Under the pieces are notes generated by a model. That model did not search any database, was not told the origin of the DNA, and worked only from the letters and a program-made list of their open reading frames with translations. This document shows positions 1 to 64,000 of a stretch of 64,000 nt of DNA, piece by piece. The DNA comes from Rivularia sp. MS3 (lineage in GTDB: Bacteria > Cyanobacteriota > Cyanobacteriia > Cyanobacteriales > Nostocaceae). The stretch's first letter is position 1; the number at the start of each line of letters is the position of its first letter. The stretch lies in the NCBI GenBank assembly GCA_019192545.1, contig JAHCMI010000049.1, positions 1 through 64,000 of the forward strand, read 5' to 3'. The position numbers and the translations under genes are program-made.

Positions 1-169
1 TGCCGACTGCCGACTGCCTTGCCCTAATTACAATTTTCAACGCCGACCTACTTATATTACTCGTTATCCATATAAATTGTTTGTGCGTCTAACCCAACCT
101 ACAAATTAATCAAAAATATTAATTATTTTCTAAACCTTCTTCCTCCTCTTCCTGCTCTTCCCTGTTTTC
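1..169. repeat. Gene-free left edge with short tandem repeats
   Basis: The window opens with a direct repeat of the heptamer TGCCGAC and continues into AT-rich sequence with no credible coding frame. It looks like ordinary repeat-bearing spacer downstream of the acetyltransferase gene. Confidence 0.5.
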
Positions 170-661
170 TCAGCCAACTCTCAACCCTAAAATCACCAAC
201 CCGCGCTCTATTCCATCAATATCGGCAATTCCTGGCATATGTCCCCAGCGTTGAAAAGCAAATTGTTCAAACAGTTTTAAACTCGCTTCATTATGTTCAA
301 AAATAAATCCAATTAACGTTTTTAAGCCCAAGTTTGGACTTTGACGAATCGCTTCTTTTAAAAGTCTTTTTCCCAAACCTTGTTTCTGATAATTTGTAGC
401 GATATAAATACTCACTTCGGCTGTTGCACGATAAGCCGGTCTACCATAAAACGGTTGAAAACTCAACCATCCAGCAATGATATCCCCGGTTTCTATTACC
501 CAGAGGGGATGTTTGAGGGGAGAACGTTTTCTAAACCAGTTTATCCGACTCATTACAGATACTGGTTCTAAATCTGCCGTTGCCATTCTACCGGGAATTG
601 AAGCGTTGTATATCGCCACAATCGCGTGTAAATCTTTTTCAGTCGCATGACGGATAATCAT
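170..661 (-). CDS. GNAT N-acetyltransferase, phosphinothricin-acetyltransferase-like
   Basis: A 163-residue single-domain GNAT enzyme that would transfer acetyl from acetyl-CoA to a small amine or amino acid in the cytoplasm. The N-terminus (IIRHATEKDLHAIVAIYN) and the acetyl-CoA loop QKQGLGKRLL near residue 92-101 are typical, and the FEHNEASLKLFEQFAF stretch is the usual GNAT motif B. The overall pattern resembles the Pat/YncA group that acts on phosphinothricin, methionine sulfoximine or similar amino acids; the real substrate cannot be read from sequence. The gene is divergent from the SDR gene, with about 60 bp between the two starts, so the two could share a control region. Confidence 0.8.
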   Translation of the reverse strand: MIIRHATEKDLHAIVAIYNASIPGRMATADLEPVSVMSRINWFRKRSPLKHPLWVIETGDIIAGWLSFQPFYGRPAYRATAEVSIYIATNYQKQGLGKRLLKEAIRQSPNLGLKTLIGFIFEHNEASLKLFEQFAFQRWGHMPGIADIDGIERGLVILGLRVG

Positions 662-719
662 TTGTAGTTTATGAACGACAATATTAAGAAATGATACAGA
701 AATATTGATTATATTTGTT

Positions 720-1520
720 ATGCCTAGCGCAATTATTACAGGTGGCTCTCAAGGAATTGGCAAAGCGACGGCGCTTTTATTCGCTCGGAAAGGATATGAC
801 TTGGTTTTAACAGCGCGATCGCTAGATACTTTGGAAGCAACAGCAGCGGAAGTTCGGGCAATCGGAACTAAGGTATTAGCTGTACCCTGCGATGTCAGTC
901 AAGAAGCACAAGTAAATAATTTAATATCCAAGGCTTTAGAATACTTTGGCAGCATTGATGTTTTAATCAATAATGCTGGGGTTTGTATGAATGGCCCAAT
1001 CGAGCATACTTCTTTAGATGACTGGCATAGAGTAATTGATGTAAATCTCTGGGGATATATTCACACAATTCATGGAATTTTACCCCATTTTATAGCCCGT
1101 GGTGCTGGAACAATTGTAAATGTAGGTTCTATCGGTGGTAAGTTACCGTTACCAGAAATGACTGTTTACTGTACCAGCAAGTACGCGATTACAGGTTTAA
1201 CAGAAACTTTGCGGATAGAATTAAAACCTAAAGGTATTCATGTAGGTGCAGTACATCCGAGCGCTACCAACAGCAACTTTATGGAAAGAGCGCAGTTTCG
1301 TGGCAGCAACCAACAAGAAGCAGACAAACGTCGCAACTCTATGAGCAGTTTTCTAGAATCTCCCGCAGCTAGCAAACCAGAAGATGTTGCAAATGCTGTT
1401 TGGGATGCAGTCAAACATCAAAAAGATGAAGTAGTAGTCGGTAGTGGTTCATTTATGTCAGCCGCTTATAAGTTTTTCCCCGGATTAATGCAGGCTGCGA
1501 TGCAGACATCTAGAGAGTGA
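720..1520 (+). CDS. Short-chain dehydrogenase/reductase (SDR)
   Basis: Classical SDR of about 266 residues, an NAD(P)-dependent oxidoreductase. The cofactor motif TGGSQGIG lies at the N-terminus, the structural NNAG motif follows about 80 residues later, and the catalytic Ser/Tyr/Lys set is seen as GSIGG followed by YCTSK. I chose ATG at 720 because it places the first beta strand (SAIITGG) at the normal distance; an in-frame TTG at 705 would add five residues of no clear value. The substrate is unknown. It is divergent from the acetyltransferase gene and no operon partner is evident downstream. Confidence 0.85.
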   Translation: MPSAIITGGSQGIGKATALLFARKGYDLVLTARSLDTLEATAAEVRAIGTKVLAVPCDVSQEAQVNNLISKALEYFGSIDVLINNAGVCMNGPIEHTSLDDWHRVIDVNLWGYIHTIHGILPHFIARGAGTIVNVGSIGGKLPLPEMTVYCTSKYAITGLTETLRIELKPKGIHVGAVHPSATNSNFMERAQFRGSNQQEADKRRNSMSSFLESPAASKPEDVANAVWDAVKHQKDEVVVGSGSFMSAAYKFFPGLMQAAMQTSRE

Positions 1521-2108
1521 ACAGTGAGCAGTTAACAGTTAACAGTTAACAGTGAACAGTTAAAAGTTGCTATTTGAATAGCATCACATATTTAATCCTC
1601 TTGAGAGGGCTTTTGGTATGAGCCGGGGAATTGCATTCCCCGGTGTGTTGGGATGTGAAAATGTATCATGGTGCGTTGTGCTTTGCGACAACACACCTCA
1701 CATTTATTAACTGCTCACTGATTACTGCTCGCTGATTACTGCCTTCAGATTGATGCTAATTTTTAAGTTTTCTGTATATGTCAGACTATAGACATAAATA
1801 ACTATTTCGCCGTAAAAGTCAATATATTTTTACTAAAATAAATATATGTATCCTGATACCCTATATTTTTATTTGCAAATTAAGGAAAATAAATATATTT
1901 CCAAGGTCTAACTAGATGCTATTTAAATATTTGTGTTTTGCAGGGACACAAATAAAATTTTTTTTAAATAATCTGATTGGTGCATCATACTTTCCCTTTT
2001 GTAACTGTATAAATTTATTACTTAAAAGTTGAACGTTGACACAAAACCCTCTTGCTTCATGTAAGTGAGTGGGTGAATTTCGCTATGCCAATAAGATGGT
2101 AATATCCT
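1521..2108. repeat. 588-bp spacer with tandem heptamer repeats
   Basis: The spacer starts with tandem copies of AACAGTT/AACAGTGA just after the SDR stop (about 1519-1562). It also carries a GTGCGTTGTGC...CACAACAC hairpin-like stretch (about 1670-1705) and CTGATTACTGCTC repeats (about 1710-1740). The remainder is very AT-rich, with no coding frame that looks real. Confidence 0.5.
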
Positions 2109-3020
2109 ATGCAAGATAATATTACAACAAAAAAACCGGTTGAAAATAGAAAGAGTAATAAAGCCGAGGAAATTGCTTTTCTTGTTAATAGAATTAGAAG
2201 CGGTATTTGGCTGTTTGGTATTCCATCTTGGCTGTTTGGGATTGGTGACAGAAGTTTAGCGGCATTTGCTGATGGTTATATATCTGTAATTGAAGTTATA
2301 CAGTTATTTACAGCTTCCTTGTTTTTTGCAAGTTGGCTGTTTTTAAGGCCTGATGATTCGCTTGAAAATGACGATTTTATCGCTTTACAAGGTAAATACT
2401 GCAATAATTATGCTTTAAAGTCTAATTTGAAGCAAAGATATATGATTAGCCAAGAATATATATTGCCTTTTCCTTATATCTGCCAAATTTATCATTTATT
2501 AAATTTAAAGCATTTAGAAAGCATTCACCATTTTAGTTTAAATAATTTAAAAGTTGTTAATGTTAGTGATTTTCAACTTACAGAGAATGGTGGAGCCATC
2601 AAATTTCAAACTATGTTGGATTCTCCCTTTAATCCGCTACGCATTTGGAGACAGCCGACTGTTGAAGTTGATTTAATTTTGCATAATCCCTACACTGTCG
2701 AATTAAGTATTCCTGTTTACAATCAAAAAAGAATAACTGTTATCTTCCATGCGGTTCCTTTGAATGAAAACGAACATTATTTCTTCATAGATATTTACAG
2801 CGATTTAGAATGGTTCAAGCCATTTTTGCAGTTGCTGTTACATTTTGCTTCTTGCTTAACTTTGTTTGAAGATATACCTTATTTACGCAATTTATCTGAA
2901 AAGAACCGAGATAGTTTACTTAAATTGGGCAAAGTATCCAACTGTAAAAGCATGTCGCTTTACAGAAGATTTGTAGAGTTATACGGAACTCATTTGAATA
3001 ATTGCCCAATGCTTAATTAA
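2109..3020 (+). CDS. Unrecognised membrane-associated protein, 303 aa
   Basis: I do not recognise this protein. It starts with a charged tail (about residues 1-25) followed by two hydrophobic segments (about residues 28-48 and 58-80), then a soluble alpha/beta region. Near the C-terminus, the hydrophobic LQLLLHFASCLTLFEDIPYL and following SEKNRD loosely recall the tail of Rieske-type ring oxygenases, but no Rieske CxH...CxxH motif is present. That resemblance is weak and is only a guess. The flanking genes are in unrelated orientations, so context does not help. Codon use and AT content match the neighbours. Confidence 0.55.
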   Translation: MQDNITTKKPVENRKSNKAEEIAFLVNRIRSGIWLFGIPSWLFGIGDRSLAAFADGYISVIEVIQLFTASLFFASWLFLRPDDSLENDDFIALQGKYCNNYALKSNLKQRYMISQEYILPFPYICQIYHLLNLKHLESIHHFSLNNLKVVNVSDFQLTENGGAIKFQTMLDSPFNPLRIWRQPTVEVDLILHNPYTVELSIPVYNQKRITVIFHAVPLNENEHYFFIDIYSDLEWFKPFLQLLLHFASCLTLFEDIPYLRNLSEKNRDSLLKLGKVSNCKSMSLYRRFVELYGTHLNNCPMLN

Positions 3021-3195
3021 GGGAATGGGGCATGGGGCATCGTAATTAAGGTTAAAGGTCAAAGGTCAAAGTTAAAATTAAAATTATTCTTATCACTTTG
3101 TCTCCTTCTTCTCGATCTCCTAATCTCTCTATCACCTCATCTAGCTACTCGCTACTCGCTACTTGCTACTTGCTACTTGCTACTCTTAACTTTAT
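3021..3195. repeat. Short tandem repeats between convergent genes
   Basis: Tandem AGGTCAAAGGTCAAAG (about 3047-3072) and CTACTCG/CTACTTG heptamers (about 3138-3183) fill the spacer between the orphan gene and the ABC ATPase gene. Confidence 0.7.
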
Positions 3196-4869
3196 TTACG
3201 CTCTTGCTAACAATGGCGCGGCGGCGAGCAGAGTTTTAGTATAAGGATGTTGAGGGTTAGAGAAAATGTCTTGGGTTGCACCAAGTTCGACGATTTTACC
3301 ACCGTTCATGACGGCGATTCTGTCGCATAAAAATCTGGCTAACCATAAATCATGGGTGATAAATAAATAAGTTAATTCAAATTCGTCTTTTAATTCCAAC
3401 ATTAAATCTAAAACTTGCGACTGTACGCTAGCGTCTAACATGCTTACGGGTTCATCGCAAATTACTAATTTAGGACGAGTTATTAAAGCGCGAGCGATTG
3501 CAACTCTCTGCTGTTGTCCCCCGGATAAGTCGGAGGGATAGCGTTGACAGTACATTTCGGATGGGTTTAACCCTACTTTATCGAGCATCCATAAGACTTG
3601 CTCTTTTGCTGCCCCAGCATCGGCTAAGTTATGGATGATTAAGGGATCGGCTATATTCTGCCCTACTGTCATTGTAGGATTCAAACAAGCATGGGGGTCT
3701 TGAAATATCATCTGCATTTGTCGTCTTTGGGAACGTACTTGTTTGCGCGACAAACTGGTTAATTCTTTGCCTAGAAATTCAACTTTACCCCCGGTAGGAC
3801 GAATTAATTGCAGTATTGTCCGCGATAAGGTGCTTTTCCCGCAACCTGATTCGCCAACTAATCCCAAAATTTCTCCTGGATACAGTTCTAAGTCGATCCC
3901 GTCTACTGCTTTAATAGTTTGTCCTTGCCCTCTAAATATTCTTTCTATAAAGCTTGGTTCAATAGTATAGTGCTGTTTTAATTCTTTGATTGCAAGTAAA
4001 GGCGTGACGTTGGATGATTTTTCGTTGAGACTAGTTGATAATTCTGCGGCCGTATCTGCATTTTCTTCCGTTGAAAATGTTTGTATGTGCAGTGCTGCTT
4101 GTAAAAGCGAACGAGTATATTCGTGCTGCGGATTTTGAAATACTTCCTTGGATAAACCAGTTTCTACCATCTTGCCCTGAAACATTACACCAATGCGATC
4201 GCAATATTCAGCAACCATTGCTAAGTCGTGGGATATTAGTAGCAATGCCATGTTTTCTTCGGCGCATAGTCTGGTCAATTCTTGCAAAATTTGGGCCGAA
4301 ACTGTGACATCTAAACTAGTTGTCGGTTCGTCAGCAACAATTAATTTAGGATTTAATAGTAATGCTAAAGCAATTGCAACTCTTTGGCGCATTCCACCAC
4401 TAAATTCGTGGGGATACTGACTCCATCTTTCGGAGGGGATATTAACTTTTTGTAAGGTAGCAATAGCTTTTTCTTTCGCCTGCGAGCTAGAAAGTTGCGG
4501 GGAATGGGCTTTGAGAGTTTCAAGACAGTGGTTGCCGATTGTCATTAATGGATCTAAACGAGTCATCGGGTCTTGAAAGATTAATGCTACTGCTTCTCCA
4601 CGAAATTTACGCAGATGTTCGGCAGTCATATCGAATACAGGTCGCCCTTGAAACATCACCTGCCCCTCGATGCGTGTAGAGTCAGGCAGCAATCGCATCG
4701 CTGCACGTCCTAATGTAGATTTACCACAACCGGATTCTCCAACCAGTCCCATTCTTTCTCCCGGTTGTAGAACAAAAGAGACATCATCAACTGCCCATTT
4801 TTCTTCTTCAGTGCTGCTTGTAGGGTAACCTACGCGGAGGCTTTGAATCGACAATAAAACATCACTCAT
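3196..4869 (-). CDS. Duplicated ABC transporter ATPase, oligopeptide/dipeptide type (DppD-DppF fusion)
   Basis: A 557-residue protein with two complete ABC ATPase domains that would power import of peptides, opines or related solutes at the inner face of the membrane. Domain 1 has Walker A GESGCGKST (about 44-52), signature SGGMRQ (157-162) and Walker B LIVADEP. Domain 2 has Walker A GESGCGKST (339-347), signature SGGQQQ (449-454) and Walker B LVICDEP. Each domain ends with the oligopeptide-transporter motif NPQHxYT, typical of the Opp/Dpp family. The fused layout matches the YejF/GsiA type. No permease or binding-protein gene is nearby, so the partner components are encoded elsewhere. Confidence 0.9.
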   Translation of the reverse strand: MSDVLLSIQSLRVGYPTSSTEEEKWAVDDVSFVLQPGERMGLVGESGCGKSTLGRAAMRLLPDSTRIEGQVMFQGRPVFDMTAEHLRKFRGEAVALIFQDPMTRLDPLMTIGNHCLETLKAHSPQLSSSQAKEKAIATLQKVNIPSERWSQYPHEFSGGMRQRVAIALALLLNPKLIVADEPTTSLDVTVSAQILQELTRLCAEENMALLLISHDLAMVAEYCDRIGVMFQGKMVETGLSKEVFQNPQHEYTRSLLQAALHIQTFSTEENADTAAELSTSLNEKSSNVTPLLAIKELKQHYTIEPSFIERIFRGQGQTIKAVDGIDLELYPGEILGLVGESGCGKSTLSRTILQLIRPTGGKVEFLGKELTSLSRKQVRSQRRQMQMIFQDPHACLNPTMTVGQNIADPLIIHNLADAGAAKEQVLWMLDKVGLNPSEMYCQRYPSDLSGGQQQRVAIARALITRPKLVICDEPVSMLDASVQSQVLDLMLELKDEFELTYLFITHDLWLARFLCDRIAVMNGGKIVELGATQDIFSNPQHPYTKTLLAAAPLLARA

Positions 4870-5598
4870 AATTAGTTGCCAGTCCTATTAGCTATAAGTC
4901 CCCGAAAGGCGCATTTTTAGTGTTACGGTTGAATATTTACATTCCCACAATCGTCGAGAATCATTAACTGCACGCTTAAATTTTTATACTTTACCAGATT
5001 CGCTTTATAATCCTTGTTACCTCTGACATCAAAATCTACGAATTATTATTGGGTATTATCAATTACATGGGTTGGCATAAACCTTGATATTGTACTTGTT
5101 TTAATCGACAACTTATTTTTACCGCTCGACGCGAAAAAAAACAAAAAAATCGCGTTGTAACTAATCCTTTTAACCTATGTCGGCAGAAACAACCGAACTA
5201 CAACTAATTCATCAGACATAATAGAAAATACTTCTATATGAGTATGACCTATTTGCCAAAATATCGGAGAAAAATGTTAATATCAACTTGAAAGCTAAAC
5301 ACCACTCTACGAGTAGATGTGTTGAAAAAATATCAAAGCTAATACTAAACTTTTACAAAATTTTTCTTTTCTCAAAAAGAAAATATGGTGTAAGAGTATA
5401 CTATTAGTTGTATTTAGTTAGTTAATATTTTCGCTTTAATTTTTATCCAGCTTTTAGCTTTTAGCTTTTAGCTTTTAGCTAAGAAGGGTTGAATACCCCA
5501 CCGTCTGCACGGTGCCAAACAATTGTTTGGGGTTTAAATCCCCATCTAGTTGCAAGCTAATAGCTTATAGCTAATAACTAGCTAATAACTAATAGCTT
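4870..5598. repeat. 729-bp spacer with AGCTTTT tandem array and triple hairpin
   Basis: AT-rich spacer without a credible gene. It carries about 4.7 copies of AGCTTTT at 5449-5481. Next to it are three abutting inverted repeats at 5499-5543: CACCGT/ACGGTG, the 16-bp palindrome CCAAACAATTGTTTGG, and GGGG/CCCC around TTTAAAT. A GCTAATAACTA tandem repeat runs up to the patD stop. Confidence 0.7.
5499..5543. repeat. Cluster of three adjacent hairpins
   Basis: Stem CACCGT/ACGGTG lies at 5499-5514, the perfect 16-bp palindrome CCAAACAATTGTTTGG at 5515-5530, and a GGGG/CCCC stem at 5529-5543. The compact multi-hairpin form resembles the interior of the small elements at 11623-11794 and 19551-19698. 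Confidence 0.65.
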
Positions 5599-5961
5599 TT
5601 ATTCGTCATCTGCTACTTTATCCATCTTAAGAATGGCATCGCAGTATCCAATCAGGGTTGTTAAACGTTCTTTTAGAGCATCTATTCTTTCTTTAATGGT
5701 AGAAGCTTGCCGCGCTCCTTGAAAAAACATTATATCTATCTGTAATAGCTGCAACTGCCTGCTTATTTCAGTCTGATAGGATTGCTCTGTAGGATATTGA
5801 GTAGTCAAAGGTACAATATCGGAACGAAAGAAGCTTTGCAAAGATGCCAGCCGTTGGCGCAGTTCGGCAGCATTGGTTAGATTAGAAGAGATATCAGCTT
5901 GCAATTGGCGCAACAAAGTCTTAAATGCTCGATATTTCTGCTTATTAACAGACATAACCAT
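5599..5961 (-). CDS. patD: PatD-like heterocyst frequency control protein
   Basis: A 120-residue, all-helical soluble protein. The pattern EISRQLQLLQIDIMFFQGAR and the ending KERLTTLIGYCDAIL match my memory of the cyanobacterial PatD family, which tunes heterocyst frequency in Anabaena and is reported to be NtcA-regulated. No enzymatic motif is visible and the length is right for the family. The first ATG (5959-5961) and a second in-frame ATG (5953-5955) are both possible starts; neither has a clear ribosome-binding site. I saw no good GTAN8TAC NtcA site directly upstream. It is divergently transcribed from rsh. The assignment is by recognition only, with no search done. Confidence 0.6.
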   Translation of the reverse strand: MVMSVNKQKYRAFKTLLRQLQADISSNLTNAAELRQRLASLQSFFRSDIVPLTTQYPTEQSYQTEISRQLQLLQIDIMFFQGARQASTIKERIDALKERLTTLIGYCDAILKMDKVADDE

Positions 5962-6255
5962 GTTTATTGAGATAGTATTAATGTCAAGAATTTTATCTCA
6001 TAGAATAATCTAATCTTTTAAAATTAATTTTTCCATAGCCAACCGCCTCAAACTTAGCATTGAGGCTTTATTCGCCATTACTCTTTTTGAACAATTATGA
6101 TGCGGAACAATTATTCCATTAGAAAAACATTGTTAGCTGAGAAAAACCCTTCTAAATTAGCAAACTTACCTCGCTCTTTAAAAGCAGCATCACAAAAACA
6201 GCAATGTCGTTTGCGTCGTCCATCCTCTTTAGATATTAGCCCCGTTCGCTCAAAT

Positions 6256-8514
6256 ATGAACCTTACAGTTGTAGATTCGCAGATTAATATTCCTCTTCCG
6301 GAGTGGTTGGAAGATTGTTTAAATCCAGTGTCAGATAATAGCGATCTCCAAGCTGCGGATAAAGATTTAATTAGTCGTGCATTTCGATTTGCTTACGATC
6401 TCCACGAAGGACAGATGCGTAAATCTGGAGAACCATATATTTGTCATCCCGTAGCTGTTGCCGGAATACTCAGGGATTTAGGAGGCAGCTCTGTTATGAT
6501 AGCAGCTGGGTTTTTACATGATGTAGTTGAAGATACAGAAATTACAATTGAAGAAATTGAAGAACGGTTTGGTGAAGAGGTAAGACGCTTAGTTGAAGGG
6601 GTTACAAAGCTTTCTAAAATCAATTTTAAAAGTAAAACCGAAAGTCAAGCAGAAAACTTTCGCCGCATGTTTTTAGCTATGGCGCAGGATATTCGCGTCA
6701 TTGTTGTGAAATTAGCAGATCGTTTGCATAATATGCGGACATTGGAAGCCATGCCCGAACATAAACGCCGCGCTAAAGCTTTGGAAACTCGGGAAATTTT
6801 TGCTCCTTTGGCGAATCGTTTGGGTATTTGGCACGTTAAATGGGATTTAGAAGATTTAGCGTTTAAATATCTCGAAACTGATTCTTACCGTCAGATACAG
6901 CAGTTGGTAGCCGACAAGCGAGCGGCGAGAGAAGAAAGATTAACCAACGTCACCGAAACATTACGCTCTCGTTTGAAGCAAGCTGGAATTGAATGCGTTG
7001 ATATATCAGGTCGTCCCAAGCATCTTTATAGTATTTATCAGAAGATGCAGCGTCAAAATAAAGAATTTCACGAGATTTTTGATTTAGCAGCCCTGAGAAT
7101 TATCGTTAAAACCAACGAAGAATGCTATCGCGCTTTAGCATTAGTTCACGATTCTTTTCGTCCAATTCCGGGCAGATTTAAAGATTACATCGGGCTACCT
7201 AAGCCAAACCGTTACCAGTCATTGCATACAGGTGTAATTGGCCCGTGGGGTCGTCCGATGGAAGTACAAATCCGCACTTTAGAAATGCATCGTATCGCTG
7301 AGTACGGCATTGCAGCCCATTGGATTTACAAGGAAACTGGTGGTTCTAATAATACTCAATTAACCGCAGCTGATGAGAAATTTACCTGGCTGCGACAGTT
7401 ACTAGAATGGCAAAACGACCTTAAGGACGCTCAAGAATATTTAGAGAGCATTAAAGATAATTTATTTGAAGACGATATTTACGTTTTTACGCCAAAAGGT
7501 GATTTAGTTGCATTAAGTCCAAATTCAACTACGGTGGATTTCGCCTATCGCATTCATACAGAAGTAGGTAACCATTGTGCCGGAGCCAAAGTAAATGGAA
7601 GAATGGTTCCGCTTTCTACAAAATTGGACAATGGCGATATTGTAGAAATTATCACTCAGAAAAACAGTCACCCAAGTTTGGATTGGTTGAATTTTTCCGC
7701 TACTTCAGCAGCCAAAAATCGCATTAAGCAATGGTATAAGCGTTCGCGTAGAGAAGAAAATATTGCTCGTGGTAAAGAATTATTAGAAAAAGAATTAGGT
7801 AAATCTGGCTTTGAAAGCATTTTAAAATCCGAGCCGATGCAAACCGTAGCAGACAAATGTAACTACCAAAATGTTGAAGACTTGCTTGCTGCTTTAGGTT
7901 ACGGTGAAGTCACTTTAAACTTAGTGTTAAATAGATGGCGAGAAATAGTTAAAGAGCAACAGCCTTTAGTGACAGATGTAGATGAAATTCTTTCCAATTT
8001 ACCTACCTCCTCATCAAAAGCATTGCGAGAAACAACTACCACACCTCGTAACAGCGATTCTCCTATAGTTGGTGTGGAAGGGTTAATGTACTATATTGCG
8101 GGTTGCTGTACTCCGATTCCTGGAGAACCAATTATCGGTATAGTCACCAGGGGTAGAGGAATTTCTATCCATCGTCAAGGATGTCAGAACTTAAAAAATG
8201 CAGGTTGCGAGCGTTTAGTTCCTGTTAGTTGGAATAACAGCGAGGAAATTAAGCGCCATTCCCAGAATTATAGCGTTAATGTCCAAATTGAAGCTTTAGA
8301 CCGCGTTGGAGTTTTCAAAGATATCCTATCACGGTTGAGCGACCAAGGAATCAACGTGTCTCATGCGAATGTTAAAACCGCAGTCAATCAACCAGCATTA
8401 ATAGATTTAGGAATAGAAGTATCGGATAAAAAACAATTAGAACATGTTTTTACTCAGATCAAAAAAATGAGCGATATTCTAAATATTCGTCGTCAAGGGC
8501 AAGTTGAGGATTAA
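6256..8514 (+). CDS. spoT: Bifunctional (p)ppGpp synthetase/hydrolase (RelA/SpoT, Rsh)
   Basis: Long RSH enzyme (about 752 aa) that makes and degrades the stringent-response alarmone. The N-terminal HD hydrolase keeps the metal-binding His (CHPVAVAGIL) and the HDVVEDT motif, so hydrolase activity is expected. The synthetase domain has the RPKHLYSIYQKM and GRFKDYIGLPKPNRYQSLHT signatures. A TGS domain (DDIYVFTPKGDL) and a C-terminal ACT domain (VGVFKDILSRLSDQGINVSHANV) complete the usual order. An upstream ATG at 6097 is in frame, but the extra 53 residues are basic and low in conservation-like features; ATG at 6256 (MNLTVVDSQ) gives the usual family N-terminus. It is divergent from the patD-like gene. 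Confidence 0.93.
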   Translation: MNLTVVDSQINIPLPEWLEDCLNPVSDNSDLQAADKDLISRAFRFAYDLHEGQMRKSGEPYICHPVAVAGILRDLGGSSVMIAAGFLHDVVEDTEITIEEIEERFGEEVRRLVEGVTKLSKINFKSKTESQAENFRRMFLAMAQDIRVIVVKLADRLHNMRTLEAMPEHKRRAKALETREIFAPLANRLGIWHVKWDLEDLAFKYLETDSYRQIQQLVADKRAAREERLTNVTETLRSRLKQAGIECVDISGRPKHLYSIYQKMQRQNKEFHEIFDLAALRIIVKTNEECYRALALVHDSFRPIPGRFKDYIGLPKPNRYQSLHTGVIGPWGRPMEVQIRTLEMHRIAEYGIAAHWIYKETGGSNNTQLTAADEKFTWLRQLLEWQNDLKDAQEYLESIKDNLFEDDIYVFTPKGDLVALSPNSTTVDFAYRIHTEVGNHCAGAKVNGRMVPLSTKLDNGDIVEIITQKNSHPSLDWLNFSATSAAKNRIKQWYKRSRREENIARGKELLEKELGKSGFESILKSEPMQTVADKCNYQNVEDLLAALGYGEVTLNLVLNRWREIVKEQQPLVTDVDEILSNLPTSSSKALRETTTTPRNSDSPIVGVEGLMYYIAGCCTPIPGEPIIGIVTRGRGISIHRQGCQNLKNAGCERLVPVSWNNSEEIKRHSQNYSVNVQIEALDRVGVFKDILSRLSDQGINVSHANVKTAVNQPALIDLGIEVSDKKQLEHVFTQIKKMSDILNIRRQGQVED

Positions 8515-8580
8515 GTTTATTGTTTCTATTTTGATATGAAAAAAACATATTAGATTTTGCATCCAAAATATTTTGTTCTG

Positions 8581-8615
8581 AAGGCGGTTTCCTTAAAAGT
8601 AACCGTCTTATTTTC
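8581..8615 (+). terminator. Intrinsic terminator downstream of rsh
   Basis: A 9-bp stem, AAGGCGGTT/AACCGTCTT with one G-T pair (8581-8589 and 8601-8609), is followed by ATTTTC. It lies 67 bp past the rsh stop. Confidence 0.55.
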
Positions 8616-8711
8616 ATATGAATTAACAAGAGTATTGAAATAAAAAACTTATTGACGATTGACAAGTTGTGTATAAAATAGAGCATAAATACATTGTGCT
8701 AGGAGCATTTC

Positions 8712-9437
8712 ATGAGTCGTTGTCGTTTATTAATTAAAACTCTTGTCAGTATTATTTTTGCTACACTTTCCGTTTCATGTAACACTCAGGTTAATAGAAC
8801 AAGACAGCAGCCCCAAGTGAATGCAGGGCAAACTCCGCAACCGAATATTGTTTATGGCGATATGATTATAAAAAAAGAATCAGATTATTTAATGATTCCG
8901 GTTAGTATATTTCCTGATGTCAACCAAGGGGAGAAAAGCTGGTCAAATTTAACTAGCAGTTCTTATTCTCGTTCTTATAAAGATAGAAAAAATATATATA
9001 ATTTAATATTTTATTCTAAAAAAGATGCTTCTATCAATACTTTACTAAATAAGAAGGCTATCATTAAGTCATTTGATTTAATCGAAAAAAAAACAATTGG
9101 AAAACCAAACAAAAGATTTTGGCTGTATAGAATTATTGAACAAGATACAAATAAAGATAATAAGTTAAATTATCAAGATGCAACTATTGGATACTTGTCC
9201 GACTTATCAGGAAGAAACTTACAGCAAATTACTCCTAACAATACTCAGTTAAATAGCTGGAATGTAGTACAAAGTACTGGAGCAATATTTCTTGAGATAA
9301 CTAAGGATACAAATGACGATAAAAGGTTTGATACTAAAAGTTATATGCGAGTCAATTTAGATAACCCCGCTATCGGCAAAGAAATCATTAACAGCGAATT
9401 AGAAAACAAAATCAAATCGTATATCGTTGAACAGTGA
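8712..9437 (+). CDS. Predicted lipoprotein with two EF-hand-like loops
   Basis: A 241-residue protein with a hydrophobic N-terminal signal (about residues 6-20) ending in LSVSC (Cys23), which is an acceptable though not ideal lipobox. It would therefore sit on a membrane surface. Two acidic loops, DTNKDNKLNYQD (about 145-156) and DTNDDKRFDT (about 199-208), match the DxNxDxxL calcium-loop pattern of EF-hand or dockerin modules. In both, the loop follows a beta-like stretch (WLYRIIEQ and IFLEITK), suggesting a two-fold repeat. Function is unknown; calcium binding is inference. It is probably a single-gene unit, with rsh upstream ending in a likely terminator. Confidence 0.65.
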   Translation: MSRCRLLIKTLVSIIFATLSVSCNTQVNRTRQQPQVNAGQTPQPNIVYGDMIIKKESDYLMIPVSIFPDVNQGEKSWSNLTSSSYSRSYKDRKNIYNLIFYSKKDASINTLLNKKAIIKSFDLIEKKTIGKPNKRFWLYRIIEQDTNKDNKLNYQDATIGYLSDLSGRNLQQITPNNTQLNSWNVVQSTGAIFLEITKDTNDDKRFDTKSYMRVNLDNPAIGKEIINSELENKIKSYIVEQ

Positions 9438-9546
9438 ACGGTGAACAGTTACCAATTACCAATTATCAATTACTAATTACCCTTCGGTTTCAACACTTGT
9501 TACAAGTCGGGGAACCCGCCCAACGCAGTGTTTCACCAGTTACAAA
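9438..9546. repeat. Tandem TTACCAA/TTATCAA-type repeats and GTTACAAG element
   Basis: ACCAATTACCAATTATCAATTACTAATTACC-like repeats are followed by a segment containing CAACGCAGTGTTTCACC. The same string recurs near 62294-62310, so this is a dispersed repeat family. Confidence 0.6.
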
Positions 9547-10416
9547 TTACTCGTTGACAGATACCGTTTTTTCTCGACTGCGAAGTGCTAAAAAACCAGC
9601 AGCAGTAATAAATATAGCCCCAATAAATGAGTTAACATCCCACAATTCGTTCCAAAATAACCAACCAACTAAAGCACCAAAGACAACTGAAGAATAAGAA
9701 AAAATTCCCACTTGCGAAGCCGGAGCCGATGCATAACCACGAGTAGTTAACAATTGAACTAAAGTACTACAAATACCCACACTTATTAACAGTAGCCATT
9801 CATTAATTGTGGGAGTTTTCCAAGCCCAAGCTAAAGGTACGACTGACACTAAGCTGGCAATTATTGCAAAATACAAAACGGTACGTACAGCCGGTTCTGT
9901 TGCCGATAATTTACGTATAGTTACCATCGAAACGGAAGCAACAGCGCTACTCATTAAACCAACCAACATTACCCAGTTAAAATCCGCACCCGGTTTTAAT
10001 ATTAGGAATACACCACAAAAACCAACGGCGATCGCCAAACGAGCTACCACTGGAATTCTCTCTTTCAACCAGCTAAAAGCGACTAAAGGAATAAATATCG
10101 GAATAGTAGCTTTAAGCAGCATTGCATTAGCTAATTTAAGATTACCCAGCACGAAGAATAAAGAATACATAGCAGTAACACCGCAGATTCCCCGCACTAA
10201 ATGCAAATGCAATTTTTGTGTTTGTATAATAGCCGTACCTTCACGAGCAAATATCGGCATTAAACTTAATAAACCAAACAAATTTCTAAAAAAAACAATC
10301 ATTTCGTTTGGTAAACCATCGGATGCTAACTTAATAATTGCTCCATTTATAGTTAACATCAATTCGGCAGCTAGAATAAATATCGCCCCACGGACAATAC
10401 TTTGTTTATAACCCAT
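9547..10416 (-). CDS. DMT-superfamily (EamA) membrane transporter
   Basis: A 289-residue integral membrane protein with about ten hydrophobic helices arranged as two EamA repeats, the typical layout of drug/metabolite exporters. The loop FFRNLFGLLSLMPIF in repeat 1 and the end of repeat 2 (GALVGWLFWNELWDVNSFIGAIFITAAG) are typical of the family. The substrate cannot be inferred. The gene precedes the alpha/beta hydrolase gene on the map, and both are on the minus strand; the 96-bp gap between them is filled with short repeats, so co-transcription is uncertain. Confidence 0.85.
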   Translation of the reverse strand: MGYKQSIVRGAIFILAAELMLTINGAIIKLASDGLPNEMIVFFRNLFGLLSLMPIFAREGTAIIQTQKLHLHLVRGICGVTAMYSLFFVLGNLKLANAMLLKATIPIFIPLVAFSWLKERIPVVARLAIAVGFCGVFLILKPGADFNWVMLVGLMSSAVASVSMVTIRKLSATEPAVRTVLYFAIIASLVSVVPLAWAWKTPTINEWLLLISVGICSTLVQLLTTRGYASAPASQVGIFSYSSVVFGALVGWLFWNELWDVNSFIGAIFITAAGFLALRSREKTVSVNE

Positions 10417-10512
10417 GAAAGAATTAATAAAGTTTTAAGTTTGAAGGTCAAAAGTTAGAGGTTAAAGGTTAAAGGTCAAAGGTTAAATAGTTTAATTTTT
10501 AACTCCTAACTC
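10417..10512. repeat. Tandem AGGTTAAAGGTCAAAGG and TAACTCC repeats
   Basis: Two short-tandem-repeat types lie back to back between the transporter and hydrolase genes. The same units recur at many spacers in the window. Confidence 0.75.
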
Positions 10513-11475
10513 CTAACTCTTAACTCCTAACTCTAATACCCAATCTCGGAATATTGGATTTAGCTGGCTGGGAACTTCATCATGAGGACAATGACCTGCT
10601 CGCAGATAGTATTCTGTCAATTGGGGATAATATTGTCGATACTTCTGAGAACGTTCTCTGGCATTCATCCAAGGATCTGCTTCTCCCCACAATAACAACA
10701 AAGGACAAGACAACTGCTGTAAAAGTACGTCTACTTTCTCTCCTTGGGGAGTACTAAAAACAGAGCAAAATACATCAAAAGCACCTTTATCGCCAGAAGG
10801 GCGACGAATTTCTTCTATTAATTGGTCTGTAATTGCACTTTTATCTAAATAGACTTTTTCGAGAGTTTGGCGAATTACCCAAGGTTGGCGAATGTATTGA
10901 AATAAAATAAATTGAAATAAAGGTAGTTTGAAAATAGATTTTGCAAAATCACCCAATAAGTTTTGCAGCTTTTGATTAAAGTCTGGTTCAATTTCGGTTT
11001 GTAGTGCTTCGGGTTCCACTGTTGGTTGCTCTTTACTAAAGGGGCCAGCACTATTAAGCAATACCAAACCCGCAGCAGAATCAGGACGTTGCGCTGCTAC
11101 ACATAAACTTGCATAACCACCAAGGGAATTACCTGCCAATACAGCTTTTTCACCAATCACTTCGGTGATAAAATCATGTAGTTGGTCGCGCCACAAATCA
11201 CCACCATACTGCAACTTAGGTTTTTCCGAACGCCCAAACCCCAATAAATCGATAGCGTATACCTCAAAATCCTGCTGAAGTTCGGCGATATTTTTGCGCC
11301 AGTGGTCGGTAGAAGCTCCGAAACCATGTACTAATAGTAACGGCGGACGTTGAGAATGCTTCTCTCCGGCTTTGACGTAGTAAACATCATATCCGCGCCA
11401 TTGCCAATATTTACCGGGAATTGGAGTTGTAGAGGAAATTGTAGCTACCTGCATTTTTGAAGATTTGTTAAGCAT
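10513..11475 (-). CDS. Alpha/beta-fold hydrolase
   Basis: A 320-residue alpha/beta hydrolase. The oxyanion region LLLVHGFGASTDHWRKN comes first, then the nucleophile elbow GNSLGGY, the acid in LLLWGEADPW and the catalytic His in AGHCPHDE, so the Ser-Asp-His triad is complete. The motif set resembles the large plant/cyanobacterial group that includes pheophytinase-like and other ester hydrolases. Substrate is unknown. The ATG at 11475 and an in-frame ATG seven codons later (at about 11454) are both plausible starts. Confidence 0.85.
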   Translation of the reverse strand: MLNKSSKMQVATISSTTPIPGKYWQWRGYDVYYVKAGEKHSQRPPLLLVHGFGASTDHWRKNIAELQQDFEVYAIDLLGFGRSEKPKLQYGGDLWRDQLHDFITEVIGEKAVLAGNSLGGYASLCVAAQRPDSAAGLVLLNSAGPFSKEQPTVEPEALQTEIEPDFNQKLQNLLGDFAKSIFKLPLFQFILFQYIRQPWVIRQTLEKVYLDKSAITDQLIEEIRRPSGDKGAFDVFCSVFSTPQGEKVDVLLQQLSCPLLLLWGEADPWMNARERSQKYRQYYPQLTEYYLRAGHCPHDEVPSQLNPIFRDWVLELGVKS

Positions 11476-11582
11476 GTTCTCATCATTGTAAAGCAGATAG
11501 CAGAAATTTTTCTCCTTCCGATGGCAGAAGCGTTTGCATTAATCAATATTCCGTTTTTCATTTGAGGGTAATACATTTTTTA

Positions 11583-11822
11583 CCTCACCCCGCCCTGCGG
11601 GCACCCCCCCTCTACTTAACAAGGCTACCCTGTACACACAAGTAATTAAAACCTTCACCCGCCAGGGACTTTTAGTCCCTAACTAATAGCAAAAGTCCTA
11701 TGAATAGGACTAATTAGTTAGTCGTCAAAAGAGCTACTTGGACTATTAGCCGGGGGTTTTCAACCCTCGGCGGACTTGTGTGTACACCGTAGCCTTAACA
11801 AGGAGAGGGGCAGGGGTGAGGT
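11583..11822. repeat. Dispersed palindromic repeat interrupted by a small element
   Basis: The outer arms, CCTCACCCCGCCCTGCGGGC at 11583 onward and GAGAGGGGCAGGGGTGAGG ending at about 11821, belong to the palindrome family seen at 16632-16656, 22978-23002 and 23057-23081. Here the arms are separated by the insertion at 11623-11794. Confidence 0.75.
11623..11794. mobile_element. MITE-like element A, 172 bp, TTAACAA duplication
   Basis: Imperfect 21-bp terminal inverted repeats (11623-11643 and 11774-11794; 19 of 21 match) begin GGCTAC and contain TGTACACACAAGT. The element is flanked on both sides by TTAACAA (11616-11622 and 11795-11801), an apparent target duplication; if the outermost GG/CC belong to the host palindrome, the duplication is up to about 10 bp. 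The interior has no gene but has three clear hairpins: AGGGACT/AGTCCCT (11664-11680), AGTCCTA/TAGGACT (11694-11711) and CCGGGGGTT/AACCCTCGG (about 11750-11770). A parent transposase is not in the window. Confidence 0.75.
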
Positions 11823-11946
11823 TTGCTGGTGTATTGCACTCAACATAAAAACCACTATATGAATAATGTTGAATCAATTTCTTAACCTTGAGCAATTAAT
11901 ATAGCTAACGATTAGCAATGCCAGTAAATACTAGCTACTTTGTAGA

Positions 11947-12669
11947 ATGAAAATTCAACTTATTTCCGACTTACATATAGATTTTCTACCGGATTTTGGC
12001 AAAAGTTTATTAAACAAAATAAAAAATAGCGAAGTAGATATCCTTGTCGTTGCTGGAGATTTAGCCCCAATTAATCACCCAGCATTTGAAAAAGGATTAA
12101 TTGAATTAACTTCTTATTATCCGATAGTTATTATCGTACTTGGCAATCATGAATACTATTACAGCAGTCCTCAAGAAGTAGAGCGAATTACCACTTACTT
12201 ACAAAAATTAATCCCCAATTTTTATATTTTAGAAAATCAAACTATTGAATTATCTGGAATCACATTTGCTGGCACAACTCTATGGTATAAAAGAACCCCT
12301 GAAGCTTGCAAACAAGAAACTACAAAAAAACAGTTTCAAATAATTTCATCGTTTAATCCTTGGGTTTATCAGCAAAATCAAGCTGCAAGAGAATTTTTAG
12401 TAACCGTTGATGCCGATATAATTATTACCCATCACCTACCGTCATCTAAATCTGTTGAACCAAAATATAAAAATGATTCCAACTGCTTTTATGTTTGTGA
12501 TGTCGAAGATATTATTCATACCAATCAACCCAAATATTGGTTGCACGGACATACTCATATAAACTGCAATTACCAAATAGGAAATACACGAGTAATTGCA
12601 AATCCCTACGGCTACCCTCATGAATCTAATAGCGGATTTATTGAACAGCTTATTTTAGAAGTAAACTAA
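11947..12669 (+). CDS. Metallophosphoesterase (calcineurin-like)
   Basis: A 240-residue phosphoesterase with the full set of two-metal motifs: SDLHID at the N-terminus (D-x-H), VVAGDLAP (GD), LGNHEYY (GNHE), ITHHLPS, and WLHGHTHIN (GHxH). These bind the dinuclear metal centre typical of the calcineurin-like family. Substrate class (nucleotide, phosphoprotein or phosphodiester) cannot be told. The gene begins at ATG 11947. It stands alone between the repeat region and moaC, which is on the opposite strand. Confidence 0.9.
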   Translation: MKIQLISDLHIDFLPDFGKSLLNKIKNSEVDILVVAGDLAPINHPAFEKGLIELTSYYPIVIIVLGNHEYYYSSPQEVERITTYLQKLIPNFYILENQTIELSGITFAGTTLWYKRTPEACKQETTKKQFQIISSFNPWVYQQNQAAREFLVTVDADIIITHHLPSSKSVEPKYKNDSNCFYVCDVEDIIHTNQPKYWLHGHTHINCNYQIGNTRVIANPYGYPHESNSGFIEQLILEVN

Positions 12670-12776
12670 TATTGGCATTGAACAATAACTTCTAAAATAT
12701 TCTCCTCAATTACCATTTCCCAATTACCAATTACCAATTACCAACTCCCCATTCCCTATTCCCTATTCCCCATTCC
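12670..12776. repeat. CAATTAC and CCCTATT tandem repeats
   Basis: Tandem CCAATTA (about 12718-12745) and CCCTATT/CCCCATT repeats (about 12746-12780) run up to the moaC stop codon. Confidence 0.75.
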
Positions 12777-13292
12777 CTATTTAGAATAATCTCCCGACTT
12801 ACCACCGCTTTTACTAACTAAATGTATTGATTCAATTTGAATCGATTTTTCTAAGGCTTTCGCCATATCGTACAAAGTTAATGCAGCAATAGAAACCGCC
12901 GTAAGAGCTTCCATTTCCACCCCGGTTTCAGCTTTGGTTTTAACTGTTGCTTGAATTTCGTAACCCGGTAACTCTGGTAGAGGAATTATTTGCACTTGAA
13001 TTTTCTGTAACGGTAAAGGATGGCATAAAGGAATTAAATTCGCTGTTTGCTTTGCAGCCATAATTCCAGCAAGTCTAGCTGTTGCCAATACGTCACCCTT
13101 GGGAGCGTTTCCCGATTCAATTGCGGCAAAAGTTTCTGGTTTCATCCGCACTTTACCAGCAGCTACACCTTGTCTAATGGTAGAATCTTTCGCCGATACA
13201 TCTACCATCTGGGCTTCTCCACGATTATCCAAATGAGTTAAACCCTTTTGAGCAGACGAATGCAAGGAATTTTGAAAATTTTCTTGTGTCAT
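12777..13292 (-). CDS. moaC: Cyclic pyranopterin monophosphate synthase MoaC
   Basis: A 171-residue MoaC, which converts the cyclic GTP intermediate made by MoaA into cyclic pyranopterin monophosphate, the second step of molybdenum cofactor synthesis. Diagnostic stretches are the [20 protein letters not shown] core and [20 protein letters not shown], with [10 protein letters not shown] at the C-terminus. The N-terminal 30 residues are a little longer than in many homologues. No other mo genes are in the window. Molybdenum cofactor would serve nitrate reductase. Confidence 0.95.
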
Positions 13293-13326
13293 GTGACTGA
13301 CATATGCTAATATTATTGAGTTGCAA

Positions 13327-13400
13327 GGGCGTGTAGCTCAGTGGACTAGAGCACGTGGCTACGGACCACGGTGTCAGGGGTTCGAATCCCTTCTCGCCCG
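13327..13400 (+). tRNA. tRNA-Arg (anticodon ACG)
   Basis: The 74-nt cloverleaf starts GGGCGTG. The anticodon arm is CGTGG-CTACGGA-CCACG with anticodon ACG, the T arm is AGGGG-TTCGAAT-CCCTT, and the 3' acceptor strand is CTCGCCC with discriminator G at 13400. The acceptor stem has a T6-T67 mismatch and one T-stem G-T pair. CCA is not encoded. A34 would be edited to inosine to read CGN codons. Confidence 0.95.
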
Positions 13401-14166
13401 TTTTTAATATTTGAAGTATAAGAGTGAGAGGTTTATATTTAACTTTTCGCTCTTATCTTTTTTACTATACGTTACTAAGAGCATTTCTACTTAGGGGTTG
13501 CTTTATTGTCATAGTTTCTCGTCGCTGTGTGACAGTATAAGCGTGTTACTGCGTTCAATTTTTTTTACTACTATTTATTTTGTCCTATTAATTTTGATGG
13601 CTTAGAAAAATAATTCGTAGGTTGGGTGAGTATAATTCGTAATTCGTAATTCGTAATTAATGCCCCATAAATAAAATTCAGGGGCTTCAACACAGCATAA
13701 TTGACATCTACGGATGAATCCGGGGGCTTTCAACCATTAATGTTTCACCGGTGAAACGGAGTGTAACCCAATACAGATGTTGGGTTGCGCTTCGCTTCAC
13801 CCAACCTACAATAAAACTAATAGCTAAAGTCATATTTATGACTGGAAAATAAGCCTTCAAGATTAAGGCTAACAAAATTCTGAAAAGATTCTCAAAATTT
13901 ATTGGAAATTAATCCCAAAAATTTGAAGTTATAGCAATCGCTGGCATTCACCTAATAACAAATGGGTGCCGCATTTTTGTGTGAAATCAGTTTTCAACAT
14001 GTCCAATAATCCCTAGATGCATAAACCAGAATCACTCAAACGTATAGTTAACAAGTGAAACTCAATTTCAGTATTACTAGTATTCTAAATACACGATGGG
14101 AAACTTTGTAATACAATTTGCAATATACAAGTAATACAATATTCCTCGTTTAGGAGGAGAGGTAAC
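13401..14166. other. 766-bp spacer: repeats, no gene seen
   Basis: The spacer contains TTCGTAA tandem repeats (about 13628-13660), a perfect 16-bp palindrome GTTTCACCGGTGAAAC (13742-13757), and a GTTGGGT...ACCCAAC hairpin with a GCGCTTCGC centre (about 13780-13808), a dispersed repeat type. The last 300 bp are AT-rich and probably hold the promoter of the sigma-like gene. I see no coding frame. Confidence 0.55.
14152..14162 (+). promoter_or_regulatory. Strong ribosome-binding site for the sigma-like gene
   Basis: AGGAGGAGAGG ends four bases before ATG 14167. It is a stronger Shine-Dalgarno than most in this window and fixes the start. Confidence 0.75.
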
Positions 14167-14811
14167 ATGCCCTCAAAGCAGATGGCAGAAACTAACGAAC
14201 ACCTATTAATTGACTCGGAATATCAACAGATAGTTGAAAAAATCGCTCGCAAGCATACTAGAAATAGTTCTATGTCTTGGGAAGATGCGGCACAAACGGC
14301 TCATGTAAAGGTTTTTCGGATGATAAAAGCGGGTAAATTTGAATGTCAGAAAACGAATAATTTTTATTGTTGGGCGGCTACTGTAGCGCGTAATTCAGTG
14401 ATAGATTTTGTGCGTAAGGAGAGTTTGCGTAACTGCCCGAGTTTAGATAAAACAATTGCTGGTACTGATGTTTCGTTGTTAGATACTGTCGCGGATAAAT
14501 TCGATTTATTGGATGCGGTAGAGCGTGCTGATGTTGTTGTTGTTGCTAAGGAAGCAATAAAAAAACTGGCAAAATTGTATCCAGAGCGAGGATATCTCAG
14601 GCTTTGGCAGGGATTAGTGGAAGGTAAAAAGCAGACTGAGTTAGCGTTAGATTTAGGGATAAATCAAAGTGAAGTCTCTCGTCGTCGCAAAGAACTTTTA
14701 GGGCGTGTCGCTCAAGAGTTAGGGTTGTTGCAACCTGAAGCTATCAAGCAAGAGCAAAATAAAAATCGTCAATCGAAAGCTAGTAGAAAACGTTCTCAAC
14801 AGCAGTGGTAA
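14167..14811 (+). CDS. Sigma-70-like regulator of the DUF1822/CHAT locus
   Basis: A 214-residue protein with the two-domain layout of small sigma factors. A region-2-like helical part (about 20-85, with WEDAAQTAHVKVFRMIKAGKF and CWAATVARNSVIDFVRKES, which parallels the core-binding helix ending in a DxxR-type motif) is joined by a linker to a region-4-like helix-turn-helix (about 145-185, GKKQTELALDLGINQSEVSRR). The C-terminal 25 residues are basic and low-complexity. Region 4 ends in SRRRKE rather than the usual RxRRAL, so it could be a divergent sigma or a sigma-like DNA-binding protein. It is followed on the same strand by the DUF1822 and CHAT genes. Confidence 0.75.
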   Translation: MPSKQMAETNEHLLIDSEYQQIVEKIARKHTRNSSMSWEDAAQTAHVKVFRMIKAGKFECQKTNNFYCWAATVARNSVIDFVRKESLRNCPSLDKTIAGTDVSLLDTVADKFDLLDAVERADVVVVAKEAIKKLAKLYPERGYLRLWQGLVEGKKQTELALDLGINQSEVSRRRKELLGRVAQELGLLQPEAIKQEQNKNRQSKASRKRSQQQW

Positions 14812-14955
14812 AGTCTTTTACAGTCAAATTTATCAAAAAAAAATAGAAAAACTGTACATAGAATCATTATCTCTTTCGTTAAAAGTAATAGACACCTCCA
14901 TAACTACTAAATTATTGACGAGAAGCAATGCTAATTCGTCTAGGAATATAAACCT

Positions 14956-16335
14956 ATGGGTAGAAATATCAGTCAATCAACATCTAATACGGGACAAAAA
15001 ATTATCCAGCAAATGCCGCAACCTGGAGAAATCTGGGAAGTCAATCGCTCGATACATTCTCCTGTAGAATTTTCTCAAGAGCAGCAATACCAACTTTACT
15101 CGGATGCAGCAAGACAGTTTATCAAGGGAATTTATCCTCCCATAAATGTGATGATTGTCACAGCGGAAAACAGCGAAATGTTTTCTCAAGAATGGCAAGT
15201 AATCTCGGTAATGATGCTGTCTGAAGAAATTGAATTTCTAAGCGATGTTGATTTACTGATTCCCTCAGATATTTCTGGTTTAAAGGAAGATGTGCTAGCT
15301 CAAACTTGGCTGGTTGAAGAAATGTTTGCCTGCAATTTAGTTAAACCAGTGGGTAAGCGCTTATCGCGGAATATTTATGATTTATTGCTAAGTGCGGGAG
15401 ATTATTATCATCAAATAGTTGATCAACCACCGAAAAAATCGGAAATTGAATTTGCTGGGTTAAAGATTGGAACCAAAAAGGCGATTGAAGATTCGCGAAT
15501 AATGGATTTTCATCGATGTAAATTAGCTTGTAGCGATATATTAAGCATTCCTGTAGCTGCTTACCGCACTTATTTAAACAATTTGAATTTTACCGAAGCG
15601 GTATTAGAAGAAGCTTTAGAGGTAGATAAAGACTTGTTATTTGATGCGAAAAAAAAAGAAAGCAAAATTAATCTTAGTCAGTGGTTGCGAAATACAATTG
15701 ATACTCAATGGCAGTTACTTTGGCAAACGCCATCTTTAGCGATCGCTACTAGAAGTAAAATTGATTCAAAACCCGATGGGGATGAAATTGCAGCATTAAT
15801 CAATCAAGTATCTTCCCCGGATGAGCATTACAGAAAAAAAGCCGCGAAAAAGTTAGGGGAAATAGCTTTAGGAAATGCCGATGCGATTGCAGCCTTAGTT
15901 AATTTGATACGCACAACTCAAGATGATGAAACTCTATGGGTAGCGGTAGAAAGTTTATGGAAAATCAACCCCGGAAACCAGGCAGCAGGTATAAGAAAAG
16001 TCAAGCTGCTTGATTTGGGAATGCAGCTAGCTGGTGAAGCTGTGGCTTTAGCGGTAGCTTTGGTACCTAAAGCTGACGGAAAAATAGGTGTTTTGCTACA
16101 GGCTTATTCCACAGATAGAGAAACTGACGATAGCGATAATTCCAAACCTTTACTACATTTACCTCCTGGATTAAAGTTAATATTACTTTCCGAAACCGGA
16201 AAAATTTTACGGGAAGTTACAGCTAGAGATGCTGATATTTATATTCAACTTAAATTCAGCGGTGAAAAGAGCGAACAGTTTAGCGTTAGGGTTGCTTTGA
16301 ATGAAGCAAGTATTACAGAAGATTTTGAAATTTAA
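14956..16335 (+). CDS. DUF1822-type protein with HEAT-like repeats
   Basis: A 459-residue soluble protein. The segment LSQWLRNTIDTQWQLLW (about 240-256) and the C-terminal third (about 349-459: LLDLGMQLAGEAVALAVAL, LPPGLKLILLSETG, and the ending VALNEASITEDFEI) match my memory of the cyanobacterial DUF1822 family. Between them, residues about 275-340 look like two HEAT-type helical repeats (AAKKLGEIAL...AIAALVNLI...AVESLWKI). The function of DUF1822 is unknown. The gene sits 144 bp after the sigma-like gene and before the CHAT gene, all on the plus strand. An internal ATG at 15013 is an alternative start. Confidence 0.65.
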   Translation: MGRNISQSTSNTGQKIIQQMPQPGEIWEVNRSIHSPVEFSQEQQYQLYSDAARQFIKGIYPPINVMIVTAENSEMFSQEWQVISVMMLSEEIEFLSDVDLLIPSDISGLKEDVLAQTWLVEEMFACNLVKPVGKRLSRNIYDLLLSAGDYYHQIVDQPPKKSEIEFAGLKIGTKKAIEDSRIMDFHRCKLACSDILSIPVAAYRTYLNNLNFTEAVLEEALEVDKDLLFDAKKKESKINLSQWLRNTIDTQWQLLWQTPSLAIATRSKIDSKPDGDEIAALINQVSSPDEHYRKKAAKKLGEIALGNADAIAALVNLIRTTQDDETLWVAVESLWKINPGNQAAGIRKVKLLDLGMQLAGEAVALAVALVPKADGKIGVLLQAYSTDRETDDSDNSKPLLHLPPGLKLILLSETGKILREVTARDADIYIQLKFSGEKSEQFSVRVALNEASITEDFEI

Positions 16336-16728
16336 AAATTAGAAATTAGAAATTGGGGATTGGTAATTGGGAATTGGGCATTGTATTTAAGCTGTAGGAT
16401 GTGTTGTCGCGCAGCGCAACGCACCATAAAGATTACTCCTATCAAGTTCTAAGATGACTTATCTGTTCCCTCTACTCCTCTGCGCTCTCTGCGATTTTAT
16501 AATCGCAAATATTTTGGTGAGAAATTAATAATAAAAAATAAACTTGTTTTCTTTTATCTTAATATTTACTCTACGAATCACCTCTTAAAATCCAATTAGC
16601 AATATAGCAGTTTTTAGTTGAATATAATACACCCCTCTCTTTAATAAGGAGAGGGGAAGAGGTGAGGTTTCGATGTATTGCAATCAAATCAAAGGCGCTA
16701 TATTTAAGAATTATTAATTAATTATTCT
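16336..16728. other. 393-bp spacer with intact dispersed palindrome
   Basis: The spacer carries AGAAATTGGGGATTGG-type repeats, a GTAGGATGTGTTG...CAACGCACC fragment (about 16394-16426) and an uninterrupted palindrome copy at 16632-16656. It separates the DUF1822 and CHAT genes, so they may be transcribed independently. Confidence 0.6.
16632..16656. repeat. Dispersed palindrome, uninterrupted copy
   Basis: Arms CCCCTCTC (16632-16639) and GAGAGGGG (16649-16656) surround a centre containing TTAATAA. It represents an empty version of the sites occupied by elements A and B. Confidence 0.7.
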
Positions 16729-19512
16729 ATGCCGTTAAATTTTTCTCATAAAAATCTCCGGGGTTATTCGTTCGTAAATCAAGACTTAACAAAAGCGGAT
16801 TTTTCGTATTCAGATATTCGCGGTGCAAATTTTACGAATGCTGTTTTAAAAGATGCTAATTTTCATCATGCTATTGCCGGAGTGCAAAATTTACGGGTCA
16901 TTGCTTTGATGGCTTTTTCATTTTTTATGGCTGCACTTTGCGGATATGCATCTGGTTTAACGGGAATTATTGCTTCACAATATCTTGCTTCTGTTTACGG
17001 TGGAAGTACAAGTATTATTAGCGGTGTTAGTGGAGTAACTAATCATGTGGTTGGGGTTACTGCTGTAATTATATTTTCACTGTTAACACTATTTTTTATT
17101 GGAACTATTTATAGAGGCTTTTCAGCAGATGTATGGTTTATTTTAGCCGGTTCTGAAGCTGTAATTATCGTCATTATTGGGCTAATTTCAATTATTATTT
17201 GGGGTTATCCCGGTTTAAAAGCTGCGGTGTTGGGAGCTTGGGGTGCTGCTGGGGCTGGACTTTGGTCTTTAATTGGAGTTATTACTGTTGCTTTAGCAGT
17301 ATTTTGGTCTGCCCAAGAACCTTTTTTTGGCAAAATATTAAAAGTAGCGGCTTGGTTTTTAGGTTTATTCACGGCGACATTTATTTTTAGTGCTGTATTT
17401 CAAGTGTCAGATGTTGCTTTACCTTTGACTTTGTTTTTGGCTACAGTTGTCACTTGTGTGGGAATATATTCTGGGTTCAAAGCTTTAGCTGAGGATAATA
17501 AATATGCTTTGATTCGTACTGTGGGGATTAATATTTCTGCTATTGGTGGCACTAGTTTCCGCAATACAGATTTGACGAATAGCGACTTATCTCATGCAAT
17601 TCTCAAAAATACTGACTTTACAAATGCTAATTTGACTCGTACTAATTTTCATTTAGCTAAAAATATCGATTTATCTAGAGTTAAAAATACTATTTTAATT
17701 AATCCAGCAGTCAGAGATTTAGTTGTTAGCAAACAAGGTGCAAATAAATCCTGTAAAGGTTTTAATCTTCAAGGTGCAAATCTGGAAAATGCCAATCTGA
17801 ACGATATTAACTTAACCGAAGCCGATATCAGCGAAGCTACTTTAAAAAACGCTTTACTCGAAAGAGCTAATTTAACAAAAACTCAAGCTTTAAATACTAA
17901 CTTCGAGCAAGCTAACTTAACCGCTGCTTGTTTAGAAGCATGGAATATTGACAGCACCACGCAATTAGAAAACACAATTTGCGAATATGTCTTTTTGCTG
18001 AATAATCAATGCGAACGTCGTCCGAGTAGTGGCAGCTTTGCATCGGGTGAATTCGCCAAGTTATTTCAAGTGGTATTAAATACCGTTGATTTAATTTTTC
18101 GTAATGGCTTAGATTTACAAGGTTTATCTGCTGCTTTAACAAAAGTTAGAAATGAAAACCAAGGTACCAATATTGCAATTCAAAGTATTGAAAATAAAGG
18201 TGACGGTGTTGTTGTCGTGCGGGTAGAAGTTCCTGAAGATAGCGATAAACAAAAAATTCATGCCGAATTTACTCAAGGTTATCAAGTCGCATTACAAGCT
18301 TTAGAAGCCAAATATCAAGCACAATTGCAAAGTAAAGACGAACAAATTGCAATTTATAAACAGCATCAAGCCGATTTAAGAAATTTAATGCAGATAGCCG
18401 CTCCCAAGCACAAGCAGCAACAAGAAAAATTGGTAATTCTCAATTTGCATCAAGGAGATTTACAAAATGGCTTTTCGGTGACTTTGCGAATTGCCAAACA
18501 AGGGAATCATCCTTATTTTGAATCTAAAGGTAAATTACCCCCGGCGATAGAATTAAAAGAATATTATCAAAAATGGCGCATAGCTTACCGGCAAAGCTTA
18601 GGAATCAATTCTCGGTTAGATATTCCCGATACTCAAATTACCAATATCAGTCAGTGCGATTATTTTTATGAATCCTCTGTAAGTGCCGAAAAATTACAGC
18701 AAAATATAAATTCATGGCTTAATTCTGATATATTTAGACCTATAAAAGAACAATTATTAGAACAGTTAAATCCCACCGACATAGTTAGATTTATTCTGCA
18801 AACCGAAGATAAACAAGTACGAAGACTACCATTACAACTGTGGGATTTTTTTGATAAGTATCCCAAGACTGAAATGGCTTTGAGTAGCCCAAGTTATAAA
18901 AGTACGGAAAAATTATTAGCTCCAGAAAAAATCAGAATTCTAGCAATTTTGGGTAACAGCAGCGGAATTAATATTGATAAAGATAAAGAATTATTAGAAA
19001 ATTTACCAAATGCAGAAGTTGTTTTTTTAGTAGAGCCTCAAAGACAGCAGCTAAACGATGAACTTTGGACGCAAGCTTGGCATATTTTATTTTTTGCCGG
19101 ACATAGTTCTACCGTATCTGTTGAAAAAGACGAAAAAGAAGAAGGACAAATTTGTATTAATCAAACCGATACTTTAACTATTTCGGAGTTGAAATATGCT
19201 CTTACAAAAGCCATTGAACGAGGTTTATTTTTGGCAATCTTTAATTCCTGCGATGGTTTGGGGTTAGCTGCTGACTTAGCCGATTTACAAATTCCACAAA
19301 TCATAGTTATGCGCGAGCCAGTTCCCGATAAAGTAGCGCAGGAGTTTCTCAAAAACTTTTTGCAAGAATATTCCCAAGGAAAAACCTTATATCAATCGGT
19401 ACGTGGAGGTAGAGAAAAATTGCAAGGTTTAGAAAATGAATTTCCTTGCGCTACTTGGTTACCGGTTATCTGCCAAAATCCCGCAGAAATTCCACCTTTG
19501 TGGTTGGAATAA
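16729..19512 (+). CDS. Membrane pentapeptide-repeat CHAT protease-like protein
   Basis: A 927-residue multidomain protein. Pentapeptide repeats (A(D/N)Lxx type) occupy about 5-45 and again about 275-405. They bracket a block of about six hydrophobic segments (about 55-255), so the protein should be anchored in a membrane. A helical/coiled stretch (about 505-560) leads to a C-terminal CHAT domain (about 570-925), a caspase-like fold. Its catalytic His is in LFFAGHS (His792) and its Cys in AIFNSCDG (Cys841), so the dyad is intact. CHAT domains act as proteases in bacterial suicide and CRISPR-linked systems. The substrate here is unknown; a neighbouring protein is a natural suspect (inference). 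Confidence 0.85.
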   Translation: MPLNFSHKNLRGYSFVNQDLTKADFSYSDIRGANFTNAVLKDANFHHAIAGVQNLRVIALMAFSFFMAALCGYASGLTGIIASQYLASVYGGSTSIISGVSGVTNHVVGVTAVIIFSLLTLFFIGTIYRGFSADVWFILAGSEAVIIVIIGLISIIIWGYPGLKAAVLGAWGAAGAGLWSLIGVITVALAVFWSAQEPFFGKILKVAAWFLGLFTATFIFSAVFQVSDVALPLTLFLATVVTCVGIYSGFKALAEDNKYALIRTVGINISAIGGTSFRNTDLTNSDLSHAILKNTDFTNANLTRTNFHLAKNIDLSRVKNTILINPAVRDLVVSKQGANKSCKGFNLQGANLENANLNDINLTEADISEATLKNALLERANLTKTQALNTNFEQANLTAACLEAWNIDSTTQLENTICEYVFLLNNQCERRPSSGSFASGEFAKLFQVVLNTVDLIFRNGLDLQGLSAALTKVRNENQGTNIAIQSIENKGDGVVVVRVEVPEDSDKQKIHAEFTQGYQVALQALEAKYQAQLQSKDEQIAIYKQHQADLRNLMQIAAPKHKQQQEKLVILNLHQGDLQNGFSVTLRIAKQGNHPYFESKGKLPPAIELKEYYQKWRIAYRQSLGINSRLDIPDTQITNISQCDYFYESSVSAEKLQQNINSWLNSDIFRPIKEQLLEQLNPTDIVRFILQTEDKQVRRLPLQLWDFFDKYPKTEMALSSPSYKSTEKLLAPEKIRILAILGNSSGINIDKDKELLENLPNAEVVFLVEPQRQQLNDELWTQAWHILFFAGHSSTVSVEKDEKEEGQICINQTDTLTISELKYALTKAIERGLFLAIFNSCDGLGLAADLADLQIPQIIVMREPVPDKVAQEFLKNFLQEYSQGKTLYQSVRGGREKLQGLENEFPCATWLPVICQNPAEIPPLWLE

Positions 19513-20088
19513 ACCTCACCCCGCCCTGCGGGCACCCCTCTCCTTATTAAGGATACTGCTGGTTATTCAGGGGTGACACCCCTGAATAACCAAAAAAATG
19601 AGGGTTTGAGGAGTGCGATCGCACTCCTGCTGATAACTTAAAATCCCTATTAATTCGTTGGGATGAGGGGTCTGACCTACTATTCGCCAACAGTATCCTT
19701 ATTAAGGAGAAGGGAAGGTTCGTAGTTGCGCTGCCTTCGCCTCTTTTATTACTCCCATTCCGCTCTAAGATTTCCTATGAAAATTTCTCCCTCACTCCCT
19801 CCCTCTCTCACTCTCTCACTCAACCCCAAACGGTAATCTTCTGCCGGGAAGGGAGTAAGCGCTGTAAGCGGAGCTTTCTCGTAGAGTAGCGCAACTACGA
19901 ACATATGTACTTCACTACATTAATAAAGAGTACGCGAAGCAAGAGAGAAGAAGAAGAGTTGTTTATTATTCCGATACCAAATGTTGGGTTACGACACGAT
20001 TCAATCATTTTTGTTCTCTGCCAAATTAAAACCGTGTCTAACCCAACCTACTACTGTTAACTGCTCACTGTTAACTGCTCACTGTTAA
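19513..20088. other. 576-bp spacer with nested small element
   Basis: The first 200 bp hold a dispersed palindrome split by element B (19551-19698). The remainder contains CTCACTCCCTCCC low-complexity sequence, a CGTAGTTGCGCT repeat seen twice in opposite orientation (about 19729 and 19893), a GTTGGGTTACGAC segment, and AACTGCTCACTGTT repeats up to the next gene. No gene is seen. Confidence 0.6.
19551..19698. mobile_element. MITE-like element B, 148 bp, TTATTAA duplication
   Basis: Terminal inverted repeats are GGATACTGCTGG and its near complement CCAACAGTATCC (11 of 12). TTATTAA flanks it on both sides (19544-19550 and 19699-19705). Because the ends abut a palindrome, the duplication could be read as up to 11 bp (CCTTATTAAGG). 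The interior has a long hairpin with 14-bp arms starting GGTTATTCAGGGGT (19561-19591) and the perfect 20-bp palindrome AGGAGTGCGATCGCACTCCT, which contains a HIP1 core. No gene lies inside. Confidence 0.75.
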
Positions 20089-22605
20089 TCACTGTTCCCC
20101 AACCATAATTCCACGCCCTGCCGTAGCTGCATAAACTAAGTTGGACTTTCGCATATCTCCTTCTAACCAGGTAAGTCCGGGAAATTGCTGTTTTTTGGGG
20201 TTACTAATTTGCTTCCAGGTTCTACCCATATTTTTTGAAACGTACATGGCATCTTTCTTTGCACCATTTACGCGCCCAAATATGTAAACATAAGGGTTTT
20301 TGCTGGAAGAACCTTTACCAAAGGTGACAAATTCACAGGTATCTACTGATGCGATTGCTGTAAAACTTTTACCTCCGTCGCTAGAACGGTACAGCTTATT
20401 GCCTTCTACATCTTCCGGGTTGCGAGCAAAACTCATCCACACATCACCCTGCTTGGTAGGATTGGGAACTATTGCCGGACGCACCATCCATGTCGGCAGT
20501 TCATTCGATGCCCCTTTTCTCCAATTAGCTCCACCATCATTGCTATAAAAGAACGTCCACCCGTTGTAATAGTAAAAAGTTTTACCTTCGGGGTCTTGGC
20601 GATCGGCTGCTAAAATATACGAGCTTAAGTATGGATGTATGCTGTTTGCCCAAGATTTAGGTAATGCATTGTAATGGGTATGTTTGTCGTTATTGGGGTC
20701 AAAAGGTTCTGGTTTTGGATCGTGGTCTAAGTTATGTGCTAGTTTCCAGGTTTTACCACCATCTTTGGTGTAGTGCGTATAAGGTCCCCAAGTCGGCGAC
20801 CAAACCATGTTATCGGGATTTGTCGGCGACATGGCTATTTGACCGCCCATTGCAACGGTTTTTCCTCGTTTCGATTTATCTTCTTTCCACATGTTTTCTG
20901 TGGGTACGGACTCAAAACCTTGCCAAGTTTTACCGTTATCTTTAGTTATCCCGTGTACTGGATGATATGCCTGCCACTGGTGAAAACCCACAAATGCAGC
21001 ATAGTTGGGTTTTTTGTAAGCATAATCCATACCCGTTGCTCCCGCGACATGAGGAAATGGTACGGGGTATTTATCCCAGTCGGGATTCGCCCATTTATAA
21101 CCTGGATTTACATCTATATTTTTTGGATTAATTTTCCTCGTAGGCACTTGATGACGGTTGACGTGGCGAAAACCAATCATATCCTGTACGGCACTAATTA
21201 AATCTGCTCCTCCTTGAGATTTAGGAACAGGGGGAACTCGCACTAAGTTAGCGTCAAGTTCTTCCAAGTTATTCATCAACCATTTAAAGTTTGGCTCTTT
21301 CGCTGTAATGTTATCGGTACAAGCGACACCCCAACCGTTTGTCCACCATACTCTTTTCGGGTTTGCTGGATCGATTACAACCACCGATGCACCAGTTCCA
21401 GCATAAGATTGATAGTATTTTGGTGCCGATGGATTTACTTTATCTTTGGGATAATTTGCATCGTAAGCACCCATATACATAGTTTGCTTGTTCCAAGTAT
21501 CACCACCATCATCGGAACGGAAAAGATATTTATCGGCAACTGCTATTAGTGATTTAGAATTATTCTTCTGTACTGTAACGGCTGAATAAACTCTTTTATT
21601 GCCATCTGGAGTGATATCATTCCATTTTCCGTGTTCATATTTACGCACTCCACCCGATTTTTTACCGCCATTTTTTGGTTTGGTGCCGAAACTCACGTAC
21701 AGCGTACCGTTAGAAGCAACTTCTCCACGCAAGGGGTCTTTTCCTCCGGCAATATTGCGCCAGGTTTGACCGGCATTCTTACTCTGCCATACTCCTTTTC
21801 CGTGAACTCCCACATATATGATGTTGGTTGCTTGGTTGGCTTTACCAGCATTTTTATCGAAAGCAACAAAGGTAAAACCCGGTATATCTTTGTTTACTTT
21901 ACCATTCGATTTATTGTATTCTGGTAAATTTTTTGCCGCCGGTAATCCACTGCTAACCTGTGTCCACTCTTGCTTGCCGCTCTTTCTCCATAGTCCATTG
22001 CGACGGGAAGCAAAGTACATTATGTCACTTTTATTTGGGTCTATCATCAAACGTTCCCCCGTATCGGAACGATACTCCTGGTTAGCCCCCATGAAGACAT
22101 CTTTTTTACCTAATCCCGTTGGTTTCCAAGTATTTCCTCTATCATCGGAAACCATCACCTCACCAGAATATTTATACTTCTTCCTTTTGTTCTCCGTAAT
22201 AATCGAGCTTCCATGCTTTACCGCAACATAAACGCGGCTAGGCTTTTTTGGGTCAACAGCTATACTTTCAACACCAATACCACCACCAGAAAAGTTTGTA
22301 TCAAACATATCCATCAGTGGCAGCCATTTCTGATTTTTGCGGTCGAAGCGGTAAGCACCACCAATATCCGTGCGGACATATACATCGTAGGGTTTTACGG
22401 GTGCAACTGCCATTCCCGTAACGTAACCCATACCCTGAATATTAACGCTACTCCATTTAAATGATTGCTGCGTATTTAATTGAGCAGATATGACGCTAAA
22501 GTTATTGCCAACTAACAGTATTGCTGCTGTAGATATCAGCAATACGAAAAAACTTAATTTACGCAGTAGATGTTTGAAATGTAATTGTTTGCGGAGGATA
22601 TTCAT
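20089..22605 (-). CDS. Secreted GH74-like (xyloglucanase-type) beta-propeller protein
   Basis: About 838 residues with an N-terminal signal/anchor segment (about 17-35) and two tandem propeller halves full of BNR-type SDDxGxTW motifs. The start WSSVNIQGMGYVTGMAVAP followed by YVRTDIGGAYRFD matches the GH74 endo-xyloglucanase fold; Asp80 of RTDIGG aligns with the general base. The second catalytic position is Asp475 in VQDMIGFRH, about 395 residues later, the right spacing for the family. The GD-x-GGF loop is altered to QD-x-IGF, so activity is not certain. It would act outside the cell on beta-glucan. The TTG at 22632 is a possible longer start; ATG at 22605 is preferred. Confidence 0.75.
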   Translation of the reverse strand: MNILRKQLHFKHLLRKLSFFVLLISTAAILLVGNNFSVISAQLNTQQSFKWSSVNIQGMGYVTGMAVAPVKPYDVYVRTDIGGAYRFDRKNQKWLPLMDMFDTNFSGGGIGVESIAVDPKKPSRVYVAVKHGSSIITENKRKKYKYSGEVMVSDDRGNTWKPTGLGKKDVFMGANQEYRSDTGERLMIDPNKSDIMYFASRRNGLWRKSGKQEWTQVSSGLPAAKNLPEYNKSNGKVNKDIPGFTFVAFDKNAGKANQATNIIYVGVHGKGVWQSKNAGQTWRNIAGGKDPLRGEVASNGTLYVSFGTKPKNGGKKSGGVRKYEHGKWNDITPDGNKRVYSAVTVQKNNSKSLIAVADKYLFRSDDGGDTWNKQTMYMGAYDANYPKDKVNPSAPKYYQSYAGTGASVVVIDPANPKRVWWTNGWGVACTDNITAKEPNFKWLMNNLEELDANLVRVPPVPKSQGGADLISAVQDMIGFRHVNRHQVPTRKINPKNIDVNPGYKWANPDWDKYPVPFPHVAGATGMDYAYKKPNYAAFVGFHQWQAYHPVHGITKDNGKTWQGFESVPTENMWKEDKSKRGKTVAMGGQIAMSPTNPDNMVWSPTWGPYTHYTKDGGKTWKLAHNLDHDPKPEPFDPNNDKHTHYNALPKSWANSIHPYLSSYILAADRQDPEGKTFYYYNGWTFFYSNDGGANWRKGASNELPTWMVRPAIVPNPTKQGDVWMSFARNPEDVEGNKLYRSSDGGKSFTAIASVDTCEFVTFGKGSSSKNPYVYIFGRVNGAKKDAMYVSKNMGRTWKQISNPKKQQFPGLTWLEGDMRKSNLVYAATAGRGIMVGEQ

Positions 22606-22977
22606 TGTTGTGAAACCGCAGATAAACAGCAAAATTTGTTTCTATGTCTTTCCTCTCTTTCTTTAAGTTCCTTTTTAGGAAGAAAATAAGATGCAATCAA
22701 AAGGAAAGCATACAAACAGGTATTGTCACTGTTTATATAACTACAAACCCGGTGTGAAATTCATTTGATTGATTTATATGAAGATAAACATTATCGATTC
22801 TTCATCGGAACTTCATAATTGGCTTTGGTTCATGGGAAAAGTAACGTAGGTTGGGTTGAACGAAGTGTTAGCGAAGCGTGTCCGATAGGACATAACCCAA
22901 CACTTAATCAGTCATAAGGCTACGAAAGTATCCTAAATTAACAGTCAATTCCATCACACTCGTAACCTCACCCCCCT

Positions 22978-23002
22978 CCCCTCTCCTTAGTAAGGAGAGG
23001 GG
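22978..23002. repeat. Dispersed palindrome, perfect copy
   Basis: Two 12-bp arms, CCCCTCTCCTTA and TAAGGAGAGGGG, flank a single G. The centre reads TTAGTAA, the same 7-bp TTANNAA position that is duplicated around elements A and B. Confidence 0.85.
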
Positions 23003-23056
23003 TGCCGGAAGTGGTTTTCAATTGGAGGCAATACAGCTTCAAACTTCTTATCTCTT

Positions 23057-23081
23057 CCCTTCTCTTTTATAAGGAGAGGGG
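23057..23081. repeat. Dispersed palindrome, third uninterrupted copy
   Basis: CCCTTCTCTTTTATAAGG continues into AGAGGGG and then GTGCCCGGAGGGCGGGGTGAGG, the same outer flank that is found around element A and element B. Confidence 0.75.
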
Positions 23082-23125
23082 TGCCCGGAGGGCGGGGTGA
23101 GGTTTTATTTCAGTTCTCAAACTAC

Positions 23126-23151
23126 AAAAAAAGAGGCCGTCTTTAGCCTCT
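23126..23151 (-). terminator. Intrinsic terminator of the apc genes
   Basis: Read on the minus strand, AGAGGC/GCCTCT forms a 6-bp stem with an 8-nt loop followed by seven T. It lies 63 bp beyond the apcC stop. Confidence 0.85.
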
Positions 23152-23213
23152 CCAAAACTCCCTAAATAAATTATTTTGGTTTATTTATGGTTTATTTTAA
23201 TTAATCTTAATAT

Positions 23214-23417
23214 CTACTTTAAGCCGGTATTCATACCCTGCTTTCCGGTAGCCAATTCTACCTTAACAATTTGTCCACCCATTTTTTGAATGCGTTGCTG
23301 TTCGCGAAACCAGTTTTCGTAAGGAACTAGTTTTGTGAAATAGGTATTTTGCAATTCGCGTTGAGTACGAATTCTGGTTTGACTGGGAACGCAAGCAGTA
23401 ACTTTAAACATCCTCAT
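23214..23417 (-). CDS. apcC: Allophycocyanin core linker peptide LC7.8 (ApcC)
   Basis: A 67-residue capping linker of the phycobilisome core. The sequence starts MRMFKVTACVPSQTRIRTQR and ends with KVELATGKQG, as in ApcC of other filamentous cyanobacteria, with the usual length. It binds one end of the allophycocyanin trimers that ApcA and ApcB form. It follows apcB by 313 bp on the same strand; a spacer of that size often allows lower expression of the linker than of the subunits. Confidence 0.95.
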   Translation of the reverse strand: MRMFKVTACVPSQTRIRTQRELQNTYFTKLVPYENWFREQQRIQKMGGQIVKVELATGKQGMNTGLK

Positions 23418-23730
23418 GGGATTTAATCTCCTTATGGTAGTAACTGAGAATTTTTTATTAGCAGAATTTCAGAAGTTATTAGAGTCTGAATTTCTTTATT
23501 ATTAATTTCAAAAAAAGCAAATCTTTATTTGATTATTGCGAGGCTGGAAATCAATCATCAATACTAGACAGCCAACACATATTATCCCAAATTTTGATTC
23601 AAATTCTGAAACAATAAGCAATCGAACTTTCTAGCACTCACAACCGATTCCCAGACCTTCATCATTAGTCATGCTCAAACAAATTCAAGAAATAATTCAA
23701 GATTTAACTCAAGCAATCCTAAAAATGCTA
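23418..23730. other. 313-bp apcB-apcC spacer
   Basis: AT-rich spacer between apcB and apcC. It contains imperfect GAATTTC/GAAATTC-type inverted segments (about 23450-23510) and repeated CAAGAAATAATTCAAGATTTAA-like stretches near apcB. I see no gene and no clean terminator hairpin, so readthrough from apcB into apcC is plausible. Confidence 0.5.
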
Positions 23731-24216
23731 CTAGCTTAAGCCAGAGCAAATGTAGTCGAAGTATACGCCCATTTCTTTACCAGCGTCGGGACCAACTAAA
23801 CTAGCGGTTACTTCTTTCATGGATTGGATAGCTTGTACGGTAGCACCAACAGGTACGCCCAAGGAATTGTAGGTTTCTTTTAAACCGTTCAATACGCGCT
23901 CATCCAAGATGGAAGGATCGCCAGCCAACATAGCGTAGGTCGAGTAACGTAGGTAGTAGTCCAAATCGCGGATACAAGCAGCGTAACGGCGAGTGGTGTA
24001 CATGTTACCACCAGGACGGGTGATATCAGAGTACAACAAGGACTTAGCTACAGCTTCCTTAACGATTGCAGCAGCATTAGCAGCAATTGTGGTAGCAGCA
24101 CGTACTCTCAATTCACCAGTCTGGAAATAGCCTTTTAGCTTTTCCATAGCACCGGTATCGAGGTACTTACCTTGAACGTCTGAAGAATTAATGACAGAAG
24201 TAATTGCGTCTTGCAT
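23731..24216 (-). CDS. apcB: Allophycocyanin beta subunit
   Basis: The 161-residue beta subunit of allophycocyanin, which pairs with ApcA into trimers of the phycobilisome core and passes energy to the terminal emitters. The chromophore-binding Cys lies in [16 protein letters not shown], and [12 protein letters not shown] carries the Asn of the conserved beta position that is methylated in this family. The length is standard. The gene lies 74 bp after apcA and is preceded by an AAGGAAA ribosome-binding site about 8 bases upstream of the ATG. Confidence 0.97.
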
Positions 24217-24290
24217 TTTATTATTTCCTTATTTCCAACTGTTTTACAAGGAGATGTTATAGGGTTTCGATAGTTTTTCGATAACTAGCC

Positions 24291-24776
24291 CTACTGCATC
24301 GCACCTACTAAATAGTCAAAGTAAGAACCAGCTTCGCCAGAGTCTTCAGCAGACATCATACCGGTAGCAACGTTCTTCATAGCGCGAACGCCTTCAGCAA
24401 CTGCATCGATGGGAGTTCCCAAGGACTTGTACATTTCGCGAACGCCTACGATACCAATTTCTTCGATGGGTGTTACATCACCAGCAACGATTCCATAGGT
24501 AACCAAGCGTAGATAGTAATCCATGTCGCGCAAGCAGGTAGCGGTCATTTCTTGACCGTAAGCATTACCACCAGGAGATACAACGTCAGGACGCTTCTGG
24601 AACAATTGGTCGCCAGCTTGCTTAACGATACGCTCGCGATTTTCGGTTAGCATTTGAGCAATCCGTAAACGCTTCTCACCGCCGGTAACAAAACCTTTGA
24701 TTCTATCTAATTCGCCAGGGCTGAGGTAACGAGCCTCTGCATCAGCATTAACAATGGACTTTGTAACGATACTCAT
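24291..24776 (-). CDS. apcA: Allophycocyanin alpha subunit
   Basis: The 161-residue alpha subunit of allophycocyanin. The start [20 protein letters not shown] and the chromophore Cys in [13 protein letters not shown] are typical. An upstream in-frame start would add ten residues, but the ATG at 24776 has GGAGG at 24786-24790 nine bases away, which decides the start. It is the first gene of the apcA-apcB-apcC set, which lies downstream of apcE on the same strand with a 433-bp spacer that must carry the strong apcA promoter. Confidence 0.97.
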
Positions 24777-25209
24777 AAAAGGATTCCTCCAATACGAATG
24801 AAACAATCGCTTATTTCAAAATGGTGTTAAAAAACAAACGATAATCGAGCTTTCTTACCTCGGAACTTCAAGTACATTCCGAGCCTGTTTGAGTAAACAC
24901 CAGTACCAAAAGCAGGAAACTCAATTATCTACAGAAAACATTCTCCGATATTTCGTTGAGTATTTATAACTCTTTTTAACAGTTCGTAACATTTATTTTC
25001 ATGTTCGGCTGTTTTGGGGATTGGAAATGGGAGATGGGAGAGAGGGAAGAGGGGGTAGAGGGGGAAGAGTGGGAGACAAGGGCACAAGGGCACAAGGAGA
25101 AATTTATTTTCTACTTACTACTTGCTACTCTTAACTCCTAACTCCTAACTATTCCCCATTACCTTTAACCTTTAACCTCTAACCTTTGACCTCTAACCTT
25201 TGACCTAAA
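24777..25209. other. 433-bp apcE-apcA spacer
   Basis: The apcA-proximal part is AT-rich and should hold the apcABC promoter. The apcE-proximal part has G-rich low-complexity GGGAGAGAGGGAAGAGGG (about 25030-25080), GGGCACAA repeats and CCTTTAACCTTTAACC/CCTTTGACC arrays (about 25150-25205). No gene is seen. Confidence 0.6.
24786..24790 (-). promoter_or_regulatory. Ribosome-binding site deciding the apcA start
   Basis: GGAGG on the minus strand is nine bases upstream of ATG 24776 and inside the longer open frame, so it supports the shorter apcA. Confidence 0.8.
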
Positions 25210-29165
<3,956 letters not shown>

Positions 29166-29882
29166 TTAATTCGACCTTACATAAGCATTATTGGTAAAAA
29201 TCGGCACGCAGTCGCTGACATTAATTTCCGCAGCTAATTCAATATCCCATGCAAAACCCCTGTGAATTAATTCTTTCCCAGAACTGCATTTTTTCAAAGT
29301 ATTTAACAAATCATTTTTAAAAGCATTAAACACTGTCACAGCAGTTTTAGCTTCTGGTGATAAACTTCCAGATAAATAACTTAAAATTGCTCCAGCACCA
29401 ATTAAATCTTCTAAAGCTGGTCTTAAGGTATTATCTTCCCATTTTTCACCCGCAGGAATTACAGCAATTTTATCACCATGTTTTTGAGCAAATCTGGCTA
29501 CAGCTTCGCAGTTTCGCAAACAACCAGCAATAGTTAATGTATTTCCGGTAAGTAAAGTTAAAGATGAACCGTTTGGTGAAGGTAAAACAAGTTTAGTACC
29601 CGTAGAGATTTTAGTTAACGATTGAGGGGAAAGGGAATAACCAGTGGTAGAAGTTCGTTTTGTTGCTAATTCTGCTTCGATGGATTTTGCATAATCAATT
29701 GCTGAACCGTCTTTCCATCGATACGGAAAGATTATCGCGCCATTATTAGTAGCAATTTCGACAGCGGTAGAAAAAGATAAAATATCAACTACGATCGCCA
29801 CATCGCTAATTGATGCAAGTCGATTGATTCCTTTCTGTCCCCATTCGCAGCGTAAATCAAATTCAGATTGATTGAAAATCAT
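29166..29882 (-). CDS. comB: 2-phosphosulfolactate phosphatase family protein (ComB)
   Basis: A 238-residue ComB-family protein, named for the archaeal coenzyme M pathway enzyme that dephosphorylates 2-phosphosulfolactate. The motifs VVDILSFSTAVEIATNNGA and VLPSPNGSSLTLL and the later PAGEKWEDNTLRPALEDLIGAGAI match the family and hold the metal-binding acidic residues. Cyanobacteria do not make coenzyme M in any pathway I know, so the physiological substrate is unclear. It stands alone, upstream of a repeat region. Confidence 0.8.
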   Translation of the reverse strand: MIFNQSEFDLRCEWGQKGINRLASISDVAIVVDILSFSTAVEIATNNGAIIFPYRWKDGSAIDYAKSIEAELATKRTSTTGYSLSPQSLTKISTGTKLVLPSPNGSSLTLLTGNTLTIAGCLRNCEAVARFAQKHGDKIAVIPAGEKWEDNTLRPALEDLIGAGAILSYLSGSLSPEAKTAVTVFNAFKNDLLNTLKKCSSGKELIHRGFAWDIELAAEINVSDCVPIFTNNAYVRSN

Positions 29883-30246
29883 TTGAAATCAATTCCCGCG
29901 ATTTTGAAATTCACCGTAATGCGCTGTTATTGTGTACTGTGGTGCGTTAAAACTCCGTTTATAACGCACCCTACTTAAAAGGTGACATTCTCCATTCTTG
30001 CTCCATACTCTATAATCAGTTACCTCTGTGTGTCTTTTTCCTCTGCGCTCTTCGTGTCCTCTGCGGTTTTTTATCAGCAATTATTTTTATTCAGAAGACA
30101 GATACAAACCTAAATAATGTCAGATTTAATTGATTTATAATTCTACAACCCTTGTGTAACAATCATCTCAACCATTTCAATATTTGTTTCATCTACGTTA
30201 AATCCATATCAGCTTTTGCTCTGTATATAAATAAAGCTCGATTGAC
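29883..30246. other. 364-bp divergent spacer
   Basis: The spacer between comB and the thioredoxin lipoprotein gene contains a GGTGCGTTAAAACTCCGTTTATAACGCACC hairpin (about 29941-29970, shown here only as a landmark) and a CTGCGCTCTTCGTGTCC-type dispersed repeat (about 30040-30070). The last 100 bp are AT-rich and probably hold the promoter. No credible gene is seen. Confidence 0.5.
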
Positions 30247-30777
30247 ATGGATACCAAAATGAACAACTTCTTTACTCAAACTAAAGCTATTAAAACCCTA
30301 ACTCTAGTAGCTGCTGCGAGTATTGTTGCTACTTTAGCAGCTTGTAGTAATCCCAGCGATAATAATAGCGCTACTGTTAATGAACCACAAACAGAAGAAG
30401 TTGCAACATCATCATCGACTAATCAAGCATTAGCGCAAGAGTTACAGGGTAAGCCGGTGGTTGTGGATATTTATGCAGACTGGTGTGCTGGATGCAAGAA
30501 AATTAAACCTACTTTAGAAGCTTTGAAGAAAGATTACGGCGATACAGCTAATTTTATAGTTTTTGATGTTACAGATAAAGCTACAACTGAAGCATCAGAA
30601 GCCAAAGCTAAGGAGTTAGGTTTGTCAGATATATTTGCTAAATATAAAGCGAAAACCGCTACCGTTGCTGTAATGAATCCGGGAACGGGTGAAGTAGTTG
30701 AGTTATTTCAAAAAAATCCAAACAAGGCTGATTATGTTGCAGCCTTGGACACAACGAATAAACAGATAAATAATTAA
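30247..30777 (+). CDS. Thioredoxin-fold lipoprotein
   Basis: A 176-residue exported protein. The signal peptide ends in the lipobox LAAC (Cys33), so it should be lipid-anchored outside the cytoplasmic membrane. After a Ser/Thr/Glu-rich linker, the mature part is a thioredoxin domain with the redox motif WCAGC (Cys80 and Cys83), then FDVTDKATTEASEAKAKEL and the cis-Pro-region equivalent. The motif differs from the canonical CGPC and suggests a substrate-specific oxidoreductase. It lies upstream of ccdA, the membrane protein that normally feeds electrons to such thioredoxins. An ATG four codons downstream is an alternative start. Confidence 0.85.
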   Translation: MDTKMNNFFTQTKAIKTLTLVAAASIVATLAACSNPSDNNSATVNEPQTEEVATSSSTNQALAQELQGKPVVVDIYADWCAGCKKIKPTLEALKKDYGDTANFIVFDVTDKATTEASEAKAKELGLSDIFAKYKAKTATVAVMNPGTGEVVELFQKNPNKADYVAALDTTNKQINN

Positions 30778-31366
30778 TATTTTTTCTCAAAAATTAACTT
30801 TGTTAAATCCAATTTGGCATCTAGTTTGTATTAAAAATAAGTCGATAAGCTAATAGATGCCAAATGTAAAATTATTTACTCGCAACATTTGCAAATTTAT
30901 TAATTGCTGGTAACTTTTTGGTCAATACTGGTTTGGTCTTAGCTAATAAATATTGTAAAAAATAGACAATTGGCGATTCCTACAATTACTAGATATGTTG
31001 CTGATGATGATAGGTTTTTAATTGAATTAAGTCCGGGTTATTCTGCCCCAGCAAAGGGATGGGTTAGGGAATATTAGGACTACAGACAAGTCTGGGAAAA
31101 AGTTAAAACTGAAATTCAAAAAAATTAAATACCTCGTTTTAATTACTTTTCCTAAAAGTGTCGAACCTGGAACTTCATTAAAAATAAGATTTACCGAAAC
31201 TGAGACTGAATCAATTAAGGGTTCAGTCTGTTATACCCGGTTGGTGCGTAACACTAAAAACAAACATTATTCCTACGTTAAAAATTGCTGAAAGTGTTAC
31301 AGCACCCTACAAATAAAATGCGTCGGTTGTATAAGTACTAATAATTATTTTTCTAACCTAAAATTT
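30778..31366. other. 589-bp spacer with inverted repeat and gene remnants
   Basis: A 12-bp inverted repeat, ATTTGGCATCTA (30812-30823) with TAGATGCCAAAT (30854-30865), is followed by two protein-like stretches (30961-31128 and 31142-31291) that no longer form a gene. Confidence 0.55.
30961..31291 (+). pseudogene. Degenerate open-reading-frame remnants
   Basis: From 30961 one frame reads through RQLAIPTITRYVADDDRF, LSPGYSAPAKGWVREY, an in-frame TAG (31075-31077), then DYRQVWEKVKTEIQKN and TAA (31128). A second frame (31142-31291) reads ITFPKSVEPGTSLKIRF and ends at TGA. Both look protein-like and the first is interrupted by a single stop, suggesting an old disrupted gene for an exported protein. 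I cannot name the family with confidence. Confidence 0.4.
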
Positions 31367-32179
31367 ATGAAACATAAATTGAAATCAAACAATCTTTATT
31401 TACTGGCTTTTCTCTGTTTGGGAACAATCATAATGATTGTCTTTGGAAGTCATTTTCAAAACCTGTATTACAATCTAGAAGATTTAGTCAGACAATTAGA
31501 AGCTCCTTATCATAAATGGGTAGAGAAACAAGATTCAACTAGCCCTGTTCTGCTAATTCCTATTGCTTTTATTGGTGGTTTAATTGCAAGCATTTCTCCA
31601 TGTATTTTATCTTTGCTTCCGGTTAATCTCAGCTATATTGGTACGTTAAATATAAAGTCCCGAAAAGATGCATTTTTTAAAGCCAGCTTTTTCGTTTTAG
31701 GAGCAGTAAGTATATTCAGCTTGTTCGGATTATTTGCATCTTTCGCTTCATCTGTAATGGTGGATTTTCGGGGATACATTAATGTTGTAGTTGGTGCAAT
31801 TATTCTGTTGATGGGGCTGAGTTTTGCGGGAATATTTCACTTGCCTTTACCAAAAAAACAGGTACGTATACCCGTTCCCGGCCCCTTCGGTGCTGGTTTA
31901 ACTTTTGCTTTGGTAACTTCTCCTTGTGCTTCTCCCGTGCTTTTTGCAGTATTAGCAACCGCTGCTGCTAGCGGTTCTCAGGCTCTGAGTACTGTGACAA
32001 TGATAAGTTACGCTCTGGGATATACGGCGGTAATATTTTTTGCCAGCTTATTTACAGGCTTGGTCAAACAACGACAGATATTATTAACTAAATCTCAATG
32101 GATTATCCGCTTAGGAAGCGGTGCATTGATTTTAGCCGGTGGATTTTACTTGGTTGCGGGCATTAAATGGTTTTTCTGA
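31367..32179 (+). CDS. ccdA: Cytochrome c biogenesis/thiol-transfer membrane protein CcdA
   Basis: A 270-residue polytopic protein of the CcdA/DsbD family, which carries reducing equivalents from cytoplasmic thioredoxin across the membrane to periplasmic or lumenal thioredoxin-like proteins. The family Cys pair is present in the two SPC motifs: ISPCILSLLP (Cys79) and TSPCASPVLF (Cys187). About seven hydrophobic helices follow an N-terminal anchor. It is probably functionally linked to the thioredoxin lipoprotein upstream, and the sigma gene begins only 55 bp downstream. Confidence 0.88.
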   Translation: MKHKLKSNNLYLLAFLCLGTIIMIVFGSHFQNLYYNLEDLVRQLEAPYHKWVEKQDSTSPVLLIPIAFIGGLIASISPCILSLLPVNLSYIGTLNIKSRKDAFFKASFFVLGAVSIFSLFGLFASFASSVMVDFRGYINVVVGAIILLMGLSFAGIFHLPLPKKQVRIPVPGPFGAGLTFALVTSPCASPVLFAVLATAAASGSQALSTVTMISYALGYTAVIFFASLFTGLVKQRQILLTKSQWIIRLGSGALILAGGFYLVAGIKWFF

Positions 32180-32234
32180 TAAGACTGTAACAACACATAC
32201 ACTGAAACCAATTAGATTGCAATCTAAGTCCGAT

Positions 32235-32792
32235 ATGAGTTCATCAAACCAGACAGAAGCAGAATTATTCCAAGCATTACAAGCGGGAGATTTATCGGCT
32301 TTAGGTGCTATTTATGACCGCTATGGCGAGGCTGTATACCGTCTGGCTTTACGAATATTAGGTGATACAAGTGAAGCCGAAGACTTAACGCAAGAAATTT
32401 TTCTGGCATTTTGGCGCAATGCTAAATATGACCCCAATCGAGGGAAAATGCTGGTTTATTTACTGACGATGACTAGAAGTAGAGCAATTAATCGTTTGCA
32501 TCAAAAATCCAGTCAACAAAAGCTTTTACAAAGGTGTCAGCGCAGTATTCCGACTCATAATGAAAGTAACTTAATGGAAAAGGTTTCTTTGGGAGAAGTT
32601 TCTCAACTTATTAGTAAAGCTTTAGAGGAAATACCAGAAAACCAGCAGCAAGTACTAAAAATGGCTTACTACGAAGGTTTAAGTCAATCAGAAATCACCG
32701 AAAAATTGAATATACCTTTGGGTACTGTCAAAACTCGTACCAGACAAGGACTTTTAAAACTGAGAAAATTATTAAAGGATTTAGTAGACTAA
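32235..32792 (+). CDS. ECF-type sigma-70 factor
   Basis: About 185 residues with region 2 (ALGAIYDRYGEAVYRLALRIL, then AEDLTQEIFLAFW) and region 4 (EGLSQSEITEKLNIPLGTVKTR), the standard ECF layout. An open frame begins at 32139 inside ccdA, but ATG 32235 (MSSSNQTEAELFQALQAGD) gives the conventional N-terminus. The anti-sigma gene follows with 2 bp between, so the pair is translationally linked. The RxRQGLLKLRKLL tail is typical. Probable role: induced transcription after envelope or redox stress (inference from the neighbours). Confidence 0.92.
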   Translation: MSSSNQTEAELFQALQAGDLSALGAIYDRYGEAVYRLALRILGDTSEAEDLTQEIFLAFWRNAKYDPNRGKMLVYLLTMTRSRAINRLHQKSSQQKLLQRCQRSIPTHNESNLMEKVSLGEVSQLISKALEEIPENQQQVLKMAYYEGLSQSEITEKLNIPLGTVKTRTRQGLLKLRKLLKDLVD

Positions 32793-32794
32793 TT

Positions 32795-33628
32795 ATGGAA
32801 CCCGATAAATTACCTGCAAACTGGGAAGCTTTAATAACAGGTTATGTTTTGAGCGATTTAACCCCAGAAGAAGCAGCTTTAGTAAAACAGTATTTAGAAA
32901 CTTACCCAGAATTAGCATGTGAAGTCGAAAGCTTGCAGGCAACTTTAGCCTTGTTTCCCCTATCATTACCCGAAACTAAACCATCTCAAGCATTGCGATC
33001 GCAAATTCTCGAAGCAGCAGCAAAAGACTTATCAACTACCGTAGAAACTAATACAAAAACATCTCCCCCCATCTCCTCCTCCCCTCTTCCCCTCCCTTCT
33101 CCAAAACCTTGGTTAAAAATAGCCGCAGTCACAGCAATGGGATTAATTGCGAGTTTGGGATTCTTTAATTATCGACTGCATCAAAAACTTGCAAAAGTAG
33201 AAACCGATTTATCTAATTACCGTTTGCAAGCGGAATTATCTAAAACACAGCAAGAATTATCTCGCTATCAAGAAGCTTTATCGGTACTAAAACAACCAAA
33301 CAATCGTTTATTAACACTTAAAAGCATCACCCCCGATATTTCTTCTTCTGGTAGTTTAGTAATTGCACCAAATTCAGAAACTGCAATATTAACTTTGAAA
33401 AACCTTCCGGATTTGCCAGAAGATAAGGTATATCGCTTGTGGGCTTTTGTTGGTAATAAAAAAGTTAAATGTGCAAAATTTAATCCGGATTCTCAAGGTA
33501 AAGTATTGCTAAAAATTCCTTTGCAAAAGTGGGGAAATACCACTGAAGTTTTTGTCACCATCGAACCGAAAAAAGGTTTAGAATTACCTGTGGGAAAAAC
33601 AGTAATGAAAGGTTCGAGAGCAATTTAG
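32795..33628 (+). CDS. Anti-sigma factor, RskA-like
   Basis: A 277-residue membrane protein. The N-terminal part (about 1-80) has the anti-sigma-domain pattern (TGYVLSDLTPEEAALVKQYL) with no HxxxCxxC zinc motif. A Pro-rich linker leads to one transmembrane helix (about 106-124), a short helical stretch with KTQQELSRYQEAL, and an external RskA-type domain (about 165-277) with TAILTLKNLPDLPEDKVYRLWAF. It should bind the ECF sigma upstream and release it by regulated proteolysis on an external signal. The start codon follows the sigma stop by 2 bp. Confidence 0.9.
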   Translation: MEPDKLPANWEALITGYVLSDLTPEEAALVKQYLETYPELACEVESLQATLALFPLSLPETKPSQALRSQILEAAAKDLSTTVETNTKTSPPISSSPLPLPSPKPWLKIAAVTAMGLIASLGFFNYRLHQKLAKVETDLSNYRLQAELSKTQQELSRYQEALSVLKQPNNRLLTLKSITPDISSSGSLVIAPNSETAILTLKNLPDLPEDKVYRLWAFVGNKKVKCAKFNPDSQGKVLLKIPLQKWGNTTEVFVTIEPKKGLELPVGKTVMKGSRAI

Positions 33629-33960
33629 ATCAATTTATCTTGGAAATGTATTTGTTTGTTAAACTTATTTAGTAAGTTTAGAGTAGATTTAGATGGTTTT
33701 ACACTTTTTCAGAGTAAAAATAGTTTGTATATCGTGGAAAATAATATCAAGACATAAATTGAGTAAAACACAGTCATAAAAAGAAAATAATGATTTTTAT
33801 TAGGGATACTTCATACTTTATTCATCAATTATTTTAAAATTAGTATTGCTCTTCATAATTTTACTCGGTTGTCTTTCGGATTTACCTCCCAAAATGCTTT
33901 TGTTAGATTTTAATTGTTGAAAAAAACAATACTTTTTAACGAACACACGCGAGGTTTAGA
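33629..33960. other. 332-bp spacer
   Basis: AT-rich spacer between the anti-sigma gene and the PEP-CTERM gene. Apart from likely promoter sequence before 33961, I see nothing specific in it. Confidence 0.4.
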
Positions 33961-34608
33961 ATGGTATCTAAGTTATTAGAAAAGGTTTTCGTTTCCACCA
34001 CAGTCGGTGCGGCAATTGGATTCTCAACAATTCTTGGTGCTATAAACTCAGCATCAGCGTTGACAGTTGAATCTGAATCATTTAATAAAAACGGTAAACA
34101 ACAAGAAATATCCCATATTGCCTTCTTTGTTAAAGATAATTCTGGGAACGTTACTAAAGTAAAAATTGATAGTGTCTCCGGTACAAAATCTTACGATGCT
34201 ACAAACTTCTTAAAAACATATTATCCGGATTCCGAAGTAGTAGCTTACCAGGTAAAAGCTAGTAACAAAAAATCTTTTGTTGCACTCTCCGAAGGCTATT
34301 CTGAAGATAATTTGCCAACTAAAGAGAACTCAGCCGATGTAACTTATCAATACTCACAAGTTTCTAATCTTCCCGAGCCAAAACCCCAGCAGCCTGAAGA
34401 AAAACCGTCCTCAAATCAGGTAGATGATAGTAATTCAACAGAAGAAAAAGAAAATTATCCGAAACCTAAACCTAAATTTGTAGTTGCTCCTTCAACTCAG
34501 ACAAACTCTTCGAGTCAAACAGTTTCAGTTCCCGAACCCGGAAGTATCGGTGCAATAGTAATATTTGGATTAGGTGGATTACTTCGTAAGAAGAAAAAAT
34601 CTTCTTAG
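33961..34608 (+). CDS. PEP-CTERM sorting-signal protein
   Basis: A 215-residue exported protein. A signal peptide (about 1-34) is followed by a soluble domain of about 110 residues, a Pro/Glu/Asn/Ser-rich linker (about 125-185) and the C-terminal sorting tripartite signal: VPEPGS, a hydrophobic helix and KKKK. This is the substrate signature of exosortase systems (EpsH/XrtA type), so the protein should be cleaved and attached or released at the cell surface. No exosortase gene is in the window. The function of the N-terminal domain is not recognised. Confidence 0.85.
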   Translation: MVSKLLEKVFVSTTVGAAIGFSTILGAINSASALTVESESFNKNGKQQEISHIAFFVKDNSGNVTKVKIDSVSGTKSYDATNFLKTYYPDSEVVAYQVKASNKKSFVALSEGYSEDNLPTKENSADVTYQYSQVSNLPEPKPQQPEEKPSSNQVDDSNSTEEKENYPKPKPKFVVAPSTQTNSSSQTVSVPEPGSIGAIVIFGLGGLLRKKKKSS

Positions 34609-34876
34609 AAATTTGATTACAATCTACAGGGTTGCATCACTATTTTCCAACTTCAAAGCAGCAAACTTATTATTATCGTACTAAAAACCTTAATTATCTT
34701 TCAAAAATACTTAATTACAATCATATATTGATAAATGCTTCTATACTCTATGCATGAGTGTAGAAGTATTTCTGTATGAATAACTAAAAATATGATTACA
34801 TCTTTATTTACTTTACTAAAAACAAAATTTAAGATAATATGCGGAAAAAAGTAGATTTGATAAAAATTTCTCTATA

Positions 34877-36289
34877 ATGAATAATTCTTCTCTACCAAGA
34901 ACTGTGACTTCTCAGAGAGAACAATTAAACTTAAAAACTAAAATAGCCTATGGTGCTGGCGAGTTAGCGGGAGCAATTCCTAATAATATTCTAGTTTTTT
35001 TCGTATTATTTTTCTTTACCAACGTTGCTGGATTAAATGCGAGTTTGGCTGGTAGCTTAATATTAGTTGGTAAAGCTTGGGATGCAATCAATGACCCTTT
35101 AATTGGTTGGTTAAGCGATAAAACTCGTTCTCGTTTGGGTAGACGTTATCCTTGGATGCTAATTGGTGCAATTCCTCTTGCAATATCTTTTTGCTTACTT
35201 TGGTTTACTCCACCCATAACAAACCAGTGGTTAAAATTCGCTTACTATAATCTTATTTTTATTCTTTATTATGCTGCTGTAAGTTCTGTATGGATTCCTT
35301 ATTCAACATTAGGAGCGGAGTTAACTACAACTTACAACGAACGCACTAATGTTACTGGTTTTAGGTCTGCTTTTGCAATTGGTGGTAGTATATTCGCTTT
35401 AGTTTTAGCGCAAATAGTTTTAGCTATTTTTGAAGCTCCTCAAAGCTATTTATACATGGCTGGTATTGCTAGTTTAATATCATTGTTAGCAGTTTACTTT
35501 TGCGTTTGGGGAACTTATAAACGCTACAAAACTATTCAGACTCAACGCGAACAAATTCAACGCAAAGCACCAGAACCACTGTTAACACAAATCAAAATAG
35601 CTTTAAGCAATAAACCATTTCTTTGCGTAGTGGGCATTTATCTTTGTTCTTGGTTGGGAACTCAGGTAACAGCAGCAGTATTACCTTATTTCGTTGTAGA
35701 TTGGATGCAGTTACCAAAAAATCACTTTACCCAAATGGCTTTAGCAATCCAGGGAACAGCATTAATTTTAATGCCTTTCTGGAGCATTATGGGACAAAAA
35801 ATTGGTAAAAAAGCTATTTACTGTATAGGTATACCAGGAACAATTATTGCTCAAGCAGGATTCTTCTTTCTGCAACCGGGACAAACTACATTAATGTATA
35901 TCTTGTCTGTGATGGCAGGAATTGGTATTTCAGTTGCTTATATTACACCTTATGCAATGTTACCGGATGTAGTGGATTTAGACGAATTAAATACCGGACA
36001 ACGTAGAGAAGGAATTTTTTACGGGTTTGTCGTACAAACGCAAAAACTTTGTGTTGCAGCAGCGATATTTTTAGTAGGTAAAATATTAGATTCATCGGGA
36101 TTAGTACCGACAGTAGCTACAGAAGCACCACCCGTACAGCCAAACTCAGCATTATGGGCAATTCGCTTAATAATTGGCCCCATACCAACCTTAATTTTAA
36201 TTCTCGGTTTTGTTATTGCTTATATATATCCAATTACAAAATCAAAGCATGAAGAAATTGTTTTGAAAATTAGTGAAAGAAGGGAATAG
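34877..36289 (+). CDS. GPH-family (MelB-like) sugar transporter, MFS
   Basis: A 470-residue, 12-helix transporter of the glycoside-pentoside-hexuronide:cation symporter group. The signature NDPLIGWLSDKTRSRLGRR after the third helix, with WMLIGAIP following, matches the family motif of MelB and relatives. The substrate is unknown; cation-coupled sugar uptake is the family norm. The C-terminal half has a normal symmetry repeat. No sugar-catabolic genes lie beside it, so the carbohydrate is not indicated by context. Confidence 0.85.
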   Translation: MNNSSLPRTVTSQREQLNLKTKIAYGAGELAGAIPNNILVFFVLFFFTNVAGLNASLAGSLILVGKAWDAINDPLIGWLSDKTRSRLGRRYPWMLIGAIPLAISFCLLWFTPPITNQWLKFAYYNLIFILYYAAVSSVWIPYSTLGAELTTTYNERTNVTGFRSAFAIGGSIFALVLAQIVLAIFEAPQSYLYMAGIASLISLLAVYFCVWGTYKRYKTIQTQREQIQRKAPEPLLTQIKIALSNKPFLCVVGIYLCSWLGTQVTAAVLPYFVVDWMQLPKNHFTQMALAIQGTALILMPFWSIMGQKIGKKAIYCIGIPGTIIAQAGFFFLQPGQTTLMYILSVMAGIGISVAYITPYAMLPDVVDLDELNTGQRREGIFYGFVVQTQKLCVAAAIFLVGKILDSSGLVPTVATEAPPVQPNSALWAIRLIIGPIPTLILILGFVIAYIYPITKSKHEEIVLKISERRE

Positions 36290-36509
36290 GGGATTGGGGA
36301 TTGGATTATTATAATCTTGTAGGGTGCGTTACGAACTTCGTTCTAACGCACCATTATCAAAGTTTTAGTGCAGAATGTAGCAATCCGATTTTAATCTTGA
36401 AAAAATTTATAATTGCGGTGCGTTATGCTGAAGCAATAACGCACCCTACATATTAAAAAAATCTGAAAGTATTTTAGTAGTATCTATTTAAAAACTAATA
36501 ATTGAATAA
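36290..36509. repeat. Spacer with inverted-repeat element 36318-36450
   Basis: TGTAGGGTGCGTTA (36318-36331) and its exact complement TAACGCACCCTACA (36437-36450) flank 105 bp without a gene. Copies of the GTGCGTTA core recur near 29941 and 16420, so this is a dispersed family. I found no clear target duplication. Confidence 0.6.
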
Positions 36510-36992
36510 ATGCCTTATATTTTTTCCCCAATGAACGAAGAAAGCGCCAGAATTATTTTGAGTTGGCGTTACGATGTATCATTAGATTTTTATAATCCCA
36601 ATCCTTCCGATATTGAGGAAACCGTAGAAGATTTTTTAAATCCAGAAAATAGTTACTACAGCATTTTTAATAATCGTAATGAACTTGTTGCTTATTTTTG
36701 CTTTGGTGCGGATGCACTAGTCAAAGGTGGTAATTACGATGTCGAAGCATTAGATGTTGGATTTGGGCTGAATCCAAATTTAAGCAGACGAGGAATAACT
36801 TTTCGGATAATCAATGCTGTATATGATTTCGCAAAAAGTCATTTTTCAACAGCTTTGTTTCGCGTGACGGTAGCTGAATTTAACCAGCAAGCAATAAGAC
36901 TATATAAAAAAGCTGGTTTTAAACAAGTTGAGAAGTTTCAAAGAGAGCAAGATGGTATGTATTTCTTGGTTTTGACTTTGGAAAATGAGTAA
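36510..36992 (+). CDS. GNAT N-acetyltransferase (RimI/ribosomal-protein-like group)
   Basis: A 160-residue GNAT enzyme. The acetyl-CoA loop region FGLNPNLSRRGITFRIINAVYDFA (split over about 90-112) replaces the more usual QxxGxG form with LSRRGI, and the C-terminal VAEFNQQAIRLYKKAGF is the typical motif B. The substrate may be a protein N-terminus or a small molecule. It stands alone, 220 bp downstream of the sugar transporter gene, and its downstream end abuts a CCCGG-type hairpin (about 37002-37038). Confidence 0.7.
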   Translation: MPYIFSPMNEESARIILSWRYDVSLDFYNPNPSDIEETVEDFLNPENSYYSIFNNRNELVAYFCFGADALVKGGNYDVEALDVGFGLNPNLSRRGITFRIINAVYDFAKSHFSTALFRVTVAEFNQQAIRLYKKAGFKQVEKFQREQDGMYFLVLTLENE

Positions 36993-37001
36993 TTTTATAT
37001 G

Positions 37002-37038
37002 CAGAAAAACCCGGTTATTTTGAAAAACCGAGTTTCTG
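37002..37038. terminator. AAACCCGG-type hairpin between convergent genes
   Basis: CAGAAAAACCCGGTT and AACCGAGTTTCTG form an imperfect stem between the acetyltransferase and secreted-protein genes, which converge here. It likely acts as a bidirectional terminator and belongs to the hairpin type also at 49132-49161 and 50829-50854. Confidence 0.55.
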
Positions 37039-37069
37039 AATTTATTATTATGCTATTAATACTTTTCTT

Positions 37070-37798
37070 TTATTTATCTTCCGAATCCGCAACCTTATAA
37101 TCAGTCAATTTAAACAGCGTCGCAGCCCAACGTTCGTTCGGATAAATTTCTTTAATATCTCCACTAAAGCGAATCTTCAAACCTTCTCGTTTAAATTCAT
37201 CAGGAAGATTACAAGGAGCAAACCGGCTGCGATTATCTTCACTAATAATGATGTAAAGTTTATCATGAATGCGCCTAACTGTACCAACTTTATTTTTCAC
37301 CGTGCCCACAGTTTTTCTATCATCAAAAGCACATTTAGAAGTTTTTTCTACTTTCTTACCAATTAATCCCAGTTCCCTTAACTCTTCTCTTGTTTTAGCA
37401 TCCCAAGAACGTACCGAACCAAAAGCACCATCATAAACTGCATTCCAAGGTTGAGAACCTTTGTTTTCCGCAAAAAATATAAAATTACCTCCTGGCTTCT
37501 GAATAAAATTATCGCAAGAAGTAAGATTAAATCCTTTCAAATTAACGAGCTTCGGCCCTACGCCTTTTAAATATCGCTTAACGTAAATTACCAGCGTATC
37601 TCCTTTAACTCTTCTGACAATTCCCTGAAACACAATTGGAGTTTTATCTACTCTCTGAGCAATAGTTGAAGGTTTGCTTCCCGGCGCAGGAGAACAAGCA
37701 TAAGCCGGTTTTATGGAATTGAAATTTAAAGCGATAGATATTGGTATTAATCCGATAATTCCTAATAAGTATAGAGAAATAGATTTTGATTTAAACAT
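37070..37798 (-). CDS. Unrecognised secreted protein, 242 aa
   Basis: A signal peptide with a long hydrophobic stretch (about 8-30) ends at AYACSP. The mature part has five scattered Cys, a beta-rich pattern (VFQGIVRRVKGDTLVIYVKRYLKG) and the closing segment FSGDIKEIYPNERWAATLFKL. The start IVFQGIVRRV following CSP recalls TIMP/NTR-like or netrin-type domains of secreted proteins, but this is a weak guess. Likely periplasmic or extracellular. It has its own unit, with the methyltransferase gene divergent and 357 bp away. Confidence 0.55.
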   Translation of the reverse strand: MFKSKSISLYLLGIIGLIPISIALNFNSIKPAYACSPAPGSKPSTIAQRVDKTPIVFQGIVRRVKGDTLVIYVKRYLKGVGPKLVNLKGFNLTSCDNFIQKPGGNFIFFAENKGSQPWNAVYDGAFGSVRSWDAKTREELRELGLIGKKVEKTSKCAFDDRKTVGTVKNKVGTVRRIHDKLYIIISEDNRSRFAPCNLPDEFKREGLKIRFSGDIKEIYPNERWAATLFKLTDYKVADSEDK

Positions 37799-38155
37799 AA
37801 AAAATAATCAATTTATGGGAATGTGAAAATTAACATTAAAAGCTGATTTCACAATTAATAAGACTTAATAAATTATCCTCAAGTTCCTATCGTACAATGA
37901 TTTGAGGATTAATAATAAACTGTATCTACAGATAGATGTGAAGAATTAATATCATGGTTCGTAGTTGCGCTGTCTTCGCCAAATATCTTGCTACCGATTA
38001 ATTTCCAAAATTCAATAAAAAATGATAGGAAACATTGATATGGTATTTCACGAAACTTTTTAATATCAATCTAATTGATGGAGACGTAGTAGTGTTATGT
38101 CTCTACACCAAATGCTAAAAATTACTTTAATCCAAAATCTACAATCTAAAATCCC
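37799..38155. other. 357-bp divergent spacer
   Basis: AT-rich spacer with a CGTAGTTGCGCTGTCTTCGCC dispersed-repeat fragment (about 37966, cited as landmark only) and ATCCAAAATCTACAATCTAAAATC tandem units just before 38156. No gene is seen. Confidence 0.45.
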
Positions 38156-39334
38156 ATGCCTGACACTCAAGAAGTAAGCAAAGCAGTAGCCAGCCTCTAT
38201 AATACTTATCCCTTTCCCCCAGAACCTTTACTTGACGAACCGCCACCGGGTTACAATTGGCGCTGGAATTGGTTGGCTGCTTATAATTTTTGTACGGGAA
38301 GAAAACCGCAAAAACAAAATATTCGTATTCTTGATGCTGGTTGTGGTACCGGTGTCGGAACGGAATATTTAGTTCATTTAAATCCCCAAGCAACAGTCGT
38401 GGGAATTGATTTAAGCGAAGGTGCGCTAAATGTTGCTAAAGAAAGATGTCAGCGCTCTGGTGCAAATCGCGCAGAATTTCATCATCTGAGTTTATTCGAC
38501 GTTGACAAAATACCTGGTGAATTCGATTTAATTAACTGCGTTGGGGTGTTGCATCATACATCAGAACCAATTCGCGGTATTCAAGCTTTAGCAAATAAAT
38601 TAACCCCCGGTGGTTTGATGCATATTTTTGTATATGCTGATAATGGGCGCTTTGAAGTTCGTTTAATGCAAGAGGCGATCGCACTGCTGCAAAACGAAAA
38701 ACGCGGTGATTACCGCGATGGTGTCAGCGTCGGCAGAAAAATTTTTGATTCTTTGCCAGAAAACAACCGCATAGTTAAACGAGAAAAAGAAAGATGGGCT
38801 TTAGAAAACCAACGCGATGAAAACTTCGCCGATATGTACGTTCATCCCCAAGAAATTGATTACAATATCGAAACTTTATTTGAGTTGATTGACGCTTCCG
38901 GTTTAGATTTTGTCGGCTTTTCTAATCCTACTTACTGGAATTTAGAAAGACTATTAGGAAAAGCACCAGAATTAATACAACGAGCCGAAAAATTAAGCGA
39001 AAGGGAACGTTTTAGGTTGATAGAATTATTAGATCCAGATAATATTAGCCACTACGAATTTTTTCTAAGCCGCCCGCCCTTAGAAAAAGCCGATTGGGCT
39101 GACGAAAATGCAATATTAGCAGCAATCCCAGAATTAAACCCTTGCATAGATGGATTTCCCGCATCAAGCATATTTAATTTCGATTACCAACTAATCAGAT
39201 TGTCAGAAACCGAAATTGAATTCATGCAAGCTTGCAATGGAGTATCAACTGTAAAAGAAATTTTAAATAAAGTTCAATTGGATTTAGAGAAAGTCAAAGA
39301 ACTTCAAAAACAGCAGTTGATAATTTTCAGTTAA
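38156..39334 (+). CDS. Class I SAM-dependent methyltransferase
   Basis: A 392-residue methyltransferase with motif I ILDAGCGTGVGTEYL (about residue 60), the acidic motif II VVGIDLSEGALN and the later LINCVGVLHHT, typical of class I fold enzymes. The C-terminal 150 residues add an extra helical region (LSERERFRLIELLDPDNISHYEFFLS). The substrate is unknown. The N-terminal VASLYNTYPFPPEP is shared by a cyanobacterial methyltransferase group, I believe, but I cannot give it a name. It is upstream of the atp operon, separated by 551 bp. Confidence 0.85.
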   Translation: MPDTQEVSKAVASLYNTYPFPPEPLLDEPPPGYNWRWNWLAAYNFCTGRKPQKQNIRILDAGCGTGVGTEYLVHLNPQATVVGIDLSEGALNVAKERCQRSGANRAEFHHLSLFDVDKIPGEFDLINCVGVLHHTSEPIRGIQALANKLTPGGLMHIFVYADNGRFEVRLMQEAIALLQNEKRGDYRDGVSVGRKIFDSLPENNRIVKREKERWALENQRDENFADMYVHPQEIDYNIETLFELIDASGLDFVGFSNPTYWNLERLLGKAPELIQRAEKLSERERFRLIELLDPDNISHYEFFLSRPPLEKADWADENAILAAIPELNPCIDGFPASSIFNFDYQLIRLSETEIEFMQACNGVSTVKEILNKVQLDLEKVKELQKQQLIIFS

Positions 39335-39885
39335 CAGTGAACAGTTAACAGTGAGCAGTGAACAGTGAACAGTTAGGAGTTAGGAGTTAAGAATTAGGAA
39401 TTATTAATTTCTCCTCATCTCCCCCTCTCCCCCCTCTTCCCCCTCTCTTGATTACCCACTAACCATTACCCATTACCAATCCGAGACTGTTCCGAGTTAA
39501 CAGTTAAATAAGAGCCAAATGCTAATATCGCTCATGACAATCTCTTGAATTCAGGGATAAAATCCTGGATAAGCGTTTTCCTGTCGTCTATCGTCTTCTC
39601 TCCAAGAATGTCAAATCGGATAGCTTCGGTTAAACATACTAATCTGGGGTTTGTCATCCGTGTAGTCCCGTAATTTTTACTACGATTTTGCTTTGCCAAG
39701 GTTGTTTATGCTTGTTCTATGCTTGAGAATGTGTCGAAAAATTAATGTAAACGGTTAGTTGAGTGATGGTCTATGGTAACAAGAAGTTAATTGTTTTTTT
39801 CTAAAGTAATGTTACCCAACCGTGATATGATTCAACTGACTGGATTTGCAGTCAACATCAAACTTCTGTACTGGTTTCAAGTCTC
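39335..39885. other. 551-bp spacer upstream of the atp operon
   Basis: Begins with AACAGTGAACAGTTAACAGTGAGC and GGAGTTAGGAGTTAAG tandem repeats (about 39333-39400) and a C-rich CCCCCTCTCCCCCC stretch. The half next to atp1 has less repeat content and must hold the atp promoter. No gene is seen. Confidence 0.6.
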
Positions 39886-40320
39886 GTGAGCTTGTCAGAT
39901 AATACGATTGAATCCGCGCCTTCGACAATAGAAAATGCTCAAACTGGTTCTGATATTCCAGAATCAGATCCAATGCAAGATTTCTACAAACTCTACCAAG
40001 AGTTGTTAGTTATTACTCTTGCTTTAACAGGGATCATTTTTATCTCTGTCTGGATATTTTATTCCTTAAACATTGCTCTAAATTACTTGATTGGAGCCTG
40101 TACGGGTTTAGTTTATCTGAGGATGTTAGCAAAAGACGTTGAGCGCTTGGGTAGAGAAAAGCAACGGCTGAGCAAAACTCGGTTGGCTTTAATAGTGTTG
40201 TTGATTTTGCTCGCAGGAAAGTGGAATCAATTGGAAATACTGCCTATATTTTTAGGCTTTTTAACCTATAAAGCAACGCTGATGATCTACGTAATTCGAG
40301 TGGCATTCAATCCTGACTAG
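39886..40320 (+). CDS. atp1: ATP synthase accessory subunit I (Atp1)
   Basis: A 144-residue protein with four hydrophobic helices preceded by a 30-residue acidic tail. It is the first gene of the atp operon, as in other cyanobacteria, and is thought to help assemble the c-ring. GTG is the start. The stop is followed by the a-subunit gene 60 bp later. The cyanobacterial atp1 name is used here to avoid confusion with the a subunit, which is also called atpI in older cyanobacterial literature. Confidence 0.85.
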
Positions 40321-40380
40321 CATCAAACTGGATAATAACAAAAAAGCGAACTATCCAGTTAATATGGTCGAAACGTAGTA

Positions 40381-41148
40381 ATGGTCAGCAAAATGGTAGA
40401 TTTTCTGAGTGCTTTCAATTCTGTAACTCTTGCAGAATTGGAAGTAGGAAAGCATCTGTACTGGCAAATCGGTAACTTAAAATTACACGGACAGGTATTT
40501 CTAACTTCCTGGTTTGTAATTGCCGTGCTGGTACTGGTTTCCGTGTTAGCAAGCAGTAATATAAAGCGGATTCCGAGCGGTATACAGAATTTAATGGAGT
40601 ATGCCCTCGAATTCATTCGAGATTTGGCTAAAAACCAGATTGGCGAGAAAGAATATCGCCCCTGGGTGCCATTTGTAGGCACTTTGTTTTTGTTCATTTT
40701 TGTGTCAAATTGGTCTGGGGCACTTGTTCCTTTCAAGTTGATAGAGTTACCTGAAGGCGAATTAACTGCTCCAACTAGTGACATCAATACAACTATTGCC
40801 TTAGCATTGTTGACATCATTAGCGTATTTTTACGCTGGGTTCAGCAAGAAGGGTTTAGGGTACTTTGGCAACTACGTTCAGCCGGTATCGTTTATGTTGC
40901 CCTTCAAGATAATTGAAGACTTTACAAAGCCTCTTTCTCTAAGCTTCCGTTTGTTCGGTAATATTTTGGCTGATGAACTGGTTGTAGGAGTACTAGTCTT
41001 ACTGGTACCTTTATTTGTGCCACTACCTGTAATGGCTTTGGGACTATTTACCAGCGCTATTCAGGCACTAATTTTTGCTACCTTGGCGGCTGCTTACATC
41101 GGTGAAGCGTTGGAAGACCACCACGGTGCTGAAGAAGGGGAACATTAA
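40381..41148 (+). CDS. atpB: ATP synthase subunit a (Fo)
   Basis: A 255-residue membrane subunit that forms the proton half-channels beside the c-ring. The [20 protein letters not shown] motif contains the essential Arg, and the [20 protein letters not shown] end is the family signature. An in-frame ATG four codons in (MVDFLSAF) is an equally plausible start. The gene lies 60 bp after atp1 and 140 bp before the c subunit, and is also called atpI in cyanobacteria. Confidence 0.97.
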
Positions 41149-41222
41149 AAACACCCCAAAATCCGTTAGTAGTTGGTTGGTAATAGATAGTTATTAGCTA
41201 AAAACTAACAACTATTAACTAG

Positions 41223-41534
<312 letters not shown>

Positions 41535-41810
41535 TTTAAGTACTGAGAAAACAAATAAAGGTTAGGAGTTAAGAGTTAGGAATTGAGAGTGAAGAGTTAG
41601 GAGTGAGGAGTTAAGAGTTAGTAATTAGGGGTGAAGCAAGTCTACTTGTAGAGATTTTTATAGTAGATGAAACTTTTATCCTAAATTAACCAACGAGGGA
41701 ATTTTTCTAGTTGAAATTAATAACTCATAACTCATAACTCATAACTCATAACTTGAAATTAATAACTCATAACTCATAACTCATAACCTGTAAAAGTGGG
41801 AGCAAACAAT
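41535..41810. repeat. c-b' spacer filled with tandem repeats
   Basis: GGAGTTAAGAGTTAGGAGT-type units (about 41560-41625) are followed by AACTCATA heptamer-octamer arrays (about 41718-41787). The b' start is only 24 bp beyond the last unit. Confidence 0.8.
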
Positions 41811-42302
41811 ATGATTCATTGGACGACTTTATTAGCAGTAGAAGAAGTCGCAAAAGAAGGTGGTCTGTTTGATATAGATGCAACTCTTCCTTTGATGGCG
41901 ATCCAGTTTCTACTTTTAGCTTTAATTCTCAACGCTATTTTTTACAAGCCTCTAGGGAAAGCAATTGATGAGCGGAACGAGTATATCCGTAACAATCAGT
42001 TGTCAGCAAAAGAGCGCTTAACAAAAACTGAAAAATTAGCACAACAGTACGAAGAAGAATTAGCAGGTGCAAGAAGAGAAGCGCAAAAAGTAATCGCTGA
42101 TGCTCAAGCGGAAGCCGAGAAAATTGCTTCCGATAAAGTAGCAGCTGCTCAACAAGAAGCGCAAGCACAAAGAGAACAGGCTGCTCAAGAAATAGAGCAG
42201 CAAAAACAGCAGGCTTTTGCTTCTTTAGAAAAAGAAGTTGATGGTCTCTCTCGCCAAATCTTAGAGAAGCTTTTAGGAGCGGATTTAGCAGCACAGCGCT
42301 AG
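41811..42302 (+). CDS. atpF2: ATP synthase subunit b' (Fo)
   Basis: About 163 residues: one N-terminal transmembrane helix ([20 protein letters not shown]) followed by a long Ala/Glu/Gln-rich coiled coil that forms half of the b-b' stator. The pair of b' and b genes is typical of photosynthetic organisms. ATG at 41811 is preferred over GTG at 41796. The gene is also called atpG in cyanobacteria. The b gene follows only after a 449-bp spacer, much larger than the other atp gaps. Confidence 0.92.
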
Positions 42303-42751
42303 CAAACTTTAACAAGAGCATGAAGAAAGTTTGTAAAGTTGCTTGGCTCAAATTCAGTAATTGCTACTTTGTAATTCGTAATTATTACCCCATATATATG
42401 TAAAGGGTGGATTCAATTTTAGATTTTGGATTTTGGAGCCACTGCGTATTGGTAAGCAGAAAAAATATTAGGGTTTTCCCAAGTTGAGTGACTGCTAAAC
42501 CCGAAAGAGGTTTCCTCCCTGTAAGGCAAATGGCATGATTGAATAGCTGTTCTCTTTTTTTAAAGGTCGAGCAACTTTAGATTTATCCAACACCCTGCTT
42601 AAAATAAAAATTGATTAATTACGAATTATAAAAAAAGTAAATTACTACTAGTTTTTTGGTTATAGAGAGATTTAGATTTATAGATGCTTGAAAGATATTG
42701 CATCGTAATTTTTTATGCTGAAGGCAGCGCAATAGTGGATGAAATAACAAC
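42303..42751. other. 449-bp b'-b spacer with possible structured RNA
   Basis: An unusual break in the operon. The middle (about 42463-42562) is less AT-rich and hairpin-rich (see the separate entry). It is flanked by AT-rich stretches with no coding frame. Confidence 0.6.
42471..42561 (+). ncRNA. Candidate structured RNA or leader in the atp operon
   Basis: GGGTTT (42471-42476) can pair with AAACCC (42497-42502); a second hairpin GAGG-TTT-CCTC lies at 42507-42517, and the region ends with a seven-T run (about 42555-42561). AAAGAG (42504-42509) can alternatively pair with CTCTTT (42552-42557), giving a possible switch between folds. No protein frame is present. It could be a leader, an attenuator or an sRNA; I cannot assign a known family. 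Confidence 0.35.
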
Positions 42752-43309
42752 ATGGGGACATTCTTAATATTGATGGCGGAAGCCAGCGCCGTCGGAAGTG
42801 AGTTAGTAGAAGAAGCAGGTCACGAAGGTTTTGGTTTTAATACCAATATCTTAGATACTAACTTGATTAACCTGGCAATTATTTTTGTAGTTTTATTCGT
42901 TTTTGGACGTAAAGCTTTAGGAGGTTCTTTAAAAGAACGTCGCGAAAAAATTGAAGCCGCAATCAAAGCTGCTGAAAAACGTGCTAACGATGCACAAACT
43001 GGTTTAGCCGAACAACAAAAGAAATTGGCTCAAGCCCAAGCAGAAGCCGAGAAAATTAAGCAAGCGGCACAGGAAAATGCTGGTAAAGCCAAAGAATCAA
43101 TACTCGCACAAGCCGCTGTTGATGTGGAAAGAATGAAGCAAACAGCAGCAGCAGATTTGAATACAGAAAGAGATAAAGCTATTAACCAACTGCGACAGCG
43201 CGTAGTCCAGAAGGCTTTAGAAAAAGTAGAGTCGCAACTCCGTGGTGGAATTGCCGACGATGCTCAGCATACATTAGTTGATCGTAGCATCGCGCAATTA
43301 GGGAGTTAA
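42752..43309 (+). CDS. atpF: ATP synthase subunit b (Fo)
   Basis: A 185-residue stator subunit. An N-terminal segment with one transmembrane helix ([20 protein letters not shown]) precedes a long coiled coil rich in Ala, Lys, Glu and Gln, with the closing [22 protein letters not shown] typical of the family. It anchors F1 to the a subunit together with b'. The next gene (delta) starts 2 bp after its stop, so those two are translationally coupled. Confidence 0.95.
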
Positions 43310-43311
43310 TT

Positions 43312-43863
43312 ATGGCAAGTAATACAGCAACCGCAGCAGTATCGCGTCCTTACGCCGAAGCGCTTATGTCTATAGCGCAGTCAAACAACGTTGCAGATAA
43401 GTTTGACTCTGATGTACGTTCTTTACTGAACTTAATCAAAGAAAGCCAACCCCTGCAAAACTTTTTTGCTAACCCGTTTATCAGTGGTGAAGACAAAAAG
43501 GGCGTTATTAGCAAGATACTCAGCGACGACACCAACCCAATTTTCCGTAATTTCTTGATGCTGTTGGTTGACAGACGGCGAATTACCCTTGTGGAGGATA
43601 TAGCCGAGGAATACTTGGCAAAGTTGCGAGAACTAAATCAAACAGTATTAGCCGAAGTTATTTCTGCCGTTCCCCTTACAGACGAACAGCAGCAGACAAT
43701 CAAGGAAAAAGTTAAGTCAATGACTGATGCTCGCGAGGTCGAGTTAAACAGTACTATTGATAGCGATATCATTGGTGGCGTAATTATTAAGGTTGGTTCT
43801 CAAGTCGTTGATTCCAGTTTACGGGGTCAGTTACGCCGCTTATCTTTAAACTTGAACAGCTAA
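43312..43863 (+). CDS. atpH: ATP synthase subunit delta (F1)
   Basis: A 183-residue subunit that clamps the top of F1 to the b-b' stator. The N-terminal helical domain (RPYAEALMSIAQ) and the C-terminal part (VEDIAEEYLAKLRELN, then IIGGVIIKVGSQVVDSSLRGQL) are diagnostic. The gene starts 2 bp after atpF. The following 183-bp spacer is filled with tandem repeats. The gene is also called atpD in cyanobacteria. Confidence 0.96.
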   Translation: MASNTATAAVSRPYAEALMSIAQSNNVADKFDSDVRSLLNLIKESQPLQNFFANPFISGEDKKGVISKILSDDTNPIFRNFLMLLVDRRRITLVEDIAEEYLAKLRELNQTVLAEVISAVPLTDEQQQTIKEKVKSMTDAREVELNSTIDSDIIGGVIIKVGSQVVDSSLRGQLRRLSLNLNS

Positions 43864-45567
<1,704 letters not shown>

Positions 45568-45786
45568 AACAGTGAGCAGTGAACGGTGAACAGTGTTAGC
45601 GCAGCGTGACGCAATAGCGTCATAACAGTAAAGAATAGGAGGAGAGGGGTTGATGGTTGGGAAAAAAGTTTCTAGTTCTTATTCCTTTAGCATTAACTCT
45701 TGATTCTCTGAGTGTTAAACGCTAATTATTAACTGCTCACTGCTAACTGCTCACTGCTAACTGTTAACTGTTCACTGAAAGAAATT
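45568..45786. repeat. alpha-gamma spacer with tandem repeats
   Basis: AACAGTGAGCAGTGAACGGTG units directly follow the alpha stop, and CTGCTCACTGCTAACTG arrays (about 45730-45778) precede the gamma start. Confidence 0.75.
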
Positions 45787-46731
45787 ATGCCTAATTTAAA
45801 AGCAATACGAGACAGAATAAGTTCTGTTAAAAATACCAAGAAAATAACAGAAGCCATGCGCTTAGTGGCCGCTGCAAGAGTACGTCGCGCTCAGGAACAG
45901 GTTACTTCTACCCGTCCATTTGCAGATCGTTTAGCGCAAGTTTTATTTGGTTTGCAAAGCCGTCTAGCTTTTGAAGATGTTGACTTACCGCTGATGAAAA
46001 AGCGCGAAGTTAAATCTGTTGGGTTGCTAGTAGTTTCAGGCGATCGCGGTTTGTGCGGTGGTTACAACACCAACGTTATTAAGCGTGCGGAAAATCGTGC
46101 CAAAGAACTAAAAGCTGAAGGTTTAGATTACAAATATGTATTGGTAGGGCGTAAAGCTACCCAATATTTTCAACGTCGCGAAGAACCCATTGACGCTAAC
46201 TATACCGGCTTAGAACAAATCCCTACAGCAGCGGAAGCTTCTAATATCGCTGACGAACTACTTTCTTTATTTTTATCAGAAAGCGTAGATAGAATCGAAT
46301 TAGTTTATACCAAGTTCGTTTCCTTAGTTAGTTCTCGTCCAGTAGTACAAACCTTGTTGCCTTTAGATCCTAACGGTTTGTCAGCAGACGACGAGTTTTT
46401 CCGTTTAACAACCCGTGGTGGTGACTTTGAAGTTGAAAGAGAGAAAGTAACAACTCAAATGCGTTCTTTCCCTCGCGATATGATTTTTGAACAAGATCCA
46501 GTCCAAATTTTGGATTCTTTACTGCCGCTATACCTAAGCAATCAACTATTGCGAGCATTGCAAGAATCCGCAGCCAGCGAACTAGCAGCGCGGATGACAG
46601 CAATGAGTAGTGCTAGCGATAACGCAGCCGAATTAATGAAGAGTCTTTCATTGTCTTACAACAAAGCCAGACAAGCGGCAATCACCCAAGAAATTCTAGA
46701 AGTTGTAGGTGGCGCTCAAGCACTTGGATAA
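45787..46731 (+). CDS. atpG: ATP synthase subunit gamma (F1)
   Basis: A 314-residue central-shaft subunit. The N-terminal ([20 protein letters not shown]) and C-terminal ([20 protein letters not shown]) helices that form the rotor are typical. The middle holds the photosynthetic-type insert (about 195-235) but without the Cys pair that gives thiol regulation in chloroplasts. The gene closes the operon. It is also called atpC in cyanobacteria. Confidence 0.97.
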
Positions 46732-47111
46732 TTAAAGGGAGTTAGGAGGCAAAGAGTTGAGAGTTTTTGAGTTTGAGTAACTAAAATTTTGCACTAGTGT
46801 CAGCAACCGCCTTTGAATAAATTCCCAGGCTGATATATTAAGTCTGATAAATCAGACTGGGTAAGGACTTGAGTGCGTTTTAACGCACTTTGTATATTAG
46901 CCTTGAAATTAATTTCAAGGTGGAAATGATAGGCTAATTAACAGTAGTGCTGTTCGCTAAGTTACTAATAAACATTCAAAACTTTAACTATAATTGAGAA
47001 TCTCATAACTAACCGAGAATTATCAATTCTTAACTCCTAACTCTCAACTCCTCACTTGATTAAAAGTGGCAATTTTCAAAAAGCTGCACTATAATAGAAT
47101 ATGAATTACAT
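46732..47111. other. 380-bp spacer with hairpin cluster between atp and ssrA
   Basis: The segment 46841-46938 holds AGTCTGAT/ATCAGACT (46841-46858), AGTGCGTT/AACGCACT (46872-46889), the perfect palindrome CCTTGAAATTAATTTCAAGG (46901-46920), and ATTAGCC/GGCTAAT closing over it. It may serve as the atp terminator but resembles the multi-hairpin elements. CTCCTAACTC repeats follow at about 47030-47055. Confidence 0.6.
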
Positions 47112-47489
47112 GGGTCTGTAATGGTTTCGACGGGGTGGTGAAAGCTACTCGTTGATTCAGGTCGAGAGTGAGCCTAATCTCGTAAATCAAGGTTCAAACA
47201 AATAATAACTGCAAACAACATTGTAGCATTCAAGCGTCAAGCAGTAGCTGCTTAATCTTTTTTTCGTACGCTTCTCTCTAATGTGACTCCGTTAAGCATT
47301 AGAGAGCAACCCCCAACGGATGCTCTAATAAGTTCCCTTTGGTGGACTTATTAGAAAAGACTTTACCAAAGCATCCCACCGTTCGGGATAATGAGCGGTC
47401 CCTGCCTCAAGGGTAAGCGAGGCTAAGCCTGTGAATGATGCGGGGGTAAATACCCATTTCGGACGGCAGTTCGATTCTGCCCAGGTCCA
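47112..47489 (+). ncRNA. ssrA: tmRNA (transfer-messenger RNA)
   Basis: One-piece tmRNA of about 378 nt. The 5' end GGGTCTGTAATGGTTTCGACGGGG and the 3' end TTCGATTCTGCCCAGGTCC plus discriminator A (47489) form the tRNA-like acceptor and T arm; CCA is not encoded. The tag frame starts at the GCA at 47211 and ends at TAA 47253-47255, giving the peptide ANNIVAFKRQAVAA. It rescues stalled ribosomes by tagging for proteolysis. Transcribed on the plus strand by itself. Confidence 0.95.
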
Positions 47490-47724
47490 CTATTATACAG
47501 ATGCTAGTCCACCTTATACTTAGATGTAGAGGTGGATTTGTTTTTTAAGATGAATAAATTGCAAGTAATTGTTACCTGTCAAAATCCTGCTTGTGCAAAG
47601 AAATTTAATAAAAGTCGCAGCGAATTTAATAGAAGTTGAGGTTTTGTGAAGCGGTAGCGAGAATCAACTAATAATTGCAGCATTTGCAAGGAGAGGGGTT
47701 TTGAGAGAAAGGGGTAAGGTTAAC

Positions 47725-48237
47725 TCAATCAACTTCCGTCACCAACATTTGCCATTCAACTACAACCTCTTTAGGAATTTCTAAAACCTTCTGTTCTTTC
47801 CCCAATACCGGTAAATTCAACTTCAAAGACTCAACTTCAGTTAACTTCGGTAAAACATCAGTAAAACTGTATTCCCCTACATTAGGTGCTGGTGAAGAAT
47901 TAGCGTAAACGTCAGATGCATTGAGTAATTTACCAGATGCTGTAATTATTTCTAAAAAATGAGGATGATAAAATTCAAAAACACCGGGAAAACCAACGAT
48001 TCTTAAATCTAATTCTTGTTTCACTCCTGGATTAATCTTTTTGAAAAGTAATACTTGCCAGGTGTATTCTTGCTTATCTTTAATACCAACTTGAGAATGG
48101 TAACGTAAAACTCCTGGTGCATCGTGGTGCTGACGCAGCATTGCTATGGATTCTTGGGCATTAAATCCGATTGCAATAAATATTAAAATGATGATTGTGA
48201 AACAGCGTTGCAAAAAGTTTGTAAACATTGGTTTCAA
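47725..48237 (-). CDS. DUF3122-family exported protein
   Basis: A 170-residue protein with an N-terminal signal peptide (about 8-29). The mature portion, HHDAPGVLRYHSQ, WQVLLFKKINPG, LRIVGFPGVFEF and ASDVYANSSPAPNVGEYSF, fits the cyanobacterial DUF3122 family as I remember it. The function is unknown; the location should be periplasmic or lumenal. It lies between ssrA and the next gene, in the opposite orientation to both, and is its own unit. Confidence 0.7.
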   Translation of the reverse strand: MKPMFTNFLQRCFTIIILIFIAIGFNAQESIAMLRQHHDAPGVLRYHSQVGIKDKQEYTWQVLLFKKINPGVKQELDLRIVGFPGVFEFYHPHFLEIITASGKLLNASDVYANSSPAPNVGEYSFTDVLPKLTEVESLKLNLPVLGKEQKVLEIPKEVVVEWQMLVTEVD

Positions 48238-48542
48238 TTAAGGAATTGAAGATAAGAATATAAATTGAATAAAATTAACAATAGCTGCAATAAACTCAAA
48301 TTTTATACTTTATCATAAGCTCACTTTTTTATTAATAACAATATCAAAAAATAATCTTTTACTCAAGAAGCTAAATTTATTGCAACTGATTAAGAATAGT
48401 GCGAGATACAAATAAAATAAACTTATCTTAATCTGGGTTTTACCTTTGTTTCTCTCAGTTTGTATAAAAAAATGAATCAATCTTAAATAAGTCTCTCATA
48501 GTGATAGGATGTTACCTCGATGCTTATTCCTTGAAAATAATC
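48238..48542. other. 305-bp divergent spacer
   Basis: Very AT-rich spacer between the divergent DUF3122 gene and the next gene. It should contain both promoters. I see nothing else. Confidence 0.4.
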
Positions 48543-49052
48543 ATGGCTAATAATCTTCGTAATTTGCTCATCGGTGCAGGAATCGCTGCTGCTGGTGCAA
48601 TCGGAACTAAGAAAGCTGTAGACTATTTCCGCAACCGTGGAAAAGAAGAGGCACCACCTGAAGCTGAAGGTGATGCTGAAGTATCGGCACCAGATGAGGT
48701 TGCTTATGCTTCTGTAGAAGAAAGTTCCGTTCAAGGCTTTTTAGATGCAAGCTTTGGCGAAGCTGGACGTTACGTTCCAAATCGTCCGCCTAAAATTTTT
48801 GAATATCAAGGCGAACAGTATATGGTAATTTGGGCTTACGACAACAAGCAGCAGAAAAACCAAATGCTGGCTTTCAAATATACCGATGCAGGTCGTAAGA
48901 TGGTTGCTAGTGTTGGATATACTTCTGAAAAAACCGATTACAATCTCAGTTTAGATCCAACACCTTTTGCTATTGAAGTAAATGGTCAAAAGTTGCAATC
49001 TGGACAATCCCAAACTGCTGGAACCAAGGATGTAGATTTCGTTCTGGCTTAA
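48543..49052 (+). CDS. Unrecognised protein with N-terminal membrane segment, 169 aa
   Basis: ATG 48543 (MANNLRNLLIGAGIAAAGAI) is preferred over the ATG at 48501, which adds 14 residues with no clear ribosome-binding site. One Gly/Ala-rich hydrophobic segment (about 7-20) is followed by an acidic linker (about 34-55) and a soluble domain with KIFEYQGEQYMVIWAYDN and VASVGYTSEKTDYNL. The family is not recognised. It has its own terminator hairpins downstream. Confidence 0.6.
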   Translation: MANNLRNLLIGAGIAAAGAIGTKKAVDYFRNRGKEEAPPEAEGDAEVSAPDEVAYASVEESSVQGFLDASFGEAGRYVPNRPPKIFEYQGEQYMVIWAYDNKQQKNQMLAFKYTDAGRKMVASVGYTSEKTDYNLSLDPTPFAIEVNGQKLQSGQSQTAGTKDVDFVLA

Positions 49053-49080
49053 GGTATTCAGAAAAAGAATATTTTGACAG

Positions 49081-49117
49081 CAAAAGGTTATATAAACTTA
49101 GCCTTTTTTGTTTTTTA
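49081..49117 (+). terminator. Terminator downstream of 48543-49052 gene
   Basis: AAAAGG and CCTTTT pair across a 14-nt loop and are followed by a long T-rich run (CCTTTTTTGTTTTTT). It lies about 30 bp after the stop codon. Confidence 0.6.
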
Positions 49118-49131
49118 TCTAAAAGTTTCAC

Positions 49132-49161
49132 AAACCCGGTTTTTTTAGAAAAGCCGGGTTT
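49132..49161. terminator. AAACCCGG hairpin
   Basis: The exact 8-bp stem AAACCCGG/CCGGGTTT lies between the convergent 48543 and 49205 genes. Same hairpin type as those at about 37002 and at 50829-50854; likely a bidirectional terminator. Confidence 0.6.
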
Positions 49162-49204
49162 ATAACTGTTATCTAATTTTTACTCAACTTTAGACAGGTT
49201 TTTT

Positions 49205-49834
49205 TCAATGCTCGAACAAACCTTGGAACTGTAGTAAATCCAACTGCACTATAGTTGGTAAACATTTGAAACAGTCTTGAGCTAATTCTAATCTTTCTTC
49301 GCGTTGAAGCATTTCTATTAGCTTTCGCTGGATGCTGACTAAGTATCGTACATCATTGGCAGCATAACTAAGTTGAGCATCGGACAAGTTAGCAGCATTG
49401 CCCCAATCAGAAGATTGAGCGCTTTTGTCAAGTTCAACTTCTTCTAATTGCTGTACCAATTCCTTTAGTCCGTGTCTGGGAGTATAAGTACGAACTAATT
49501 TACTGGCAATTTTTGTACAAAAAACCGGATTTACCATTATGCCTAAGTAATGGCGTAAAGTTGCTAAATCAAAACGGGCAAAGTGGAATATTTTGACAAC
49601 ATTCTCTGCTTCTAAAAGTTTTTTCATATTAGGGGCTTCGGTTTGTCCTTTTTCTATCCGAACAACCGTAACCTTACCTTTATCGTCCGCTATCTGTACC
49701 AAACACAAACGGTCTCTTAAAGGTAATAATCCCATAGTTTCGGTATCTACAGCAATCGCTTCACATTTAAGATATGCCGAAAGAGTCGAATCATTTATAT
49801 CGCGATCGCAAGCCTGAAAATCTTGTAATTCCAT
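49205..49834 (-). CDS. rnd: Ribonuclease D-type 3'-5' exonuclease
   Basis: A 209-residue DEDD-family exonuclease domain without the HRDC domains of E. coli RNase D. Exo I is AVDTETMGL (Asp-x-Glu), exo II is FHFARFDLATL, and exo III is YAANDVRYL (Tyr-x3-Asp), so the metal-binding residues are all present. It should trim RNA 3' ends, for instance of tRNA precursors. The short form is common in cyanobacteria. It converges with the gene before it and is followed by the CAP-domain gene on the same strand. Confidence 0.88.
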   Translation of the reverse strand: MELQDFQACDRDINDSTLSAYLKCEAIAVDTETMGLLPLRDRLCLVQIADDKGKVTVVRIEKGQTEAPNMKKLLEAENVVKIFHFARFDLATLRHYLGIMVNPVFCTKIASKLVRTYTPRHGLKELVQQLEEVELDKSAQSSDWGNAANLSDAQLSYAANDVRYLVSIQRKLIEMLQREERLELAQDCFKCLPTIVQLDLLQFQGLFEH

Positions 49835-49916
49835 GAATCCTTAAAAATCAATGCAGTGTCCGCTCTCATAAAGGGGCAAACACTACTTTATTGTTTAAAA
49901 AAATAATAAATCAAAC

Positions 49917-50462
49917 TTATCTACTAAGAATAAAAATTTGAGTAAGGAAATATTCGTCTTCACTGTTTACAGCCACCCCAACACCAGTTAAGTTATACTT
50001 TCCCTTAATATTTTTAAGATGTCCGGGACTCTCAATCCAACCTTTTATAGCTTCTGCAACCGGATCGTCATAACCGTAATTAAAAGCTACATTTTCAGAT
50101 GCGCTGTTATAGCGAATAGAAATAGTATCGACTCTTTTAGCAAATCCGTTGTGGCTGAAAGGGACTCGATGTTTTGCCATATTTTGACTATGAATCCTTG
50201 CTTGCTTAGAAATTTTGCTATCTAACTTTAACTTAGGCAGTTTTTTAGCAGCTCGATATTGATTTATCTTCTCAAATATAGACTTTTCTAATTCAGCAGT
50301 TTTTACAGTATTAGATAGTTTAACCGGATGTGTTGGAATTAACAATTCTTCCTTTGCTGTCGGTTCGCTGGTAGACGTATGCCCCGGTACGGGCTTTGTT
50401 GTCATTGCGCTAGCCAGGACAATTGTAGTAAAAGCAATGCCAAGTATAGTTTTTCGACTCAT
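49917..50462 (-). CDS. Exported CAP-domain (SCP/PR-1) protein
   Basis: A 181-residue protein with a signal peptide (about 1-27), a short linker and a CAP domain (about 58-178). The domain has INQYRAAKKLPKLKLD, SHNGFAKR, ASENVAFNYG and the closing WIESPGHLKNI...NLTGVGVAV, so the His/Glu cavity residues are present. Bacterial CAP proteins are extracellular; some bind lipids or polysaccharide, but no catalytic activity is established for this group. It is transcribed on its own. Confidence 0.82.
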   Translation of the reverse strand: MSRKTILGIAFTTIVLASAMTTKPVPGHTSTSEPTAKEELLIPTHPVKLSNTVKTAELEKSIFEKINQYRAAKKLPKLKLDSKISKQARIHSQNMAKHRVPFSHNGFAKRVDTISIRYNSASENVAFNYGYDDPVAEAIKGWIESPGHLKNIKGKYNLTGVGVAVNSEDEYFLTQIFILSR

Positions 50463-50828
50463 GGGCGATTACATAGTTTATAGGCTCTTGAGACGCTAAC
50501 CCAGGTTTTATGGTTTCTTTGTATACCAGTATAAAATTAGGTGTTTTATTATTTAAAGAATCTTTGCATATCCTCTCTTAGCCGTCAAGACTAGCTAATT
50601 AAGGTATTTTTTATATTATTTTTGGGTTAAGCAATCCCAAATTATAAATGAAGACTTTAAAAAGTTTTAATTTATCTGGGCAATTATTCTGACTCAGTAT
50701 CAGAGTTCTAAATTCGTTATCAAAACAAACTTTACTTTTATTACCGATAAATAGTGCAAAATAATACTTTATGTTTCCAAGTAAGAATTTGATAATCCGT
50801 AAAAAATACTTCTGGATAACAAATATCA

Positions 50829-50854
50829 AAACCCGGTTGGTCAAAACCGGGTTT
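50829..50854. terminator. AAACCCGGTT hairpin
   Basis: A perfect 10-bp stem, AAACCCGGTT/AACCGGGTTT, with a 6-nt loop. It lies away from gene ends, so it may be a relic or part of a dispersed hairpin family rather than a working terminator. Confidence 0.5.
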
Positions 50855-50887
50855 AAAACGAACAAATTATTTATAAATCAGTACCTA

Positions 50888-51013
50888 GTGGTCTGTCCCA
50901 TAAAAATTGACGGGTTAGAGCAGGGAGCGGGAGAGCGGGAGAGCGGGAGAGCGGGAGAAGAAAATATTTTTTATATTTACGATATGCCTATCAAAACTAA
51001 TGGGACAGACTAC
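50888..51013. mobile_element. MITE-like element C, 126 bp, TA duplication
   Basis: Inverted ends GTGGTCTGTCCCAT and ATGGGACAGACTAC (13 of 14) are flanked by TA on both sides (50886-50887 and 51014-51015), as expected for IS630/Tc1-type insertion. The inside holds three to four copies of the 9-mer GAGAGCGGG (about 50925-50960) and then AT-rich sequence. No gene is present. Confidence 0.65.
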
Positions 51014-51510
51014 TAGCGTAAATCCTAAAACAGCAACCTATGATTAGTAACAGATAGAAAACTATTTAATCTTGAAGAACAACTGCTTAGATTTCTAGCT
51101 CTCACTGCAATTCAAGTTAACAATAGATAATTACTAAAATTAGATATATTCTTTCATTGCAACATCGATATTTTGTTCATAAATTATCGATATTTATATT
51201 GAAATTAACTCTATATGAAGTAAGTTTTTTATCGTATGTAAAGGCAGATAGATATTATGAGACAACAAGCAAAAATATTCAGTTTATTTTAAATCTTTAG
51301 ACATAAACGAAATTCAATCTTTAGATAGATGTGAGAACAGTTATTAATATTGCGAAACGAATATATTCACACATGAATCAAAATAAATTACATTTAAACT
51401 TTGAAAACAAATAGCCTTAATAGATTATAATTACAACGGAGTTTAAAGTAAAATTTTCAAATTAGCCAAAGATAACTCAAGTAAAAGTTAGTCTTCAGCT
51501 TGATAATTAA

Positions 51511-52272
51511 TTGATGAGTGTATTATTTTCATCCATACCTTATAGTTTTATTTCAACAGCAGCAATTGCCGTCGGGTTAGCTCTAACCCATTTGTATAGT
51601 GGCAAACTGCGCTTTATTCAAGTTCCTCGCAGTCGCTGGTTGAGTGGTGCTGGTGGAGTTTCCGTTGCTTATGTCTTTGTGCATATTTTACCGGAATTAA
51701 GCGAGCATCAAGCAGTTTTTGAGGAAACGCATAAAGGCTTAATTTCTTTCTTTGAACACCACGTTTACCTACTAGCATTATTTGGGCTAACCATATTTTA
51801 TGGTTTAGAAAGAATGGCAAGTGAGTCTCGCGACAATCAAGAAGAAGCTGGAAAAGGAGACGTTACTACACAAGGTGTTTTCTGGGTTCATATTGTTTCT
51901 TTTGCAATTTATAATGCTTTGATTGGCTATTTATTAATGCATCGAGAAGAGCCAGGTATGGACAATATGTTGCTATATAGTTTAGCGATGGCATTGCATT
52001 TTGTAGTCAATGATTTCGGTTTGCGAGAAAATCATAAACACATTTATGACCATATCGGACGCTGGATACTAGCAGCAGCAATTATTGTAGGGTGGGTGAT
52101 AGGTGGAGGTACTCAAATCGGAGAAGCGGCAATAGCTGTTCTTTTTGCTTTTTTAGCAGGTGGAATTGTTCTTAACGTGTTGAAAGAAGAACTTCCAGAA
52201 GAACGAGAAAGCCGTTTTTGGGCTTTTGGATTGGGTGCGCTGATTTATACTGCTTTACTTTTAGCCGTATAA
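51511..52272 (+). CDS. Polytopic membrane protein, distantly ZIP-like
   Basis: A 253-residue protein with seven to eight hydrophobic helices. The segments GVSVAYVFVHILPELSEHQ, HFVVNDFGLRENHKH and FAFLAGGIVLNVLKEELPEE place His, Asp and Glu inside or next to helices, as in ZIP metal transporters, but the arrangement is not the canonical one. I would describe it as a possible metal transporter without specifying the metal. It has no neighbour in an operon; a 398-bp AT-rich spacer follows. Confidence 0.55.
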   Translation: MMSVLFSSIPYSFISTAAIAVGLALTHLYSGKLRFIQVPRSRWLSGAGGVSVAYVFVHILPELSEHQAVFEETHKGLISFFEHHVYLLALFGLTIFYGLERMASESRDNQEEAGKGDVTTQGVFWVHIVSFAIYNALIGYLLMHREEPGMDNMLLYSLAMALHFVVNDFGLRENHKHIYDHIGRWILAAAIIVGWVIGGGTQIGEAAIAVLFAFLAGGIVLNVLKEELPEERESRFWAFGLGALIYTALLLAV

Positions 52273-52670
52273 TTCAATATCAATTTCAATTTATGTTTAC
52301 TAATTTTAATTAGTTTTAATTAAGTTTAATTTCGTATAATTATGTTTAATTATCTATTATTAATAAATAAGAAGTCAAAAAAAATAAAGTTTTTAAGTTA
52401 TAAAAGATTTAAAATATATTTTACTATTTCTCAAGGTATTCTTCATTCTTTCTGAAGATAGATTCTGATATCCATAATAACTATTGCCTTAGCTAGAAGA
52501 TTTTCAAGGCATAAAAGTATAAATTTATATCAAAATCTAAAAAATAATCAATCATTGTATTAACTAGCAATACTAGTTTGTCTTTTCTATTAAAACTGTT
52601 GATATAAACAGAAATATCTAAGTGTATCTGCTAACTAAACTCACTTTATTGCAAAAAGGAAAAGGTATTT
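52273..52670. other. 398-bp AT-rich spacer
   Basis: Starts with TTAATTTCGTATAATTATGTTTAATT-like AT repeats. No hairpin terminator with a clear stem is visible, and no gene. Confidence 0.4.
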
Positions 52671-53300
52671 ATGCTTACAAGTAAGCAGAGAATTAAGTCT
52701 TTGAAAAGAATAGCGAGTGGCTTTGCAATCGCAATTCCTTTTCTCCCTATAGCTGCATTTGCTATTCCAAAACGACCAAATCCAAAACGTAACCCTTGCC
52801 CCAAAATATATTATGAAGAGCCTTACAACAGTAAGATATTAGTACCAGCAGGATGTACTCCTAATGCTGCAACTGCTCGTTGGAAAAAAACTGGACAAGC
52901 TGTCGATCAGTCAATTCAACTACCACCAAGAGTTACTAAAGTAAAACCAATACAACCACCTTTACCGGAAGCTCGTCAGTCTGCTATTGCTATGGTTAAG
53001 CCAATGGCAGATGGTAAAGTAAGTATAACGCTAAAAAACGATACTAATACTCCTATCTCCTACCACGTAGTCTCCCATACTCAAACTAGAATATTACCGG
53101 TAAGGGAAGAAATAATATTACGTGAAATTCCGACTCCTGCAACTATTACCTTAGTGCGAGAAGATGGCGGATTTCTGAATGTAGAGCCGGTTGCTACTGA
53201 AGAAGGTATGCTAACGGTGTCCCTAGACGAAAAACGCAAACCCGATAACAATCAAGGTGTTATCAGAATTCAAGCAGATGGACAGGTCTTTTTGAACTAA
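52671..53300 (+). CDS. Exported protein of unknown function, 209 aa
   Basis: A signal peptide (about residues 1-36, basic then hydrophobic, with AFA before IPKRP) is followed by a Pro/Lys-rich start and one Cys pair. The mature part is beta-rich with SITLKNDTNTPISYHVVSHT, LREIPTPATITLVRED and a VSLDEKRKP end. I know no name for the family; the AGCTPNAATAR stretch resembles other cyanobacterial hypothetical exported proteins. It precedes the tandem paralogue pair on the same strand, 103 bp upstream of the first preferred start (53404), which could indicate co-transcription. Confidence 0.6.
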   Translation: MLTSKQRIKSLKRIASGFAIAIPFLPIAAFAIPKRPNPKRNPCPKIYYEEPYNSKILVPAGCTPNAATARWKKTGQAVDQSIQLPPRVTKVKPIQPPLPEARQSAIAMVKPMADGKVSITLKNDTNTPISYHVVSHTQTRILPVREEIILREIPTPATITLVREDGGFLNVEPVATEEGMLTVSLDEKRKPDNNQGVIRIQADGQVFLN

Positions 53301-53403
53301 TTCAAAAAAAAATACGTGGTGTAATTTAAAGATGAGGAGGAAAATGAACCAAATTAGCAACAAAAAATACAAGTTTTATCTCAATAATAGTAAGGTTGGA
53401 TTA

Positions 53404-54186
53404 ATGAATAAGTTTCGGAAATTTCAGGGTGCAATTGCTTTAGCTTTAATGCTTTTAGTGCTTCCTGCTTGCAGCAACGATGACTCAAATGTTACTGGTG
53501 CAGGTAATGTCACTACTAAGGAAGTCGCGAATAATGCTGCTGCATTAGATGGCAAAACTGTGACAGTAAGAAGCGAGCCAAAAAGTAAAGTAGGTCCGAC
53601 TTCATTTACTGTCAGTGATGAAAAATTCTTTGGCAGCGAACCTATCTTGGTTGTTAACGCTTCTGGACAACCTTTCGTTTTACCGGAAGATGACGATACA
53701 GAAATCCAAGTAACCGGTATAGTTCGCAATTTTGTAATTGCAGATGTTGAGAAAGAATATAGTCTTGATTTAGACGAACAATATTACGTTGAATTTGAAA
53801 ACAAACCAGCAATTATTGCTCAGTCTATGGCATTGTCACCCGATCCAGGTGACATTACCAAAAATCCCGACAAATATTACAACAAAAGACTCGCAGTAGT
53901 AGGAGAAGTAGAAGATATTCAAGACGCTAATACCTTCACTTTAGATGAAGAGAAGCTATTTGGTGCTACCGATTTACTTGTTCTTAATCCCAAACCCAAG
54001 ACAGCTATCAAAGACGATGAGGTAGTAGCGATTACTGGAGTGCTTCGTCCCTTTGTGTTAGCTGAATTTGAAAGAGAATACGATTTAGGTTGGGATTTAC
54101 AGCTGAAGCAGAAGATAGAAGCAGAATATAAAACTAAGCCTGTATTTGTAGCTGATAGCGTTTATCCTTCTGCAATTTCCGATTAA
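53404..54186 (+). CDS. Lipoprotein with two OB-like repeats, paralogue of the next gene
   Basis: About 260 residues. I use ATG 53404 (MNKFRKFQGAIAL) rather than 53332 because it gives a normal lipobox (LVLPAC, Cys23). The rest is two similar halves of about 105 residues, each running from a KTVTV- or RLAVVGEV-type strand through TFTLDEEKLFG- and VLN-type strands to VTGIVRxFVxAxxExEY. This repeat looks like an OB-fold or similar beta domain. The function is unknown. It is followed after 96 bp by a paralogue. Confidence 0.65.
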   Translation: MNKFRKFQGAIALALMLLVLPACSNDDSNVTGAGNVTTKEVANNAAALDGKTVTVRSEPKSKVGPTSFTVSDEKFFGSEPILVVNASGQPFVLPEDDDTEIQVTGIVRNFVIADVEKEYSLDLDEQYYVEFENKPAIIAQSMALSPDPGDITKNPDKYYNKRLAVVGEVEDIQDANTFTLDEEKLFGATDLLVLNPKPKTAIKDDEVVAITGVLRPFVLAEFEREYDLGWDLQLKQKIEAEYKTKPVFVADSVYPSAISD

Positions 54187-54282
54187 CAACAACTGATTAT
54201 TTAAATGTAGGCTGAGATTATTTTTATCTCAGCTTTTTAAATGTTTTCGATTGTCTGCCATCAATTAATATTCAGTGGGAAA

Positions 54283-55095
54283 ATGACCAATCAAACAAAA
54301 AGCCGTTTTCAGTGGAGTCCCAAGATAATTTTTACGATTGCTTTTTTTGGGTTTTTATTCGGACTGTACTTTATATTTACTCGGAAACCAGCCCCAACTC
54401 CAGGATTGATTTCAGTATCCAAAATCGCGAGAGAAAAAGATGATTTGATTGGTAAATTTGTCACCATTAGAAGCAAATATATTGAAAAACTAGGTCCGAC
54501 TTCTTTTGCTATCAGAAAACGGAAGTTCTTTATTAAAAGTAAACCAGTTATTATTATTAATGCATCAGGTAAAGTTTTCGATCTACCTTCTGAAAAAGAT
54601 ACAGAAGTACAAGTAACGGGTACAGTTCGTCAGCTTGATATACCTAAACTCGAAAAAGAATTTAATTTAAGGCTGCAAGATAAAGCTTACGAAGATTATG
54701 AAAAGGCCACTGCTATTGTAGCTCAGCATATTGCTTTAGCACCGGAAGTAAATGATATTGCTGACAAACCAGCAAAATACTATAACCGAAGGTTAGCATT
54801 GACTGGCGAAATAGAAAGCATCAAAAATCCAAAAATGTTTACTTTAGACGAAGATGATTTATTAGGAGAGCAAGATTTATTAGTATTAAATCCTACTCCC
54901 GCAATGGCAGTAAATAACGGGCAGACAGTTGCTGTTACTGGCGTTATACGTCCATTCCTACTTGCCGAACTAGAAAAAGATTATAAATTTACTTGGGACT
55001 CAGGATTAAGGAAAGAAATGGAGTTACAGTACAAAGGAAGACCTGTATTAATTGCAGATACGGTTTATCCTTCTAGAATTTCAACTTTAGATTAA
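54283..55095 (+). CDS. Membrane-anchored paralogue with two OB-like repeats
   Basis: About 270 residues. ATG 54283 (MTNQTKSRFQW) is preferred; the ATG at 54241 adds 14 residues. A single N-terminal transmembrane helix (about 13-33) replaces the lipobox of the preceding gene. The two repeat halves match the neighbour closely (KFVTIRSKYIEKLGPTSFAI and VQVTGTVRQLDIPKLEKEF versus the same positions there). A tandem duplication with a change of membrane anchor is the simplest explanation. The function is unknown; both should face the periplasm. Confidence 0.65.
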   Translation: MTNQTKSRFQWSPKIIFTIAFFGFLFGLYFIFTRKPAPTPGLISVSKIAREKDDLIGKFVTIRSKYIEKLGPTSFAIRKRKFFIKSKPVIIINASGKVFDLPSEKDTEVQVTGTVRQLDIPKLEKEFNLRLQDKAYEDYEKATAIVAQHIALAPEVNDIADKPAKYYNRRLALTGEIESIKNPKMFTLDEDDLLGEQDLLVLNPTPAMAVNNGQTVAVTGVIRPFLLAELEKDYKFTWDSGLRKEMELQYKGRPVLIADTVYPSRISTLD

Positions 55096-55601
55096 CTCAT
55101 ATTATTGTCATATTTATCAAAGTTAATCTTGCTAGAGATTATGTCCTTAAGAAAAGTTAGGAATTATCAAACATCTTCTAAATTGAAAAAAAAATGTAAG
55201 GAACTCTGTTGTGAAAAACAATAGGGTTCTTTATTTATTTAATTAAATAGCACCGATCCACAAATAAACAGATAATATTCTTATCTTCATACTAAGTAAG
55301 TCGGCACAAATAAACCGAACCATATAACGAAATGTAAATTACCCTTAAACCTTTATTGTTACTTGCGGAACAGTTGCGTTGAAGACGGCAGTGTTCGTCT
55401 TGGAGGACATCCTTGCCCTTCCAAATGTACCTCAATAACACAAATTATGCTGTATATAATTAATATTAAGAGATTCGCTAACAGTCAGACTAAATCTAAT
55501 ATATAGAATCGAAAAATTATTAAATTATTAAAATTATAGGTATATAAATCTATTACAATATAAGAAATAACCTTTCTATCTTGTAATTAATTTAAAGAAA
55601 A
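55096..55601. other. 506-bp spacer with GC-rich segment
   Basis: Mostly AT-rich. An exception is about 55360-55432, which is GC-rich and includes the hairpin AAGACG/CGTCTT (55382-55387 with 55396-55401) and GGAGGACATCC. It could be a dispersed repeat or small RNA. No gene is seen. Confidence 0.5.
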
Positions 55602-55934
55602 ATGACAGTTAATACAGAAAATGAAAGTCCATCAGAAACTATCCAAACATTACCTAATGTAGATACAAATGAAATTACGGCTGTTCAAATTGGGCTAGCT
55701 GTAATTCCTGTTGTTTTTGTAATTACTTTAGCTTTTCTTTTTTTCAAACAACTTAAATATCGTAAAGAATTATATACACAAGCTGTTAATCTCAAGCGTT
55801 TATCTTCAATCCCCTGTTATAAATGCCAGTTTTTCAGTAATAATCAACAACTTCCTTGTGCCGTACAACCTGCACTAGTTCTAAGCGAAGAAGCATTCAA
55901 TTGTAGTGATTATAGTTCAAGAAAGAGACGATGA
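55602..55934 (+). CDS. Small membrane protein with four Cys
   Basis: A 110-residue protein with one transmembrane helix (about 29-48) and a cytosolic or lumenal tail with four Cys (Cys72, Cys75, Cys86 and Cys101; motif CYKC...PCAVQP...NCSDY). The CxxC...C...C pattern could bind zinc or an iron-sulfur centre. I do not recognise the family. It is single, with large AT-rich gaps on either side. Confidence 0.6.
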   Translation: MTVNTENESPSETIQTLPNVDTNEITAVQIGLAVIPVVFVITLAFLFFKQLKYRKELYTQAVNLKRLSSIPCYKCQFFSNNQQLPCAVQPALVLSEEAFNCSDYSSRKRR

Positions 55935-56079
55935 AATTGAAGTAAATTTTTAGACAATCAAGCAATTAGCAACAGTATCTCTTAAATTCACTTATAATCT
56001 TTAATAAATATAAATAAACTCACCCATTTCAAACATTTTTTCAATGCTTTACTAAAATAACAGGGTGAGGTATTTCTTT

Positions 56080-56171
56080 TAGGATTTATGCATAAACAAT
56101 AGAAAATATAGAGTTTCTGGTATATTCTATTTTCTAACCCCCATTATAAAAGGGGGTTTGCGTAAATCCTA
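56080..56171. mobile_element. MITE-like element D, 92 bp, TCTTT duplication
   Basis: Ends TAGGATTTATGCATAAAC and its near complement GTTTGCGTAAATCCTA are flanked by TCTTT on both sides (56075-56079 and 56172-56176). The inside has AACCCCC/GGGGGTT and TAGAAAATA-type hairpins. One end-type sequence GCGTAAATCCTA also appears alone at about 51016. Confidence 0.65.
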
Positions 56172-56224
56172 TCTTTATAGCTTGATCGGCATAAATTAAA
56201 TTTCTTGCACTCTTTTGATTCAAT

Positions 56225-56818
56225 CTATTTCTTGTAAAGTTGTTTTCCTGAATCTAGCAAAGAAGCAATTTGTTCGCGACTGTTGATAAATTCATACTGC
56301 TCGTTAAAGCTGTTACTAACAGTTTTTCCAATCACGTAATGACGTACCGGTATATCGGGAGCATTAAGAACAATCCTATCGGACACCCGTACTGTTGTTT
56401 TCGGTGCTGATGAATTTTCTTCTTCAAGACGAGATACCACCCATAGTTCGTTTTCTACAGCATATACATCTTGAATTTCAATATCATAACCAGCAGAAGG
56501 AACTTCAACTTCAACGGTTATAGTACGTTCTTTTTTCTGTACTCCCGGTAAATCAATATCAATATAAGGAACTTTTACAGTTTCTTGTTCCTGTATAACT
56601 ACTACTTTAGGTACCGTTACTGTACGCTCCGTTACTCCAACGTTTACATCGGGGCCTTTGATATCATATTCTGGTAATCTTCCGGGTTCTACGTCTACAT
56701 CTACATCGGGTAAGCGAGCTGCTTGTTCTTTCTCGATTTGGCAAGATGCTAAAGCAACAACAAGCGTAATTAGCGAAAGAGGTAAGATTTTTTTTCGGAT
56801 TAAATGTTGCGATCGCAT
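56225..56818 (-). CDS. Lipoprotein of unknown function, 197 aa
   Basis: The signal peptide ends in VALASC (Cys26), a usable lipobox. The next 100 residues have many valine/acidic/proline units (LPDVDVDVEPGRLPEYD, PKVVVIQEQETVKVPYIDI, RTITVEVEVP) with beta-strand character and low-complexity flavour. The tail (SNSFNEQYEFINSREQIASL) is helical. The family is not recognised. The gene is followed by an AT-rich region with no gene in the same orientation nearby. Confidence 0.6.
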   Translation of the reverse strand: MRSQHLIRKKILPLSLITLVVALASCQIEKEQAARLPDVDVDVEPGRLPEYDIKGPDVNVGVTERTVTVPKVVVIQEQETVKVPYIDIDLPGVQKKERTITVEVEVPSAGYDIEIQDVYAVENELWVVSRLEEENSSAPKTTVRVSDRIVLNAPDIPVRHYVIGKTVSNSFNEQYEFINSREQIASLLDSGKQLYKK

Positions 56819-57374
56819 TTCTATTTAACAAATAAACAACAATGAAAGGCTACGAATCAAAATAAGAATTCTGTTGAAGTAGGATGCGACTCGAACTAAT
56901 TAGACATTAGAATCTTAGCTACACTTATTCAAAATAAAGGTGTCAAAAAAACTTAAACACCTTCGTTTGAAATGAATATATTTTCCAAAAGCTTGCTATT
57001 CAATTTTTACAACGGACAATTACTTGCTAGTATTATTACTTATTTAAAAGCATATTTAAATACTAGCTATGTCAGTAATTATTATGTTTGCTAAATTTGA
57101 CTTTTTTTGCCTCAATCTTAAGCTATACATCCTAATTAACTTCTATCTATCAATTGAAGGATGCTAAATTATTACCATTTTTATTTAAAGTAAGTAGCTT
57201 TATACAAGCAAAGTTTAGTTGAGGGAAAGTATTTATAAGTACATTTATAAAATCAATTTTACCTGCCTTAAGGGCAACGCTTAGCATAGCGCAATCAAAA
57301 ATCAGTTCAAAAGTTTGTTGGTTTCTACGCCTTTCCAACCAACCTAGATTTTCCCTTATCTCCTTTTCTCCATA
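56819..57374. other. 556-bp AT-rich spacer
   Basis: No gene or repeat of note. Minor features are AAACACCTTCG near 56955 and a run of mixed AT motifs. A 62-residue open frame here is not convincing. Confidence 0.4.
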
Positions 57375-57635
57375 TCATCCCTTCTGACTACCCCGATTGG
57401 GATAAAATCTTTCCGGTAATAATCCCCAAGCAGCAGCATCGGCACCCCAGTTACGAAAAATCTTCTGACGTGCAAAAGCATTTGCGAAGCGCCAGTTATA
57501 AATTCGCTTCCATGCCGAACTCCATTTTGCCGTTTCATCCGCTTGCTGTAGAGCGCGAATTTCAGCTTCGAGAGCTTCAGCATGTTTTTGTAATATGGCT
57601 TCTAGTTGTTTAAAGTGTTCTTCTGGAGGTTGCAA
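57375..57635 (-). CDS. Small helical protein, 86 aa, TTG start
   Basis: Only 86 residues, with a likely coiled coil (EEHFKQLEAILQKHAEALEAEIRALQQADE) and an aromatic C-terminal half (YNWRFANAFARQKIFRNWG). The start is TTG at 57633-57635; an in-frame TAA a few codons upstream rules out a longer form. The composition looks protein-like, not like a repeat, so I keep it as a gene. The function is unknown. Confidence 0.45.
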   Translation of the reverse strand: MQPPEEHFKQLEAILQKHAEALEAEIRALQQADETAKWSSAWKRIYNWRFANAFARQKIFRNWGADAAAWGLLPERFYPNRGSQKG

Positions 57636-58458
57636 AATTTTTTATTTACCGTAATTTAGCTTTATCCCTATGGCAGGATGACGAAATCTTATACATTATA
57701 ATCCTCCTTCGGGTATTCAGCAGTAACTTAAAATTGAGGCGATCGCCATGTCGCAGGCAAATAAATATTAGGGCATTACCATAAAATCCTTCGGTAGGCT
57801 TTTGTCAGTTTAGCCTGCCTTTGCTAATATTCTTCCCTAGCTCTCTAAATAATTCCATTAATGAAACCAGATTCCTATATTTTTAGCAATTTATAATTTT
57901 TTTTTAATGCGGATTTTTGAGATTCTGAGTGTAAGATATATCATGATTTTCAGTGCGTTTGATTAAGTATTAAGATTATGTTTAAAGTATGAAATTAAGT
58001 CTACCCATCTTCAGAAAAACAGTAAATTTATTGTTTCCAGGCATTTTTGCATTCCATGAGGCAACTTCCATGTAATATTTATTTTTATGTGTTTGTCAAG
58101 TCATTATTATACGTAAATTAGCAGTGAAATAAGCTATAAAGTGATACAAAGAATGCTTTTAAAGTATTTGTATATTTACTTATTGGCTGGTGACTTTCCC
58201 TTTAATTAAGAACTTAATCAATTCTACTTATTATTTTGGAATGCTAAAAAGAATACCTGGGATGATAAAAACAAATTTTATAAATCCATTTATTGATGAT
58301 ATTTTTTTAAAGAGCTTTGATAATACTTTATGTTAGTTGATTAAAACAAAGAGAGCGATTACTGAGAAAATACAGAAGACTAGTAACAATCAAGGCTGCC
58401 AAGTAAGTCAATCGTGAGTCACAAAGGTGGTCAAATAAGGGGCAGAGGATAAGGATTA
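57636..58458. other. 823-bp spacer upstream of the coiled-coil/DMT gene
   Basis: AT-rich. It includes a HIP1 site (about 57742), TCGGTAGGC hairpin-like fragments and a 28-codon frame from ATG 57989 with a signal-like sequence but no known motif. No other coding frame. Confidence 0.5.
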
Positions 58459-60363
58459 ATGGGACGATTTGATAACGGACCAGAAAAGCCGCGTAGAGCA
58501 GGCGAGCCATACGGTTCAGCCGAATCTGCTCTACGGGCTGTAACTGAGGAATTACAAATTATCCAGCGGAATTTACTCAAATCACTGCAAGATGATGTCA
58601 AGCGCCTACAAAGTGAGAAAATCCGCTTAGCTGATGATATCAAACGTCTGCAAGAAGAAAGAGAGCAGCTGCAAGGAGGAAGACAAATTGATGAGTTGCA
58701 GGTGTTAATGCGTCAATTAGCACAAGTTCTGGGGAATCATATTTCCGTACAGCTACAAGCTTCACTAGAAAGATTAGTCAATAATCAATCAACTGCTAGC
58801 ACTACTCTTCAATCCGGAAGCGGAACATACACTCAAACTCAAAATCAAGAATCCGAGATCGTCGGCAATTCGTTTAATAATGCTTTTAATACACTGCAAC
58901 AAGATTTAGAAGATTATCAAAGCAGCATTTCCCAGCAGTTGTCTCGAATGTCATTGCAGCAAGAACAAGGGGAAGCGATTTTAGTTGAATTAGTAAATCG
59001 TTTGAAGCAAGAATTAGAAGCTACTAACGATTTAGAAAATTCGCAAGCGGACTTTCAGGTTGAGGAACAAGACGAAAGTTCACAAGCAGATAGTGACATC
59101 TGTGAAGTTGACTATGTGCAAGATTCTGCCGAAATAGAAGAAGATACTTCGCAGCAAGAACCATTTCCATCAAGCTTATTAGAAGAGCGGGATCGAACAA
59201 CTCCCCTACCGGAAGATACTACCACAGCAACTTCTACCGTTCGAGGAGCAAATGTCTCCTTGCCAGAAACATCACCTCAAACTGTGCCAGAAGCTACTAG
59301 GCAGCCAGCAACGCCTTCACAACCACTATCGAGACAAATAGATGTATTTAAGCAGCGTCCGAAGGGATTATTGTTAATTGGGCTTTCCGCTGTTGCTACA
59401 TCTATATACAACGTTGCGATTAAAGCAATATTTTACGGCATATTTGATTCAGAACAATTAATATCGCCAACTTTAGGAAATTGCTTATTTGTTTTAATGC
59501 TGAGAATGCTAGTAGTTGTGCCAATGATGCTAGTTTTAGCACCTATTTTGCATCCCAGAGTTTGGCATGATTTACAAAATTTAATAGAGTCCATCAAAGC
59601 AAGTCAAAATCCAGCAAGCATTACAGCTAGAAGAGTGCTGATGCTATCAACTATCAGTGGATGCTTCTTGTTTTTATCCCAAGTAATGCTTTACTTGTCC
59701 ATTGGGCAAATTGCGACTGGGATGGCGATCGCTCTTTTGTTCGTATACCCAATTGTTAGCGGAATACTGTCATGGCTTTTGTTTCGCGACAGCCCCAGCA
59801 AATTTCGCGCTTTTGCTTACGCGATGATTGTCTTAGGAATAGTTTTAGTATTGGGTGGAGCAAGCGATACGCCTAACCTTTCCTTTGGCAGCTTTACAGG
59901 AATTTTAGCCGGAATCAGCTTTGCATTTTACGTGATATTGACTCGAATTTGCGCTGCTAGGCTGCATCCGGTTTCTTTTACTTTGATTAACTTCGCAACA
60001 ATGCTGTTTTTATGTTTTATTAGCTTGTGCTTCATCACTATATTGTTGCCTTTGCCTTCTGGTTGGAGTTTAGATATAAATTCAACTAATTTTTTAGAAT
60101 TGATTTTAAGCACTTTTATTTTAGGGGTATTAACCTTATGCGGTTACCTACTAAATAACTTTGGCATTCGCAAGCTTGGAGCTACACGAGCGGGACTTAT
60201 AAGCTCTACCGTTCCAGTGTTAACAGTAATTTTTGCTGGAATCATCATTCAAGAATCTTTACCATTCATACAGATTATCGGAGTTTTACTAGTTACCTTC
60301 GGAGCAGCTGCTTTCAGCATCGAGAAAATACAGCAGCAGGTTAAAGCTTCTCGTTCTAGTTAA
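58459..60363 (+). CDS. Coiled-coil/EamA transporter fusion, 634 aa
   Basis: The N-terminal 300 residues are not membrane-bound: a coiled coil (about 20-75, EELQIIQRNLLKSLQDDVKR), a Gln/Ser-rich region, a second helical piece (about 142-190), and an acidic/Ser/Thr/Pro-rich linker (about 195-300). The C-terminal 330 residues contain about ten helices in two EamA repeats with FVYPIVSGILSWLLFRDSPS and LGATRAGLISSTVPVLTVI, typical of the DMT family. Such a long cytosolic extension is unusual. It is upstream of hetR on the same strand. The substrate is unknown. Confidence 0.8.
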   Translation: MGRFDNGPEKPRRAGEPYGSAESALRAVTEELQIIQRNLLKSLQDDVKRLQSEKIRLADDIKRLQEEREQLQGGRQIDELQVLMRQLAQVLGNHISVQLQASLERLVNNQSTASTTLQSGSGTYTQTQNQESEIVGNSFNNAFNTLQQDLEDYQSSISQQLSRMSLQQEQGEAILVELVNRLKQELEATNDLENSQADFQVEEQDESSQADSDICEVDYVQDSAEIEEDTSQQEPFPSSLLEERDRTTPLPEDTTTATSTVRGANVSLPETSPQTVPEATRQPATPSQPLSRQIDVFKQRPKGLLLIGLSAVATSIYNVAIKAIFYGIFDSEQLISPTLGNCLFVLMLRMLVVVPMMLVLAPILHPRVWHDLQNLIESIKASQNPASITARRVLMLSTISGCFLFLSQVMLYLSIGQIATGMAIALLFVYPIVSGILSWLLFRDSPSKFRAFAYAMIVLGIVLVLGGASDTPNLSFGSFTGILAGISFAFYVILTRICAARLHPVSFTLINFATMLFLCFISLCFITILLPLPSGWSLDINSTNFLELILSTFILGVLTLCGYLLNNFGIRKLGATRAGLISSTVPVLTVIFAGIIIQESLPFIQIIGVLLVTFGAAAFSIEKIQQQVKASRSS

Positions 60364-61788
<1,425 letters not shown>

Positions 61789-61886
61789 TAAATCAGCAGC
61801 CAAATTAACGACTGCCGATTATGCCAATTTTTCAATTCTAGCAAAAATATCTCTAAAAATTAAATTGAATACTGAATAAATAATTA

Positions 61887-61926
61887 AGGTTGGGTTTACT
61901 CGCAGTATAAACCCGACCTATTTTTT
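61887..61926 (+). terminator. Intrinsic terminator of hetR
   Basis: Stem AGGTTGGGTTT/AAACCCGACCT (11 bp with one G-T pair) followed by a TATTTTTT run, 98 bp past the hetR stop. Confidence 0.85.
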
Positions 61927-62319
61927 GGGAATGGGAATTGGGAGTAGCAAGTAGCGAGTAGCAAGTAGCGAGTTAGAAATTAATTTCTGATTGTGGGGGA
62001 TTGTATCTCCATTCCCAATTACTAATTATCTATTACCTACGCCCAATTCCCCATGCTCAATTACCCTTCGGGTATCTCCCTCCGGGAGACGCTGCGCTAA
62101 CGAGAAAGCTTAGTCTAACGACTCACTTCGTGAACGCTTACAACACTTGCTACAACGGAACGCCATTCGCTACAACGCGGCGGCAGTCGCTCATGGGGGA
62201 GGTTCCCAAGACCGCGCTGCCTTGGGAACCTCCCTACGGGTTCAACACTTTGATGGCGGCCGGGGAACCCGTCCACCGCAAGTGTTTCACTGCAACGCAG
62301 TGTTTCACCAATCACCTTT
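61927..62319. repeat. hetR-downstream repeat region
   Basis: AGTAGCGAGTAGCAAGT heptamers (about 61942-61975) are followed by GC-rich dispersed repeat fragments that include GGGAGGTTCCCAAGACCGCG, its partial inverse CCTTGGGAACCTCCC and CAACGCAGTGTTTCACC. The open frames on both strands here fall in repeat sequence. Confidence 0.65.
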
Positions 62320-62925
62320 CTACCGAATCGGAGTAGTTTCAAAAGTGGGGCTAAATCCTTCGGAGGGTGGAACTGGGGGTACTGGTGGTACGGCAGGGGT
62401 TGATAAAGGTACAACATTGCTAATTCGGTCGCTAGCGCTGATGCAATTCTCCATCGCTTGTGTAGGTGAAAAATCAATTTCAGAACGTAAACCTACTACG
62501 CATTGAGCAAACTTTACTGGTAGCAAACTGCGATTGCAATAACTTAAAATGGCTGGATTAACTGTTTCAGCACTTTTAGTACCGATACCCACAACACAAG
62601 TAGCTAAGTCATTAGGACGACGTGCTTGTCCGCAGAAAGGAAGCGAGTCTGTTGCCGGAATTTGGGTTCTTCGTTGAATTTTACCTACACATGAAGATAC
62701 TTCTTTAGGTCGAAGTGCAGCAGCACAAGCATTACCTGCGCTTTCTGCAGGAATACCTACACTCAAAAGACGTGCTGCACATAAACGATATTCATTTTGA
62801 TTTCTTCGGAAAGGATTGCTAATAGCATTACTAGGTAAACTTATTCCGAAAATACTAGTTATAGCTAATGCTGGTAATGTTAATTTAGCTGTTATTTTAA
62901 ATAATTTAAAATCAAAACGTCGCAT
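62320..62925 (-). CDS. Secreted Cys-repeat protein, 201 aa
   Basis: ATG at 62923-62925 gives a signal peptide (about 1-34, ending in SNA). The mature part holds repeats of about 38 residues with Cys pairs (CAARLL, NACAAALRP, SSCVGKI, PFCGQARRP, ATCVVGI, SYCNRSLLP, AQCVVGL), so it should be a small disulfide-stabilised helical repeat. The C-terminal tail is Pro-rich (VPPVPPVPP). The longer ATG at 62994 adds 23 residues and gives no better signal. The function is unknown; it is in its own unit on the opposite strand to hetR. Confidence 0.7.
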   Translation of the reverse strand: MRRFDFKLFKITAKLTLPALAITSIFGISLPSNAISNPFRRNQNEYRLCAARLLSVGIPAESAGNACAAALRPKEVSSCVGKIQRRTQIPATDSLPFCGQARRPNDLATCVVGIGTKSAETVNPAILSYCNRSLLPVKFAQCVVGLRSEIDFSPTQAMENCISASDRISNVVPLSTPAVPPVPPVPPSEGFSPTFETTPIR

Positions 62926-63060
62926 AGAAAGTATTTTTGTCTCACAACCTACAGAACCAAAACCTTTAAACTTGCTCAAACAACCAAATAGCATGGAAAA
63001 TCTCCAAACACCTTTAAGTAATGCTATCTCATTTTTTGGGCATGGGGTATTGAGAGATAG

Positions 63061-63175
63061 TTAGAAGTTAAGAGTTAGGAATTATGAGTAATAAGCAATG
63101 ATTTTTTTAATTACCTTATGCCCCATACCCAATTTCCATGCCCAATTCCCAATGCCCCATTCCATATTCTTCGTT
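63061..63175. repeat. Short tandem repeats upstream of rpsD
   Basis: AAGTTAAGAGTTAGGAATT and CCCATACCCAATTTCC-type heptamers run between the secreted-protein gene and rpsD. Confidence 0.6.
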
Positions 63176-63235
63176 CCGCCTCTATAATGATATGTCTGTG
63201 AGTAAAATTTGAAAGGATTGAATTAAGGGAGCGAT

Positions 63236-63844
63236 ATGTCCCGATACAGAGGACCTAGATTAAGAATTACACGTCGCCTGGGTGAATTACCAGGATTAAG
63301 TCGTAAAACCGCTAGACGTGCTTACCCCCCCGGACAGCACGGTCAAAACCGTAAGAAGCGTTCTGAGTATGCTATCCGCTTGGAAGAAAAGCAAAAGCTC
63401 AAGTTTAACTACGGCTTAACTGAAAAGCAGATGGTACGTTATATCCGTAAAGCAAGACGAATTACAGGTTCTACCGGACAGGTATTGCTTCAGTTCCTCG
63501 AAATGCGCTTGGATAACACCGTTTTCCGTTTGGGAATGGCTCCAACTATTCCCGCAGCACGTCAACTGGTAAACCACGGACACGTTCAAGTCAACGGTCG
63601 CGAAGTTAACATCGCCAGCTATCAGTGTCGTCCGGGAGATGTCATCGGAGTCAAAAATAAAGAAGCTTCTCGCCAATTGGTAGAAACCAATTTGCAATAT
63701 CCCGGTTTAGCAAACCTTCCCAGTCATTTAGAGTTTGATAAAAACAACTTGACTGGCAAAGTCAACGGTGTTTGCGAACGGGAATGGGTGGCTTTGAGCG
63801 TTAACGAACTGTTGGTAGTGGAATACTATTCGAGAAAAGCTTAA
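63236..63844 (+). CDS. rpsD: 30S ribosomal protein S4
   Basis: A 202-residue S4, which nucleates assembly of the 30S body by binding 16S rRNA. The start [20 protein letters not shown], the [14 protein letters not shown] stretch and the S4 RNA-binding motif ([21 protein letters not shown], then [18 protein letters not shown]) are all diagnostic. It has no Zn-binding Cys set, as expected for the C- form. The single gene is separate from the main ribosomal operons, as in other cyanobacteria. Confidence 0.98.
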
Positions 63845-64000
63845 CAATTTTAGATTTTGGAGTGAGGAGTTAGGAGTTAAGAGTTTTGAGTTGATTCTTC
63901 CCCTTCTCCCCCTCTCCCTTTTTATCTACCTCCATTCTCCTTGAATCATAAAAGCTGACCAATCATAAAAGATACAAATTAAAATATTGCGAGCGCGAAA
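63845..64000. repeat. Right edge with tandem repeats
   Basis: AGGAGTTAGGAGTTAAGAG repeats just after rpsD and C-rich CCCCTTCTCCCCCTCTCCC sequence; no gene is seen. Confidence 0.6.

Follow-up and report, generated by a model that had tools for sequence, protein, structure and literature searches.

What a sigma-like gene, a DUF1822 gene and a gene for a membrane CHAT protein are doing side by side on one strand is the question raised by this locus, which lies in a 64,000-nucleotide stretch of cyanobacterial DNA (the window) that was analysed as a whole. The original prediction placed the three genes at the positions at which we found their reading frames, separated by 144 bp (sigma to DUF1822) and 393 bp (DUF1822 to CHAT). 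Our comparisons of these genes with their relatives suggest a fairly likely answer, namely that the triplet is a protease-released sigma/anti-sigma switch, in which the DUF1822 protein looks like a modular anti-sigma factor, a role proposed here as new. The features on which the analysis draws are collected in Table 1.

Table 1. Features of the locus, with positions in the window and the basis of each assignment
Feature	Position	Strand	Basis
Degenerate ECF-type promoter-like site, GAAAC-N17-AGTA	14057-14082	+	sequence, upstream-region alignment
ECF-type sigma factor, 214 aa	14167-14811	+	Pfam, NCBIfam, profile versus SigW
C-terminal tail beyond sigma region 4, ending R.RSQ..W	14734-14808	+	alignment A2
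DUF1822 protein, two-part	14956-16335	+	Pfam PF08852
N-terminal half (residues 1-226) with weak MazF likeness, proposed to bind sigma	14956-15633	+	occurs without C-half beside sigma
C-terminal DUF1822 domain, residues 227-459, HEAT-like helices and beta-rich end, proposed protease-facing part	15634-16335	+	profile matches
927-aa protein of pentapeptide, multi-TM, pentapeptide, linker and CHAT parts, a candidate sensor protease	16729-19512	+	Pfam, hydropathy, relatives
Linker domain "chatM" without a Pfam family, residues 416-560	17974-18408	+	common to L021 and L026 among fetched loci of the window's genome
Constant module (probably EACC2) and CHAT protease domain, residues 546-927	18364-19509	+	alignment with fused relatives
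His792 codon, catalytic dyad	19102-19104	+	position; invariant 13/13
Cys841 codon, catalytic dyad	19249-19251	+	position; invariant 13/13
Classical RskA-type sigma/anti-sigma pair elsewhere in the window	32139-33628		

The middle protein was described in the original prediction as a DUF1822/HEAT protein, and matches to PF08852 (E 1.1e-32) and HEAT_2 (E 6.9e-7) agree with this, with PF08852 covering only residues 213-458. The C-terminal domain gave profile matches (97–100%) to nine of 11 other DUF1822 groups and the N-terminal half (N-half) gave none to the proteins of those 11 groups. Pfam searches with the window's N-half returned no recognised anti-sigma domain. By crude hydropathy the protein has one hydrophobic stretch and otherwise no clear membrane segment. 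Only some stretches of the C-half were usable in a structure model built from three sequences (mean pLDDT 44.6), with pLDDT values of ~65–78 at residues 271-330 and 78–86 at 401-459, lower values between them and very low values before, and Foldseek returned only low TM-scores for it. Among 146 genomes sampled from the phylum, at least 102 had a DUF1822 match, in many cases a weak one. Plasmids held six partial matches, of which that in Nostoc sp. UHCC 0302 comprised residues 1-226 only. A phage origin was considered and rejected, the DUF1822 query having no match in phages and the searches of viral contigs with DUF1822 and with the CHAT profile returning no relative. PADLOC recorded one weak RT match to the DUF1822 protein (0.0096).

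Recurrence of the triplet in other genomes, the check proposed with the original prediction, was found in many relatives. In the window's own genome, which has 69 places with a Pfam CHAT match, a same-strand Pfam CHAT match lies no more than 3 kb downstream of 12 of the 21 DUF1822 genes, compared with an expectation of 0.23 (P ~9e-19). An EACC2-type CHAT gene follows 13 of those 21 genes and 22 of 40 in a hand-picked sample, which took approximately every third of the matches listed, omitting the weakest matches and those of the own genome. Both sets together, 61 DUF1822 genes, gave 58 upstream open reading frames, with a median gap to DUF1822 of 30 bp over the 58 loci; after three frames longer than 600 aa were dropped before clustering, one sigma-like cluster (single linkage) held 53 of the 55 usable cases, and hand-made profile groups covered 50 of the 55. 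In a wider DUF1822 set, 11 of 44 proteins with the C-terminal domain lacked an EACC2-CHAT gene directly after them, and such a gene followed two of 17 proteins without a C-domain profile match. At the eight loci L199–L206 the C-terminal domain adjoins a protein without sigma similarity, and CHAT is present in one of them. Trypsin-like genes after DUF1822 at L123 and L125 and an M48 gene at L130 were considered as protease swaps and set aside, because both trypsin-like proteins start with an apparent signal peptide (judged by eye), an EACC2-CHAT start lies further downstream at L125, and the gap at L130 is 412 bp.

The co-occurrence of the C-terminal domain and CHAT is best seen among loci of the window's own type. 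This set comprises the window, L049, L050, 18 further regions from outside the own genome and 40 regions from later searches; it leaves out 17 listed places (one with an internal stop and the 16 weakest) and any place outside the thresholds of the searches. Counts of distinct loci exclude L239 and L247, whose contigs equal those of L049 and L050 in length and layout and are probably identical with them. The gene downstream of the sigma gene carries the N-half in 52 of the 60 distinct loci, as the N-half only in 28 and together with the C-terminal domain (N+C) in 24, with neither part in the remaining eight. CHAT lies downstream at none of the 28 N-only loci versus 23 of the 24 N+C loci (Fisher 7e-14, on loci that are not independent), and the C-terminal domain is present at all 23 distinct loci with CHAT. 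On the sigma tree the C-terminal domain changes six times, with three independent pairs on well-supported branches, and in nearly all random pairings CHAT follows the direction of the C-domain in all three pairs (sign test 0.25). The C-terminal domain is present and CHAT missing at L050/L247, probably a single locus, in whose genome (93% complete) the full chatM-CHAT query found nothing.

A natural domain swap is provided by L028 and L198 (74% identical), one a second locus of the window's genome and the other from another genus. At each, a canonical ECF sigma gene is followed by a fusion of an anti-sigma domain to the DUF1822 C-terminal domain, and then by CHAT. Residues 15-83 of the L028 protein and their L198 equivalent match the start of the NCBIfam "anti-sigma factor" model NF052375 (7.4e-11 and 4.6e-9, respectively), scores that fall under its whole-protein cut-off, as expected since only one domain is matched. 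These N-termini also match that of the window's own RskA-type anti-sigma factor (1.9e-5 and 1.2e-6 by phmmer against a small set), and the comparison of the L028 N-terminus with the PDB was neutral, RskA (4nqw) at E 0.21 ranking below a de novo design with 0.06. The original prediction had left it open which neighbour the CHAT enzyme cleaves. Because the C-terminal domain tracks the CHAT gene in window-type loci, and because a recognised anti-sigma N-terminus is found at L028/L198, the evidence points to the DUF1822 protein as the protease-facing partner rather than the sigma factor.

The sigma-like identity of the first protein was borne out by matches to Pfam Sigma70_r2 (E 7.8e-10) and, over residues 18-185, to NCBIfam TIGR02937 (sigma70-ECF, E 3e-14, exceeding the family cut-off). 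No region-4 family was among its Pfam matches at E ≤ 1, and the profile of alignment A2 (17 rows, one being the canonical sigma factor of L028) matched the ECF factor SigW at 9.6e-15 over positions 1-195. An RS-x(2-4)-W pattern near the C-terminal end occurs in 45 of 52 sigma orthologs with a partner versus three of eight without (Fisher 0.006, on related sequences). A promoter-like site, GGAAC-N16/17-AGTC, is conserved 82–111 bp upstream of the sigma start in several sister loci and precedes sigma at eight of 24 N+C, two of 28 N-only and one of eight partnerless loci, against a background of 0.0076 per 300 b. The window's copy fails this pattern, and the site is post hoc since it was derived from an alignment of close relatives that had been viewed before the pattern was picked. 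A looser version was found before none of 23 CHAT genes and one of 23 DUF1822 genes, and an unguided motif search in front of 21 sigma genes yielded no signal clearly above that of shuffles. PmbA/TldD follows sigma at L063 and L064, in a single genus only.

The third protein combines pentapeptide repeats (Pfam, 2.4e-26) and seven hydrophobic segments, as counted from crude hydropathy, with a C-terminal CHAT domain (1.8e-11). Its His792/Cys841 dyad was confirmed as intact: the residues lie in the motifs expected of a clan CD CHAT protease, both columns are invariant in the 13 aligned proteins including the window's, and the pattern GH[SG]...[NS][SA]C is present in 54 of 56 proteins including the window's, the exceptions being L061 and L129 and the count omitting L027, which is truncated by a contig end. 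From residue 546 onwards the protein can be aligned to the beginning of CHAT proteins fused to CHASE2, STAND/WD40, NACHT or PBP parts; the constant module before CHAT is probably EACC2. The preceding chatM linker was flagged at 20 of 23 distinct window-type CHAT loci (missing at L056, L057 and L061), and no Pfam family was listed over residues 416-560. According to PMC8195603, strands 2 and 3 of TRADD-N are joined by a Gly-Ser turn; a TRADD-N identity was looked for in the linker and was unsupported, NKGDG standing at the likely TRADD-N-type turn, whose placement comes from a poor model only. The model of residues 416-927, from two sequences, was unusable (mean pLDDT 38.3).

Taken together, these observations are consistent with a mechanism in which the N-half of a two-module DUF1822 anti-sigma factor would bind the ECF sigma factor. 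The other module, the C-terminal domain with its HEAT-like helices, would present the protein to the CHAT protease. Potentially, the pentapeptide/multi-TM part detects a membrane-associated cue and activates the caspase-like domain, which would cut the DUF1822 protein in the linker or on its C-terminal side. The sigma factor would then be released, perhaps following further degradation, and transcribe its targets, possibly including its own gene. Sigma binding by the window's N-half, the cleavage, the signal, the autoregulation and the regulon are what we infer from the comparisons. The link from a membrane signal to transcription that the original prediction suggested fits well as a predicted model, and nothing observed in this analysis speaks for its other suggested outcome, cell death, unless a weak MazF-like reading of the N-half holds.

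That reading leads to a different view of the locus, which we regard as quite improbable: the N-half would be an RNase of the MazF kind, with the sigma-like protein as its DNA-binding antitoxin, and CHAT would remove the C-terminal domain and free the toxin for growth arrest or death. The tail of MazE binds its toxin, and the conserved R.RSQ..W tail of the sigma-like protein would do likewise. The sigma and N-half unit occurs without CHAT at 28 loci, five of seven weak PDB profile matches of the N-half are MazF (best E 0.036), and hhalign gave E 0.012 to cyanobacterial PemK compared with 0.13–0.89 for controls. However, this similarity does not reach significance (hhalign probability 3.6%), and a Pfam scan of 16 N-halves at E ≤ 10 did not list PemK. 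The profile of the sigma family matches SigW along the greater part of its length, and at L028/L198 an anti-sigma domain occupies the same position as the N-half.

Somewhat less improbable, but still unlikely, is docking without proteolysis, whereby the C-terminal domain is a platform for CHAT, which cuts itself or an unlinked target, and the signal reaches sigma by a conformational relay. Co-occurrence of the C-terminal domain and CHAT indicates that they belong together and is silent on one cutting the other, and in the available text of Kaur et al. (PMC8195603) autopeptidase activation of the caspase is suggested. The retention of the catalytic pattern in nearly all of the proteins examined argues against docking, as does the fact that proteolytic anti-sigma release is a known mode (RseA, RsiW and Csx30, in the available part of PMC10028731). 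Finally, the genes might be chance or loosely co-localised neighbours with no common pathway, the window's spacers, which exceed the 30 bp median, marking separate transcription units; the adjacency statistic and the CHAT gene after 23 of 24 distinct N+C loci contradict chance and make this very hard to credit.

If the protease-released switch is correct, CHAT genes behind DUF1822 would have a definite candidate substrate as well as a candidate partner and read-out, and DUF1822, matched in most of the sampled genomes though often weakly, would gain a specific role. Regulated transcription would stand as an alternative beside the idea that a bacterial caspase means cell death, and CHAT-triggered sigma release would be a broader signalling mode and no CRISPR oddity. 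We give about even weight to a further generalisation, by which the DUF1822 C-terminal domain and EACC2-CHAT form a portable release module, set on unrelated sigma-holding domains and perhaps on non-sigma partners, served by many sensors and giving each cell around a dozen channels that run in parallel from caspase to transcription, a CRISPR-free counterpart of Craspase made from different proteins.

Neighbourhoods of an EACC2-caspase, an ECF sigma factor and DUF1822 were already described by Kaur, Iyer, Burroughs and Aravind (2021, eLife; PMC8195603), so the original prediction's statement that no function had been described calls for correction; DUF1822 itself is termed a TPR protein in the available text of that paper and has no role of its own there. 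The proposal there is of a caspase-triggered step with sigma-mediated transcription. As in those systems, the window has an ECF sigma gene, a DUF1822 gene and a protease with a variable sensor part. Unlike them, its DUF1822 protein is interpreted here as an anti-sigma factor of two modules, and its sensor is N-terminal and its CHAT domain C-terminal, whereas the constant EACC2-caspase module is N-terminal in the available account. The CHAT match is likewise near the N-terminus at all CHAT-positive loci of our 61-gene set except L122, L021 and the window, and the stretch before the window's CHAT is co-linear with CHASE2/STAND/NACHT-fused relatives. The NCBIfam model of HetF, a CHAT protein of heterocyst-forming cyanobacteria, matched the window's CHAT region weakly (1.5e-4), at 20 bits versus a cut-off of 1200, and the two proteins differ in architecture.

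RskA, RseA and RsiW are membrane proteins cut by membrane proteases. This mode of cleavage is partly described in PMC10028731. As with these factors, whose genes lie directly 3' of an ECF sigma gene and whose regulated proteolysis releases sigma, the locus has a gene following the ECF sigma gene and a linked protease with an intact active site, but its DUF1822 protein lacks a clear membrane segment and the linked protease is CHAT. A precedent is Craspase, of type III-E CRISPR, with the CHAT protease Csx29, the two-part sigma inhibitor Csx30 and CASP-sigma (available part of PMC10028731). Csx30 and Csx29 were not among the PDB matches of window profiles A1 and A3 at E ≤ 1, a search that distant kin may escape, and PADLOC made no CRISPR call on the three proteins. 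Unlike Craspase, which is RNA-guided, the window's protease has a pentapeptide/membrane sensor part. Both systems have a CHAT protease, an ECF sigma factor and a two-part inhibitor, which in Craspase binds sigma by its N-part and is cut in its C-terminal part. By analogy, and with no similarity to Csx30 or Csx29 detected, the best reading of the locus is that its CHAT protease would free sigma by cutting the anti-sigma factor, as Craspase does with Csx30.

The three genes were confirmed as originally predicted in their positions, their shared plus strand and their spacers (144 and 393 bp), as were both residues of the His792/Cys841 dyad, which all 13 proteins of an alignment share. The sigma factor matched Sigma70_r2 of Pfam (7.8e-10) and sigma70-ECF of NCBIfam (TIGR02937, 3e-14), and past its region 4 it shares with its orthologs a conserved C-terminal tail (window sigma residues 190-214) with R.RSQ..W at its end, a possible docking peptide for the N-terminal half of the second protein (residues 1-226; N-half). 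The DUF1822 match of that second protein (1.1e-32) is confined to residues 213-458, and HEAT_2 was also matched (6.9e-7); the third protein combines pentapeptide (2.4e-26) and CHAT (1.8e-11) matches. From the observed gene order, domains, co-occurrence and a domain swap in two other loci, we propose that the DUF1822 protein is an anti-sigma factor kept ready for CHAT: it would bind the sigma factor and, upon a signal, be cut and release it, and the sigma factor would regulate its own gene.

Coordinates of features in the window, the same genome and related loci
Feature	Source	Positions
Promoter-like site, degenerate	window	14057-14082
ECF-type sigma gene	window	14167-14811
DUF1822 gene	window	14956-16335
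Pentapeptide/multi-TM/CHAT gene	window	16729-19512
Classical sigma/anti-sigma pair	window	32139-33628
RskA-type anti-sigma of that pair	window	32795-33628
CHAT-rich region	contig C131	94005-139417
N-half-only relative	NZ_CP151101.1	139532-140191
IS605/TnpB-type gene	L051	4209-5444
IS605/TnpB-type gene	L056	3651-4871
PmbA/TldD arrangement	L063	5752-7891
PmbA/TldD arrangement	L064	6688-8097
Trypsin-like gene region	L123	4612-6378
Trypsin-like gene region	L125	4510-7980

The decisive comparison on the nature of the DUF1822 halves was provided by L028, a further locus in this genome, together with L198, its ortholog from another family of the order. Their sigma factors are canonical ECF (Sigma70_r2, 1e-15 and 1.4e-16) and are followed by a second protein (238 and 226 aa), whose N-terminus matches an NCBIfam 'anti-sigma factor' model (7.4e-11 and 4.6e-9, under the model's whole-protein cut-off) and, in a small set, the N-terminus of the window's RskA-type anti-sigma (1.9e-5 and 1.2e-6), itself identified by RskA_C (3.8e-19). 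Pfam RskA_N reached merely 0.23 in L028 and was not listed for L198. The remainder of the second protein is the DUF1822 C-domain (residues 227-459 in the window protein), and the CHAT gene is next. Because these loci combine an ECF sigma, an anti-sigma N-terminus on a C-domain, and CHAT, it seems that a sigma/anti-sigma pair of the ordinary kind was remodelled, swapping its membrane part for the C-domain and gaining a CHAT gene. The window also holds a classical pair, in which an ECF sigma of 217 aa is accompanied by a membrane anti-sigma of the RskA type, and the best match of this sigma among the upstream genes compared was that of L028 (phmmer, 9.4e-42).

In profile comparisons, the window C-half matched nine of 11 other DUF1822 groups with 97-100% probability (the remaining two, g390 and g460, gave 4.8% and 58%), and the N-half matched none of the 11. 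Among 61 DUF1822 proteins, a CHAT gene of the EACC2 type (EACC2 being a constant domain paired with a caspase domain) directly follows 33 of 44 with a C-half profile match versus 2 of 17 without (second and third iterations; 33/46 versus 2/15 by the fifth). Members of g390 (L098, L099, L101-L105, L009 and L011) are the highest-scoring DUF1822 proteins; their C-half gave no match to that of the window protein and EACC2-CHAT is absent directly downstream, where L102 has a TPR-CHAT gene and L103 a gene about as long.

At E <= 1e-10, 18 of 195 genomes from the order carry an ortholog of the window sigma; at E <= 1e-15, six of eight from the genus and 55 of 192 from the family do, counting the own genome. 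The 62 sigma rows represent 60 distinct loci, two probable duplicates having been dropped, and there the two halves of the DUF1822 partner are separable. An N-only partner (202-292 aa) adjoins sigma in 28 loci, none with CHAT on the sigma strand in the next 7 kb (5.5 kb in L054 and 2.0 kb in L269, whose contigs offer less); an N+C partner (341-493 aa) occurs in 24, with CHAT in 23; eight are partnerless, with CHAT in none. Fisher's test on the co-occurrence of C-domain and CHAT gives 7e-14, but these loci are related by descent. The C-domain changes six times on the sigma tree, and well-supported branches give three independent pairs; in nearly all random pairings CHAT tracks the C-domain in each of the three, a number too small for significance (sign test, 0.25). 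A whole query of CHAT and its linker domain chatM (residues 416-560) matched somewhere in two of 11 N-only genomes checked (G372 and G091; E <= 1e-60), and at that threshold had no match in G453, the genome of the one N+C locus that lacks CHAT. A 358-kb plasmid of Nostoc sp. UHCC 0302 encodes an N-half-only relative (47% identity over residues 1-226); L270, which has sigma without CHAT, is probably this very locus. Downstream of the window-type sigma, two congeneric genomes have a gene for a PmbA/TldD metallopeptidase, with an N-half gene in between or none. IS605/TnpB-type genes lie at the edge of L051 and between DUF1822 and CHAT in L056.

The neighbourhood recurs in the own genome and in other cyanobacteria. 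The 9.19-Mb own genome has 22 DUF1822 matches in 21 genes, one gene holding two. Of these genes, 13 have EACC2-type CHAT downstream in the same orientation and no more than 1.5 kb away, as do 22 of 40 DUF1822 genes of other genomes (a hand-stepped sample). A Pfam CHAT match lies within 3 kb downstream of 12 of the 21, versus 0.23 expected. The sensor part of the protease varies (CHASE2, STAND/WD40, NACHT, periplasmic-binding-like or pentapeptide/TM). The sigma/DUF1822 pairs of L123 and L125 share 54-63% identity with the pair of L017; trypsin-like genes come after them, one with TPR repeats fused to it, where L017 has an EACC2-CHAT-STAND-WD40 gene. Upstream of DUF1822, 53 of 55 usable genes form one single-linkage cluster that includes canonical ECF sigma, the window and L110 genes being singletons outside it. 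Hand-made upstream groups matched the window sigma family with E of 1.7e-8 to 0.009 versus 0.11 to 0.65 for control profiles, the weak groups by probability being g490 (4.5%), g310 (8.5%), g380 (12%), g319 (17%) and g460 (23%). One contig, C131, has 11 mostly high-scoring CHAT match places in 46 kb.

Several results count against the proposal. EACC2-CHAT is not directly after the C-domain in 11 of 44 cases; of these, L018 and L026 have it elsewhere in the fetched stretch and L125 further downstream. In L199-L206 the C-domain adjoins a protein without sigma similarity, and CHAT is present in one of eight (L206); this conserved neighbour (about 230-239 aa), with no match in a Pfam scan of three or a sigma-profile comparison of five, is perhaps a further partner for the proposed release module of C-domain and CHAT. 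Predicted structures of the window N-half and CHAT part were of unusable quality. A weak MazF-like reading of the N-half would allow a toxin-antitoxin interpretation of the triplet, one we regard as improbable.

Autoregulation, as the anti-sigma proposal would have it, fits a site, GGAAC-N16/17-AGTC, common to close relatives 82-111 bp before sigma and of the classical ECF form. This pattern, chosen post hoc from the alignment, occurs in eight of 24 N+C, two of 28 N-only (~270 bp before sigma) and one of eight partnerless loci, against a background of 0.0076 per 300 b. When loosened, the pattern precedes none of 23 CHAT genes and one of 23 DUF1822 genes. The fit applies at least to the relatives, the window's own copy being degenerate.

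Neighbourhoods that bring together an EACC2-caspase, an ECF sigma and DUF1822 were already reported by Kaur et al. 2021 (PMC8195603), who suggested caspase-triggered activation and transcription via sigma. In literature mostly outside subscription journals, we found no statement of DUF1822 as an anti-sigma factor in work on DUF1822, EACC2 or CHAT, none joining CHAT, CHASE2 and cyanobacteria, and Craspase alone joining CHAT to anti-sigma. The window profiles matched neither Csx30 nor Csx29 in the PDB. In Craspase, Csx29 is the protease and Csx30 its substrate, with the ECF sigma bound by the N-terminal part of Csx30 (PMC10028731); the likeness to the proposed window system is an analogy in the way of working.
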